Shown here: in pieces, positions 1 to 48,431 of the stretch
Layout of the letters: each line of letters starts with the position of its first letter
Numbering within the stretch: position 1 is the stretch's first letter
NCBI RefSeq assembly: GCF_022012475.1
Contig: NZ_JAKLWS010000033.1
Span: 1 to 48,431, forward strand
Direction of reading: 5' to 3'
Origin: Rhodohalobacter sulfatireducens
GTDB lineage: Bacteria > Bacteroidota > Rhodothermia > Balneolales > Balneolaceae
DNA length: 48,431 nucleotides
Notes under the pieces: generated by a model
What the model saw: only the letters and a program-made list of their open reading frames with translations
Database searches by the model: none
Told to the model about the DNA's origin: nothing
Position numbers and translations under genes: made by a program

Positions 1-165
1 TACACCAATCCCCAGCTTGACACTGAGGATGCTGATGCACAACATTTAATGGAGGTTGAAAATATTGATCCTGATAATCTACTGATTGACCAGGGTTACA
101 TATCACTGCAAGCAGAAAGCCATCCTACTCAATTTAGGAGCATTCAGGTTATGGTTCTTGAATAA
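1..165 (+). CDS. C-terminal end of a DUF1080 / 3-keto-disaccharide hydrolase domain protein (partial)
   Basis: Frame 1 is open from the first base to a TAA at 163-165, giving 54 residues. The stretch GYISLQAESHPTQFRSIQV near the end matches the closing strand of DUF1080 (3-keto-glucoside / 3-keto-disaccharide hydrolase, concanavalin-like fold), where a 'GYI.LQ.ESHP.EFRNI' pattern is typical. The start and most of the protein lie outside the window. Proteins of this family are usually secreted and take part in glycan or glycoside breakdown, which fits the glycan-degradation genes further right. The family call rests on one short motif, so it is moderate. Confidence 0.6.
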   Translation, partial: YTNPQLDTEDADAQHLMEVENIDPDNLLIDQGYISLQAESHPTQFRSIQVMVLE

Positions 166-488
166 TTTCTTGATATTCAACCGATAAACTTTTGTATCTA
201 AGACCTGCCAACTGTCTGTTTAGGGTTCCTCCGTTTGATGCCCTAACTGCATCAAGACGTGACCCTCAAATTAAGAAATGCAAGCAGCTGATTAAGAACT
301 GAAATTTGAGGAGTTACTTGATAGAAATGATCAAGTGAAACAAAGAAATATTTCTTCAAAAAGACATGAACTACTACATCATCTAATTACAACTTTACTT
401 CATGATCCCAAAAACATTCGCTAGAAAAGATCTTAACCCAAATTGTTCTACTATATTCAGAGAGATACACAACGATTGCGCCGTACTA
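166..488. other. intergenic, no gene recognised
   Basis: This stretch lies between the DUF1080 tail and the helix-turn-helix remnant. It is AT-rich, with stop codons scattered in the frames I read. I see no convincing RNA gene, hairpin terminator or repeat here. Confidence 0.5.
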
Positions 489-728
489 TTAAGAGACCGC
501 CTTCGTAACCCAAGTCAGGCTCACTCCTAACTTATTGGCAAGCTCTGCCCTATTTTTCAGCTTCCCAGATTTCAACAGTTTTCTATAGAGAATAGCCTGC
601 TCCCTCCTACTCTTTTTTGCTTTAACAGATTTCTCTGTTAACCAATAGTTCGCACCTTTTAAAAATGGGTGTATTTCAGTGAATTTTTGGCTGTCAAATT
701 TGAAAAGAGCCCTTGACTGGACTGTAAT
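489..728 (-). pseudogene. remnant of a helix-turn-helix DNA-binding protein (recombinase-like C-terminus)
   Basis: On the minus strand an open frame of 79 codons ends at TAA (489-491) and is bounded upstream by an in-frame TAG (729-731), with no ATG near the start. Its end reads AILYRKLLKSGKLKNRAELA followed by NKLGVSLTWVTKAVS, a clear helix-turn-helix ('RAELANKLGVS..WVTK'). Upstream there is a HPFLKGANYW segment. Similar C-termini occur in serine-recombinase and phage-type DNA-binding proteins, but the exact family is not certain. With no start codon and a preceding stop, I read it as the 3' relic of a degraded gene, perhaps mobile-element debris. Confidence 0.45.
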
Positions 729-800
729 CTATCGTGCAGGAGATGCTGTTACTCTAAAAAAAGTAATTAATAAAAAAATCAACCAGATATGCTTTTATAC

Positions 801-2234
801 TTAATAACCAATAACGACAGCCAAGGCTATAAATACAACAGCCATAATCATGCTTACGATAAATAATGGTAAAATATAACTGAACCACTTTTCAAAAGGA
901 ACTTTGGCTAAGCCTAATGTAGCCATTAAAACTCCATTCGTTGGTATAATGATATTCGAGATCCCATCCCCTAAGATATATGCAAGAACTGCAGTCTGAC
1001 GTGATAGCCCCAAGAGATCTGACATGGGTGTCATCAATGGCATAGAAACTAACGCCTGACCTGAAGCTGATGGAATGAAAAAATTGAGTCCCGTTTGGAA
1101 AAAAAGCATGCCTTCGGCAGCGGCTATTTTAGGCATACTCACCAGAAAACTACTTGCAGAATGTAATAGAGTATCAATAATCATTCCTTCTTGAAGCACC
1201 ACGGAAATGCCACGTGCTACACCGACTACTAAGGCGGGCACAATCATAATTTCCAAGCCTTTCGAAAATGCTGCCATTGATTCATCACCGGTCATACCGG
1301 AGATCTTGGTAACGACAATTATGATTGCAATAAAACACGCACTCATCTCAATTAAACCCCATCCAATTGTTTGAACTGCAACAATTATAGATGCATAAGA
1401 CACCACAAAAAATAGAAGAATGATGATGTGTTTTCTTTCAATCTCTATGTGCTTAAACACTCCAAACTCATCCAGTTTAAAATGGTCACCTTTCATCAAG
1501 CTAAGAGATAGATTTTTCTTTACTCTATCACCATATCGCATAATGAAAAAGAAACCGATTGCAGCATACACTACATATAGAAATAGCCGAAAAACGATAC
1601 CTGAACCAATAGGCAATTCTGCAATAACTTGAGCGATCTGCACTGTGAATGGATTAGTGACTCCTGTACTCCAGCCTAAATATTGCGGAACGCACAGTAG
1701 TCCTACACCAAATATCCTGTCGTAGCCTAAACTTTTAGACAAAAACAAAAATACAGGTATTAAAGCTATCGTTTCAGAAGCTATTCCCATAAAGGAAGAA
1801 CCTGAGAAAACAGTCATATAGATTAGAAAAAGAAGTAATTTTGGTTTTTCCTGGAACCTGGAAATCAGTGCAAAAAGAAATGCATTAATAGTTCCTGTTT
1901 GTTGTAATAAATTAAAAACAGCTCCTACAATAAAAACGAAAAATACCAGTACAGCCGATTGTCCCAGACCTTTTGGAATTGCACTAAACAGACCCAATAA
2001 TGAGACCGGAGTTGACTTTCCTTCTACAGTTTCACCTAATAAAGTCGCTTTTAAAGAATAGTTCTTGGGTACCTCTTTATAGCTATTCGGTACGACTACA
2101 CTCTGAGTCATCCCATCATAACTTCTTGTGGTTCGTTCAAAATTTCCACTAGGTATTATGTATGTTAGTATTGAACAGAATATGATAATCCAAAAAAGAA
2201 ATATGAAAACGTGAGGAATTTTGAAATTATTCAT
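801..2234 (-). CDS. YfcC / C4-dicarboxylate (DcuC)-like membrane transporter
   Basis: This is a 477-residue integral membrane protein with about twelve hydrophobic segments and a periplasmic loop after the first helix (roughly residues 30-85). The layout and the stretches GTINAFLFALISRF, GWSTGVTNPFTVQIAQ and FFIPSASGQALVSMPLMTPM match the YfcC/ArcD-like family of the C4dic_anaerob (DcuC) superfamily, whose members move dicarboxylates, amino acids or peptides across the inner membrane. The duplicated re-entrant 'NPF' and 'SGQA' motifs are typical of this fold. The ATG at 2234 gives a normal short cytoplasmic N-terminus. The substrate is unknown. It stands alone, with no obvious operon partner. 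Confidence 0.75.
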   Translation of the reverse strand: MNNFKIPHVFIFLFWIIIFCSILTYIIPSGNFERTTRSYDGMTQSVVVPNSYKEVPKNYSLKATLLGETVEGKSTPVSLLGLFSAIPKGLGQSAVLVFFVFIVGAVFNLLQQTGTINAFLFALISRFQEKPKLLLFLIYMTVFSGSSFMGIASETIALIPVFLFLSKSLGYDRIFGVGLLCVPQYLGWSTGVTNPFTVQIAQVIAELPIGSGIVFRLFLYVVYAAIGFFFIMRYGDRVKKNLSLSLMKGDHFKLDEFGVFKHIEIERKHIIILLFFVVSYASIIVAVQTIGWGLIEMSACFIAIIIVVTKISGMTGDESMAAFSKGLEIMIVPALVVGVARGISVVLQEGMIIDTLLHSASSFLVSMPKIAAAEGMLFFQTGLNFFIPSASGQALVSMPLMTPMSDLLGLSRQTAVLAYILGDGISNIIIPTNGVLMATLGLAKVPFEKWFSYILPLFIVSMIMAVVFIALAVVIGY

Positions 2235-2990
2235 AGACGGAGAGATTATTCTTTATTGTCGTTGACTCTATGGGCGATGGATGAAGCTTGTAAAGTCTTC
2301 TGCTTGAAGCAGTACGTCACCTGAGTTATCGTCTAAAATCCATTTAGACTTTTGTATTCTGAAACCTCAGCCAGTAGTGCTTACCATTTTACTATAATTT
2401 GGGAGGATACTCTTGTATTTTTTAGACAAATGTTTGAACATTTTCGAGAAATATGCCGGGAAATTTAGAATTTTACCCATTGTTGAATACGCTTAATTCT
2501 AGATGAGCATAGAGAAGGATTTCAATACCACTTCTATATCAGTGATCTCTTCTAATTATTTCACTGGTAAGGCACACTGTCATTGCATCCATTCTTTATT
2601 TATAACTTTCTTTTCGAATGAAGAATAGAAGACTTAGCAGAGACTTCAGTTCACTGCAGTTTCATAGGAATCGTTCAAATTCAAAAAATCACCAATGATT
2701 CAAATTGATTATCGTATTTGATTAAATATGATCTATTTAAATAAATCTTGTGTAGAATGATTGTACTATGACTAAATTTTTTTAATTATGGATTGATCCA
2801 TTTCTTGTCGATTTTTTTCCCGAAAAGGGTTTAACTCGAAAGCCGTTTAACTTACCTTGGCAGAAGTTTTTGAACAATAATTCTGAAAACTGATGCACTG
2901 GCATCATCACCATTCAGAACAAATGGCTGGCAAACGGACACACCAACTAAGGTTTATTCGTTTTTACTCTAATCACTTGCAAACTCATAG
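2235..2990. other. intergenic (756 bp) with a short coding relic near 2268-2366
   Basis: No full gene is visible. On the minus strand a short stop-bounded frame at 2268-2366 reads KWILDDNSGDVLLQAEDFTS followed by FIHRP and a stop. This looks like the tail of a protein, but I cannot name the family and there is no start. The rest is AT-rich (especially 2690-2830) and presumably contains the promoter of the SGNH hydrolase gene at 2991. No hairpin with a T-tract was found. Confidence 0.35.
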
Positions 2991-4193
2991 ATGATGAAAT
3001 TCAAAACTATATCTCTATTTCTATTTATAGTGTTAATGGCGGTATTCAATGCATATGGACAGGGATTAGATGAAAAATATTATCACACTCACAGGGGTTC
3101 TTTGAATAATAGCTGTCAAAAATTTCAAGAAGGAGAGGCCAGGATCGCATTTTTGGGCGGATCCATCACCTATAATCCCGGATGGCGAGATTCACTCTAC
3201 ACTTATTTTACGCACACTTATCCTGAAACAGACTTCGATTTTATCAACGCAGGAATTCCTTCCATGGGTTCTACACCCGGGGCTTTTCGTTTTGAACGGG
3301 ATGTATTGAAGAACGGCCCGGTAGATCTGCTTTTTTTGGAGGCGGCCGTCAACGATTTTACTAACGGCCGGACTCCGACTGAAATTACGAGGGGGATAGA
3401 GGGTATTGTAAGGCATTCACTACGGGAGGATCCTGCTACAAGCATCGTGATTATGCATTTTGTAGATCCCGTTAAAATGAAGGATTATCGAAATGGAAAC
3501 GTCCCCGAGGTGATTCGTCTGCATGAGGAGGTTGCCCGTCATTATAATATTTCCACCATTAACCTGGCTAAAGAGGTTACCGAACGCATCGATGCCGGTG
3601 AATTTGACTGGGAGAATGATTTCAAAGATCTCCACCCTTCACCCTTTGGACAGGATATCTATTACCGATCCATGAAAAAGTTTCTGGAAGGTGCCTGCGA
3701 AGTTGCCCAAAAAGATGAGAAACTTAAAACAACTCAGATTCCAGGTCCGCTCGACCCCTATTCCTATGCCAATGGAACCTTAATCGAGCCCGGTGATGAT
3801 TACGCATCCGGGATTGGATGGGAGTTGGTTGAAGATTGGCAGCCATCTGATGAGATCGGGACTCGATCTAACTATGTAGATGTGCCCATGCTGGTTGGCG
3901 TCTACCCGGGTGAACCGATTCGATTTCAGTTTGAAGGAAACACCGCAGGGATCGCAGTTGCAAGTGGACCGAATGCAGGAATTATTGAATACCGGATTGA
4001 TGGGTCACCCTGGAAAAAGCAGGATCTATTTACGCAGTGGAGTCAACAGCTCTACCTCCCCTGGTTTTTTACACTGGCGAGCGGGCTTGAGAGTGGGAAA
4101 CACTCCCTTGAAATTCGACTACTGGAAGAGAAGAATTTAGAAAGTGAAGGAAGGCAAGCGATCATTCGATACTTCTATTATAACGCTGAATAA
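2991..4193 (+). CDS. secreted SGNH/GDSL-family hydrolase with C-terminal beta domain
   Basis: The protein has 400 residues and an N-terminal signal peptide (hydrophobic residues 7-22, cleavage near AYGQG). The SGNH fold covers about 50-235: block I LGGSITYNPGW with nucleophile Ser58, block II Gly88 region, block III Asn121 (AAVNDF), and block V Asp213-x-His215 (DLHPSPFG). A C-terminal all-beta region follows (about 250-400), as in two-domain carbohydrate esterases. The likely role is removing acetyl or other acyl groups from a polysaccharide in the periplasm or outside the cell. It faces the main glycan-degradation cluster convergently and may support it. MMKF gives two possible adjacent starts. 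The ester substrate is not known. Confidence 0.8.
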   Translation: MMKFKTISLFLFIVLMAVFNAYGQGLDEKYYHTHRGSLNNSCQKFQEGEARIAFLGGSITYNPGWRDSLYTYFTHTYPETDFDFINAGIPSMGSTPGAFRFERDVLKNGPVDLLFLEAAVNDFTNGRTPTEITRGIEGIVRHSLREDPATSIVIMHFVDPVKMKDYRNGNVPEVIRLHEEVARHYNISTINLAKEVTERIDAGEFDWENDFKDLHPSPFGQDIYYRSMKKFLEGACEVAQKDEKLKTTQIPGPLDPYSYANGTLIEPGDDYASGIGWELVEDWQPSDEIGTRSNYVDVPMLVGVYPGEPIRFQFEGNTAGIAVASGPNAGIIEYRIDGSPWKKQDLFTQWSQQLYLPWFFTLASGLESGKHSLEIRLLEEKNLESEGRQAIIRYFYYNAE

Positions 4194-4270
4194 CCCTTTT
4201 TTATCACGTTGAAATGCACATTCAAAAAATAGTTCCTTCACACTGGCTGACACCATTCAAATAATCTTAT

Positions 4271-4331
4271 AATGAAAGAGCCCGGCAGTAATCGAATCAA
4301 TTGGATTCAAACTGCCGGAGAGTCTTTCATT
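4271..4331. terminator. bidirectional terminator-like hairpin between convergent genes
   Basis: There is a long interrupted inverted repeat: AATGAAAGA (4271) pairs with TCTTTCATT (ending 4331), CCGGCAGT pairs with ACTGCCGG, and GAATC pairs with GATTC around a short loop. It lies 78 bp after the stop of the plus-strand SGNH gene and 156 bp beyond the stop of the minus-strand fusion gene. No long T-tract follows directly, so the terminator role is inferred from position and stem strength. Confidence 0.55.
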
Positions 4332-4420
4332 GATGGTGATATATGCACTTCATGAGTCCATTATTCAGAAGGTTTCTGCATGAATTCATACATTTAAGAT
4401 TCATACATTTTTATTAGATC

Positions 4421-4459
4421 TCTACAACCCATTTGGTTGTTTCTTCCATTTATTTTGCA
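4421..4459. promoter_or_regulatory. 39-bp conserved element, copy A
   Basis: This is one of three 39-bp segments with the same architecture: TCTACAA, one base, CCATTTGGTT, an 11-base spacer, TTATTTTGCA. Here the first part also forms a palindrome (ACAACC, 5 bases, GGTTGT). The other copies lie upstream of SusC (24369-24407) and of the sugar symporter (29933-29971). This copy sits between convergent gene ends rather than before a start codon. It may be a relic of a lost promoter or a site moved by rearrangement. The operator role is inferred. Confidence 0.5.
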
Positions 4460-4486
4460 CATCACTTTTCTGAAGAGACAAAATAT

Positions 4487-7174
4487 TTAATGATTCAGAG
4501 GTACAAAAATGGAGTAGCTGTCATCACCCTCTTTGATAGCAAAAGAGAGTACCCGGGGCTGACCATCCTCCAAATAGACAAACGGCCGTTCCATTCGATC
4601 GGGTTTTAAGACATCCCCATTGGCAAGATTCAGTCTTTTCGTTGTTACTTCGTAATTGACTGCTTTTCGCCAGTTTACCCCATCAGCAGAAGTAATCAAC
4701 CCAATAAAATTATGAGCGTGAAATACAGCAAAGAATTGATTTCTGCTCTCATCGTACCAAATGGAGGAATCTTCGGTATCGATAGTATCGATGACCGGTT
4801 TTTTCTGCACAATAAAAGGACCTGTCGGAGTTTCTGAAAGTGCCAAGGCCTGGTTGCGAATAAACCGATCTTCATTGGGTTTATCACCTTTTACTATCAT
4901 ATAGTAGGAGCCGTTTGGGCCTTGTGTAACTGCTGGATTTACGGTCAGCGTTGTGATGGGACCCGCCGGTTCAACGATTGGGTTCTCACGTCTTTGCCAT
5001 GGTCCATTTAAAGATTTAGAAAGTGCCACACCGGTCCGTTGATTATTTCGCAATACACTCCACATTGGATGGTTATATCCTGTTTTAGCCACTTCCCTCA
5101 ACTTTTCACCATCCAAAGGAACATCATCAGAATGTGTTCCGATGTAATAGAGATAATAGGTACCCTCGAAATATTTAATCTTCGGGTTGTGTGCTGTGAT
5201 GGCATCCCATTGGTCCCCACCACGACCTTGCAAAACCGTATTTAGATATTGATAAGGACCTTCCGGCCGATCTGATATGGCATGGGCGATCTCTGAATGA
5301 GTGAGCCAGCCGGTAAATCCTAACTCCCGTTTCCACCTGGAGTAGAAGAGGTGATAGTTCCCATCATCCCCTTTAATGATTGAACTGCCCCAGTTAAAAT
5401 AATCTGGATCTCTCAGCATATTCTCCTCAGAAATGGGTTGAATCATCGAACCGACATCCAGGTTTTCTTGATCTGTCCTGAATGTAACCTCCACCGGGTA
5501 GTGATCCGACAGAAACCAATTCTCCTCTCCATTATGAACCTGCGCGTCCGTAGATCGTTTCAATAATTCGGGTGACACCAAGATATAGTCAATGCGTTCC
5601 AAACGGGATATCAACTGTTCAGTGGATTCGCTATTTACAGGTCCCAGAACTCTGCCCGGAAACGTCCCTCGCTCACTCAACCCTGTTGTGTATTTTTGGG
5701 TACCATCATAAAGCGGAAACCCCAAAAAGGATGCCATTACCGAGTAGTCCAGGTCGTTCAAATAGATATTTCCATCCATTCCCTTCCCTGCATTATTTGA
5801 ACGCCGACGGTTCAGCAGGTATCCGTCAGGATCATATAAATGCGCGTCGAACGGGGAATGAGCATTGAAGTCTCCTAAAACCATATAGAGTGGATTCTCC
5901 ATCTCGATCTCCTCCAGCTTATTCAATAAAATGTCAGCCTCCTCCATCCTTCTTTTTATGCTGCCGGGATGAAGATGGACGACCAGGAGATCGATTCCTG
6001 CTGTTTTTGCATGCAATGCACCGTGATGCATCCCCTCTCTTATTTTTTCTTTGACCTGAATGGGATATGCAGATGTCAGGCCCACTGAATACCCGGTAGT
6101 TTTCAGCAAAACGGAGTAGGGGTGTCCCCACGACTTGGCATCCTCTTTTAATTTAGCAGGCGTATAGTTATTCAGTTCCTGAAGGGCCGTGATGGAGGGC
6201 TTCTGACTTCTCATCCATTCTTGAACTTTTTGTCGTCGTTCTTCATCCTTCCCCCAATCAAAACCATTCCAAATATTGTATGTGATCACCTTCAATTTAC
6301 CCGTATCTCCCACACCCTCCCCGTGAACATTTACCAGGTTCATAAAAGCGTATGCAAGACGTCTTCCATGTTCAGTCAATCCTTGAGGAGTTAAATGAGT
6401 ATTATCCGCTTTCTGAATACCCCGCATGCTTGTAAAACTGATATATTCATCCTCTTCAGCTAATCTTTTTTGGGCTTCTACAACCACTGGCCGGTCCTCT
6501 ACAAACGGGTGTTGTTCATCTACACCGACCAGAATATTCAGGTCAGGTTCATGAAGTACCTCATTACGCAGATGCTCAATCAGCCGCTTTAGGTTTTGAT
6601 AATATTTTTTTGAGGTTTGTCCATCTCCGGCATCCGATTCCCCCTGAATCCAGATCAGCCCACGCACATGTACCTCGTATCCCTGCTCTTCCAGTTGATC
6701 TATGCTGGCCTTTAAATCAATCACCATACGATCATAAATTCCACCCTCTCCCGGAGCTTTCCAATCGCGGGCCAACCCGGTTGCACCCTTGGTGTATTTG
6801 AAAATTGCCGGATTAAAACCTGCTTTTTTAAGCTCCCTTGCAAAACTGACCTCCGGACCAAAATGCCCTTCCTGAAACCTGCCTTCTTGCGGTTGCATCG
6901 GCACCCATCTTCGCTTTGAACTCTGGTTATCCACAAAGGTCCAGTTTAAGCGAATGGATTCATCCAGACCTAAACTGTCTTCCGGATAATTCGCAGCATC
7001 GCCCATCCATCCCTGGGCATTTGACTGACCCGCCAGGATGAACAGATCCAGCTTTTCTTGCGCATTTAAATGTGATGGAAGGATAATAATGAACAGCAGA
7101 AGGGAACTGATTAAAAAAGTGAGATTCTTCAAATACCTCATAAGCTGTTTTTTTACCCGTTTTTTAGATCTCAT
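4487..7174 (-). CDS. three-domain secreted enzyme: SASA esterase + endonuclease/exonuclease/phosphatase + GH43/GH117-like propeller
   Basis: The protein has 895 residues with a signal peptide (hydrophobic 18-36, cleavage near NAQ). Domain 1 (about 42-285) is a SASA/sialate-O-acetylesterase-type SGNH fold: Ser51 in LAGQSNAQGW, the WIQGESD block, and Asp257/His260 in DNTH. Domain 2 (about 293-567) is an EEP fold: N300 in TYNIWNG, E333 in LQELN, H400/H402 in VVHLHPGS, D435/N437 in GDFNAHSP, D529 in DYILVSPE, and D557/H558 in LSDHYPVE. Domain 3 (about 585-890) is a five-bladed beta-propeller glycosidase-like region with RDPDYFNWGSS and a WDAITAHNPKI segment. It is the last gene of the long minus-strand cluster. 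It probably de-esterifies and trims the glycan. What the EEP domain cuts (phosphodiester, sulfate ester or nucleic acid) is unclear. Met12 is an alternative start. Confidence 0.8.
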   Translation of the reverse strand: MRSKKRVKKQLMRYLKNLTFLISSLLLFIIILPSHLNAQEKLDLFILAGQSNAQGWMGDAANYPEDSLGLDESIRLNWTFVDNQSSKRRWVPMQPQEGRFQEGHFGPEVSFARELKKAGFNPAIFKYTKGATGLARDWKAPGEGGIYDRMVIDLKASIDQLEEQGYEVHVRGLIWIQGESDAGDGQTSKKYYQNLKRLIEHLRNEVLHEPDLNILVGVDEQHPFVEDRPVVVEAQKRLAEEDEYISFTSMRGIQKADNTHLTPQGLTEHGRRLAYAFMNLVNVHGEGVGDTGKLKVITYNIWNGFDWGKDEERRQKVQEWMRSQKPSITALQELNNYTPAKLKEDAKSWGHPYSVLLKTTGYSVGLTSAYPIQVKEKIREGMHHGALHAKTAGIDLLVVHLHPGSIKRRMEEADILLNKLEEIEMENPLYMVLGDFNAHSPFDAHLYDPDGYLLNRRRSNNAGKGMDGNIYLNDLDYSVMASFLGFPLYDGTQKYTTGLSERGTFPGRVLGPVNSESTEQLISRLERIDYILVSPELLKRSTDAQVHNGEENWFLSDHYPVEVTFRTDQENLDVGSMIQPISEENMLRDPDYFNWGSSIIKGDDGNYHLFYSRWKRELGFTGWLTHSEIAHAISDRPEGPYQYLNTVLQGRGGDQWDAITAHNPKIKYFEGTYYLYYIGTHSDDVPLDGEKLREVAKTGYNHPMWSVLRNNQRTGVALSKSLNGPWQRRENPIVEPAGPITTLTVNPAVTQGPNGSYYMIVKGDKPNEDRFIRNQALALSETPTGPFIVQKKPVIDTIDTEDSSIWYDESRNQFFAVFHAHNFIGLITSADGVNWRKAVNYEVTTKRLNLANGDVLKPDRMERPFVYLEDGQPRVLSFAIKEGDDSYSIFVPLNH

Positions 7175-7258
7175 ATTGAATCAATGCGTTACACTCCAAG
7201 ACTCCGATGCTATTTTGAGCTCTCTTATGCATCCTTGCCGATCATCTATTTTCATGTT

Positions 7259-8695
7259 CTAATTCTCATCACTCATATTTTTGTACTCAGGATTTAAGCT
7301 TCCGGGAACAGGAGCTCCCAGTTCATCCCGCCAGCTTTTGAGTTGTTCATGTAACTCGTTGGCTCTTGAGGGAAACTGCTCAATAAGGTTCGTCTCTTCC
7401 CGGATATCTAGTTCGAGGTTATAGAGCTCCAGTCTTCCATCTTCAAAATACTCATGCAATTTCCAGGGATACTTTAAAATCACAGATCCCGGCCTTGTTC
7501 GAAAATACCTGTCATGAGTATCCGGATTATGGTCTGAATAGGCCTGGAGATAGATCGGAAAATGCCAAAAGAGGGATCGGTCCGGCAGTGAGTCTCCCTT
7601 AAAAACAGGAATGAGACTCAACCCGTCTAACGGTTTCTCCTCAGGGTTTGATATTCCTGCTGCTTCTAAAAGAGTGGGGTAAAGATCGATCTGTGAAACG
7701 GGTTGCTGTGAAGCGGTACCGGGATCAATGACTCCGGGCCATACGGCAATCATGGGTACACGGATACCTCCTTCAAAGTAGGATCCCTTTCCCGCTCGAA
7801 GCGGCCATTGGCGGCTGATTTCATGCAACCCTCCATTATCGGATGTAAAGATAAGCAGCGTGTTTTCGTACAAACCTGATGTTTTCAAAAAAGAGATCAA
7901 CCGGCCAATATTGGTATCCATCGATTCGATCATTGCTGCATAACCGGGATTGTCATGACGATCCGAGCCAGGCTTGGACGTATATTTTTCTTCCAATTCC
8001 GGCTTGGGCTGAATGGGTGTGTGTACGGTATAGGGTGCATAGTTGAGGAAAAAGGGCTGACCCTCTGCGGTTTCCAAAAAAACGATCGCTTCATCCGTTA
8101 ACCGGTCTGTCAGATACTCACCCTCCGGACCCTCCTCCAAATTCGGATTGTGATAGGGTGAAAAATAGCCACCCATCCCCTGAGCTGCAGGATTACCCGC
8201 TTCAAAGCCCCCGATATTCACATCGAACCCATTCTCCATCGGATCTTTGGTAATATGCCATTTACCGACATGTGCCGTCCTGTATCCATGGTTTTGAAGA
8301 AGTTCCGCAAATGTCAAATTTTCCTCATCTAAATACAACCTGTTTTCAATCGGAATCAGTTTTCTCTCTTCGGCACTGCCCCGGTCGGAATTAGCAACGG
8401 TATAAATACCTGTGCGGGGAGCATATTGCCCACTAAACAACGCCGCCCGGGAAGGTGCACAATTTGAAGCAGCTGCATATGCCCGACTGAATACCATCCC
8501 TTCAGTGGCCAGCTCATCAATATGGGGCGTCTCATAATATTGACTTCCCATAAATGACAGATCTGTCCAGCCTAAATCATCAATATTAATGATGATGAAA
8601 TTAGGTCTGTTCTCCGACAGTTTATTTGAATGAGCCGCAATAAATACCAGTGATAAACAGACTGCCAGAATTAGGATGAATCGTTTATTTCGCAT
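7259..8695 (-). CDS. type I sulfatase (family S1)
   Basis: This is a 478-residue secreted arylsulfatase-type enzyme with an N-terminal signal sequence (residues 5-22). The sulfatase signature is present: Cys79-Ala-Pro-Ser-Arg83 (NCAPSRAALFSGQ), where the Cys is matured to formylglycine, plus metal ligands Asp39/Asp40 (NIDDLGW) and a later TSDNGG motif. It removes sulfate esters from the target glycan, presumably in the periplasm. It follows the Tat-exported GH29 gene on the same strand by about 44 bp, consistent with one operon. No sulfatase-maturating enzyme lies in the window. The S1 subfamily cannot be fixed by eye. Confidence 0.9.
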   Translation of the reverse strand: MRNKRFILILAVCLSLVFIAAHSNKLSENRPNFIIINIDDLGWTDLSFMGSQYYETPHIDELATEGMVFSRAYAAASNCAPSRAALFSGQYAPRTGIYTVANSDRGSAEERKLIPIENRLYLDEENLTFAELLQNHGYRTAHVGKWHITKDPMENGFDVNIGGFEAGNPAAQGMGGYFSPYHNPNLEEGPEGEYLTDRLTDEAIVFLETAEGQPFFLNYAPYTVHTPIQPKPELEEKYTSKPGSDRHDNPGYAAMIESMDTNIGRLISFLKTSGLYENTLLIFTSDNGGLHEISRQWPLRAGKGSYFEGGIRVPMIAVWPGVIDPGTASQQPVSQIDLYPTLLEAAGISNPEEKPLDGLSLIPVFKGDSLPDRSLFWHFPIYLQAYSDHNPDTHDRYFRTRPGSVILKYPWKLHEYFEDGRLELYNLELDIREETNLIEQFPSRANELHEQLKSWRDELGAPVPGSLNPEYKNMSDEN

Positions 8696-8739
8696 GATTC
8701 AAAATAGATGGATTGCATGAAGACTCAAACTGCTGTTCA

Positions 8740-10176
8740 TCAAGTCACATGAAAAACTGAGAAGTTTCGAATTCTGGGTTCCGCCAGTGATTCATCAATG
8801 ATCAGTTTAACACCGGTGTATTGATCGGTTTCAAATTCCTGGATTCGCTTGTGCCCGATGCATTGACCGCTGCAGATCTCCTGCCATTCTCTATCTTTGT
8901 ATCCTTCTACCGTATAGGTTCGGACGCGCTCACCATGCTTGATATCCTCCTGGAGTACAACATGGTTCAACTCTTTTTCAGAATCGAAATTTATAACATA
9001 CTCACTGCCCCTTCCTTCAGATTGCGCAACGGGTGCTTCAAACCTTCGTTCGATCTCTTCTCCCCACTCCTTTAACCGCTCCGCGTCTGCCTCCGGTAAG
9101 AGTCCCGAGGGATCCGGCGTCAAGCCCACGATTAACGTAGAGTTTCGTCCCACAGATTTGTAGTGCATATCTACCAGATTTTCCAGCGGGTAGATTGTAT
9201 GTTCGCGATCAGGTTCCCAGAACCAATCGTGTCCTCCACTATGGCCGCGCAGAGGTGCGTCACTCATGGCGGGCATATAATAATCTCCGTCCGGATCTCC
9301 ATATTTCAAGAGTTCAAAATGATCGGGACCCGTCTTATTGGTATGGGAATAAGGATAGGGAAACGTCCCCCAGCAGGGATACGGAACAGTTCCTGTTTCA
9401 CTTCCGCCCCAGCGGATATCCGCCCGCTGGTCATTGTGATAAAAAATACCATTGGGCTGATTTCTCTCAAAGATCGATAGTACATCCGGTCCTCCTCTTT
9501 CGGGACCGTAAGCTCCCCCATCAAACCAGATGATGGCTAATTCTCCATATCGGGAAGTGAGCTCTTCAACTATTCCCTCACACATCCGGTTATAGTGCTC
9601 CTGGCGGTTTTCTGCAAACTCTCCATCCCCGTTCACCAAAAAATCGTGAACACCATAAAAGGAGTTCCATCGAATACCCACATAAATTCCCGGTTCGATA
9701 TCATACTTTCGGCATGAATCCACAAAATCCCGGACCAGGTCTCCTTTCCCATCCCGCCACTTCACCGCTTTCAGGCAGTACGGATTAACATCACTTTGAT
9801 ACAGGGCAAACCCGGTCTCATGTGTTGCCGTCAGGATTGCAATCTTAAAACCGGCATCTTTAATCGATTTGATCCACTGATCGGTATCCAGCTGTTCCGG
9901 GTTAAAGATATTATAATCTTCAATTGGTGTGATACGATTCCTGCTCTGTACATACTGTTTACCATCAAACACATGCAGATCATAATGAAAAACAGCCACT
10001 CGTTCTGCCTCCTGCCACTTAATTTGTGGTTGTGTGGGTATAGGAATAGAATTGGAAGGCGAATAGCTTCTCCGTTTTGAATTGGAGGCGGCCGATAAAA
10101 AAGGGACTCCGGATGTAACAGCCAGTGTTCCCAGGGACAAGTTTTTCAAAAAATGTCTTCGATCCATGTTATCCAT
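8740..10176 (-). CDS. GH29 alpha-L-fucosidase, Tat-exported
   Basis: The protein has 478 residues. A twin-arginine signal begins the protein (MDRRHFLKNLSLGTLAV, residues 4-20). The GH29 (beta/alpha)8 catalytic domain covers about 55-385, with the nucleophile predicted at Asp219 in IIWFDGGAYG, followed by a C-terminal beta domain (390-478). The usual GH29 'KHHDGF' motif reads TATHETGF here (His119), so this is a divergent clade and may prefer a modified or linked fucose (or L-galactose) residue. It is closely similar over its whole length to the GH29 at 12545-13960, which lacks the Tat signal. It lies between an SGNH esterase and a sulfatase, all co-oriented. Confidence 0.85.
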   Translation of the reverse strand: MDNMDRRHFLKNLSLGTLAVTSGVPFLSAASNSKRRSYSPSNSIPIPTQPQIKWQEAERVAVFHYDLHVFDGKQYVQSRNRITPIEDYNIFNPEQLDTDQWIKSIKDAGFKIAILTATHETGFALYQSDVNPYCLKAVKWRDGKGDLVRDFVDSCRKYDIEPGIYVGIRWNSFYGVHDFLVNGDGEFAENRQEHYNRMCEGIVEELTSRYGELAIIWFDGGAYGPERGGPDVLSIFERNQPNGIFYHNDQRADIRWGGSETGTVPYPCWGTFPYPYSHTNKTGPDHFELLKYGDPDGDYYMPAMSDAPLRGHSGGHDWFWEPDREHTIYPLENLVDMHYKSVGRNSTLIVGLTPDPSGLLPEADAERLKEWGEEIERRFEAPVAQSEGRGSEYVINFDSEKELNHVVLQEDIKHGERVRTYTVEGYKDREWQEICSGQCIGHKRIQEFETDQYTGVKLIIDESLAEPRIRNFSVFHVT

Positions 10177-10203
10177 ACAATTGCAATTTTTTAGTTTTTG
10201 AGA

Positions 10204-10938
10204 TTAATCGTTCAGCCTTTGTTCAGCAGCCTCTTTAATTCCGTTATAAATTTCGCGTGCAAGTGCTTCATATCCCTCAGCATTCGGATGTACACCATCC
10301 TCCACTGTAAAAAGCGCCGGTTTATTTTCAAACGCGGTAGTCATATCCAAAAAGTGGACCCCTTCATCCTCCGCGATCTGTTCAGTACGATCTTTCAGTT
10401 CCCATAAACGTGGCCTCCGGGACTCCAGGTTATTTTTTCGATCCTCTGATAGGCCCGGCGTCTCAAGATTCATATCTGAGGGACTGACCAGAAAAATTTC
10501 CGGAGAGGTTGGAAGTGCTTTTAACTCAGTTATATAGGATCTGTAATCACTCTCAAAATCATCAATGTTTTCCCAGTTATGACGCGGCGGACCGACCGTA
10601 TCATTCGTTCCCACTTTAATGATCACAATTTCCGGTTGATAGGATTGAACATCCTCTAAGACCTGCCAAACATTTGGTGTCCCGGATTTTAACATCGTTG
10701 CACCCCCAATTCCAAAATTTCGGACATTTACCGGTTCATTCCCGAAGATTTTTTCAAGCTCAGCCGGATAAGAATCTTCAGAAGGATCTTCAACACGGGC
10801 TCCAAACGTAATACTATCGCCAATACAGGCGATCTTTAGAGAATCCTTCTCCGATGATATCTGATTCTGAGCTGGAACTGCTTCGGGTGCGAAGATAACC
10901 ACCAATAAGCCTAACAAAAGCATTTTTTTAATCATCAT
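10204..10938 (-). CDS. SGNH/GDSL esterase, secreted
   Basis: The protein has 244 residues and an N-terminal signal peptide (hydrophobic 6-20, cleavage near VPAQ). The SGNH blocks are complete: Ser42 in ACIGDSITFG, Gly78 region (GIGGATM), Asn112 in KVGTNDT, and Asp214/His217 in EDGVHPNAEGY. It resembles the single-domain acetylesterases that remove O-acetyl groups from sugar residues before glycosidases act. The gene starts 9 bp after the upstream sulfatase stop (10948) and ends 27 bp before the GH29 start, so the three genes are probably co-transcribed. The substrate is not determined. Confidence 0.85.
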   Translation of the reverse strand: MMIKKMLLLGLLVVIFAPEAVPAQNQISSEKDSLKIACIGDSITFGARVEDPSEDSYPAELEKIFGNEPVNVRNFGIGGATMLKSGTPNVWQVLEDVQSYQPEIVIIKVGTNDTVGPPRHNWENIDDFESDYRSYITELKALPTSPEIFLVSPSDMNLETPGLSEDRKNNLESRRPRLWELKDRTEQIAEDEGVHFLDMTTAFENKPALFTVEDGVHPNAEGYEALAREIYNGIKEAAEQRLND

Positions 10939-10947
10939 CAGTATCCG

Positions 10948-12483
10948 TTAATCATTCACAAGTTCAGCCGGATAGGGCACCTGTTCACCAGTGGATTTCA
11001 AGGTGGGCATATCCGCATCGGTATTTCTCAAATGCTCTGTTAAAATTCCCGCAAGCTCCTCAACCTTTTCAGGACGCTGATCCGATAGATCATTGGATTC
11101 GGAGAGATCTTCCTCCAGGTTGTAGAGTTCAAGAGACTGATCTTCATGAAAGTAGACCAGTTTCCAATCCCCTTTCCGGATGGAACTGTAGGGAGGTTGA
11201 TCATATATATGCGGATAATGCCAGAATATGGGACGTTCTTGCCAATCTGCGCCTGCTTCATTTCTCAAAAGAGGTACAAAACTTTTTCCATCGACTGTAT
11301 GATCCGGAAAACTATCTTCAGTGATCCCGGCAATTTCCAGAAAAGTCGGGAAGATATCCTCGATGATGAGATACTGATCCTCTTCTCTTCCTGCTTCTGT
11401 GATACCCGGCCATTTTGCAATCATCGGAACTCTGACACCGCCTTCATAGACCATCAGCTTGTGTCCTCTCAGCGGTCTGTTCAAAGGTGCTTGTTTTGGA
11501 GCTCCATTATCCGACATAAATACAACAACTGTATTCTCCTCTACACCCAGCTCTTCAAGTTTGGCCATCAGGTCTCCCAGCGATTTGTCCATCCCTTCGA
11601 TCATGGATGCGTAGGTCGCTTCAAATTCTGAAAAGCCCCGGTCCGCATACTTTTGATAAAACCGACGATCTCTTTCGAATGGAGAGTGAATCGCATAATG
11701 GGACATATAGAGGTAAAAGGGTGAACCGGTTGCTACAACGGAATCAATTACGGCATTGGCTTCCCGCGTCAGCGCCTCGGTAAGATTTATTTCCTGGCCA
11801 TGATATTTTTCTAAACCGGGCACATCCCAAACCGTACTTCCTCCCCTGGATTCCGCACTAAAATTGTTTTCACCGTGGTAACTCCCCGGAGCGCCGGAAG
11901 CCCGTCCTGCGATGTTGACATCAAACCCAAGGTTTAGCGGATCGGCCCCGGGTGTATCGATCGCTCCAAAATGACCTTTCCCTACATGAATGGTTGTGTA
12001 TCCGGCTTCTTTCAACAGCATTGGCAATGTTTCAGCCACTATGGTATTTGGCACTCCCTCTTCCGGAGCCAAACCGTTTACATTCCACTCCGGTGGGATA
12101 ATCGCTGAGTCTTCCGGACCGTATAAATCATCCGGTGACTCCCCCTCGTATAATGTCCAGTTTGTAACACCATGCCGGGCCATGCTCATGCCTGTCATCA
12201 AACTGATTCGGGAGGGGGAACAAACCGCCGCAGCATAAGCCTGCGTGAATTTCACCCCTTGATCAGCAAGAGTTTCCATATTGGGTGTGTGATATCGCCG
12301 GTTCAGTTCAGTCGTATCTTCATGAAAGGGAACCGAAGTGTCCTGCCACCCCATATCATCGACAAAAAAGAATAAGATATTGGGCTTCTTCTCTTCCGTT
12401 TGAGGGTTTGTGCATCCGATTTGGAAGCTTATAAAAATCAGAATGAGTACTGTGATGAGTTGAGCTCTTCTCATAATTTTCAA
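10948..12483 (-). CDS. type I sulfatase (family S1), lipoprotein
   Basis: The protein has 511 residues. A lipoprotein signal ends in FQIGC with lipidated Cys24, which places it on a membrane surface. The active site Cys88-Ser-Pro-Ser-Arg92 (AAVCSPSRISLMTGM) is the classic formylglycine motif. Metal ligands Asp42/Asp43 (FVDDMGW) and the MSDNGAP motif are also present. It is only distantly similar to the other sulfatase at 7259-8695, so the two probably cut different sulfate positions. It lies between the two GH29 genes, 61 bp after the GH29 at 12545. Confidence 0.9.
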   Translation of the reverse strand: MKIMRRAQLITVLILIFISFQIGCTNPQTEEKKPNILFFFVDDMGWQDTSVPFHEDTTELNRRYHTPNMETLADQGVKFTQAYAAAVCSPSRISLMTGMSMARHGVTNWTLYEGESPDDLYGPEDSAIIPPEWNVNGLAPEEGVPNTIVAETLPMLLKEAGYTTIHVGKGHFGAIDTPGADPLNLGFDVNIAGRASGAPGSYHGENNFSAESRGGSTVWDVPGLEKYHGQEINLTEALTREANAVIDSVVATGSPFYLYMSHYAIHSPFERDRRFYQKYADRGFSEFEATYASMIEGMDKSLGDLMAKLEELGVEENTVVVFMSDNGAPKQAPLNRPLRGHKLMVYEGGVRVPMIAKWPGITEAGREEDQYLIIEDIFPTFLEIAGITEDSFPDHTVDGKSFVPLLRNEAGADWQERPIFWHYPHIYDQPPYSSIRKGDWKLVYFHEDQSLELYNLEEDLSESNDLSDQRPEKVEELAGILTEHLRNTDADMPTLKSTGEQVPYPAELVND

Positions 12484-12544
12484 TGGTCAGTCTATATAAT
12501 TATCGTGTTCATGGTTTAGGGGCGTGGCATACATTATTAACTGA

Positions 12545-13960
12545 TTACGACACATAGAAAGCAGAAAAATTAGTGATGATCGGCTCCTTTACACTATCGC
12601 CAATAATCAACTTTAATGCTGAACAATCCCGGGTATCAAACTTTTCAATTCGTTTATGCCCGATACACTGTCCGCTGCAGAGAGTCTGCCACCGGCCTTC
12701 AATCAATCCTTCAACGGTGTAGGTTCGTACTCGTTCACCAAACCGGATATCTTCCTGGATAACCACGTGATTCACCTTAATGACGGGGTCCAATTCCAGC
12801 TGGTACTCCTGACCCCGACCTCCGGTCTGAGTTATCGGCTTCCCAAAACGACGCTCGATCTCGCGCCCCCATAATTTCAGACGCTCCACATCTTTTGTTG
12901 GCAGAACGCCCGACGGGTTGGGAGTCACCCCCAGGATTAACGTCGAATTTCGTCCTACAGATTTGTAGTACATATCTACAAGGTCCTCAACAGGATAGAT
13001 AATATGTTCGCGATCGGGCTCCCAGAACCAGTCGTGTCCCCCATGTCCGCGAAGGGGTGCATCACTCATTGCCGGCATATAGTAACTTCCATTCGGATCC
13101 CCCGTTTTTAACAGTTCAAAATTGTTAGCTGCAATCTCCTCCCTTGAAGATTCACCGGCTCCGATCACTTTAAAAGGAAAGGTTCCCCAGCAGGGGTATG
13201 AAACTGTACCCGTTTCACTGCCTCCCCAGCGGATATCGGCTCGCTGCAAATTGTGGTAAAACAGACCCTCGGGCTGATATTTTTCCCAGATTGAAAGAAC
13301 ATCCGGCCCGCCTTGTTCCGGGCCGTGAGCACCGCCATCAAACCAAACCATGGCCCAGTCGCCATAACGGGTAAAGATCTCTTCTACAACCTTTTCAACC
13401 ATCCTGTTGTAGTGATTCTGGCGATTCTCAGCAAACGCGTTGCTGCCGCTTACTTTAAAATCGTAAACACCGTAAAAGGCATTCCAGCGTGTTCCGATAT
13501 ACACACCCGGCAGGATTCCATATTTTTCGCACGATTCTTTAAAATCTCTCAACACATCACCTTTTCCATCCCGCCACTTCAGAGCCTTCATGTTGTAGGG
13601 GGTTGCATCACTTTGGTGATGGAAAAAACCGGTTTCATGGCTCACCGTTAGTATGGCAATTCGAAAACCGGCATCCTTCAGTGTTTTAATCCATTGGTCC
13701 GTATCGTACTCCTGTGGATTAAAAATATTAATATTCTCAACCGGAGTGATTCGGGCTTCACTCTGCACATAAAATTCACCATCGTGGGCATGAAGATCCC
13801 AGCAAACCAACGCTGCCAGCTCCGCTTCCTGCCATTGAAGTTGTGCGGCTGTCGGGGTGGGTATCTCATCCACAGGTTTCTGGTCCACTCGAATGTTTGA
13901 TGAAGCTATTGTACCGGATGAAATCGTTCTTTTAAGATCTTTTTTGCCGTTTTTTTCCAT
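12545..13960 (-). CDS. GH29 alpha-L-fucosidase paralogue without evident signal peptide
   Basis: The protein has 471 residues and aligns over nearly its full length with the Tat-exported GH29 at 8740-10176, sharing long stretches such as FYVQSEARITPVE, HETGF, RDGKGDVLRDF and PCWGTFPF. The nucleophile is predicted at Asp208 (MVWFDGGAHG), with the divergent motif VSHETGF at His109. The N-terminus MEKNGKKDLKRTISSGTIAS has no hydrophobic core or RR-x-F pattern. The protein is therefore either cytoplasmic or has lost its export signal. The start is 1 bp after the stop of the GH95 gene, so translation is coupled. Two paralogues in one cluster suggest different linkages or locations. Confidence 0.85.
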   Translation of the reverse strand: MEKNGKKDLKRTISSGTIASSNIRVDQKPVDEIPTPTAAQLQWQEAELAALVCWDLHAHDGEFYVQSEARITPVENINIFNPQEYDTDQWIKTLKDAGFRIAILTVSHETGFFHHQSDATPYNMKALKWRDGKGDVLRDFKESCEKYGILPGVYIGTRWNAFYGVYDFKVSGSNAFAENRQNHYNRMVEKVVEEIFTRYGDWAMVWFDGGAHGPEQGGPDVLSIWEKYQPEGLFYHNLQRADIRWGGSETGTVSYPCWGTFPFKVIGAGESSREEIAANNFELLKTGDPNGSYYMPAMSDAPLRGHGGHDWFWEPDREHIIYPVEDLVDMYYKSVGRNSTLILGVTPNPSGVLPTKDVERLKLWGREIERRFGKPITQTGGRGQEYQLELDPVIKVNHVVIQEDIRFGERVRTYTVEGLIEGRWQTLCSGQCIGHKRIEKFDTRDCSALKLIIGDSVKEPIITNFSAFYVS

Positions 13961-13961
13961 T

Positions 13962-16349
13962 TCAATGACTGCTGTTCTCTAAAATTTTAATTTCCTCGTT
14001 TTCCGCCATACTGATACTCAAAATCCCATCGGAAAAATGCAGATCGTTCACTTCACTGAAAGTCCCGTATTGGGCATGTTTTTTCATGACTTTAATGGAA
14101 TTGGAATCATATGGGTTCTCAATCTGCAGGGTTCCACCTTTTTCAGAAAGCAGATGAACTTCGCTTATTTGTCCGTCTATCTTCACTGCGGATACGATAA
14201 ACGCTCCCTGCGCACGAAGATCCCGGAAATGGACATCCGCCCAATCATCCGGTGTAGCCGGGAATATCTCGATCACACCGTTATGGCTTTGAAGAAGCAT
14301 CTCCTGAAGTCCGGCAGCAAACGCAAAATTTCCTTCAAGTGTAAACGGACGGTACATAAAATTGGAGTACTCTCCGCCTTTTTGATCTCCATTCAGATGG
14401 AAGCTGTTCGGAGACACGAAATTTGAAGCAAAAATCTGCAGGGCTTCCCGTGCCTTATCACTGTTCCCGGCCCGCGCATAGAGATTTGCCTGCCAGCTAA
14501 AGGAGTATCCCACCCAGGCGCCCGACCCAATCTCATCAAGGTGCTCCAGTGATGTTTCGATCACTTTTTTCTCTTCATCGCCATGGGATGAATCCATCAA
14601 GCCAAGCGGATGGATGGCCATTAAATGGGAGAAGTGACGGTGTGATGAATTCAAACGCTCACCGGGAGCAACCAATAAACCGGTTTCATCATCGATACTG
14701 TAGTCCGGCAACTCATTCATCCTAGCTTCCCATCTCTGTTGTTCGTCTGATTTTCCGAGTTCAGAGGCCAATTCAGCTGCCATTTTAAAGGCATACTTCA
14801 TCAGTGCCAGGTCGTAATTTGTTGTCTGCTGGAACCAGGCATCAATGGTGTTGTCATGGATTTCAGGACTTGAACTCAGTGGCAAAACTCTCACTCCATC
14901 TTCTATATACGTGACCTCTTCCAGGTGCACAGCTACATCTTTCAGGTACGGATAGGCCCTGTTTTCCAGAAATTCCCGATCCCGGCTATAGGACCACTGC
15001 CAGTAGAAATGCTGAGCCAGCCAGGCTGCAATGGTGGGTGACATGGAGTACTGAATCCAACCTCCCATAGGCTGGCCTGTCAGGGTTGTAACACCCGGTA
15101 CATTTAACCCCTCATTTTCAAAATACCAGCGGGTATAGTCTTTGTTCTCCTGGCGGATATTCCATAACCAGTCTGTGAATATTTGTGTGAGTTCCAGATG
15201 ATTCCCCGGGTATCCCGGCCAATAGCTGAGCTGAGTATTCAAGTTGTGATGAAAATCTCCCTTCCAGGGCGGAATACTACCATTGTCGGCTGTCCAAACG
15301 GCCTGCAAACTGATCGGGGGTGATCCAGGCCTGGAAGCTGCTCCAAACTTATACATATCCCGTTCATACTGCCTTTGCAACAGGGTATCCGGGACTACAA
15401 TTTGGGACCGAGCCCAAAAATCTTCCCACCATTTCAAACTTATTTGTCGGTCTGTTTCAAATCCCCTTAATAAAGCCTGTTCTGCTAACTGTTCAGAATC
15501 TTCCTCTACCCCTGTATTTCCTAAAACTTCATCCACATCTTGGTTGGGATAGTCTGATGTGATACTCCACACACCCTGGAGATTGCCATCCTCACGTTTC
15601 CAAAGAACGGATACTTTATACTCCATGCCGTCCCACCCCTGCTGCGTATACACCAGACTGTTGTCCGTCTCCACTACCGTTCCCTGGTCATACCCCAAAT
15701 CAGCCAGGGTATGCAGCTGGATATCACCACTGGACTCGTTTGAGTCGTCAGATCCATATGGAGGCACTTCAAGAATCGGCTTAAAATCTTGCGGCACATT
15801 TTTAAACTCAAACCAACCAATCGGTTTTTCCGAGTGGATAAATGTATGAAGTGCAGCTCCTTCACTCCAGCGAATCTGCAGCTCCCCGGTTTTCAGATAT
15901 AATCGAGCATCCTCTATCGTGCCAAAGTTGTTTGTTCTAAAATTCAACCCGGCAGCCTGTATTTTCGTCGGATATGCGATATTGTCATACGGAGCATCTC
16001 CCAGCTGCTGGACCGGTCCATACTCACCTTTCTGCACCTGCTGATGGACCCAGTCGAAGGTGAGTTCTCTCAATTCACGTACTTCTCGAAGGTCCCACAG
16101 ATCCGCACGATCCAATGAAAAGCGAAGATGTTCATCCTGTTTCCAGACCAATGCACCCACCATCCCATTTCCAAGCGGAAACCCTTCATCCCAGCGTTCA
16201 GGGAGTTGGTCAAATTGAAGGTCCCCAATAGAAGTTTCATAATCTTGCCCAAAGGAGGTGCTGATAGAGAGTGAAAGGTAGCTAAAAATGAAGAGTACAG
16301 TTAATAAGGGGCGTACCCTGTTTTTCTGATGGGAGTATGTAATGTCCAT
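13962..16349 (-). CDS. GH95-family alpha-L-fucosidase / alpha-L-galactosidase
   Basis: The protein has 795 residues with a signal peptide (hydrophobic 15-33, cleavage near SFGQ). The GH95 N-terminal beta domain starts with WDEGFPLGNGMVGALVW (53-69). The (alpha/alpha)6 catalytic domain contains HHNLNTQLSYW with the paired Asn369/Asn371, SSSPEIHDN with the acid Glu496, and HRHFSHLMAIHPL. Near residue 672 the family's usual 'DGNFG' reads LEGNFA, a Glu in place of the Asp that normally activates catalysis. The enzyme may still work, but this is a departure. It is expected to release alpha-1,2-linked fucose or L-galactose from the glycan. It is translationally coupled to the downstream GH29. Confidence 0.82.
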   Translation of the reverse strand: MDITYSHQKNRVRPLLTVLFIFSYLSLSISTSFGQDYETSIGDLQFDQLPERWDEGFPLGNGMVGALVWKQDEHLRFSLDRADLWDLREVRELRELTFDWVHQQVQKGEYGPVQQLGDAPYDNIAYPTKIQAAGLNFRTNNFGTIEDARLYLKTGELQIRWSEGAALHTFIHSEKPIGWFEFKNVPQDFKPILEVPPYGSDDSNESSGDIQLHTLADLGYDQGTVVETDNSLVYTQQGWDGMEYKVSVLWKREDGNLQGVWSITSDYPNQDVDEVLGNTGVEEDSEQLAEQALLRGFETDRQISLKWWEDFWARSQIVVPDTLLQRQYERDMYKFGAASRPGSPPISLQAVWTADNGSIPPWKGDFHHNLNTQLSYWPGYPGNHLELTQIFTDWLWNIRQENKDYTRWYFENEGLNVPGVTTLTGQPMGGWIQYSMSPTIAAWLAQHFYWQWSYSRDREFLENRAYPYLKDVAVHLEEVTYIEDGVRVLPLSSSPEIHDNTIDAWFQQTTNYDLALMKYAFKMAAELASELGKSDEQQRWEARMNELPDYSIDDETGLLVAPGERLNSSHRHFSHLMAIHPLGLMDSSHGDEEKKVIETSLEHLDEIGSGAWVGYSFSWQANLYARAGNSDKAREALQIFASNFVSPNSFHLNGDQKGGEYSNFMYRPFTLEGNFAFAAGLQEMLLQSHNGVIEIFPATPDDWADVHFRDLRAQGAFIVSAVKIDGQISEVHLLSEKGGTLQIENPYDSNSIKVMKKHAQYGTFSEVNDLHFSDGILSISMAENEEIKILENSSH

Positions 16350-16364
16350 GAACTTCTTTTGAAT

Positions 16365-16626
16365 TTATTTTGAATCTATATTTCTGATCTGCTCTAAGGA
16401 ATTGGTCAATTCCTGTGCAATGTCCGCATGTTGATCGATCACATTCGTCGTTTCCTGTGGATCTGCATCTAAATTGAAAAATTGATAGGGTTTTGAAAAC
16501 GGTTTTCCCTGGGGTACCTGCCTGCCACCCGAACCATTCCCATAAACCATCTTCCACGGTCCTTTCCGAATGGCAATTAATAAAAAACAGATCGCTCTTA
16601 TCTTCATCACTTTCCTGTAACTTCAA
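16365..16626 (-). pseudogene. C-terminal remnant of a third sulfatase (frameshifted and truncated)
   Basis: The minus strand carries the end of a type I sulfatase in two frames. LQESDEDKSDLFFIN (beginning about 16624) is the typical 'GES..DLFFIN' segment. The reading then shifts near 16575 to AIRKGPWKMVYGNGSGGRQV with FNLDADPQETTNVID, the standard C-terminal sulfatase pattern, ending at 16365. The signature Cys motif and about three quarters of the protein are missing, and stops precede it. It is therefore a decayed gene, deleted between the GH95 and the DUF6786-like genes. It shows the locus once encoded at least three sulfatases. Confidence 0.75.
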
Positions 16627-16781
16627 ATCGTATCAAATACGATTCAGCACCATTGTAAATCGTCGAAATTACCCTGTGAGGCCACCTTTAACCGTATCAG
16701 AATTGTAAAGGTAGGACCTGTAAAAACTGTTTCTAACACTTTTTAAGTCTTTAAAAGTTTGATCATAAAGATGACAATGAC

Positions 16782-18056
16782 CTAATCGAATTTGTCTTTG
16801 ATCTCTTGCACAGAAACACCCAGTAACCGATTTGAGATTTGGTCAATCATCTCATCAGATCCTTTGATATGAATCGTGGTTTGGGAATGCTGCATTGTTT
16901 CTCCGGGACTAAGTTTTGCAGCCGGTGACGAGGTTTCCAGTTCATAAAAAGGACCAAGGGGATCTTCACCCGGTGCTGGAGGCCCGTCGTTATAAGCATT
17001 GATAACATCTCCTGAAAATGGCTCTTCCTGCATTTCCCACATAGAGTTCACATAGCTGGGATTCGCATCAGGCTCATTATAAGTGACGATATTCAACACA
17101 CCAATTTCTTCAACATAACTTCCTGCAATCTTCAGGGATCGCTTGGGATTAATTCCAATTTTACTTCGATATGTCCCATCCCCTTTAAAAAAGATGGTAT
17201 GATCATTCACTTTCAGATAGTCATCAGGTACTTCCCCGAAGTATTCATCATTCACTTTCGGTCCCAGACGATCTTCAGGTCCCTCCTCTATTGGAATAAC
17301 AACAGTGGTTTGTGGAGTTGGAGGATACATTCCGAGAAGCCAGATAGACAACATCCCAGTTTCCCGATTCCATTCGAAGTTTCCGGTATTTTTTATGCTG
17401 TTTTCTGTTTCGTAAGCAACCATCCTAACATCTTCGGGCAACGTTATCCCTAACCATCCTGCTATATCTTCTTCGGTCAGGAGCCGAACGGTTCGGTTAA
17501 TTTCGATCTCAAAGTTTGTGCCGCTCCAGTTGGTAAAGGTAGCCTGATGGGTAAAAGTGACTTCCTCGTTATTTTTGTTGACGATCTCATACTCTTTCGT
17601 ATCGATTGCGGCCGGCGTGTGCCAATCCTCAAAGATAAATTCAGATCCCGGTTCAAAAAAAATACCGAATTGTCCCCCCTCTGGTCCCAGCCAAAACCGT
17701 TCTTCTCCTCCAAATGCGTGGATGTGATTTTGAAGTGTTCCCAGTCGATCTTCTTTAGACAGAACACCTTGTTCAATGAGTTCATAATTAAGCCATCCCA
17801 GCCCGGGGCCTGAATCCCTGTTATATGTACTGGTCATCACCCGCCCTTGATAGGAGGGGACAACGGCAATCGCTGCCTGGTCTCTTTCTAATAAGAGAAC
17901 ATCTGTATGCTGCTTTAAAAACTGATAATCCTCTTCAAAAGAGGGGTACAGGTTGGCATCTGTATTTCCACAACTTTGCATTAAAACGGAGAGAGTCACT
18001 ATCAACCCAATATTAAGTGTGAAACAACTCTTATCTCTCAAACTAAAATTGAACAT
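16782..18056 (-). CDS. DUF6786-like lipoprotein, mutarotase-fold-like
   Basis: The protein has 424 residues with a lipoprotein signal (SVLMQSC, Cys29). The segment HIHAFGGEERFWLGPEGGQF followed by GIFF is characteristic of a Bacteroidota/Planctomycetota family I recall as DUF6786. It is rich in beta strands and resembles galactose-mutarotase-type sugar-binding folds. The role is unknown; it may bind or epimerise released sugars at the outer membrane or periplasm. It lies 36 bp after the GH117-like gene in the same direction, inside the glycan cluster. The family name is from memory of the motif and should be treated as moderate. Confidence 0.6.
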   Translation of the reverse strand: MFNFSLRDKSCFTLNIGLIVTLSVLMQSCGNTDANLYPSFEEDYQFLKQHTDVLLLERDQAAIAVVPSYQGRVMTSTYNRDSGPGLGWLNYELIEQGVLSKEDRLGTLQNHIHAFGGEERFWLGPEGGQFGIFFEPGSEFIFEDWHTPAAIDTKEYEIVNKNNEEVTFTHQATFTNWSGTNFEIEINRTVRLLTEEDIAGWLGITLPEDVRMVAYETENSIKNTGNFEWNRETGMLSIWLLGMYPPTPQTTVVIPIEEGPEDRLGPKVNDEYFGEVPDDYLKVNDHTIFFKGDGTYRSKIGINPKRSLKIAGSYVEEIGVLNIVTYNEPDANPSYVNSMWEMQEEPFSGDVINAYNDGPPAPGEDPLGPFYELETSSPAAKLSPGETMQHSQTTIHIKGSDEMIDQISNRLLGVSVQEIKDKFD

Positions 18057-18092
18057 ATAATCACACGATTATCTCGAACTGAGTACTTCTAA

Positions 18093-19166
18093 TTAATCTT
18101 CTATATCAAAACGAATCAAGTAGTTCTCATGTCCATTGTGAATCATTGAGACCCCCCATGTTAACCCTTCTTTCGACGTATCATGATTAGTAATATCTGG
18201 TCTAAATAAACCTGGTGCCAACGGTTTATTCTCAACCTTAACATTCATTCTATTGTCTAAAAAATTGATACCATCCGGTGCATATTCTAAAGTTTCACTC
18301 AGGGATGCCAACGCTCCAACCCCATGAGATTGTCGCCAGATCAGTACTTCATGGCTACGAGTTAAAATGGAATGATCTATCTTTGTATAAGGTCCCTCAG
18401 GATTCTTTGAAAAAGACACTCCCATTTCAGTGTGGGCAGGACCACCCTCTCCACCTACCAGGCTTCTGCCTTTGTAATAAAGCCAATATAATCCATTTCT
18501 ATAAAGTAAAGCTGCATCATCCACCCGATAACTATCAAACTTTTCGGGTTCTACACTTACTTTTAGTATAGGGTCCTCACTAACTCTTTTAAAAGGTCCC
18601 GTTGGTGAATCAGATACGGAGACTCCAATCGCCGTGATATCAGTAACACTATTATTCTCAAATTCACCATCCTCGTTTCCTGGTGTTGGTTTTACTCCTG
18701 TATAGAATAGATAGTATTTACCATTGGAATAAAAAATATTTGGAGTAAAAACGGCTTGTGAATCCCAATTATCCTTTTTGCCAACATCCAACATTTCACC
18801 AACTTCGGTCCATGAATATCCCTCATCTTCCGATTTTGCACACCAAACAGTTGCTCCCCAATACCCTGCTCCCCAATATTTTGGTTCAGCATCAGGTATT
18901 TTAGTGTAATACACAAAATAGGTATCCCCAACTTTGATCACATCGCTGGGATCACGACGTGTTACTCCCTCTTCATGACCTATGCCATTTATATTCTGAT
19001 AGCTGAATTCAATACTTTCGTAATATTCTTTCACTCTTTCTGACCCTGTTTCTACACCTTGTGCATTAGCAGTGCTCACTTCACAGATAAGTAAGAGTAA
19101 GGAGCCTGTTAACATTTTGATCAAACTACGGAGATTTTTTTGACGGTTATTCATAAGCATGTTCAT
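18093..19166 (-). CDS. GH117-like glycoside hydrolase (five-bladed beta-propeller)
   Basis: The protein has 357 residues with a signal peptide (about 14-36, cleavage near ANAQ). The propeller motifs match GH117 (alpha-1,3-(3,6-anhydro)-L-galactosidases, clan GH43/117): RRDPSDVIKVGDTYFVYYTK with Asp72, FTPNIFYSNGKYYLFYTG, YRVDDAALLYRNGLYWLYYK with Asp216/Asp217, and RSHEVLIW with Glu273. The region where GH117 enzymes usually show a 'PHG' acid motif reads RQSHGVGAL here, so substrate use may differ from agarose oligomers; a fucose or L-galactose linkage fits the locus better. It is the first enzyme gene after the SusCD terminator. A GH43-type assignment is the main alternative. Confidence 0.75.
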   Translation of the reverse strand: MNMLMNNRQKNLRSLIKMLTGSLLLLICEVSTANAQGVETGSERVKEYYESIEFSYQNINGIGHEEGVTRRDPSDVIKVGDTYFVYYTKIPDAEPKYWGAGYWGATVWCAKSEDEGYSWTEVGEMLDVGKKDNWDSQAVFTPNIFYSNGKYYLFYTGVKPTPGNEDGEFENNSVTDITAIGVSVSDSPTGPFKRVSEDPILKVSVEPEKFDSYRVDDAALLYRNGLYWLYYKGRSLVGGEGGPAHTEMGVSFSKNPEGPYTKIDHSILTRSHEVLIWRQSHGVGALASLSETLEYAPDGINFLDNRMNVKVENKPLAPGLFRPDITNHDTSKEGLTWGVSMIHNGHENYLIRFDIED

Positions 19167-19190
19167 TCAAAAAACTATATAAATAGAACT

Positions 19191-19220
19191 AAAAAAACCC
19201 CGCAATTTATAATTGCGAGG
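19191..19220 (-). terminator. intrinsic terminator after SusD
   Basis: On the minus strand a hairpin (CTCGCAATT, short loop, AATTGCGGGG) is followed directly by seven T residues (plus-strand A-run 19191-19197). It begins about 25 bp after the SusD stop and precedes the GH117-like gene. It likely lowers read-through, so the abundant SusC/SusD transcripts exceed those of the enzymes. Confidence 0.85.
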
Positions 19221-19244
19221 TAATTTTAGCGACAATGATAACTG

Positions 19245-21029
19245 TTAGTATCCTGGATTTTCGGGTGCCAGGTTCGGATTGTTACTCAATCGGTCAACTG
19301 TAATTGGCATGTAGTAGTGCTCAGGACCAAAATAACGCTCTCGTCGATCTTGGCTATCCAGTACGTTCACTTCATATTTTTTTGTTTCCCAGTCAAACAA
19401 TACCTTCACGCCGCTTCTGGATTCGCTTAACCTTTCTTCGGCAATTCTCCATCGTCTGTAATCCCAATATTTATGGCCTTCAAACATCAGTTCAACATCT
19501 CGTTCATGGATAATATCATCCAATGTTAAAGAGTTGAGGTTAGGCATTCCGGCCCGGGATCTTACCTGGTTAATGGCATCTAAAGCTTCACCTGTGTTAC
19601 CCAATTCATAGGCAGCCTCTGCCAGGTTTAGCAGTACTTCACCATACCGAAATATAATCCAGTCAACTTCACTTTCGCCAAATGTAACTTGTGTGCCGCG
19701 TGGTTCATTCAAAAATTTCTTAATGGTAAATCCGGTTCTGTTGTGGAATCGGGTCCATGGGGAGATTCCCAACCAGTCGAATCCATCATATTCACCCACT
19801 ACTTGTTGCTCCGTTACGAGTTCTCCATTTACATAGGTTCCGTCATGAGCATAGGTTGGATACCCTGCAAATTTTGCCCCGGGGTATAATACAGATGCGT
19901 GGAATCGGGGATCTTTATCTGCCCAGAGTTCATTAAAGTCAACAAGCTGGTTGCTTTCAAGAACTGCGCGGTCTTCAGTTCCTTTTCTTCCGTCGGTATA
20001 ATCGTACATCAGTGCTACGTCCAGAAACACCATTCCCTCTGCACCCCAGGTTACCCTGGAATCGCCTCCTGGCCAAAATAGTGCCGAGAAACCGTGTCCT
20101 TTATTCCCGAGCCCGTTGTACTTCACAGAGAATATAATCTCTTCATTGTCCTCATCCAGAAATAGCATTTGATAGTTTGTTGCTTTGTCTGATTCGGCAT
20201 TGTATAGAGCATAACCCCCTTCCTGCACTTTTTTAGCGGCATCATATGCTTTCTGGTAGTAGTCATTCGCTTCGCTTGCTGGAAAACCCAGTAAACCGTT
20301 CAGTTGCTCCTCACCATATTTCGCAATACTGCCGGCATACAACATCGCTTTGGACGCTAATGCCCATGCTACATATTTATTGGCCCGGCCTACTTCAACT
20401 TCACCGTTGCCGCCCAGTACACCAGCAATGTCTACCAGCTCATCATAGACGAAATCATAGACCTCTTTTTCACTATTTCTTTCAACCATCAGGTCACTGT
20501 AATCTCCATCGGCTGGAATTCTTTGAGTTTCGGTTATGAGTGGAACACCACCATACCTTTTTACCATCTCAAAGTATGTAAATGCCCTCAGAAACCGTGC
20601 CTCAGCAAGGCGGTGATTTTTTACATCTTCATCCATTCCCTGAACGTTATTCGCATTACTCAGTTTCTCGATGAATTCATTGAGGTTTCGAATATGATTG
20701 TATTGCCACATTCCTACGATACCTTCCCGGGTATCGTCCATTAATTGATGATCTACCCAGTTGGCTTCTCCATACCAATTACCTCGATCTCTTAATTCAC
20801 CTCCAAGGAGCATCTCCTTGATATATTCATAAGCCCAGGTTCCACCAAAATACTTGAACCGGGTATCGTCGTATAACTTGGTTAGTGCTGCATCAGAAAG
20901 AGGAGCACTTGTAAACACGTCTGACTCGGATATTTTGTCAAGCGGTTTGTTGTTTAAAACAGAATCCTGACACGCAATACCTACCAAAAAGATTACTAAA
21001 CTGTATATAACTAATTTTCTTTTTACCAT
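19245..21029 (-). CDS. susD: SusD/RagB-family outer-membrane glycan-binding lipoprotein
   Basis: The protein has 594 residues with a lipoprotein signal (LVGIAC, Cys20). The N-terminal TPR-rich SusD region is followed by the C-terminal RagB/SusD domain with AEAAYELGNTGEALDAIN, VRSRAGMPNL and FEGHKYWDYRRWR, all hallmarks of the family. It sits on the cell surface as the lid of the SusC transporter and captures oligosaccharides. It follows SusC by 12 bp, the typical tandem arrangement. The size is slightly above the family average. The glycan is inferred from the neighbouring fucosidases and sulfatases. Confidence 0.95.
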   Translation of the reverse strand: MVKRKLVIYSLVIFLVGIACQDSVLNNKPLDKISESDVFTSAPLSDAALTKLYDDTRFKYFGGTWAYEYIKEMLLGGELRDRGNWYGEANWVDHQLMDDTREGIVGMWQYNHIRNLNEFIEKLSNANNVQGMDEDVKNHRLAEARFLRAFTYFEMVKRYGGVPLITETQRIPADGDYSDLMVERNSEKEVYDFVYDELVDIAGVLGGNGEVEVGRANKYVAWALASKAMLYAGSIAKYGEEQLNGLLGFPASEANDYYQKAYDAAKKVQEGGYALYNAESDKATNYQMLFLDEDNEEIIFSVKYNGLGNKGHGFSALFWPGGDSRVTWGAEGMVFLDVALMYDYTDGRKGTEDRAVLESNQLVDFNELWADKDPRFHASVLYPGAKFAGYPTYAHDGTYVNGELVTEQQVVGEYDGFDWLGISPWTRFHNRTGFTIKKFLNEPRGTQVTFGESEVDWIIFRYGEVLLNLAEAAYELGNTGEALDAINQVRSRAGMPNLNSLTLDDIIHERDVELMFEGHKYWDYRRWRIAEERLSESRSGVKVLFDWETKKYEVNVLDSQDRRERYFGPEHYYMPITVDRLSNNPNLAPENPGY

Positions 21030-21041
21030 TGTTCTAACTTT

Positions 21042-24000
21042 TTATTGAATTGTGAGGTCGATTCCAATTGAGAAGGATTTAAACTGCGGGTAGTATCTAC
21101 CGTTGTAGTTCCCACCGCTTTCAGGATCGATATTAAACTCTGAGAGTTTATTGAATGTCAGCAGATTATATCCTGACAGATGTACTCTTAGATCAGAAAT
21201 ACCTCGTACCCTGGTTAACAGACTGTTCGGAAGACTATATCCAACCGTTACGTTCTTTAATCGTACATAACCTGCTGAAAAAAGGAACATATCTGAGGAA
21301 GCTCCCAGATAGGTATTGTTGTCTGATAATCTCGGAAATCTTGAATTTGTATTATCAGGAGTCCATCTGCCATCAAATAAGAACTGCGGAATATTACCTC
21401 CATCCTGGCCACCCCCAACCGGGTACCTCATATGATCTTGCAGAGCTATGTCATAACCTGTAGCTCCTTGCCAGAGCATGCTCATGTCGAAGTTTTTATA
21501 GTTCGCATTTGCCGTGAAACCGAAAGCGATTTCGGGAGTTGCGCCCTTACCGATTCGAACCTGGTCTCTCCAGTCGATTACGCCATCACCATTTTGATCA
21601 ACGTATTTCGGCATACCCGGAGCCAAAGTACTATTTGGAGTAGAAGACTGGTCGTAATTGATACCGGATGACTCATAATTCAGATCCTCTTCTGTTAGAA
21701 ATCCGTCCGTTTCATAACCGAAGCGAAGATTTTGCCACCTTCCGCTCAATTCATTCAACCTACGAAGATCCTCATCCTCAAAATCTTGCTCTTCGATGTC
21801 TTTGTACTTGGCTCGAGTCCAGGAGAAGTTTGTTGATAATGAGTAACTGAAATCGTTGATCTGATTAAAGTGGTTCAACACTACTTCAATACCCCGGTTA
21901 TCGATTGAATTAAGATTTTCCTGTGGGAGTGAAGCACCAAACGTATTGGGCAGAGTGGTTTCCCGGGTAGTCAATATTCCATCTCTTAACCGATAGAAAT
22001 AGTCAACCTCCATTCCGAACAATCCTTCCAGTATTGAGAATTCGAGACCGGCGTTATATGTATTCATAGTCTCCCAAGTAATTCCTGTGTTCACCAATCC
22101 ATCCGGTGAAAGCCCCGTCTGAGGAGTTCCACCAAATACATGCGTTCCTGAAAATGAATAGGTTGTTAAATATTGGTAAGCAGCTGCATTGCGGTCGTAT
22201 CCAGTTTCACTATAGGATGCTCGTATCTTTAAGTCATCAAATAGATTTGTCATATCTTGAAAGAAATCCTCTTCCGATATACGCCAGCCGACGCCAAAAC
22301 TTGGAAATGTACCCCATCGTACACCCGGTGCAAATCTCGAAGATCCATCCACACGAACGGTTGCATCAAACAGGTATTTACCTCTGTAATCGTAGTTTAA
22401 TCTACCTGCATAACTTACATTACCTTCTTCGTAAGCTGTGCCGAACAGAGTTTGTGTTTCACTATTTCCGGCAAATATTTGGTCAACTGCAGGAGAAATA
22501 AATCCTTTTATATTCCCTTCAATTTGGTCTGACTTAAAATCAATGGTTTCATAGAGTCCAAGTAATTTAACAGTGTGATCTCCAAATGAGCCAAATGAAT
22601 TTTCATATTCCAACATTCCCTGAAACGTAATTCGACGATTCTCATAGCGTTCATCAACTAAGTCATAATCCTGGTTCTGAGTGATTGGGTTGAAATATGT
22701 ATCTGTAGATTCATCATATCGCCAGGTTGTGTACGGAGTTCCCCACCTTTTCAAATCACGGTTATCTCCTACATAGTATGCCTTTGCTCTCGCAGCTAAA
22801 CCTTCAACAAATGGGATTTCATAACTGGCCTCGAGGGAACCAGTAAAATATTGTCGCTGTACTCTGTGATAACCTGACCTGCTGGCGTCCGTTGTATTGA
22901 GAACATTGTTTGCATCCCATCCAGAGTACGGTATTCGATTCGGATCTGGATAAGAAGCTGGATAGAATGGCATGGATGGGCGTAAAGACATCCAAATTTG
23001 ATCGGTTCCGACATATGTATCTCGGGTATCCGTATTTCTCAGAGATAAGTTCATTGCAATATTCAAATCCTCATTCACTTGTACATCTACATTCGAGCGA
23101 ATGTTGTAACGGTCGTTACTGGCATCTCCTGATTGGTACATTCCCTGGTGCTTATTGTAAGCACCAGATACGAAATAGCCAATGATCTCATTTCTTCCTG
23201 ATACATTAATATTATGATTCTGCATGGGAGACCAATCATTTAATGCCACATCCACCCAGTTGGTATTGGGAAGAGCGCCATTTTTCATAGCCTGGATATC
23301 AGACTCTGAATAGGGGCCGTCAAACCCCGGAATGGGATTCCAGGCAGAGTATGAATACTCTTCTCCATTTCGTTCTCTGACCTCTCTCTGATAGTCTGTA
23401 ATATCATTACTCGCCCTTGCAAAGTCCCAAGTACTCAAAAATTCTGGATAAGCTGTGGGACGCTGCACTGATAAAGAACTTCCATAATTAACAATAGGAG
23501 TGTTCGACCTGCCCTTCTTCGTAGTTATTAATATTACTCCATTTCCTGCTTTAGAACCGTAAATAGCAGCTGACGCATCCTTTAAAACTGAAAATGACTG
23601 AACCTCGCTCGGGTCAATACTGGTAAAATTTGCTTGCTCCACTCCATCAACAATGACGAGTGGATTACCAAAATTCCGAATATTTATGGATGGAGCTGAT
23701 CCGGGTTTTCCTGTGTTCTCTTTAACAAATAGTCCTGTTGCTTTCCCCGCTAATGATTGGCCTAAATTGGCTACCGGTACATTGTCAATTTCCTCACTAT
23801 TGATGGTTGAAATTGATCCAGTAAGGTTTTCTCTTCTCTGAGTTCCATATCCTACTACTACCAATTCTTCCCCTAAAACTGCTTCTGGATGTAGCGAAAT
23901 AGTTAATTCACTTTGTCCATTAACAGGAACTTCCATAGTTTGATAACCAATAAAAGATACAATCAACGTATCCTGCAGAGATTCAACCTCCAATTCGAAC

Positions 24001-24257
24001 TCTCCATCTACATTTGTTGAAGTCCCCCTGCTGGTACCTTTCAATAAAATGTTTACACCCGGCAGCGGCTCACCAGATTCGCCATCAACGACCGTACCGG
24101 TAAGCGCTTCCACCTGGGCACTTGTATTATTCAGCGTATTCGCTTCTGTTATCCATTCCTGCGCCAAATCAGGTGTAGCTTGTTTGATCTGTGCAGAAAC
24201 AATCAAGGGCAAACCAATGAAAAGTATTGCCAATAGTATCCTTTTTTCTTTTATCAT
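21042..24257 (-). CDS. susC: SusC/RagA-family TonB-dependent outer-membrane transporter
   Basis: The protein has 1071 residues. A signal peptide (residues 1-23) is followed by a carboxypeptidase-regulatory-like domain (about 52-135, GTVVDGESGEPLPGVNILLK), the plug domain (about 140-255, with INIRNFGNPLVIVDGVEQ, VLKDASAAIYG and GNGVILITTKK), and a 22-strand barrel ending SFSIGIDLTIQ. It imports oligosaccharides across the outer membrane using TonB energy, together with SusD. It is the first gene of the cluster. The 39-bp element at 24369-24407 lies about 110-150 bp upstream, next to the divergent AraC regulator, so it is probably induced by the glycan. Confidence 0.96.
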   Translation of the reverse strand: MIKEKRILLAILFIGLPLIVSAQIKQATPDLAQEWITEANTLNNTSAQVEALTGTVVDGESGEPLPGVNILLKGTSRGTSTNVDGEFELEVESLQDTLIVSFIGYQTMEVPVNGQSELTISLHPEAVLGEELVVVGYGTQRRENLTGSISTINSEEIDNVPVANLGQSLAGKATGLFVKENTGKPGSAPSINIRNFGNPLVIVDGVEQANFTSIDPSEVQSFSVLKDASAAIYGSKAGNGVILITTKKGRSNTPIVNYGSSLSVQRPTAYPEFLSTWDFARASNDITDYQREVRERNGEEYSYSAWNPIPGFDGPYSESDIQAMKNGALPNTNWVDVALNDWSPMQNHNINVSGRNEIIGYFVSGAYNKHQGMYQSGDASNDRYNIRSNVDVQVNEDLNIAMNLSLRNTDTRDTYVGTDQIWMSLRPSMPFYPASYPDPNRIPYSGWDANNVLNTTDASRSGYHRVQRQYFTGSLEASYEIPFVEGLAARAKAYYVGDNRDLKRWGTPYTTWRYDESTDTYFNPITQNQDYDLVDERYENRRITFQGMLEYENSFGSFGDHTVKLLGLYETIDFKSDQIEGNIKGFISPAVDQIFAGNSETQTLFGTAYEEGNVSYAGRLNYDYRGKYLFDATVRVDGSSRFAPGVRWGTFPSFGVGWRISEEDFFQDMTNLFDDLKIRASYSETGYDRNAAAYQYLTTYSFSGTHVFGGTPQTGLSPDGLVNTGITWETMNTYNAGLEFSILEGLFGMEVDYFYRLRDGILTTRETTLPNTFGASLPQENLNSIDNRGIEVVLNHFNQINDFSYSLSTNFSWTRAKYKDIEEQDFEDEDLRRLNELSGRWQNLRFGYETDGFLTEEDLNYESSGINYDQSSTPNSTLAPGMPKYVDQNGDGVIDWRDQVRIGKGATPEIAFGFTANANYKNFDMSMLWQGATGYDIALQDHMRYPVGGGQDGGNIPQFLFDGRWTPDNTNSRFPRLSDNNTYLGASSDMFLFSAGYVRLKNVTVGYSLPNSLLTRVRGISDLRVHLSGYNLLTFNKLSEFNIDPESGGNYNGRYYPQFKSFSIGIDLTIQ

Positions 24258-24368
24258 ATTCTTTGGCTTTTATTTAAATGAAACCTATTTATCCCGGATC
24301 TTTCTAGAACCTTCCTTCTGAGGTCTAAGTCATATCCTGCATTATAATTCCTAAATTCATTACGTTTT

Positions 24369-24407
24369 TCTACAAGCCATTTGGTTATGTCTTACACTTA
24401 TTTTGCA
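24369..24407. promoter_or_regulatory. 39-bp conserved element, copy B (upstream of SusC)
   Basis: The architecture is TCTACAA, G, CCATTTGGTT, 11 bases, TTATTTTGCA, identical in length to copy A at 4421 and copy C at 29933. Its position upstream of SusC and beside an AraC-family gene makes it the best candidate for that regulator's binding site. Confidence 0.6.
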
Positions 24408-24610
24408 TTTCTATTTTTTTTAAACCCTTCCCATCCTGAAATGCTTTCAAAAAACAAGTGATCAGCTTAGAATTATTTGGCTCATATAAAATCTTTTCTC
24501 AGACACGTACAGAAAGTAAATTCACTTGTTACTCTGAGAAATAATGCAAAGACCGAAATCCTGAAATTCTTTTGTCACTCACAAAAGGTTAGTGAATCTC
24601 CACTTTATAG

Positions 24611-24623
24611 CACTTATTTTGCA
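24611..24623. promoter_or_regulatory. 13-base repeat of the element's right end, upstream of the AraC gene
   Basis: CACTTATTTTGCA is identical to 24395-24407 in copy B. The remaining 26 bases of the element are not conserved here. It could be a half-site for autoregulation. Confidence 0.4.
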
Positions 24624-24700
24624 AATATCTAGACTTATTACTTGAATGAAGTTATTGAAATACTAATATTGTCCATCGAACGATCATCTCATTTAATCTT

Positions 24701-25570
24701 ATGAAAGCTCAGGCTATCAGTCGTACTATTTACCAGAACAGTTCCTTTCGTCTCAGGAAATATGATTTCAAAAACTTTCTAAAGGTTTGGCATTATCATC
24801 CGGAAGTAGAGCTTATTCTGATTCTGGAAAGTACCGGTACTAGATTTATCGGCGATAGTATAGAAAAGTTTGGGCCCGGAGATGTTGTATTAATCGGAAA
24901 AAACCTGCCACATCTCTGGCTAAATGATGATATCTATTTTGATGAAGAATCCACACTGCGAGCACGATGCCATGGGTTTCATTTTCATGAACATTTTTTG
25001 GATAATATTTCAAATATTCCGGAGATGCAGTTTGTGAGAAAACTTTTTGAAGAAGCAAACCGGGGGATAAAATTCAACATTGATGACACTGATCTGTTCA
25101 TTGAAAATGTTGAAACCATCTATGCAGAAAGTGAAGGTTCTAAATTGATTAAAGTGCTTGAAATGCTTTTAAAATTAGCAACCACAAAATATTTTGAATA
25201 CCTGGCAAGCCCGGGCTTTGTAACATCTTTTGAAAGAAAGAAAGACGATAAAATTTTCCGGGTCTATGAATACATACGAAGTAATTTTAGAGATCAAATC
25301 TCTTTAGATAAAGCTGCTGAATTGGCAAATATGGAGTCCTCATCTTTCAGTCGTTATTTTAAACGAGTACACAAAAAAACACTTACCCGATATGTCAACG
25401 AGATCCGAATTGGGTATGCTTGTAAATTGCTTATACAACAGAAGTATAATATCTCAGAAGTCTGCTATAGGTCAGGTTATAACAACGTCACACACTTCAA
25501 CAGAAAATTTAAATCCTTCAAAGGGGTAACACCTTCGCAGTATATTAAACTCTATACAAATATCGATTGA
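24701..25570 (+). CDS. AraC-family transcriptional regulator with cupin sensor domain
   Basis: The protein has 289 residues. An N-terminal cupin-type sugar-sensing domain (about 10-110, WHYHPEVELILILE and GPGDVVLIGKNLPHLW) is joined to a C-terminal double helix-turn-helix (about 185-285), with LDKAAELANMESSSFSRYFK as the first motif and ISEVCYRSGYNNVTHFNRKF followed by KGVTPSQY as the second. The gene is divergent from SusC. It probably senses a fucose-like sugar and activates the glycan locus through the repeated 39-bp elements. The direction of control is an inference from position. Confidence 0.88.
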   Translation: MKAQAISRTIYQNSSFRLRKYDFKNFLKVWHYHPEVELILILESTGTRFIGDSIEKFGPGDVVLIGKNLPHLWLNDDIYFDEESTLRARCHGFHFHEHFLDNISNIPEMQFVRKLFEEANRGIKFNIDDTDLFIENVETIYAESEGSKLIKVLEMLLKLATTKYFEYLASPGFVTSFERKKDDKIFRVYEYIRSNFRDQISLDKAAELANMESSSFSRYFKRVHKKTLTRYVNEIRIGYACKLLIQQKYNISEVCYRSGYNNVTHFNRKFKSFKGVTPSQYIKLYTNID

Positions 25571-25595
25571 GTACGTTTTATTAGAATTATCAGAC

Positions 25596-26645
25596 TCATT
25601 CGTTAATGGTTCTACCGTCCTTTTCACTCGATAAATAGGCTGTCTCTACTACTTTCATTGTTTCAACAGCATCACTAATTGAATTGGGGTATTCATAGTG
25701 TGGATCTTCCAACTTTTTCATGAGCCCTGCCATGGGACCAATAAAAGCATCCGGGAACCACGAGCCATCAATTTCTTTCCTTTGCCATCCTTTTTGGTCA
25801 GATAGTTTATTGTATTCGAATTGATCTTCACGTCCCTTTGGATAATCGAGATTTACACCAACTTGTATCTTTATTGCACCCTGTGTTCCCTCAAATTTGA
25901 TGTACGATTCTTGATGCTCAGGTCCGAAATCATGTCCGTGATTGGTATTGATTGCAGCCCTTTTAAGCTTCCCGTAATCCATATAGATGTTGGATTTTGT
26001 ACTTGCTAAATCCTTCATTTTAGGGTGTTTTATCGTCCTGGCATAAACACTTTTCGGGTTCCCAAAAAAGTATCGAACCAAATCGATATAGTGCACACTG
26101 TGATACAAAATTTCTACTCGCGGTAACTCATATAAAAAATCCCACAAGTGCCAGGGAGTATAAACTGTCATTTTTATATCGATATCATGTAACTCACCAA
26201 TCTCTCCCGTTTCAATCATCTGTTTAGCCTGGCAAATAAAGGGAGCCTGTCTCAGCTGAAAATTCACACCCGCTGTTATCTCTTTTTTCTCACAGAGATT
26301 AAAAATCTTCTTGGCTTGTGTTAGATTCTCTCCCAATGGTTTTTGAATCAATACGCCTGATTTGTCTGGAAGAGTAGATAAAACATCAAGTATTGCATTG
26401 GCAGGAACTGCTAAATCAAAGACACAGTCTTTTTCGTTAGCAATGTCATGGAATTCATCCAGAGTTTGAGCTGCTTTTGAAATGTTAAATTGTTCAGCTA
26501 ATATCTCTGCTTTTTCCTTATTTAAATCGTAAATGACGGCTACATCAAAACCCGCATTTTGGTACGCCGGCAGATGGGCATCTTTAACGATTCCACCTGC
26601 TCCAATGATAGCAATCGATTTTTTTTTATTTGGCAGGAAATCCAT
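25596..26645 (-). CDS. Gfo/Idh/MocA-family NAD(P)-dependent oxidoreductase
   Basis: The protein has 349 residues. The Rossmann N-terminus has SIAIIGAGGIVKDAHLPAYQ (about 10-30), and the catalytic EKP-type motif reads IQKPLGENLTQAKK near residue 100. The C-terminal alpha/beta dimerisation domain includes YHSVHYIDLVRYFFG. The family oxidises or reduces sugar hydroxyls. Here it follows the L-fuconate dehydratase on the same strand, so a role in fucose oxidation (for example at the L-fucose or lactone step) is possible but unproven. It converges with the AraC gene, leaving only 25 bp between stops. Confidence 0.82.
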   Translation of the reverse strand: MDFLPNKKKSIAIIGAGGIVKDAHLPAYQNAGFDVAVIYDLNKEKAEILAEQFNISKAAQTLDEFHDIANEKDCVFDLAVPANAILDVLSTLPDKSGVLIQKPLGENLTQAKKIFNLCEKKEITAGVNFQLRQAPFICQAKQMIETGEIGELHDIDIKMTVYTPWHLWDFLYELPRVEILYHSVHYIDLVRYFFGNPKSVYARTIKHPKMKDLASTKSNIYMDYGKLKRAAINTNHGHDFGPEHQESYIKFEGTQGAIKIQVGVNLDYPKGREDQFEYNKLSDQKGWQRKEIDGSWFPDAFIGPMAGLMKKLEDPHYEYPNSISDAVETMKVVETAYLSSEKDGRTINE

Positions 26646-26923
26646 TAATAATTGTTGACGCGTTTACCGGTTAAGATTGTAAGAAATAAAACCCTATAGT
26701 TATCTGAAATGAGCTTTTTCTAGCTTATGTCATTCCTCTATTCCCCTTACATCCTATGCCAAACATGCTCACCGTAGCCTTGTGCGAAGGAGAGGCTTCG
26801 GAGCACAGGTCGAAGGGGGACTCAGGTGGATGATCAGCATATAAAACATGCTTCATATAATGAATACGACTATAGCTTTGTAAATTCAACTGGTAGAAAT
26901 GTAATTGTTAATGATTTTTCTGA
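26646..26923. repeat. intergenic 278 bp with a GC-rich hairpin, dispersed-repeat-like
   Basis: Between fucD and the oxidoreductase there is a segment of different composition (about 26771-26830). It contains the imperfect stem TGTGC-GAAG, loop GAGAGG, CTTC-GGA-GCACA at about 26778-26809. Such short GC-rich inserts resemble interspersed repeat units. One copy only is visible here, so repeat status would need the rest of the genome. Confidence 0.35.
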
Positions 26924-28162
26924 TCATTTAAAGTCGGTACTCGCACCCGGTTCCTGTGGTACTTGATAGTAACCGTCCTTAAGACGTGCAGGAAATTTGT
27001 AATAACTTTTTAAATGTGGAATATACTCTAAAAATAGTGAATCGTGACCTAAAGATATTTGATTAAAAAGTACCAGATGCTGATGGATTTGGCCCATATC
27101 ACCTACATGGGGGACCATTGGGATATTAAACTTCTTCGACATCAAACTAATCGTTATAAATTCTGAAATACCCCCCACCCTCACTGCATCAGCTTGATTA
27201 AAACTCATAGATCCCGACTGTAAATAATTTTTAAAGATGACCCGGTTGGGAATATGTTCTCCCATCGCCAATTTCAAAGGATCAATTGCCTCAGCTAACT
27301 TCACATGAGCGTAAATATCGTCCGGATGAGTGGGTTCTTCAACCCAGTAGGGTTTAATTCCATTGAGTCTCTGACAAAATTCAACTGCTTGCGTAAATGA
27401 CCAACGCTGATTGGCATCCAGCATGATCTGTGCTGATTCACCCGCTGTTTCACGAACTAAATGTGCTCGTTTTACATCCCGTTGCTGATCTTCAGATCCC
27501 ACCTTTAGCTTAAATGCTGTGAATCCCTGGTCAACCGATTCTTTAACTTTATCCTCTATTCTGGCATTGCTATAGTTAAACCAACCGGCGGATGTATCGT
27601 AACCACGATAACCGGTTTTCAAAATCTTATCGATGGAACGGCTACTGAGTTTATTACTCGCAATAATATCAATAACATCGTTGCTAGTAATCACCTCTTC
27701 GACATAAGATAAATCCAATACATTTAAAACCTCTTCAGGGGAAAGATCAATCAGCAGCTTCCAAAGAGGAACACCTCTGGATTTGGCCCATAAATCAAAG
27801 CAGGCATTCGTTACTGAAGCCAAAGCAAGGTGAATGATTCCTTTATGAGGTCCCAGCCATCTCAGGTTTGGAGCATTTGACATCTGCCGAAAAATATTTC
27901 CGAAGTCAGACATCAACTCTTCAATCTCTTTTCCCTCTATGAATGTTTTAAGGTATTCAATCGCCTGGCAAACTAACTCGTTACCGGTTCCAAGGGTCAT
28001 TGCAAAACCTGTACCGGTTATACTGTCCTCTGTAGTTAAATAGCATACCGCATATGCATATTGAGGTTTTTTATTTACAGCATCCGATCCATCCCCATTC
28101 TTTAAATCAAACCGGATATCATCGGTCAGACACTCTTTTATGACTGCTGGGCTATGCTTCAT
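26924..28162 (-). CDS. fucD: L-fuconate dehydratase (enolase superfamily)
   Basis: The protein has 412 residues. It starts with the family pattern CLTDDIRF and DGSDAVNKKPQYAYAV. The catalytic residues of the mandelate-racemase-like barrel are all in place: Lys218-x-Lys220 (FKLKVG), metal ligands Asp249 (LDANQRW), Glu275 (VEEPTHPDD) and Glu302 (GEHIPNR), and base His352 (VPHVGDMG). These numbers are within one residue of the characterised Xanthomonas enzyme as I recall it. The enzyme dehydrates L-fuconate to 2-keto-3-deoxy-L-fuconate in the oxidative fucose pathway. It lies 56 bp after the symporter gene on the same strand, strongly supporting a fucose-using operon. Confidence 0.92.
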   Translation of the reverse strand: MKHSPAVIKECLTDDIRFDLKNGDGSDAVNKKPQYAYAVCYLTTEDSITGTGFAMTLGTGNELVCQAIEYLKTFIEGKEIEELMSDFGNIFRQMSNAPNLRWLGPHKGIIHLALASVTNACFDLWAKSRGVPLWKLLIDLSPEEVLNVLDLSYVEEVITSNDVIDIIASNKLSSRSIDKILKTGYRGYDTSAGWFNYSNARIEDKVKESVDQGFTAFKLKVGSEDQQRDVKRAHLVRETAGESAQIMLDANQRWSFTQAVEFCQRLNGIKPYWVEEPTHPDDIYAHVKLAEAIDPLKLAMGEHIPNRVIFKNYLQSGSMSFNQADAVRVGGISEFITISLMSKKFNIPMVPHVGDMGQIHQHLVLFNQISLGHDSLFLEYIPHLKSYYKFPARLKDGYYQVPQEPGASTDFK

Positions 28163-28218
28163 TGTTTCAATATCTTACTTTTAAATAATTTAAAATAATC
28201 GATTTGAGACTTTCAATC

Positions 28219-29832
28219 TTAACTAAATGATCCATACAGAATGGCCATGATTACAATTAGCAGAATTGAAAGTATCATCGAATCTTTACTTTCTTTTCGT
28301 CTATAATCCTTTAAAAATGCCGCAGGGGAATCCAGTGTGTAATCTTGGATTTTTTCATAGTCCGGTTCTTTTGTCAGTAAACTGGTACCCACAAATATTG
28401 CCGAGCACGCTACAAATAACCACCAGGCCTGCATCATAAACGAGATTCCAAGACCTTCTGTAATTAGTTTAGTATCCCCGATGATTGGAAAATCAATCAG
28501 AAAAGCAATTAAGCCTAAAACAAATCCTCCTGCAAAAGTAGCTATCGCAGCAGGGTTGTTACCTCTTTTCCAAAACACTCCCCATATAAATACAGCCGAT
28601 ATGGGGGGTGATATCACCGTTAGAAGTATATTAATTGCTTCAAATATACTATCGAACTTTGCGATAATGGGTGACCATAAAATGGCAATAACCATCACAA
28701 CCACGGCTGTGATTCGTCCGATTAATACCTGTTTTCTATCACTAATATCCGGTTTGATAGTTTTGAATATATCGATAGATACGAGGGTCCCGGCACTGTT
28801 CAAAGCAGCAGCTATTGTACTCATCAAAGCAGCAAGCAGAGCAGCAGACATAAGTCCGATCAATCCAACCGGCATCAGTTCTGTAATCAAGACTAACAGT
28901 GTATCATCAGCCTCCACAATCAGATCGCTAAACAATACATAGCCTAATACACCCGGTAAAACCATGATAAAGACCGGCAAGATTTTTAAGAATCCTGCAA
29001 AAATAGGTCCAACTTTCGCATCTTTTAACGTCTCTGCTCCCAATACTCGCTGAACGATGGTTTGGTCTGCACACCAGTACCATATTCCCAATACAGGATA
29101 ACCAAGCAAAATTGCCTGCCAGCTTAATCCTGAGGAATTATTTGCCGTCGGTATGATACTTAACTGCTCCGGCTTAACAGCCTCTTTCAATTCCGTCCAG
29201 TTAGTAATCCCCTGATCCGGCAGTGCCATAATTCCCAAAATTGTTAACATCAACGAGCCGGTAATGAGAATAACAGTTTGAATTGTCTCTGTAATAACAA
29301 CGGATTCAAGTCCACCAATAACTGTATAAATAGCAGTTACCCCGGAGATTAAGAATATGGATACATAAATATTAATTCCGAACAAATTCTCAAAAACCAC
29401 GGCTCCTGCATAGAGACTTACACCGATATGGATAAAAAGAGCGCCTAAAATTCCAAGACATGCAAGGCACATCCTTGCGAATCGCCCATATCGCTTTTCG
29501 AGGAATTCAGGAAGCGTGGAGATTTTATTTTTGAAGTAAAAGGGTGAGAAGACCAGGGCGAGCAAAATCAACACAAATACGGCCATCCATTCGTAATTTC
29601 CCCAAACCAGACCGTCATTATATCCTGAAGCTGCCAAACCCACTAAGTGTACGGTAGAGATGTTTGAGGCAAATAAAGCCGCCCCGATCGCCGGCCATTT
29701 TAAGGAATGCCCAGCAAGGAAATAGCCCTCTGCATTCATTTTCTTTTTACGGACAATCCACAAACCAACTCCAAGGATGGCTGCCAGGTAGATAACGATT
29801 ACCGCGATATCTATACCAGAGATAGTACTCAC
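28219..29832 (-). CDS. sodium/sugar symporter, SSS (SLC5) family
   Basis: The protein has 537 residues and about fourteen transmembrane helices. SglT-type motifs are present: ISTVHLVGLAASGYNDGLVW in an early helix, ITETIQTVILITGSLML, and WYWCADQTIVQRVLGA, the sugar-symporter signature. It is expected to import a monosaccharide, most likely L-fucose or a related deoxy sugar, with sodium across the inner membrane. It leads the operon that continues with fucD. Copy C of the 39-bp element lies about 100 bp upstream of its start (29933-29971), linking it to the SusC control region. Confidence 0.9.
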   Translation of the reverse strand: MSTISGIDIAVIVIYLAAILGVGLWIVRKKKMNAEGYFLAGHSLKWPAIGAALFASNISTVHLVGLAASGYNDGLVWGNYEWMAVFVLILLALVFSPFYFKNKISTLPEFLEKRYGRFARMCLACLGILGALFIHIGVSLYAGAVVFENLFGINIYVSIFLISGVTAIYTVIGGLESVVITETIQTVILITGSLMLTILGIMALPDQGITNWTELKEAVKPEQLSIIPTANNSSGLSWQAILLGYPVLGIWYWCADQTIVQRVLGAETLKDAKVGPIFAGFLKILPVFIMVLPGVLGYVLFSDLIVEADDTLLVLITELMPVGLIGLMSAALLAALMSTIAAALNSAGTLVSIDIFKTIKPDISDRKQVLIGRITAVVVMVIAILWSPIIAKFDSIFEAINILLTVISPPISAVFIWGVFWKRGNNPAAIATFAGGFVLGLIAFLIDFPIIGDTKLITEGLGISFMMQAWWLFVACSAIFVGTSLLTKEPDYEKIQDYTLDSPAAFLKDYRRKESKDSMILSILLIVIMAILYGSFS

Positions 29833-29932
29833 TTATGATTAATTACTAAAAAATTTTTAGGGTGCATTATTGCAAAGTGGTCTTCCAATTAATAAGAAAT
29901 CAATCTTAAATATAATGGCACAGATAAATTTG

Positions 29933-29971
29933 TCTACCATTTCATGGACTATTATTAACACTCATTTTGCC
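29933..29971. promoter_or_regulatory. 39-bp conserved element, copy C (upstream of the symporter)
   Basis: It has the same 39-base length as copies A and B: TCTACCA at the left and ACACTCATTTTGC at the right end, with a weaker middle that still contains an inverted CCAT-TTC-ATGG. By direct count 24 of 39 positions equal copy B. It sits at the same relative orientation and similar distance from its gene as copy B does from SusC. Confidence 0.5.
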
Positions 29972-30046
29972 TCATAGATTTTTAAACACTAGAGTGCAGG
30001 GTTTTAAACCCTTGGTTGGAATCAATAAACCCCCTGTGTTATTTTT

Positions 30047-30289
30047 TCATATTTTCGAATTCTTAGTAGTCTGCAGATATTTTAAAGGAGCAACTCCCGT
30101 CAAAGAGACAATGCCTTCTGGCATCCGACCGGAGAAGACGATATAGCCGATTCGATCGATCCCTGAGTCCTCAAAAACGAACAAATAATCGTTACTACAG
30201 ATGGCCAGCAGATACAGTTGAGCCGCATCGCCTTTTATCACGCCAGCCAGTATATATAAATACATATTCATTCCGGCCAACATCGACAT
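30047..30289 (-). CDS. short hypothetical ORF, doubtful
   Basis: This 80-codon frame on the minus strand has a protein-like end (YLFVFEDSGIDRIGYIVFSG followed by RMPEGIVSLTGVAPLKYLQ). I do not recognise the family. It has no operon partner. It lies in a 1.15-kb gap that looks like degraded sequence. It may be the C-terminal relic of a larger gene rather than a functional small protein. Confidence 0.25.
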   Translation of the reverse strand: MSMLAGMNMYLYILAGVIKGDAAQLYLLAICSNDYLFVFEDSGIDRIGYIVFSGRMPEGIVSLTGVAPLKYLQTTKNSKI

Positions 30290-30987
30290 GAATATTCAAT
30301 TAATTAGAAATTTTGGCGATGGCTATATGCCAAATATTTTAAAAAATGCACTCATTCAGTACTGTTAACCCGCTATACCCGCATAAAATTTGTAAAACAT
30401 CACTTAAAGTCTCTAAAAATCCGATTTCAATAAATCCGAATTTGCGACAATACTGTGATCTAATATTTAAAATGATGATCAGGTTTTGCAGCATAAACTA
30501 TGTTTGAGTCCCATAGTTGGTTGTGCTCTTGACTGTCGCCCCTGTAACTGTTGTTTCTATAGAGTTCTTCCTAATCAACTCATGATTTCTAATTGAATAG
30601 ATTTGCCCAAAATTATTCAGAATTTCCATACAGCTATTCCACTACCCTTTTAATAAGAATCAATCAATTCTACCAGTAAACCGGTAAATCATTTCTTATT
30701 CCTGATCTATTCGGAAGCGTTCGCGCGGCATCTGCTTGTTGAATATCGTTAAAATGTGCCAGTCAATCCCGGGTACATAAAGAATGGAGCACATTTGGAA
30801 AGATGCTTTGGTTTGAATGAATGGGCCGTCAAGACTTTACCAAAACCAACACTCACTTTTAAAGCAATTGATAAACCTTATTAGGAACAATCTGTGTAGT
30901 TAAAAAATTAGCGGAGGCCTTACAGGTTCAATAGTTGACCAAAGCCAGCCCTTTCGAACTTTTTCTTTGTAACTACACATATGAAGC
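30290..30987. other. gene-poor stretch with a possible coding relic at 30753-30884
   Basis: There is no full gene. On the plus strand a stop-bounded frame at 30753-30884 (43 codons, no ATG start) reads GYIKNGAHLERCFGLNEWAV with KTLPKPTLTF. It looks like a protein tail but I cannot assign it. With the orphan frame at 30047, this suggests an old insertion or deletion scar between the glycan locus and the SET/polyamine genes. No terminator was identified. Confidence 0.3.
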
Positions 30988-32439
30988 TTATTCGCTTCCT
31001 ATAAAAAACTCTAAACCAGATGCCAAAAAGTCCATTTCCTTTGGGTATTGATAGTTTGTTTGACTGCCACCCTCTGTCTTATTAACATCAATCAGAAAGA
31101 GCTTTCCATCCGCTTCAACGTAATCAAAACGGCCATAATCAATATTAAGATCTTCTCTCCACTGTCTTACTTCATCCGGAATTGGAGTTTCTTTATCCGA
31201 AACAGCATTTCCGAATTTTACGATTGGACTAGTCGAAGCTAACCGACCTGCGATTTCTTTATCTCCAAAAAAAACACAATAATTTGTATAAAATAATCCA
31301 TCTTCAGAATTAGCGATAAAGCGTTCGACAACCAGGTTTTTGTTTTCCCAGACACTGTCTGGAACATCTGATATATCTTCAAGGATGGGGTATTCCAAAG
31401 GATTCAGGGTCTCAACTGTATCCCATTTGCGAAAGATGTTTCTGCTCTTCACCCATTTAATAGCTTTGCCAATACGTGTACGTTTTATTATAGAATTCAA
31501 AGTGGAAGAAAGATAGCCGGTCAAGTCTTCACGGTTCAAATATTCATACTCGGCAAGACCCCCATAATTTGCATCTGTTTTGATGATTACGGGCCCTGAA
31601 TAATCGGTGCTTTTTGAAAGTATCAACTCGCTGAATCTTCGTCTCGAAATATCCAGAATTTGCCCATTGATTACCAAAGGGTATTTCTGGATGAGTCCAA
31701 TGTATTCCTTTGGCATTATGGTAAGGTCGATACTAAGAATTACAACATCGGCTTCGGGCATATCATCCGGCCCAATATGGTAAATAACTCGGTGGCCGGC
31801 ATCTCTCCAGCGCAAAGCATAATGATCAACGGAATATTTCATCGGTTTAGACTCTCTATGGCGAAGAATCAATATTGTTTTTCTATCGGGAAGTGGAGTA
31901 CTACCCTTATAAACTTGCTGATTTGAGTGTTCAGCATTCATATTTCCAGCACGTTCAATAGCGCTCAGAACGTGCGTTGGCAAGTTCAATCCATACTGCT
32001 CCTGCCATTCAGGGGCAAGATAGTCACGGTTTGTTATGATTTTCCGGCAACAAGGGGCTCCACAATTACATTTCATCTCAAGAGCAATATCGATATCACA
32101 GGTAGAGTAATCGTATGTTATTTCTTCATCGGGGTGGATATCACGCAGAGCTACAAGAGAATAACTGCCACCCCACCACGTATTCGGATCACACGAGTGA
32201 TTCGCTTCTCGTGAGATATCATCCGGTTCCGGCAAAGAAAAGCGATCAACACCACATTGAAAACCATATTGGTCAAAAGCTTTACGGCGTTTATTATCGA
32301 ATGCCTCAATCTCTTTCCATGAATAGGTTGGCACATCCAATTGCCAAACCATCTCTCCTTTTGAAATCAATTGGTTTGTAAAGAGTCCATTCCCGTGAAT
32401 GGTTCCTTTTTTCCTTATTTCGATTGCCGGATGCAACAT
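30988..32439 (-). CDS. SET-domain / ATP-grasp fusion protein
   Basis: The protein has 483 residues and no signal peptide. The N-terminal SET domain (about 1-135) has GNGLF (17-20), the core ANHSCDPNT (79-87), EEITYDYS (105-112) and a post-SET cysteine cluster CNCGAPCC (124-131). A linker follows, then an ATP-grasp-like domain (about 188-480) with IIKTDANYGG (Lys287), the hinge VVERF (Glu372), RFDYVE (438-442) and DVNKTEGG (Asp451, Asn453) as likely ATP/Mg ligands. It should methylate a protein or amine with AdoMet and ligate a carboxylate to an amine using ATP. A strong GGAAAGGAGGG site precedes the ATG. It starts 24 bp after the SET-SpeD-SpeE gene. The substrate is unknown. Confidence 0.8.
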   Translation of the reverse strand: MLHPAIEIRKKGTIHGNGLFTNQLISKGEMVWQLDVPTYSWKEIEAFDNKRRKAFDQYGFQCGVDRFSLPEPDDISREANHSCDPNTWWGGSYSLVALRDIHPDEEITYDYSTCDIDIALEMKCNCGAPCCRKIITNRDYLAPEWQEQYGLNLPTHVLSAIERAGNMNAEHSNQQVYKGSTPLPDRKTILILRHRESKPMKYSVDHYALRWRDAGHRVIYHIGPDDMPEADVVILSIDLTIMPKEYIGLIQKYPLVINGQILDISRRRFSELILSKSTDYSGPVIIKTDANYGGLAEYEYLNREDLTGYLSSTLNSIIKRTRIGKAIKWVKSRNIFRKWDTVETLNPLEYPILEDISDVPDSVWENKNLVVERFIANSEDGLFYTNYCVFFGDKEIAGRLASTSPIVKFGNAVSDKETPIPDEVRQWREDLNIDYGRFDYVEADGKLFLIDVNKTEGGSQTNYQYPKEMDFLASGLEFFIGSE

Positions 32440-32463
32440 AAGGGACCCTCCTTTCCTGAATTT

Positions 32464-34317
32464 TTACTGCAACTGTTTTGGAAGAACCTGGCTTGCGTGA
32501 TGGATAGCAGGAGACCAGTGCTTTGTACGAATAGCACGCCGATCCCGGAGTACTTTAAGAGTATCGGAATCGGGGCCTGACGGATTCAAATTTTTGGATG
32601 CAACCATGAATATGTACTCGCCGCAATGGTAACTGGGCATCGTAAGTCTAAATCCACTTGTGTATCCCAAATGGGCGCCAATTCGATCCCTCGTTTGCTG
32701 AATAAATTCCACATCCAGTATTGAACCCACCTGGATGGAGGAGATGCCATCACTTTTCAAGGTACGGGAAACAGTTTCATAAAAATCTTCTTCAAAAAGT
32801 ACCTCCGAAGGCCCAATGGCATCATTGCAGTCAATAATGGCTACATCAAATGTATCCTCATACTCTTTGAGCGCTTCACTTGCATCCTCGAAAAGCAGGG
32901 TAACCCGTGGATCTTCGAATGAGCCATTACTCAGGCTAGGGAGATATTTTGCGGCTGCACGAACAAACTGTTCATCAATATCAATCATCACGACTTCTTT
33001 CGGGTTGTGTTTGAGAACTTCACGCAGGGTACCGCCGTCTCCTCCTCCCACAATACAAACTCTTTTTGGCTCGGCATGGGCAAACATAGGTGGATGCACA
33101 AGCATCTCATGGTAGATGTGTTCATCGAAAGTTGAAAGCTGCACAATTCCGTCCAGAACGAGAACGCGCCCGTACACCGGATTGTCAAAAATCAGGCATT
33201 CCTGATACGGTGTACTCTCTTTGAAAATGAGTTCAGTGATATGGAAACCATGATTGATATGCCCATGCCGTCTCCCGGGAACGGTGCCCTCCACAAAGCT
33301 TTCTCTGTCTACTGACAGACCGGAGCGGAGCAATGGCTTATCAGGTGCTGCCGTGATTGAATGTGGAGAGTCAATCCCTCCACGCGCCAGTTTTACAATC
33401 TCTGTGTGTCCGGGTGATAGTGCCTTAACCAAGGTTTCATGTGCTTTCATCGGATAACTATTCCCACATGTGTAAATATCCACACCTGCGTATCCATGTG
33501 AAGGCCACGTGTGAATGGAAATATGGGATTCAGCAAGAAGGGCGATCGCAGTTACTCCCTGGTGTTCAAACGGGTAGGATTCTATAGAAATAATCTTTGC
33601 GTTGGCAGCTTCTGCTCCGTCAATCAAGAGCTGTGTTAGCTGCTTCTCGTCATTCAAAATGTTTGCATCGCAACTCCAGTAATCAATTACGATATGCTGT
33701 CCTCTTGGGTTCATGTCCACGTTTCCTCTTGGTTTCGTTCGTTTATATCTCTCCTGCACAAAAGGAGATGCTTGAAATATCAATTTTTCCTGATACTCGT
33801 CTTCCAAACTGCTAAAGCCACGTATCATACCACGACATGAATCGGCACCGCACTGACACTCAAACGGGGCCCTGTAATTATAGTGCTCCATATCATAATC
33901 GTATGTCAGCTCTTCCCCCTCCGCAATATCCCTTATTGCAATTGTATCGGCAGAGTTGAGCTTAGCTTGATCCAAAAAATTCCAGCGGTCATGTGTGTTC
34001 GGTTCACAAGAATGGTTCATAAAACACCACGGGATTTCAAGTGTATCAGGCACACAACTCGCACTGGCCGGAACGGCAGATATGGCTCTGAAAATTCGTT
34101 TCCTCTCCTCTGTTCCCTCAAGGATAACATCAACAAAATTAGCATCACCAACATAGATGAGAGAAGAAAAGTCTGTAAGAGACAAGATCTCACCCCGAAG
34201 TATTGGTCGATTTGCAACAAGATGCCAGTTATTCTGATCCTCAGTTACAATGCGATACAGAGAAGTCTGTTTTGCAGTCACAATTGTACGAGTCTGGTCA
34301 ATTTGGCTACAATACAT
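32464..34317 (-). CDS. SET domain - S-adenosylmethionine decarboxylase (SpeD) - spermidine synthase (SpeE) fusion
   Basis: The protein has 617 residues and is cytoplasmic. The SET domain (about 15-170) has MNHSCEPNT (100-108), EELTYDYD (135-142) and post-SET cysteines 154, 156 and 161. The SpeD domain (about 205-320) has the self-cleavage site Glu263/Ser264 in AESHISIHTWP, giving a pyruvoyl group, plus His269 and Cys284 (YTCG). The SpeE domain (about 335-575) has VGGGDGGTLREV (423-434), MIDID (444-448) and DCNDAIGP (496-503). All three catalytic sets look intact. The chain could decarboxylate AdoMet, transfer aminopropyl to putrescine or another amine, and methylate a lysine. A short GAGGG site precedes the ATG. 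The downstream SET/ATP-grasp gene is 24 bp away. Confidence 0.9.
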   Translation of the reverse strand: MYCSQIDQTRTIVTAKQTSLYRIVTEDQNNWHLVANRPILRGEILSLTDFSSLIYVGDANFVDVILEGTEERKRIFRAISAVPASASCVPDTLEIPWCFMNHSCEPNTHDRWNFLDQAKLNSADTIAIRDIAEGEELTYDYDMEHYNYRAPFECQCGADSCRGMIRGFSSLEDEYQEKLIFQASPFVQERYKRTKPRGNVDMNPRGQHIVIDYWSCDANILNDEKQLTQLLIDGAEAANAKIISIESYPFEHQGVTAIALLAESHISIHTWPSHGYAGVDIYTCGNSYPMKAHETLVKALSPGHTEIVKLARGGIDSPHSITAAPDKPLLRSGLSVDRESFVEGTVPGRRHGHINHGFHITELIFKESTPYQECLIFDNPVYGRVLVLDGIVQLSTFDEHIYHEMLVHPPMFAHAEPKRVCIVGGGDGGTLREVLKHNPKEVVMIDIDEQFVRAAAKYLPSLSNGSFEDPRVTLLFEDASEALKEYEDTFDVAIIDCNDAIGPSEVLFEEDFYETVSRTLKSDGISSIQVGSILDVEFIQQTRDRIGAHLGYTSGFRLTMPSYHCGEYIFMVASKNLNPSGPDSDTLKVLRDRRAIRTKHWSPAIHHASQVLPKQLQ

Positions 34318-34889
34318 TTTCCCTCAGTCCTTTTGCCAACTATACTTTTAACATACCAATTAATAAAGTTAGTAATCTATAAATTTCACCAACTAAAAGT
34401 CGTTAGGATGATTCTCAAAATGGCAACTCTTATTTAGAGTCTACATATATTTACACTAATCCAGATTTAATAAGTACCCATAAAATCGCTATTAAAAATT
34501 GGTACTCAACCGTACCATATTGTTTGAATAATTACACCATCTCAGTAATGATTTCATAGCAGATCGTTGACTTTGCTCATCTATATAACGTATATGGAAA
34601 GCATATTTGAAGAGGTCGAAAAGTTTAATAAGGATTAAGCTTCTTGTCTTTCAAATTAAGAAAACTGAGATAAGGCTATTAATGTTTTCCATGTAGAATT
34701 ATTACGAACTGTTTCTAATTTGCTAATGTAAAATTACCAATAGAAATGAATCAGTTATACTATCTCTCGATGGATGTAAACCGATATCGGTTAGGGAAAA
34801 TCAAGAAAAAAGAGATGCCACTTCCCGAATCTATAGTCATAAGCATCGTACACCTAGACTAAAACAATGTAGCAGGTTTAAACCAGCTC
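34318..34889. promoter_or_regulatory. upstream region of the SET-SpeD-SpeE operon, with a 14-bp palindrome
   Basis: This is a 572-bp AT-rich gap. A perfect palindrome AACCGATATCGGTT lies at 34779-34792, about 460 bp upstream of the fusion gene and about 90 bp past the end of the sialidase gene. It could be an operator, but its distance from both starts is large. No gene remnant was recognised. Confidence 0.35.
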
Positions 34890-36011
34890 TTACTCCTGTA
34901 ATAATTCTCGCCAGTCACGTCCTTTCGTGACCCATGCCAGGTTAAACCGTGCAATGTTTCCTCCGCCGTCTCCCTCATAAAAAAGGTAAATTTGCCCCTC
35001 GGATGCGGTATTTTCACGTCCTGTGGCCATGGATGAGTAAGCAAATGAGCTCTCCACCACGACCCGCTTTACCGGCCATGTTTCTCCGCCGTCGAAACTG
35101 GCCCAGACCACTCCATTTTTTCGGCCGCTGTCTGATTCGATATTGCTGTAAAGGAGAATATCGTGACCCTCCACCGGTAGTCGTACCAATCCCGCCATAA
35201 GACCATAGTCTGAACTTTGATCTCCATCAGGTAATTCTTTACTTACAGAAAGATCTTCCCACGTCTCTCCGCCATCATCACTCCAGGCGATATGCCGCAT
35301 ACGCGGATTGAAACGATCATCAGAATAGTGGCGACGTGAGTTATAATAAATTCGGCCGTCTGAAAGCTCCACCAATGCAGCTTCGCCGGTACCGTTAACC
35401 GGAAATGGAGAACTGGTATGCCACGTTTTCCCGCCGTCATCGCTGAAGATCGCATTTGTATAGTGAGTTGACCAATGCTCCCGATCATTCGATTCCCCAT
35501 AAAAACGAGATGGACGGATCAGACGGCCTTGATGAGCCCCGGACCGTAGCGTAATGCCATGTTCATTCATGTGCATGGAGGGAATATTGCCATTATCATC
35601 CGGATGAATGACGATCTCTTCCGGCTCCCAGGTGCGTCCCTGGTCCGTACTCCGGTACATTGTTAATGGTGAAGGTGGATGGCCCTCTTCAACAAAGGCT
35701 AAAATATCGCCTGATTGTTCATCAACAACGGTTCCTCCTCCCTGGAATCCCGGCTCTGCTATCACATTTATCTCTCCCCAGGTTTTCCCGCCATCCTCAC
35801 TTCGGCGAACCTGGTAACGAGTACTTCCCCAGGTTGCGATGAGAGTGCCGTCTTTTGCCACTACAATATTAGGGAATCGTTCATCTTCAAAAAGTTGGAG
35901 CACTTCAAAATGTTCCTCTCGATCCCCCAAAAAGGGATTCTCGGCAGGCTGACTGCAAGAGATGAAGTAAAGTAGTATCAGTAATACCAAGAGAGAGTGT
36001 TTGTTTTGCAT
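34890..36011 (-). CDS. sialidase-like lipoprotein with Asp-box repeats
   Basis: The protein has 373 residues with a lipoprotein signal (YFISC, Cys19). It contains five Asp-box motifs of the S-x-D-x-G-x-T-W type: SEDGGKTW (71-78), STDQGRTW (121-128), SDDGGKTW (190-197), SDDGGETW (244-251) and SFDGGETW (about 305-312). This is the six-bladed propeller of exo-alpha-sialidases (GH33-like) and related glycoside hydrolases. An FPNIVVAKDGTLIATW segment after the N-terminus is typical. The sugar removed is not certain; many such proteins in marine bacteria do not act on sialic acid. It is transcribed alone. Confidence 0.8.
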   Translation of the reverse strand: MQNKHSLLVLLILLYFISCSQPAENPFLGDREEHFEVLQLFEDERFPNIVVAKDGTLIATWGSTRYQVRRSEDGGKTWGEINVIAEPGFQGGGTVVDEQSGDILAFVEEGHPPSPLTMYRSTDQGRTWEPEEIVIHPDDNGNIPSMHMNEHGITLRSGAHQGRLIRPSRFYGESNDREHWSTHYTNAIFSDDGGKTWHTSSPFPVNGTGEAALVELSDGRIYYNSRRHYSDDRFNPRMRHIAWSDDGGETWEDLSVSKELPDGDQSSDYGLMAGLVRLPVEGHDILLYSNIESDSGRKNGVVWASFDGGETWPVKRVVVESSFAYSSMATGRENTASEGQIYLFYEGDGGGNIARFNLAWVTKGRDWRELLQE

Positions 36012-36520
36012 TTATATAACCATTTCTAAAAGTTTTATTCCAAATAAGGTCATATGTTTTTCAAACCTTACTGTTTTTTAATTGAAGTCGTACAATAGTG
36101 TCTGAATAATTGTTAAAAACTTATACTTAAATCTCTGTTTACTATTTTTTGATAATAAATTTTTTTCTTTACTCAAATAAAGACTTGATTTTATTCATGA
36201 CCCTATATTTATCGGATGATGATATTTTGAGAAATTCCAATGAAGCATTTTTATACTACAGACGCAGCTAACTGCAACTTTACGTTCAAGCTTTGGCCTA
36301 TTCCCATTGCATAATACATCCTTCAGTCCATCTTCAAAAATACCATCTGTATCGAAACCTGCGGTTAGCCAAATTGAAGAAACTCCAACCACAATTTAGA
36401 AGTGAAAGTAAAGGCTACAAGACGGTTTCCTCCATAGAATTTATTCTACACTTTGACTAAACAAAATTGGAAACCCGATTGAAAAAATCTAAATATTTTG
36501 TTTTCAGTGAATTCAACAAA
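36012..36520. other. intergenic 509 bp, nothing convincing
   Basis: This AT-rich stretch lies between the membrane SpeE-like gene stop and the sialidase start. A 65-codon minus-strand frame at 36195-36392 has no recognisable motif and is probably chance. No terminator or repeat was found. Confidence 0.4.
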
Positions 36521-38968
36521 TCATCTCCATAACCTGTTATTCAAGACGGCTACTCCGTAGCAACCTGCCGCCATCAGCACCACCATTTTGAAACCAACTG
36601 ACATGGACAGCATGACAGCCAGTGGAGCTGCTATCACAGAGGCAAACCCGTTAATCCCCCAAGCCCAGGGTACTAATTTTGGGGATCGACTCTCCAACAC
36701 TCCTATCCCTGATACAAACATCCAGCCCAGCATAAATGTGAGCGGAAACAGCAACACAAGTGTAACAACAAATCGTGTCCAAAGGGAATAACCCACAAAA
36801 AGAGATAAGATCGGATCAAGCAAAAACAGGAATAATATTGCTATTGCCATAACTGACAGACCCGCGTATCGAATCCGGGAAATCGGCGGCCATGGCAGTT
36901 TCTTCTGTATGCTGCTTCCGACTCCTGAAAAGACCAATATGGCCGTCATGACCACCGCAACGCTATAAATAGGATCGCCCATAAAGTTGGTAAACTGCTG
37001 AATGAATACCATCTCCAAAAACATAAATCCAACGCCAATAGCCCCAAAATGAATAAATGTGGGGAGTTTATTTTCAAGATTTGACAGCTTCTGACGCATA
37101 AAGAACAGCGGCAGAAGAATCAGCAGAAATGCTATAAGACTGACCTCTGCAAATGTAACAGCAAGCACCACATACCCAAGCTCGAGGCGCTGAAACCAAT
37201 TCTTTCCGTACACTTCTATGATGCGGTCGATGGACGACCATTTGAAATAATCATTAAAGTAAGGTCGGTTATCGGTGGGAGGTTCAACATCATAGATCCA
37301 GGAATTTAATAACAGATCCGGACTTTCTCCTAAAATTTGTTTGACGGCATGATGGAAGTAAGAATAGTTCTCCCCTTCCGGTCCGCTGATTTTATTAGTT
37401 TGTGTGAGAGTGTCGGATTGAATTCCGGGGTAATGCTCAAAATCCATGAGCTGCTGCCTGCCCGCCTCCAGGTATCGCTGTAATCTTTCATCATCAATGC
37501 CACGTTTCGCAAGGATGGTATTCATTGCCAGGTAATTTCTCGCCTGCAATAAGTGATTAGAAGGATATGCAACTCCTTCATTTTTCAGTGCTTCGGCAAA
37601 CAGAGCAAATAGTTTGATATTATCTCTCGGCGGAGTTTGAATTCCTCTTGTGATGGTTATCAGGCCATCATCCGTAAGATCCAAAAACGCTTCGCGAATT
37701 CCCTCGACAGTGAGTAAAAAATTTTCATTCAGCGATTGCAATCCCTGGGTGCCAGAGGCCATCGATTCTCCGCTGACGAGTTGGATAATGTCATACTTCT
37801 TATGATTTCTTTTTAAAAAGAGACGAGGCTTCAGGTCTACGATTTCGACTTCGGGTTGCAGGTAAATTCCTCCACTTGAATCAGCCAGTTCACCGGTCAT
37901 GAGATCAATGATCTGGGGATTGTTTTGCACGACAGTGATTTTGATGGCCCCAAACTGTTTTGCCAGCCAGATATTGTTACCGGTCGTTTCTCCCAACAGA
38001 AGTACCTTGGGAGCTTCAAAGAGCCGGTACGGAACAGATTGAGGGGTGGATGCCATAATCGAAGCTTGTTCAACACTGTCGATCTTAAAAATACTTCCGG
38101 CAGATTCTCCATCTATAAGTAACGACATTTGCGGAGGAGGTAAATCCGTGGCCTGTAATCCTGCAAAGAGCGTTTGATGAATCTTATCTGACTGGTAAAT
38201 ATCAATCTGAGCACGGGGTCCGTATTGGGTTGAGATCTTTTGGGCATCTCCCTGCTCTTTAAGCTGCTCGAGGTGATAATAGGATTTGTATGGATCCACT
38301 TTTGTGTCGGGTTGAAAGAAGATCATACTGATTCCAATCCCCAAACTTGCAATAATCGAGAGAATGCCGATGGACCTTCTTTTTCCAAAAAAGTATTCTC
38401 GATCAGACAGTAGCTGAGTGACAATAGCTAATGCAGCAACAATTGTAATTTTTACCGGCAACTGGTATGCCGGGAATTGAAACATAAACCAAAGTGCGAT
38501 GAGTGCACCAGCCCCGCTCCCAAAAAGGTTAAAACCATAAATAACCGGTGCATTCTGCTGGAAGTAGCTCAGATAGAACCCAATAACTACTGCACCGAGA
38601 AAAAATGGGATGAATATCAGAATGTTGTACAACATCAGCCATAATTGCTGCTCAGTGCTGAAGAGAACGTATTGGATATCGATCGGAAGTGTTTCTGCAG
38701 CTAAATATGAAACGGGTATACTGACCAAAAACAGGAGTAGGAAAAAGAGAGACCAATTGGAGAAGTGTTTGGCAAGCTTATCATAAAGAAATGTCAAAAA
38801 CGTACCGCTCACACCAAATCCAAGCAAAGCTGTACTGATCACCAAGTAGCTAAAATGATAATAGCTGCTCACAGAGAGTGCCCGCATCAACAATAGCTGC
38901 AATGCGACGAGGACCACCGACAGCAGAAAGACCGTCAACAGGTGAAAACCATTTGTTTCTTTATCCAT
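36521..38968 (-). CDS. membrane protein with a degenerate spermidine-synthase-like domain
   Basis: The protein has 815 residues. About six N-terminal transmembrane helices (residues 8-218) are followed by a soluble Rossmann-type domain (about 225-590) related to spermidine synthases, then a second helical bundle (about 598-815). In the soluble part the AdoMet loop reads LLLGETTGN (323-331) instead of GGGDG, the acidic sugar-binding residue is replaced (VVQNNPQ), and the aspartate pair of the catalytic motif is absent (IIQLVSGES). It is probably not an aminopropyl transferase. It may sense or move polyamine-like ligands. It is the fourth gene with SET/Spe-type relatives in this stretch, but about 2.2 kb from the fusion gene, with a sialidase between. 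Confidence 0.7.
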   Translation of the reverse strand: MDKETNGFHLLTVFLLSVVLVALQLLLMRALSVSSYYHFSYLVISTALLGFGVSGTFLTFLYDKLAKHFSNWSLFFLLLFLVSIPVSYLAAETLPIDIQYVLFSTEQQLWLMLYNILIFIPFFLGAVVIGFYLSYFQQNAPVIYGFNLFGSGAGALIALWFMFQFPAYQLPVKITIVAALAIVTQLLSDREYFFGKRRSIGILSIIASLGIGISMIFFQPDTKVDPYKSYYHLEQLKEQGDAQKISTQYGPRAQIDIYQSDKIHQTLFAGLQATDLPPPQMSLLIDGESAGSIFKIDSVEQASIMASTPQSVPYRLFEAPKVLLLGETTGNNIWLAKQFGAIKITVVQNNPQIIDLMTGELADSSGGIYLQPEVEIVDLKPRLFLKRNHKKYDIIQLVSGESMASGTQGLQSLNENFLLTVEGIREAFLDLTDDGLITITRGIQTPPRDNIKLFALFAEALKNEGVAYPSNHLLQARNYLAMNTILAKRGIDDERLQRYLEAGRQQLMDFEHYPGIQSDTLTQTNKISGPEGENYSYFHHAVKQILGESPDLLLNSWIYDVEPPTDNRPYFNDYFKWSSIDRIIEVYGKNWFQRLELGYVVLAVTFAEVSLIAFLLILLPLFFMRQKLSNLENKLPTFIHFGAIGVGFMFLEMVFIQQFTNFMGDPIYSVAVVMTAILVFSGVGSSIQKKLPWPPISRIRYAGLSVMAIAILFLFLLDPILSLFVGYSLWTRFVVTLVLLFPLTFMLGWMFVSGIGVLESRSPKLVPWAWGINGFASVIAAPLAVMLSMSVGFKMVVLMAAGCYGVAVLNNRLWR

Positions 38969-39119
38969 TTGGATCGTTCGCTACTGACCAGATTTAAGAA
39001 ACCATTTAACATGACTCTTATCTAAATTTAAAAACATAGCAATAAGTATGAAGATTCATTTTTGCCAATAACGGAAATTTCTATTATATCTATAGAAACC
39101 TGAGAGAATCCTTCAAGTT

Positions 39120-40829
39120 ATGAACATCAATACGCATACACACCTTTTTACTCTTCGGAATGTCCTCTCCCGTGAAGCTGTCCGGGCCATTGGAAACAGG
39201 CTGCGGCACAAAAATGTACCTGAATATCTTGTGAAGGGAATTGAAAACTTCATCTACGATCTTTCCGAAAAACCTCGTCACCTTACGGAAGATCAGCTCT
39301 TGGAAGAGTTTGTTCGGGCGATTTTAAGTACCGACGTCTTTAAAGATTTCTCCAAGAATAACCTTCAGAAAATTTCAGCTCTGAATGCGATCAACATCAA
39401 TGCTGAACATCTGAGCCGTGCAACGCTCAAACAAATTCTAAACGCACTCTCGGCCTGGGGCGATGCGAATGACAACGCCGAATCGAACCTTTTTGATATT
39501 TACGAAACGCTTCGGATCGCTCTCATGCCAAGTTCCACGGCTATCACCGATCATCTGCTCGATCACCTGCAGGTGGATGACGCGTTGGTTGGGTTGATGA
39601 TGGACATTCGCGGCGATACCGAATCTAACCGCGACGAGCAGCGATTCCACAAGCAACGGGATGATCTGATGGAAGCCAGCCTGCAGCGTCCGGGTCGCGT
39701 ATTTCCGTTTTTTGCGGTGAACCCAAAGCGTCCCGATCATTTTGAACTGATGAAGGATGCTCTTGAAAATAAAGGATTTGTAGGGGTTAAACTCTATCCG
39801 TCATTAGGCTACCAGGTGGATAGTGATGAGATGATGGAGGTCTACGACTATTGCGAAGAACACGATATCCCCATCACCATGCACTGTAATCACACCGGTT
39901 TCTATGTTGAAGAGGAGTTTATCGATTACTGCAATCCCGAGCATTGGGAACCGATTTTAGCTCAGCATCCCTCGCTGAAAATATGCTTCGCGCATTTCGA
40001 CGGACATCAATCCTTCTCTGACCCGAACGGTCTTGATGAAGGTACCTGGGGCAAAAAGATTTTAGACCTGATGCAAAATGAGGAGTATAGCGGTGTCTAT
40101 GCCGATGTGTCCTACCACACCGATATGATGGGCGAACCGGAACTGGAGCAGCACTACCTCCAAAAAATCAACGAACTTTTAAATTTGCCGGTGGTGCAGG
40201 ATCGCATTTTGTTTGGCACGGACTCCTGGTTGTTACGGCTCAATATGTCTGACGAACTCTTCTGGTCCTATTTTCAGGATAAATTATCAGGTCCACAGTT
40301 TGAGCGAATTGCCTCCACCAACGCGAAGGTGTTTTTGGGAATCGATCCGATGAAAGAAAACTTCGAGCGATATATCAAGTTTCACAAACAGAACCGAAAG
40401 AATGTGGGGGCTCAACCCAACTCCTGGCTGCATGACCAGGTCGATGCCGATTTCAAGGTGAAACGGGACCATCCGAATTGGACGTTGCAGAGATATCCTG
40501 CACTCGTTGTACTCGCGGCCATGGGATCACAAATGTATTCCAAACAGAAAGAACAGGCGTTTTCCAGAAAGGCATTTATCACCATGCAGGAGTTAAAATT
40601 CTGGGATTTCAAGTTCGTAGATGACTCTGCCTTCGACCAGGAGTGCAAAAAACTCTCGTTGGATTTAGTGAATCAATGTGAAGCAGAAGGAGAACTGGAG
40701 GGAGAATGGACCCTCAATGAAGCACGACAAATGTTTGAGACCATGATTCGTAATGGAGAAACCCGATTCCTCGACCTCTCCTTCCAAATCGATGTGATGT
40801 ACAGCTTTGATTATGGTACGGACCAATAG
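39120..40829 (+). CDS. amidohydrolase-family metal-dependent hydrolase
   Basis: The protein has 569 residues and no signal peptide. It has a TIM-barrel metal site of the amidohydrolase_2 type: His6-x-His8 at the N-terminus (NTHTHLF), the barrel strand GVKLYPSLGY, a later TMHCNHTGF, CFAHFDGH and the closing Asp in ILFGTDSW. The N-terminal half carries an extra helical insertion (about 20-200), making it longer than the usual 300-350 residues. The substrate is unknown. It starts 151 bp from the divergent membrane gene and ends at a hairpin before the barrel protein gene. Confidence 0.75.
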   Translation: MNINTHTHLFTLRNVLSREAVRAIGNRLRHKNVPEYLVKGIENFIYDLSEKPRHLTEDQLLEEFVRAILSTDVFKDFSKNNLQKISALNAININAEHLSRATLKQILNALSAWGDANDNAESNLFDIYETLRIALMPSSTAITDHLLDHLQVDDALVGLMMDIRGDTESNRDEQRFHKQRDDLMEASLQRPGRVFPFFAVNPKRPDHFELMKDALENKGFVGVKLYPSLGYQVDSDEMMEVYDYCEEHDIPITMHCNHTGFYVEEEFIDYCNPEHWEPILAQHPSLKICFAHFDGHQSFSDPNGLDEGTWGKKILDLMQNEEYSGVYADVSYHTDMMGEPELEQHYLQKINELLNLPVVQDRILFGTDSWLLRLNMSDELFWSYFQDKLSGPQFERIASTNAKVFLGIDPMKENFERYIKFHKQNRKNVGAQPNSWLHDQVDADFKVKRDHPNWTLQRYPALVVLAAMGSQMYSKQKEQAFSRKAFITMQELKFWDFKFVDDSAFDQECKKLSLDLVNQCEAEGELEGEWTLNEARQMFETMIRNGETRFLDLSFQIDVMYSFDYGTDQ

Positions 40830-40843
40830 AATGAAATGGGGCA

Positions 40844-40872
40844 TTTTCCCATCCTTCTTAAGGAGGGGAAAA
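40844..40872. terminator. hairpin after the amidohydrolase gene
   Basis: A 13-bp stem with one mismatch (TTTTCCCATCCTT / AAGGAGGGGAAAA) encloses a 3-base loop, 15 bp after the stop codon. No long T-run follows, so it could be a weak terminator or an mRNA stabiliser before the next gene. Confidence 0.55.
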
Positions 40873-40912
40873 GTTACTCAACTGATATTTATGGAATAAA
40901 ATCACTTTTGTT

Positions 40913-41752
40913 ATGACTCATAAAAAACTCACCTCTCTCCTTTTTACAATTATTATTGGACTTACTACATCATCCATCGCGAATGCACAGTCGTTTTCGG
41001 TGAAACCGAACCTGGCCAGAATGGACAATGATAAAATTGGATATGGTGTAGATCTTGAAGCCGGCTACGAAAAAGATTACACAATCACCTCTGAAACGGG
41101 CTTTCCCAGGTTTATTGAAATTGATCTGAGTGCATCGGCCAGCCTGCTTAACAAGCCTTCACTCAATCCGAATCATCAGCAAGTGGATGTTTACCTGGGT
41201 TATCTGATCTCATTCAAGAAGGCCCAGGATCTTACGCCGGGTGTAGAGCCCGGAGCGAGCCCGGATTACGGAGCACTCGGGTTTGGATTTAATGCCAACT
41301 TTGAGGCCAATCAAACCTTTACAGAGCAGAATTTTGAACAGGGAGCCGAATTGAGATATACCAATTCATCAAAGAAGTTTTTACCCGTCGTTGAACTTTC
41401 CTACCTGTTTGTGATTCCCTACCAGTCTGAATTTCGGGAGGAGTTGAACCAAAGCAGCGACATGTTTCAGCGATTTAATGCACGTGCATTTTGGGCTATT
41501 CGATTTGGTCATTTTCTCCTCAACCCCGATTTCCGCTATTTTCGATCCATAGACCTCGCCCCCGCCCTCGAAGAAAACGGTCTCGATGAGGGATTTCACA
41601 GCGCAATTGAATTAGGATATGTATTCAACCCCAGGGAATCCGGTCCGCTTCAATTCTTTGAATACCTCTACCTTCAATACAACCGTGGACAATTCCCGGT
41701 CTACCTGGAAAACCGAGAAACCATTGAGGCGGGGATTAGTTTTAGGTTTTAA
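40913..41752 (+). CDS. secreted beta-barrel-like protein of unknown function
   Basis: The protein has 279 residues with a clear signal peptide (hydrophobic 8-22, cleavage near ANAQ). The rest alternates polar and hydrophobic residues in strand-length stretches and ends in ETIEAGISFRF, a terminal aromatic pattern (final Phe) typical of outer-membrane beta barrels. I do not recognise a named family. It lies in the same direction as the amidohydrolase, 83 bp after it, separated by a hairpin. Confidence 0.6.
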   Translation: MTHKKLTSLLFTIIIGLTTSSIANAQSFSVKPNLARMDNDKIGYGVDLEAGYEKDYTITSETGFPRFIEIDLSASASLLNKPSLNPNHQQVDVYLGYLISFKKAQDLTPGVEPGASPDYGALGFGFNANFEANQTFTEQNFEQGAELRYTNSSKKFLPVVELSYLFVIPYQSEFREELNQSSDMFQRFNARAFWAIRFGHFLLNPDFRYFRSIDLAPALEENGLDEGFHSAIELGYVFNPRESGPLQFFEYLYLQYNRGQFPVYLENRETIEAGISFRF

Positions 41753-41909
41753 GCAGCCAGACTCTAAACCTAAACCATGCATAAGTGACATCCTTGATTT
41801 ACTGGAAGTAGAATCATTTATCCGGTAAAACAATCTCTACATTATTTTTCCAATTTATGCTTGAAATACCGGATTTAACAGTTGCGCCAGTTTGGGGAAA
41901 AAATTTTAG

Positions 41910-42057
41910 AGAGCTTTGCAAATCCTTGATTCCGTTATTCCGGACCCCGACAGTAGTGGGGCAGGCTTTGATCCGGAATCTCCAAACTATGCTAATGCCC
42001 CATAGACGAAGATCCTGAAATAAATCCAGGATGGCAGATGAGGTTTTGCAAAGCTCT
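41910..42057. mobile_element. MITE-like element with terminal inverted repeats and target duplication
   Basis: This 148-bp segment has 13-bp inverted ends, AGAGCTTTGCAAA (41910-41922) and TTTGCAAAGCTCT (42045-42057). It is flanked on both sides by the direct repeat TTTTAG (41904-41909 and 42058-42063), as expected for a target-site duplication. The interior has further hairpins (ATTCCGGA/TCCGGAAT and ATCCTG/CAGGAT). It has no coding capacity. It lies between the beta-barrel gene and the integron integrase stop. Confidence 0.65.
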
Positions 42058-42144
42058 TTTTAGTACTCATCGGATCAGGGTCATTAGCAGTGAATGCAAT
42101 ACCCGACAAATTTACTCATCCGATGGCTAACTATTTTATATCCT

Positions 42145-43101
42145 TCACCGGTCCAACGGGCTTTTTACTCCTTTCCCGCCTTTATTGAGTACGTGGGTGT
42201 AGATCATAGTAGTCTTGACGCTTTTGTGCCCGAGTAGTTCTTGTACGGTTCTGATGTCGTAACCATTTTTTAGAAGATGTGTTGCAAAAGAATGGCGAAA
42301 TGTATGAGGTGTAACATGCTTTTGAATCGAATACTTCGATAAAGCCTTTTTAAGTGCCCGTCTAACCGTTCTTGGAGAAATATGATAGCGATGCCGAACT
42401 CCTGACCTTGGATCAACTCTTCTTACTTTTGATGGAAAAAGATATTGCCATTTCAGTTCTTTAGCCGCATTTGGATATTTTCTGGATAATGCTTTAGGCA
42501 ATATCGTTTTACCAAATCCTTTTTCAAGATCCATCTTCTGTAGATGCTTTACTTTTAAAATCTGGGTTTTTAGACTTTCTTTTACTAATTCTGGTAACAT
42601 TGTAACCCTGTCTTTCAAGCCTTTTCCATTTCGTACAATAATCTGGTTTAAACCAAAATCGATATCCAATATTCGAAGCCCAAGAGCCTCTGATATTCTT
42701 AAACCAGATCCATAAAGTAAACTTATTATTAAATTTTCTACCCCTTCTATGTATTCAATAATTGTCAGCGCTTCTTTCTCAGACAAAACAACAGGTAAAT
42801 GTTTAGGTCTTCTTGCTCTCTTAAAATTTTTGAGTCTTTCGAGTGGGGTCTCAAGGATATTCTTATACAAAAATATAATAGCAGACAGTGCCTGGTTTTG
42901 AGTGGACGCAGCTACATTTGCCTCATTTGCCAAATAGGTAAGAAAAGCAGTAACATCTTTCTCGTTGAGTTTCTTCGGATGCGTTGTATCATGATAACGA
43001 ATATAACGCACTACCCAACGCACGTAATTCTTCTCTGTACTGTAACTATAATTTCGCCTTCGAATTTCTTCTTTAAGTCTTGTAAGTAATTTTTTGGGCA
43101 T
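42145..43101 (-). CDS. intI: integron integrase (tyrosine recombinase)
   Basis: The protein has 318 residues. Tyrosine-recombinase catalytic residues are present: Arg135 (GSGLRISEAL), Lys160, His266-x-x-Arg269 (HTFRH), His292 (LLGHKSVKTT) and Tyr301 (MIYTHV). The additional patch of about 202-224 (PKALSRKYPNAAKELKWQYL followed by FPS), inserted before the second catalytic box, is diagnostic of IntI enzymes rather than XerC/D. The C-terminus VLNKGGKGVKSPLD is also typical. It catalyses cassette insertion and excision at attI and attC. It is transcribed away from the array, as is usual. All expected residues are intact, so the enzyme is probably functional. Confidence 0.95.
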   Translation of the reverse strand: MPKKLLTRLKEEIRRRNYSYSTEKNYVRWVVRYIRYHDTTHPKKLNEKDVTAFLTYLANEANVAASTQNQALSAIIFLYKNILETPLERLKNFKRARRPKHLPVVLSEKEALTIIEYIEGVENLIISLLYGSGLRISEALGLRILDIDFGLNQIIVRNGKGLKDRVTMLPELVKESLKTQILKVKHLQKMDLEKGFGKTILPKALSRKYPNAAKELKWQYLFPSKVRRVDPRSGVRHRYHISPRTVRRALKKALSKYSIQKHVTPHTFRHSFATHLLKNGYDIRTVQELLGHKSVKTTMIYTHVLNKGGKGVKSPLDR

Positions 43102-43300
43102 TGGCTTTTATAGTATGAACCCAAAATCACAATATCCTTACGCCTTTTTAAGAATTAATCGGCGGATTAATCGGACATTTTTATACCTGAATTAAATATT
43201 AAACCGGCAAAAACCACTCGAGGTTTGTTCAAATACGCATTTTAGATTATAATGAGGCAGAATATCGGGTGATATGTTGTCCGTTAAATACACGTTAGCC
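43102..43300. other. attI-side region of the integron, core site GTTAGCC at 43294-43300
   Basis: This is the region between intI and the first cassette. The crossover is placed at G43294|T43295, since the first cassette's attC starts with the complementary GGCTAAC (45584-45590). The upstream GTCCGTTAA (43279-43287) may be a second integrase-binding box. The cassette promoter is not pinned down. Confidence 0.6.
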
Positions 43301-43348
43301 GGAAAGTTCTCAGCGACTGCAGTTCTTGGCAAGATAAGGGTTAGAAGT

Positions 43349-43834
43349 TTACTTTTTGGCCTCGGCCCCACCAATGGAGGCCAGGTAGATGTCCCGCCCG
43401 TCTTGAAGTTGAGTCTGCCCATACTCAATTAATTTCTTGAGTTTCCCTAAATTCTCCGCTACAGCTCGGCGAATGCGTCCTACAACAAAGCGTTCAAGTA
43501 TCCCAGGGTACCCTGTGCGGAGCGTCATCTCGTCAATCAGTCGTGTACCGTTAGCGGTAGCCTCAAAACGTAGATGACGTTCGAACATAGGTGAACTGCC
43601 AGAGATAGTCTTGATGATCAGGCTTTGCCCCAGCTCGTAATGGATTATTTCATAACGCTGGCTGTCCGTTTTCCGTGTTTGGTAATAGCGTACGCCACGT
43701 TCAGGTCCGTTTCCATTTTCCTGGGTCACCTTTGTCACAAAATAGTTCCATTTTGGCATATTCCTCATATCGGCCACAAACTCAAACACGTCGTTGATTG
43801 ACGCCTGAATTTCAATTTCATTTTGAAATTTCAT
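43349..43834 (-). CDS. SRPBCC-family (START-like) lipid/polyketide-binding protein
   Basis: The protein has 161 residues. The start MKFQNEIEIQASINDVFEFV and MPKWNYFV, with later LRFEATANGTRLIDEMTL, match polyketide-cyclase/dehydrase SRPBCC proteins that bind hydrophobic ligands. Its ATG overlaps the stop of the preceding MBL-fold gene by four bases (ATGA), so the two are co-translated. It is the last gene of the reversed set TetR-MBL-SRPBCC in cassette 1. The ligand is unknown. Confidence 0.78.
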   Translation of the reverse strand: MKFQNEIEIQASINDVFEFVADMRNMPKWNYFVTKVTQENGNGPERGVRYYQTRKTDSQRYEIIHYELGQSLIIKTISGSSPMFERHLRFEATANGTRLIDEMTLRTGYPGILERFVVGRIRRAVAENLGKLKKLIEYGQTQLQDGRDIYLASIGGAEAKK

Positions 43835-44694
43835 ACTGCTTGCGCCTCCAATTCAAGGTCCTTGTTGATCGGAATGCGATTTTCCAGCCGCTCCTTCGCA
43901 CCTGGATCGTGACTTGGCAAATAAACAGTGTGATGCTGCTCAGCGTATTTCAGAATCTTTCTATGGGTCTCTTGTTGAACGTCCGGATCGGCTCCTATCC
44001 CATCAGCTTTTTGCTCAATAAGTAATTCTTCGGTGTACGAGGCATCTCCTGCGAATAGGATAGACATAAGATCATCTTCAACCAGAATCACCGACAGATG
44101 GCCCGGGCTATGTCCGGGGGTCGGTACAAGATGGATATCCCCTGCTTGAGTGAGTGTATGATGACCGGTAAACGGCCCAAATGGTTTCTGGCTATCAAAA
44201 TCAACGAATCGTGGTTTAAACCAGTCGGGCCAGCGTTGATTGAGATAACCATTCATTCGTCCCTTTATCCCAGCGGCCATTTCCCACTCTTTAAATGAGA
44301 CAACAAACTCGGCATTGGGGAAATGATGCAGTCCGCCATCATGATCTTGGTGCAGATGGGTCAGCACAACCCAGCGCACGTCGTTTGGCGACAAACCGAG
44401 TTGCCTTAGCTGGGAACCAACTTCCTGTTCTGGTGTCATTTTGAATTTGGCAGCACGTTGCACAAGGGGCATGAACGGTGGGAACCATATACGCTTATTG
44501 GCGTCCACCGGGATGCCGGTGTCGATAACAATGAGTCCTTCCGGGTGTTCTATCACCCACACATAAATGGGCAGCCATTCGGTAAATTCGCTGTCAAACA
44601 GAGTGTTTTTAAAACGCTTGAGACCATTACCCCGCCCAATGCGCCAATTTTTTGTGATTTTTACTTTGCCGGTTTCTATCGCATGAATTTTCAT
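43831..44694 (-). CDS. metallo-beta-lactamase-fold hydrolase, lactonase-like
   Basis: The protein has 287 residues. The metal motif HxHxDH reads THLHQDHDG, with later VPTPGHSPGHLS and FAGDASYTEE. The overall plan (GTGIPVDANKR-type entry, single domain) resembles N-acyl-homoserine lactonases and related lactone or ester hydrolases rather than beta-lactamases. A strong AGGAGGAG site lies 6 bases before the ATG, unlike most genes in the window, which fits acquisition by a cassette. It follows the TetR gene by 20 bp. A TetR-controlled lactone or ester detoxification is plausible but unproven. Confidence 0.8.
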   Translation of the reverse strand: MKIHAIETGKVKITKNWRIGRGNGLKRFKNTLFDSEFTEWLPIYVWVIEHPEGLIVIDTGIPVDANKRIWFPPFMPLVQRAAKFKMTPEQEVGSQLRQLGLSPNDVRWVVLTHLHQDHDGGLHHFPNAEFVVSFKEWEMAAGIKGRMNGYLNQRWPDWFKPRFVDFDSQKPFGPFTGHHTLTQAGDIHLVPTPGHSPGHLSVILVEDDLMSILFAGDASYTEELLIEQKADGIGADPDVQQETHRKILKYAEQHHTVYLPSHDPGAKERLENRIPINKDLELEAQAV

Positions 44695-44714
44695 TTTAGC
44701 TCCTCCTATTATGG

Positions 44715-45410
44715 TTATTTAAGACCTACGTTTTGAATAAAATTCTTTACCTCGTATTGAAAAAAGTCGTCTACATTCGCAATGACAGGCTGTATTAGAT
44801 TGAACAATTCCAACATGATATGACCATGTATCTTCACCCAGGCCGTCGCTGCTAAATACAATGCGGGCAAAGGCTGGTCATGACCATCCACCTGTGTCAA
44901 ATCAAGCAGCGATTGTTCTAAAGTGGGTGGAAAATTGCGATAATTAGTCGGCAGATCGATCTCCCCGCTATCAATCGCCTCGGAAAAGATTTGGGCGGTA
45001 ACAAGAAAACTACGGCGTGCTGGTGGATAGGTAATACCTGTTGGTTGCGAATAACCGGGTATTGGATTGCCATAGAGTAATTGGAAATCAGTGGGATTAT
45101 TGAGTGCCCACCCGCGGTAAGCGTTAGCAACAGCGGTTATTCGTTCAGCAGATGTAGTCAACTCCGGATTCTTACTATCGGCTTCAATAGTGTCTGCCAA
45201 TTGTGTGAAAGCATCTTCAATAAGGGCTGTGATAAGATCGTTCAAGCTGGAATAGTAATAGTAGAGGGCCGAGGCCGTCATTTCCATTTCTCGAGCGATG
45301 GCCCGTATAGAAAGACCACTTGTACCTTTTTCAGCCATCAATTGCCGGGCTGTGTTTTTGATTTCTTCACGTGTGATGTCACGAATTTTTTCTCGCCTCG
45401 AACGTGCCAT
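44715..45410 (-). CDS. TetR-family transcriptional regulator
   Basis: The protein has 231 residues. The N-terminal helix-turn-helix (ARQLMAEKGTSGLSIRAIAR then EMEMTASALYYYYSSLNDLI, about 20-65) is a classic TetR DNA-binding domain. The C-terminal part (about 80-230) carries the WHG-type ligand domain with AYRGWALNNPTDFQLLYG. It probably represses its own operon (TetR, MBL-fold hydrolase, SRPBCC) through the palindromes at 45438-45454 and 45458-45472, just upstream. It is part of cassette 1, reversed relative to the array. Confidence 0.88.
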   Translation of the reverse strand: MARSRREKIRDITREEIKNTARQLMAEKGTSGLSIRAIAREMEMTASALYYYYSSLNDLITALIEDAFTQLADTIEADSKNPELTTSAERITAVANAYRGWALNNPTDFQLLYGNPIPGYSQPTGITYPPARRSFLVTAQIFSEAIDSGEIDLPTNYRNFPPTLEQSLLDLTQVDGHDQPLPALYLAATAWVKIHGHIMLELFNLIQPVIANVDDFFQYEVKNFIQNVGLK

Positions 45411-45437
45411 AAAAATAATATTACGGTGATAGATTTA

Positions 45438-45472
45438 TTTAAACAATGTTCAAATAATTTAACACTGTTAAA
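45438..45472. promoter_or_regulatory. two tandem palindromic operators for the TetR regulator
   Basis: The perfect 15-bp palindrome TTTAACA-C-TGTTAAA (45458-45472) is preceded by the near-palindrome TTTAAACAATGTTCAAA (45438-45454), which shares TTT-AACA-n-TGTT-AAA. They lie 28-62 bp upstream of the TetR start, a normal position for autoregulation. Confidence 0.7.
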
Positions 45473-45583
45473 ATAAATTGTCAAGGAATACTTTCTGGAT
45501 GTAAAAATTGACCGGTCAGTAGAAGAGCAAATCACAAAATGAGGTAGCAAGCAGTTTCGGCTCGTTCTTACAACCGTGGTTAC

Positions 45584-45712
45584 GGCTAACCCACGCATTA
45601 ACTCGGACAGGCCACGCCCATTATTGCCAGCTTCCCATTTATTAGTTAACCTGTCATTTGTAAATAATTTCAACATCTTTGCGCCTGCAGGTTATGCGCA
45701 AGGTCGTTATAC
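45584..45712 (+). other. attC site of cassette 1
   Basis: The R'' box GGCTAAC (45584-45590) and left inner box (GCATTAACTCGG) pair with the right inner box (CAGGTTATGCGC) and R' box GTTATAC (45706-45712). The length is about 129 bp. Crossover is at G45706|T45707. The R'' is complementary to the first bases of cassette 1 (TTAGCC at 43295). Confidence 0.8.
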
Positions 45713-45805
45713 CCAGCGAGAATAATCATGTAGCTTGAAACAGCCCGAACAATTTATTCTCATCTTTAGCATTCATTTATTAGATTACATATAAACAATT
45801 TTACT

Positions 45806-46042
45806 ATGAGTGAATCAAAGGTTTCAAAAAAAATCAAAAAGTTACCTCCTGAGGCAAAACAGCAAGCCCAGGATTTTGTGGATTTTCTTTATGAGCGATA
45901 TGTAAATGATGAGACAAGAAAATCAACAAAGAAAAGCATTTTAGAGAGTTCGTTTTTTGGTATGTGGAAAGATCGGGAAGATATGCAGGATAGTACTGAT
46001 TGGGTCAGGAAGGTTCGCAAATCACAGTGGTCTAATCCATAA
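45806..46042 (+). CDS. DUF2281-type antitoxin (VapB-like)
   Basis: The protein has 78 residues. VSKKIKKLPPEAKQQAQDFV at the N-terminus and SILESSFFGMWKDREDMQDS with TDWVRKVRKSQW at the end match the DUF2281 antitoxin family. It precedes a PIN-domain toxin by 2 bp. It is cassette 2 of the integron and has a near twin at 47690-47929, with the same 'GMWKDREDMQDST.WVR..RKS.W' tail. It should neutralise the toxin and repress the pair. Confidence 0.85.
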   Translation: MSESKVSKKIKKLPPEAKQQAQDFVDFLYERYVNDETRKSTKKSILESSFFGMWKDREDMQDSTDWVRKVRKSQWSNP

Positions 46043-46044
46043 AC

Positions 46045-46440
46045 ATGGCTACCGGATTGTTGCTTATCGACACTGATGTCCTTATTGATTACAGTCGGGG
46101 AATTGAAAAAACGAAAGGAATCCTAAAAACTCTGGAGTCTGATCACGTACTTGCAATAAGTGTTATTACTCAGCTTGAACTGATGGTTGGCTGTGAAAAC
46201 AAGGCCGATTTCAAATCCCTTCAAAAATTCTTGTCCAATTTTGAGATTGTTCAATTAAGTAAATCCACTTCGGAGATTGCTGTTGGTCTATTTAAGAAAT
46301 ATCGTTTAAGTCATGGTGTACTGATTCCGGATATGTTAATTGCCTCTACAGCCTTGACCCTCGAAATCCCTTTACTATCCAAAAACCGGAAAGACTTTCG
46401 CTTTATTAAGAAGCTGGATTTGATTGAGTACACAGTCTAA
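46045..46440 (+). CDS. PIN-domain ribonuclease toxin (VapC-like)
   Basis: The protein has 131 residues. The PIN acidic cluster is present: IDTDVLIDYS at the N-terminus (two Asp), QLELMVGC (Glu), IPDMLIAS (Asp) and the C-terminal SKNRKDF. It is a toxin that cleaves RNA (often tRNA or mRNA) when not bound by the antitoxin. It starts 2 bp after the antitoxin stop. As a cassette gene it probably stabilises the array against loss. A second pair at 47690-48339 is similar. Confidence 0.88.
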   Translation: MATGLLLIDTDVLIDYSRGIEKTKGILKTLESDHVLAISVITQLELMVGCENKADFKSLQKFLSNFEIVQLSKSTSEIAVGLFKKYRLSHGVLIPDMLIASTALTLEIPLLSKNRKDFRFIKKLDLIEYTV

Positions 46441-46453
46441 ACGAAATATTTGG

Positions 46454-46543
46454 GTATAACCAGCAATTCCTGATGACGGCTTTGCGTTGGTTGCTCAACT
46501 TCAGAATTAATCAAACCGCAGCAGAATTGCCAAACCGTTATAC
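46454..46543 (+). other. attC site of cassette 2
   Basis: R'' is GTATAAC (46454-46460) and R' is GTTATAC (46537-46543), perfectly complementary, with inner arms GCAATTC and GAATTGC. The length is about 90 bp, shorter than the two other attC sites. Crossover is at G46537|T46538. Confidence 0.85.
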
Positions 46544-46609
46544 TTCATGTTTTAAATTTAGTCTAAATAATCAACTTTCAAACCAAAACGTTTTTATTGA
46601 GGTTAACTT

Positions 46610-47031
46610 ATGAATTCTAAAGAAGTCAAAGAACTATCATCGAGCTACATGAAAATTTGGAACGCAGGAGAGGAAGATTTGCTAAACCAATTTGCCGTGG
46701 ATGACTTAACAGTCAACTATACACATTTTGAGAAAACATATAACAGCATTTCTGAATACAAAGCAATGCTTAAACAAACTCATAATTTTTTTCTGATTTG
46801 GAAATTAAATTAGAAGAAGTAATTCCAAGTGAGGATATAGAGGGCGCTACGATTATCTGGGAATACAATGGAACTCATGAAAATGGTAACTTATTTGGCG
46901 TTGAATCATCAGGAAAAAAAGTGACCGTACGTGGAATGACTTTTCTGAAATGTGAAAACGGGAAGGTTATAGAAGAAAAGGGAATAGTAGATAACTTGAG
47001 CCTGCTGATGCAGTTGGGAGCATTGGGGTAA
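46610..47031 (+). pseudogene. SnoaL / ester-cyclase-like (NTF2-fold) protein, frameshifted
   Basis: One NTF2-like protein is split over two frames. The first (46610-46813) begins MNSKEVKELSSSYMKIWNAG, and the second (to 47031) continues SDLEIKLEEVIPSEDIEG with WEYNGTHENGNLFG and ends GIVDNLSLLMQLGA. The frame changes at a run of seven T (46786-46792); one extra T would give HNFFSDLEIKLEE and an uninterrupted 140-residue protein. The shift may be real (decayed) or a homopolymer error in the assembly. It lies in cassette 3. Confidence 0.75.
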
Positions 47032-47117
47032 AACTGTGAGTCTAAAAACACCTTAGAAATTGAGTAAATAATGTACTTTAAGCACCTTTTGCGTAAAGTC
47101 ATTACCTATTTATAATT

Positions 47118-47510
47118 ATGACAGAAATATTGATTGGAATACTTGTAGGTTTGGTAATAATTATTAGTGGTAAAATTACGAAATTCGATAATGATGAGTC
47201 GTTTTATCCACTGATATTGATCTTTATCTCCTTACTGTACATCTTGTTTGCTTCTATTGATCAAGGTTTTTCTGTTATATTAGTTGAGACATTAATAGCA
47301 GCATTCTTTATATCATGTGCAATATTGGGGTTTAAAGGCAGTAAATTATGGATTCCTATTGGATACGCATTACACGGCTTCTTTGACATACTTCACCCAA
47401 ATCTTTTGAATAACTCAGGTGTTCCGGCATGGTGGCCAGGATTTTGCTTAGGTATTGATGAAGTAATTGCTCTTTATTTGATCTGGAAAATCTACAATAA
47501 GAAAGTATAA
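47118..47510 (+). CDS. DUF6010-family small membrane protein
   Basis: The protein has 130 residues with four hydrophobic helices. The ALHGFFDILHPN and VPAWWPGFCLGIDEVIALYL stretches match a family (DUF6010) often found in cassettes and accessory DNA. The function is unknown. Its stop codon TAA (47508-47510) lies inside the R'' box of the cassette's attC, as is common for cassette genes. Confidence 0.7.
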   Translation: MTEILIGILVGLVIIISGKITKFDNDESFYPLILIFISLLYILFASIDQGFSVILVETLIAAFFISCAILGFKGSKLWIPIGYALHGFFDILHPNLLNNSGVPAWWPGFCLGIDEVIALYLIWKIYNKKV

Positions 47511-47635
47511 CCAGCGCATTAAGTGGGACGTGCCTCGCCGTTGGCTGCCGGTTTCGATTTGGTTAGTTTCCGTAGTACATTTTTAAACAAATTCGGCGTT
47601 ATTTTGCACGCCCCTTATGCGCAATGTCGTTATAC
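47505..47635 (+). other. attC site of cassette 3
   Basis: R'' is GTATAAC (47505-47511) with a GCGCATTAA inner box; R' is GTTATAC (47629-47635), preceded by TTATGCGCAATGTC. The length is about 131 bp. The ends closely resemble the attC at 45584-45712. Crossover is at G47629|T47630. Confidence 0.85.
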
Positions 47636-47689
47636 TCCGAGTAGAGTTATGTCGTTTTTACAAGAGACAGAGATTACCTACATTTAGAT

Positions 47690-47929
47690 ATGTCTGAAAA
47701 AGAACTCATAAAACAAATCAGGAAGCTTCCCAGCAAAGCTCAGCAAGAAGCTGCAGATTTTGTCGAATTTCTTTCCCAAAAGTATATCCAGCGGCCAAAG
47801 GATTCTAGCTCATCTCAAGAAAAATCGATTTTAGAAAGTCCATTCAGAGGCATGTGGAAAGATAGAGAAGACATGCAAGACAGTACAAAGTGGGTTCGAG
47901 AACTTCGAAAAAGTCGTTGGGCCAAATAA
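47690..47929 (+). CDS. DUF2281-type antitoxin (VapB-like), second copy
   Basis: The protein has 79 residues, with ELIKQIRKLPSKAQQEAADF at the start and SILESPFRGMWKDREDMQDS with WVRELRKSRW at the end. It is the paralogue of the antitoxin at 45806-46042 and lies in cassette 4. It precedes the PIN toxin by 8 bp. Confidence 0.85.
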   Translation: MSEKELIKQIRKLPSKAQQEAADFVEFLSQKYIQRPKDSSSSQEKSILESPFRGMWKDREDMQDSTKWVRELRKSRWAK

Positions 47930-47937
47930 TAACAATT

Positions 47938-48339
47938 ATGGCTAAATCTGTAATTGTTGATACAGATGTTCTCATCGATTTTAGTTTAGACAGACCTGAT
48001 GCCGTTCAAACAATGGCAATACTTGAAGAAAATTACACAATTACTGTCAGTGTAATTACAGCGATGGAATTGTACGCAGGTTGCCGAAATAAGAAAGATC
48101 TTAAGATAGTTGATGAATTATTGTCTGGTATACCGATCGAATTGGTAACGAAGGCAGTGTCGGAAAAAGCGTTGGAACTGATGAGGAAGTTCAGGTCGAG
48201 CCATGGTGTAGAAATAAATGATATGCTGATTGCCGCAGCTGCGATGACATTAGAAGTGAAATTGATCAGTAAAAATCAGAAGCACTATATATTTCTACCG
48301 GGTTTGGACCTCCTAAAATATCCTGTGATCGAAGTATAA
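47938..48339 (+). CDS. PIN-domain ribonuclease toxin (VapC-like), second copy
   Basis: The protein has 133 residues from the ATG at 47938 (MAKSVIVDTDVLIDF). A longer frame starts at 47890, but it overlaps the antitoxin gene and its extra residues (SRTSKKSLGQ) are not family-like. Acidic residues are IVDTDVLID, AMELYAGC, INDMLIAA and SKNQKHY. Its stop (48337-48339) overlaps the truncated R'' box of the cassette's attC, which is interrupted directly after GTATA by the group II intron end. Confidence 0.85.
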   Translation: MAKSVIVDTDVLIDFSLDRPDAVQTMAILEENYTITVSVITAMELYAGCRNKKDLKIVDELLSGIPIELVTKAVSEKALELMRKFRSSHGVEINDMLIAAAAMTLEVKLISKNQKHYIFLPGLDLLKYPVIEV

Positions 48340-48431
48340 TCGAGTAGACGGCCGTGAGCAATAAGCCCACGGTGCGCCTCTCCCACCACCGTACATACGG
48401 GTCGCGTATACGGCGGTTTGCTACGTTGACC
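48339..48431 (-). ncRNA. 3' end (domains V-VI) of a group IIC-attC intron, partial
   Basis: Read on the minus strand, the edge sequence contains a 34-base domain V hairpin (ACCGCCGTATACG, loop, CGTATGTACGGTGGT) followed by a domain VI stem and the end CTACTCGAT next to the exon TATAC. The CGC-type base at the start of domain V and the boundary fit group IIC introns. The insertion lies within the R'' box of cassette 4's attC (GTATA at 48334-48338), the known target type for IIC-attC introns. The intron-encoded reverse transcriptase would lie outside the window. Confidence 0.75.

Follow-up and report, generated by a model that had tools for sequence, protein, structure and literature searches.

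Why would a bacterium encode a SET domain, an adenosylmethionine decarboxylase (AdoMetDC; SpeD) and an aminopropyltransferase (SpeE) in a single gene, and what might such a protein make? The question is raised by a contig of Rhodohalobacter sulfatireducens (NZ_JAKLWS010000033.1), of which a stretch of 48,431 nucleotides, here called the window, was analysed. An earlier note had described the three-domain protein from the letters alone, and profile searches bear this out: the 617-residue product of one reading frame carries four Pfam domains, every one above its curated cut-off, covering SET, SpeD and SpeE (Table 1). The motifs listed in that note were all found, namely NHSCEPNT, TYDYD, CQCGADSC, Ser264 within AESHISIHTWP, GGGDGG (424) and DCNDAIGP (496). 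Its description of a single chain holds for the reading frame but probably not for the mature enzyme, because self-cleavage of SpeD at Ser264 would split the fusion into two polypeptides, a predicted SET plus SpeD-beta chain and a predicted SpeD-alpha plus SpeE chain.

Table 1. Features of the SET1-SpeD-SpeE locus and the gene next to it; positions are those of the window, residues those of the respective protein.
Feature	Residues	Position	Strand	Remarks
SET1-SpeD-SpeE fusion CDS		32464..34317	(-)	617 aa, ATG start, no internal stop
SET1	31-141	33895..34227	(-)	Pfam PF00856, 46.4 bits against cut-off 22.4
Post-SET cysteines	C154, C156, C161	33832..33858	(-)	invariant in all three rows of alignment A6
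SpeD (class 1b AdoMetDC)	208-313	33379..33696	(-)	Pfam PF02675, NCBIfam TIGR03330
Predicted self-cleavage and pyruvoyl-forming residue	Ser264	33526..33528	(-)	equals T. maritima S63 by alignment
SpeE (aminopropyltransferase)	356-614	32476..33252	(-)	Pfam, fold match to spermidine synthases
Intergenic gap, 24 bp		32440..32463	(-)	AGGAAAGGAGGG, strong Shine-Dalgarno-like, ahead of next ATG
SET2-AG CDS		30988..32439	(-)	483 aa, directly downstream of fusion
SET2 with post-SET	16-135	32035..32394	(-)	Pfam SET 16-111, 47.4 bits; KMT2A match
AG, probable ATP-grasp ligase	186-481	30997..31884	(-)	motifs VIIKT.ANYGG, YGRFDY, LIDVNKTEGG

The SpeE part matches Spermine_synt_N (aa 356-395, 40.2 bits, cut-off 22.1) and Spermine_synth (aa 399-576, 167.1 bits, cut-off 22.9) in Pfam and narrowly misses the cut-offs of the SpeE equivalog models (TIGR00417, 240.2 against 249.55; NF002010, 258.9 against 260), which fits a divergent subfamily. 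Its nearest solved relatives are ordinary spermidine synthases, and the best 50 Foldseek matches listed are all spermidine synthases or aminopropyltransferases. Scanning contigs with the fusion by exact 8-residue patterns, a method of limited recall, returned 49 loci, of which five (L032-L036) fall into what we call the SET-linked clade. In the SpeE tree, the six SpeEs of this clade split from 79 others with an SH-aLRT support of 100 and on a long stem, and the labelled members are assigned to Planctomycetota, Bacteroidota, Verrucomicrobiota and Thermodesulfobacteriota, on metagenome-assembled genome (MAG) labels that may be wrong. SpeEs from the host's own family lie far from the clade in this tree, so the SET-linked SpeE was probably acquired by transfer.

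The residues of the clade SpeEs fit an aminopropyltransferase. The Gly-loop D427 and the catalytic D496 are invariant in 6/6 aligned members, and the second Asp of the DxxD motif, D499, is present in five of the six and replaced by Gly in L036. An Asp in the Gly loop is described in PMC1282579 as leaving no space for the carboxyl group of AdoMet; since D427 is kept, SpeE should by this rule use decarboxylated AdoMet. Y402, D496 and Y563, residues of small-amine enzymes, are kept by the clade. Following Tyr563, which we take to be an acceptor-side residue, positions 564, 565, 567 and 568 read H, C, E and Y in the clade and mostly P, S/A/T/G, M/L and W in the 75 others, and these clade-specific residues suggest an altered acceptor.

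The SpeD part scores 118.8 against the Pfam AdoMet_dc model (cut-off 25) and 121.9 bits against the NCBIfam model for adenosylmethionine decarboxylase (cut-off 75.65). By alignment, H269 and C284 correspond to H68 and C83 of the T. maritima enzyme, which together with S63 are reported to be required for self-cleavage and to take part in catalysis (PMC10407285). The earlier note had called Ser264 of SpeD and the SpeE motifs intact, rightly so; His269 and Cys284 are intact as well, and the SpeD triad is likewise complete in 5/5 aligned SET-clade SpeDs (window and L032-L035). These processing residues leave unsettled whether the substrate is AdoMet, arginine or ornithine, because they are expected in all three activities; neofunctionalised SpeD homologues do exist according to the same source, and the HTWP proline of the window SpeD is a putative match to the diagnostic proline described there (PMC10407285). 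Branches in the SpeD tree are long, and a single clade of SET-linked SpeDs could not be rejected in it (p-AU 0.606).

Next to the fusion lies a second gene, missed in the earlier note, that joins another SET domain (SET2) to a probable ATP-grasp ligase (AG); together with the fusion gene it resembles a small operon. The motifs of SET2 are complete (GxG, NHSCDPN, TYDYS and CxC..C), its GxG reads G[NYH]G in all three aligned rows, and its match to KMT2A in the PDB extends over aa 11-135. The three motifs of AG (Table 1) are, we assume, ATP-grasp-like. The window AG has no Pfam match at E<=5; a profile of eight homologues finds AMdnB, an ATP-grasp ligase (7m4s), as its sole and weak PDB match (E=0.15), and among six AGs scanned against Pfam the L032 protein weakly matches an ATP-grasp family (E=0.056) and the L114 protein, also weakly, a family other than ATP-grasp (E=0.3). 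The AF2 model of SET2-AG (pLDDT 34) was too low for use. Three AG paralogues occur elsewhere in the host genome, and no SET, SpeD or SpeE was seen in the 13-kb stretches around them. A promoter and terminator scan gave about as many sites as shuffled sequence, and Rfam had no match within 30000-36000.

Whether the architecture recurs with the same neighbours had been put forward as a check, and it does: L032 and L033 encode full-length homologues, AG lies beside both and SET2 beside the latter. In L032 (MAG, Planctomycetales; best segment 61% identical) AG is convergent, and no SET2 was found in the genome; another contig of that genome carries a short, unrelated-looking SET (L137). L033 (MAG, Flavobacteriales; best segment 58% identical) has SET1-SpeD-SpeE, SET2 and AG in a row as three genes. 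L034, from an uncultured bacterium, is a SpeD-SpeE, with no SET in the 462 bp upstream to the contig end, no SET or AG in the locus and no match to SET2-AG in its MAG. In L035 (Verrucomicrobiales) SET1 is truncated by the contig end, and neither SET2 nor AG was seen in the MAG; in L036 (Desulfuromonas) SpeE is followed by SET2, and no SpeD or AG was found. A seventh locus, L160, came from genome G1418, drawn among relatives of the L032 genome. On one strand it encodes AG (48% identical to the AG of the window), a SpeD-SET fusion, a divergent SpeE, a second SpeD-SET fusion and a last SpeE (65% identical to the window SpeE), which groups with the SET-clade SpeEs with support 100; the divergent SpeE falls outside the clade on a long branch and its placement is unsure. 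Both SETs of L160 carry GxG. Its first SpeD keeps S63 and C83 and has Tyr in place of H68, and in its second the cleavage Ser is gone (KAQ in place of ESH), the His is retained and the Cys sits one column off; our guess is that the two complement each other at a common dimer site.

Taken over these seven loci, a SET is present in six (window, L032, L033, L035, L036 and L160; not L034), a count biased by the finding of part of the clade through SET patterns, L034, L036 and L160 having been matched via SpeD or SpeE. AG is present in four (window, L032, L033 and L160). In the 44 non-clade loci of the contig scan (median locus 12.6 kb), neither SET (0/44) nor AG (0/44) was detected; the profiles used here were derived from clade members, with the host paralogues and one other genome added in the case of AG. 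A GT2 gene above cut-off lies near L032, and near L036 are a TupA-like ATP-grasp that exceeds its cut-off and genes resembling glycosyltransferases whose scores fall below the curated cut-offs; a sub-threshold GT2 match lies near L160. With three clade loci near polysaccharide-synthesis-like genes, a surface polysaccharide is one possible acceptor. The window cassette adjoins a SusC/SusD, sulfatase and GH95 region, and no glycosyltransferase was found near it among the subset of ORFs scanned.

The fusion is rare, yet real and recurrent in bacteria. In the host's family only the host itself (1/92 genomes) matches it at E<=1e-55. At E<=1e-10, 94/394 genomes of a phylum sample match, and among the matches listed only that of the window covers the full protein, the others being SpeE, SpeD or, in two cases, SET. 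Profile searches at E<=1e-70, in samples that overlap and include the start genomes so that the counts are not additive, returned 5/294, 1/288 and 7/247 genomes in the phyla of the L032, L035 and L036 genomes, respectively, 16/130 relatives of the L033 genome and 2/127 relatives of the L032 genome. With the start genomes and G1418 set aside, no listed match starts before profile position 172 or extends into SET1; what matches is SpeD and SpeE, either fused or side by side, in several cases as two separate frames. A viral collection held no relatives of SET2-AG and one SpeE-like match to the fusion, and no plasmid record covered 80% of either protein. An assembly artefact or a chance reading frame was ruled out by the full-length homologues in MAG contigs of other phyla.

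The addition of a SET domain had seemed unusual to the earlier note. This agrees with what we find in bacteria, but the combination itself is already published for diatoms. There AdoMetDC is reported to be fused to an aminopropyltransferase, in some cases together with a histone N-methyltransferase domain, and these proteins are proposed to build long-chain polyamines and to N-methylate them (PMC3820600, PMC12029483, both citing Michael 2011, FEBS Lett 585:2627; the SAMDC-APT fusions likewise in PMC6356823). One review calls this methyltransferase domain eukaryotic (PMC3820600 / PMC12029483). All three of these enzymatic parts are likewise united in a single chain in the window protein, which on paper would act in a similar way. 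Michael's 2011 title is said to call the diatom fusions bacterially derived, and the abstract reportedly mentions sets with an alternative order and with dead AdoMetDC, which would have their bacterial counterpart in L160. The window differs from the diatom fusions in being bacterial, in its N-terminal SET and in the accompanying SET2 and probable ATP-grasp ligase; a diatom fusion set presumably carries a signal peptide, and a hydrophobic N-terminal stretch is not visible by eye in the window fusion.

Other relatives share fewer parts. Bacterial SpeD-SpeE (SAMDC-APT) fusions are joined in the same order as in the window, but without SET, and, L034 excepted, those of their SpeEs included in the tree fall outside the SET-linked clade. 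Like SET2-AG, proteins in L119, L088, L092 and L098, from other members of the phylum, join a SET to an ATP-grasp of D-Ala-D-Ala-ligase type; unlike it, they have a Pfam-recognised Dala_Dala_lig_C and the order ATP-grasp then SET. The neighbours of L119 encode MATCAP, FGase and GSH-S_ATP proteins. In the open literature, searched with few subscription papers included, a SET-SpeD-SpeE protein of bacteria was not found described, and no paper connecting SET domains with AdoMetDC, spermidine synthase or ATP-grasp describes, by its listing, such a protein; a review of bacterial SET domains (PMC3980110) contains none of the terms fusion, decarboxylase, spermidine, polyamine or ATP-grasp.

The recurrence of the same parts, shuffled, in a few distant bacteria suggests a methylated-polyamine pathway. 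Our preferred reading, held tentatively and at a little short of an even chance, is that the locus is an accessory, horizontally spread cassette making N-methylated aminopropyl polyamines, in the manner proposed for the diatom long-chain-polyamine fusions. SpeD would self-cleave, as its intact residues imply, and convert AdoMet to decarboxylated AdoMet, from which SpeE would place aminopropyl groups on a diamine or triamine such as putrescine or homospermidine. The SET domains would then methylate amine nitrogens of the product, a free amine resembling the end of a lysine being accommodated in the lysine channel, and the probable ATP-grasp ligase might couple the product to a carboxylate, which is the weakest step of the scheme. 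Being fused, the parts could pass decarboxylated AdoMet and polyamine between sites.

The SET1 domain itself gives rise to the first alternative. N101, H102 and Y141, the last of which we take to be the catalytic Tyr, are present and, like C104, C154, C156 and C161, presumably a Zn site, invariant in the three rows of alignment A6. Roles for the Asn, His and Tyr of SET domains are described in PMC1282579. The SET core claimed in the earlier note thus stands as regards the Asn-His pair, the Tyr and the post-SET Cys, but GxG is absent, all three aligned rows that cover the site reading NW[HR][IL]VANR instead. As GxG is an AdoMet-binding motif of the SET family, SET1 could be inactive; the AF2 model of the fusion is of low confidence here (block pLDDT 23-60). 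A non-catalytic or regulatory SET1 would leave a plain bifunctional spermidine or norspermidine synthase, in keeping with the SET-less clade member L034, with the recurrence of SpeD-SpeE fusions devoid of SET (fused frames, e.g., L003-L009, L127 and L144-L146) and with the norspermidine formed when E. coli carries a marine bacterial SAMDC-APT fusion (work of Green et al. described in PMC6356823). We nevertheless consider this unlikely, if a serious alternative, given the invariant Asn-His, Tyr and Cys residues, the motif-complete second SET that adjoins and the two further GxG-bearing SETs fused to SpeD in L160.

The affinities of the SET domains raise a second alternative, in which they methylate lysines of a host or secreted protein and the linkage to SpeD and SpeE serves only to balance the AdoMet pool, AdoMet being used in common. 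Histone-lysine methyltransferases head the PDB matches of both SETs, and both are closer to the protein-lysine methyltransferases KMT2 and ASH1L than to BurB, a bacterial SET-domain methionine S-methyltransferase (PDB 9l4t; PMC12542666). BurB, with limited similarity to the SET1 profile (E=5.1e-9), is a precedent for a SET acting on a small molecule, and it differs from the window SETs in being a stand-alone tetrameric protein of 172 aa with methionine as substrate (PMC12542666). A SET tree built on 26 selected rows resolves three supported groups, namely SET1, SET2 and the SpeD-SET domains; a common origin could not be rejected there (p-AU 0.163), and we therefore do not claim independent recruitment. 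No obvious substrate protein was noticed in the locus, and the joint recurrence of SET, SpeD, SpeE and AG in varied arrangements exceeds what sharing of a pool would need, which makes protein methylation distinctly improbable.

A third alternative, which we regard as very improbable, has the product bound to protein. As in the silaffin proposal, a protein or peptide would be the scaffold on which aminopropyl groups are built, or to which a polyamine is moved, with methylation taking place on that scaffold; or else, as the earlier note speculated, SET1 itself would use decarboxylated AdoMet to aminopropylate lysine. Lysine is the residue to which the polyamines of silaffin are attached. SET1 lacks the GxG loop, which in SET domains is close to the amino-acid portion of AdoMet, and one L160 fusion contains a dead SpeD, as is reportedly the case in a diatom set. 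A diatom silaffin does bear conjugated long-chain polyamines (PMC6356823). Against such a route, no gene for a Lys-rich substrate was noticed in the locus, and the SpeE clade keeps residues of small-amine enzymes.

An accessory nature of the cassette is suggested by the host's own polyamine genes. In a genome of the same family (G065), a gene that looks dehydrogenase-like by eye is followed by opposite-strand genes for SpeD and a pyruvoyl arginine decarboxylase, and SpeE lies a few genes further along. A genome of the same genus (G262) shows this order but lacks the additional genes, and there the middle gene was identified by likeness; SpeD and SpeE are also present in a second genome of that genus (G119). 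The matching place in the host, judged from the dehydrogenase-like gene and the genes beyond, encodes an arginine-decarboxylase-like protein, agmatinase and a deoxyhypusine-synthase-like protein, and no further SpeD or SpeE was found in the genome at E<=1e-3. Homologues of deoxyhypusine synthase (SpeY) are reported to form homospermidine in bacteria (PMC9992855), so putrescine and homospermidine are probably produced in the host independently of SpeD and SpeE. Because this locus encodes a predicted homospermidine route, the cassette looks accessory, and the idea that the fusion substitutes for lost spermidine synthesis is weakened.

If the preferred reading, an accessory cassette for N-methylated aminopropyl polyamines, is extended to the diatoms, bacteria would hold a complete mobile toolkit (SET, AdoMetDC, aminopropyltransferase and probable ATP-grasp ligase) for N-methylated, possibly long-chain or conjugated polyamines, which diatoms would have acquired ready-made, SET included, instead of adding a eukaryotic histone methyltransferase; to this bolder proposal we attach only a small chance. 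A 2018 review treats the synthesis of N-methylated long-chain polyamines in diatoms as open and the functions of the fusion genes as uncharacterised (PMC6356823). The bacterial gene set is new as a variant of a combination of SET, AdoMetDC and aminopropyltransferase known from diatoms, with a function that we infer from sequence, and as a two-gene cassette of diatom-type parts it is compact and directly assayable in E. coli. If our proposals are true, bacterial SET domains would have a role in polyamine metabolism, AG would probably represent a new family of ATP-grasp ligases, and a SET addition so far called eukaryotic could have a bacterial source.

In locus L160 of genome G1418, a relative of the genome with the Planctomycetales locus, the two SpeD-SET fusions have complementary losses at the SpeD site, the His being missing in one and the Ser in the other, and the pair is possibly a heteromer of an active and a prozyme-like chain. 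SET domains are arranged differently in other members of the phylum: locus L119 holds a fusion with an ATP-grasp of the D-Ala-D-Ala ligase type, adjoined by FGase, MATCAP and GSH-S_ATP proteins, and similar ATP-grasp-SET fusions were observed in L088, L092 and L098. Elsewhere, two SET genes lie in tandem and overlap by 4 bp (L117), and L118 carries a similar pair.

Relatives of AG, the probable ATP-grasp ligase part of the SET2-AG protein, were also seen in other settings. One paralogue in the host genome (L112) lies directly next to a gene that resembles DDAH (PF19420, E=4.1e-6), and a homologue in L116 is immediately preceded by a GNAT-BKACE fusion, close to genes that by eye resemble those of sialic-acid-type synthesis.

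Within the window, a Pfam search returned no match for either an 815-aa or a 279-aa protein; the sole NCBIfam match of the former was StyB, at the C-terminus and far below threshold (22 bits, cut-off 200). The integron integrase, accompanied by several small ORFs to its right and by a metallo-beta-lactamase-fold protein, may mark the start of a chromosomal integron.

Locations of the features described
Feature	Location	Strand	Match
SpeD-SET fusion	L160:11608-12546		
SpeD-SET fusion	L160:9537-10505		
ATP-grasp-SET fusion with its neighbours	L119:1541-7292		
Tandem SET genes	L117:5653-6869		
AG paralogue, DDAH-like gene	L112:5243-7048		
GNAT-BKACE fusion, AG homologue	L116:4632-7126		
815-aa protein	window 36521..38968	-	
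279-aa protein	window 40913..41752	+	
Integron integrase	window 42145..43101	-	TIGR02249, 437.5 bits (cut-off 265)
Metallo-beta-lactamase-fold protein	window 43834-44694		
speA-like, speB, DHS-like genes	L164:7483-10713		

Locus L164 carries speA-like, speB and DHS-like genes at the position held by speD and speE in the same-family genome G065 and the same-genus genomes G262 and G119, where speD/speE are accompanied by a pyruvoyl arginine decarboxylase in G065 and, by likeness, also in G262. This would be a swap of one polyamine route for another at a single chromosomal place.
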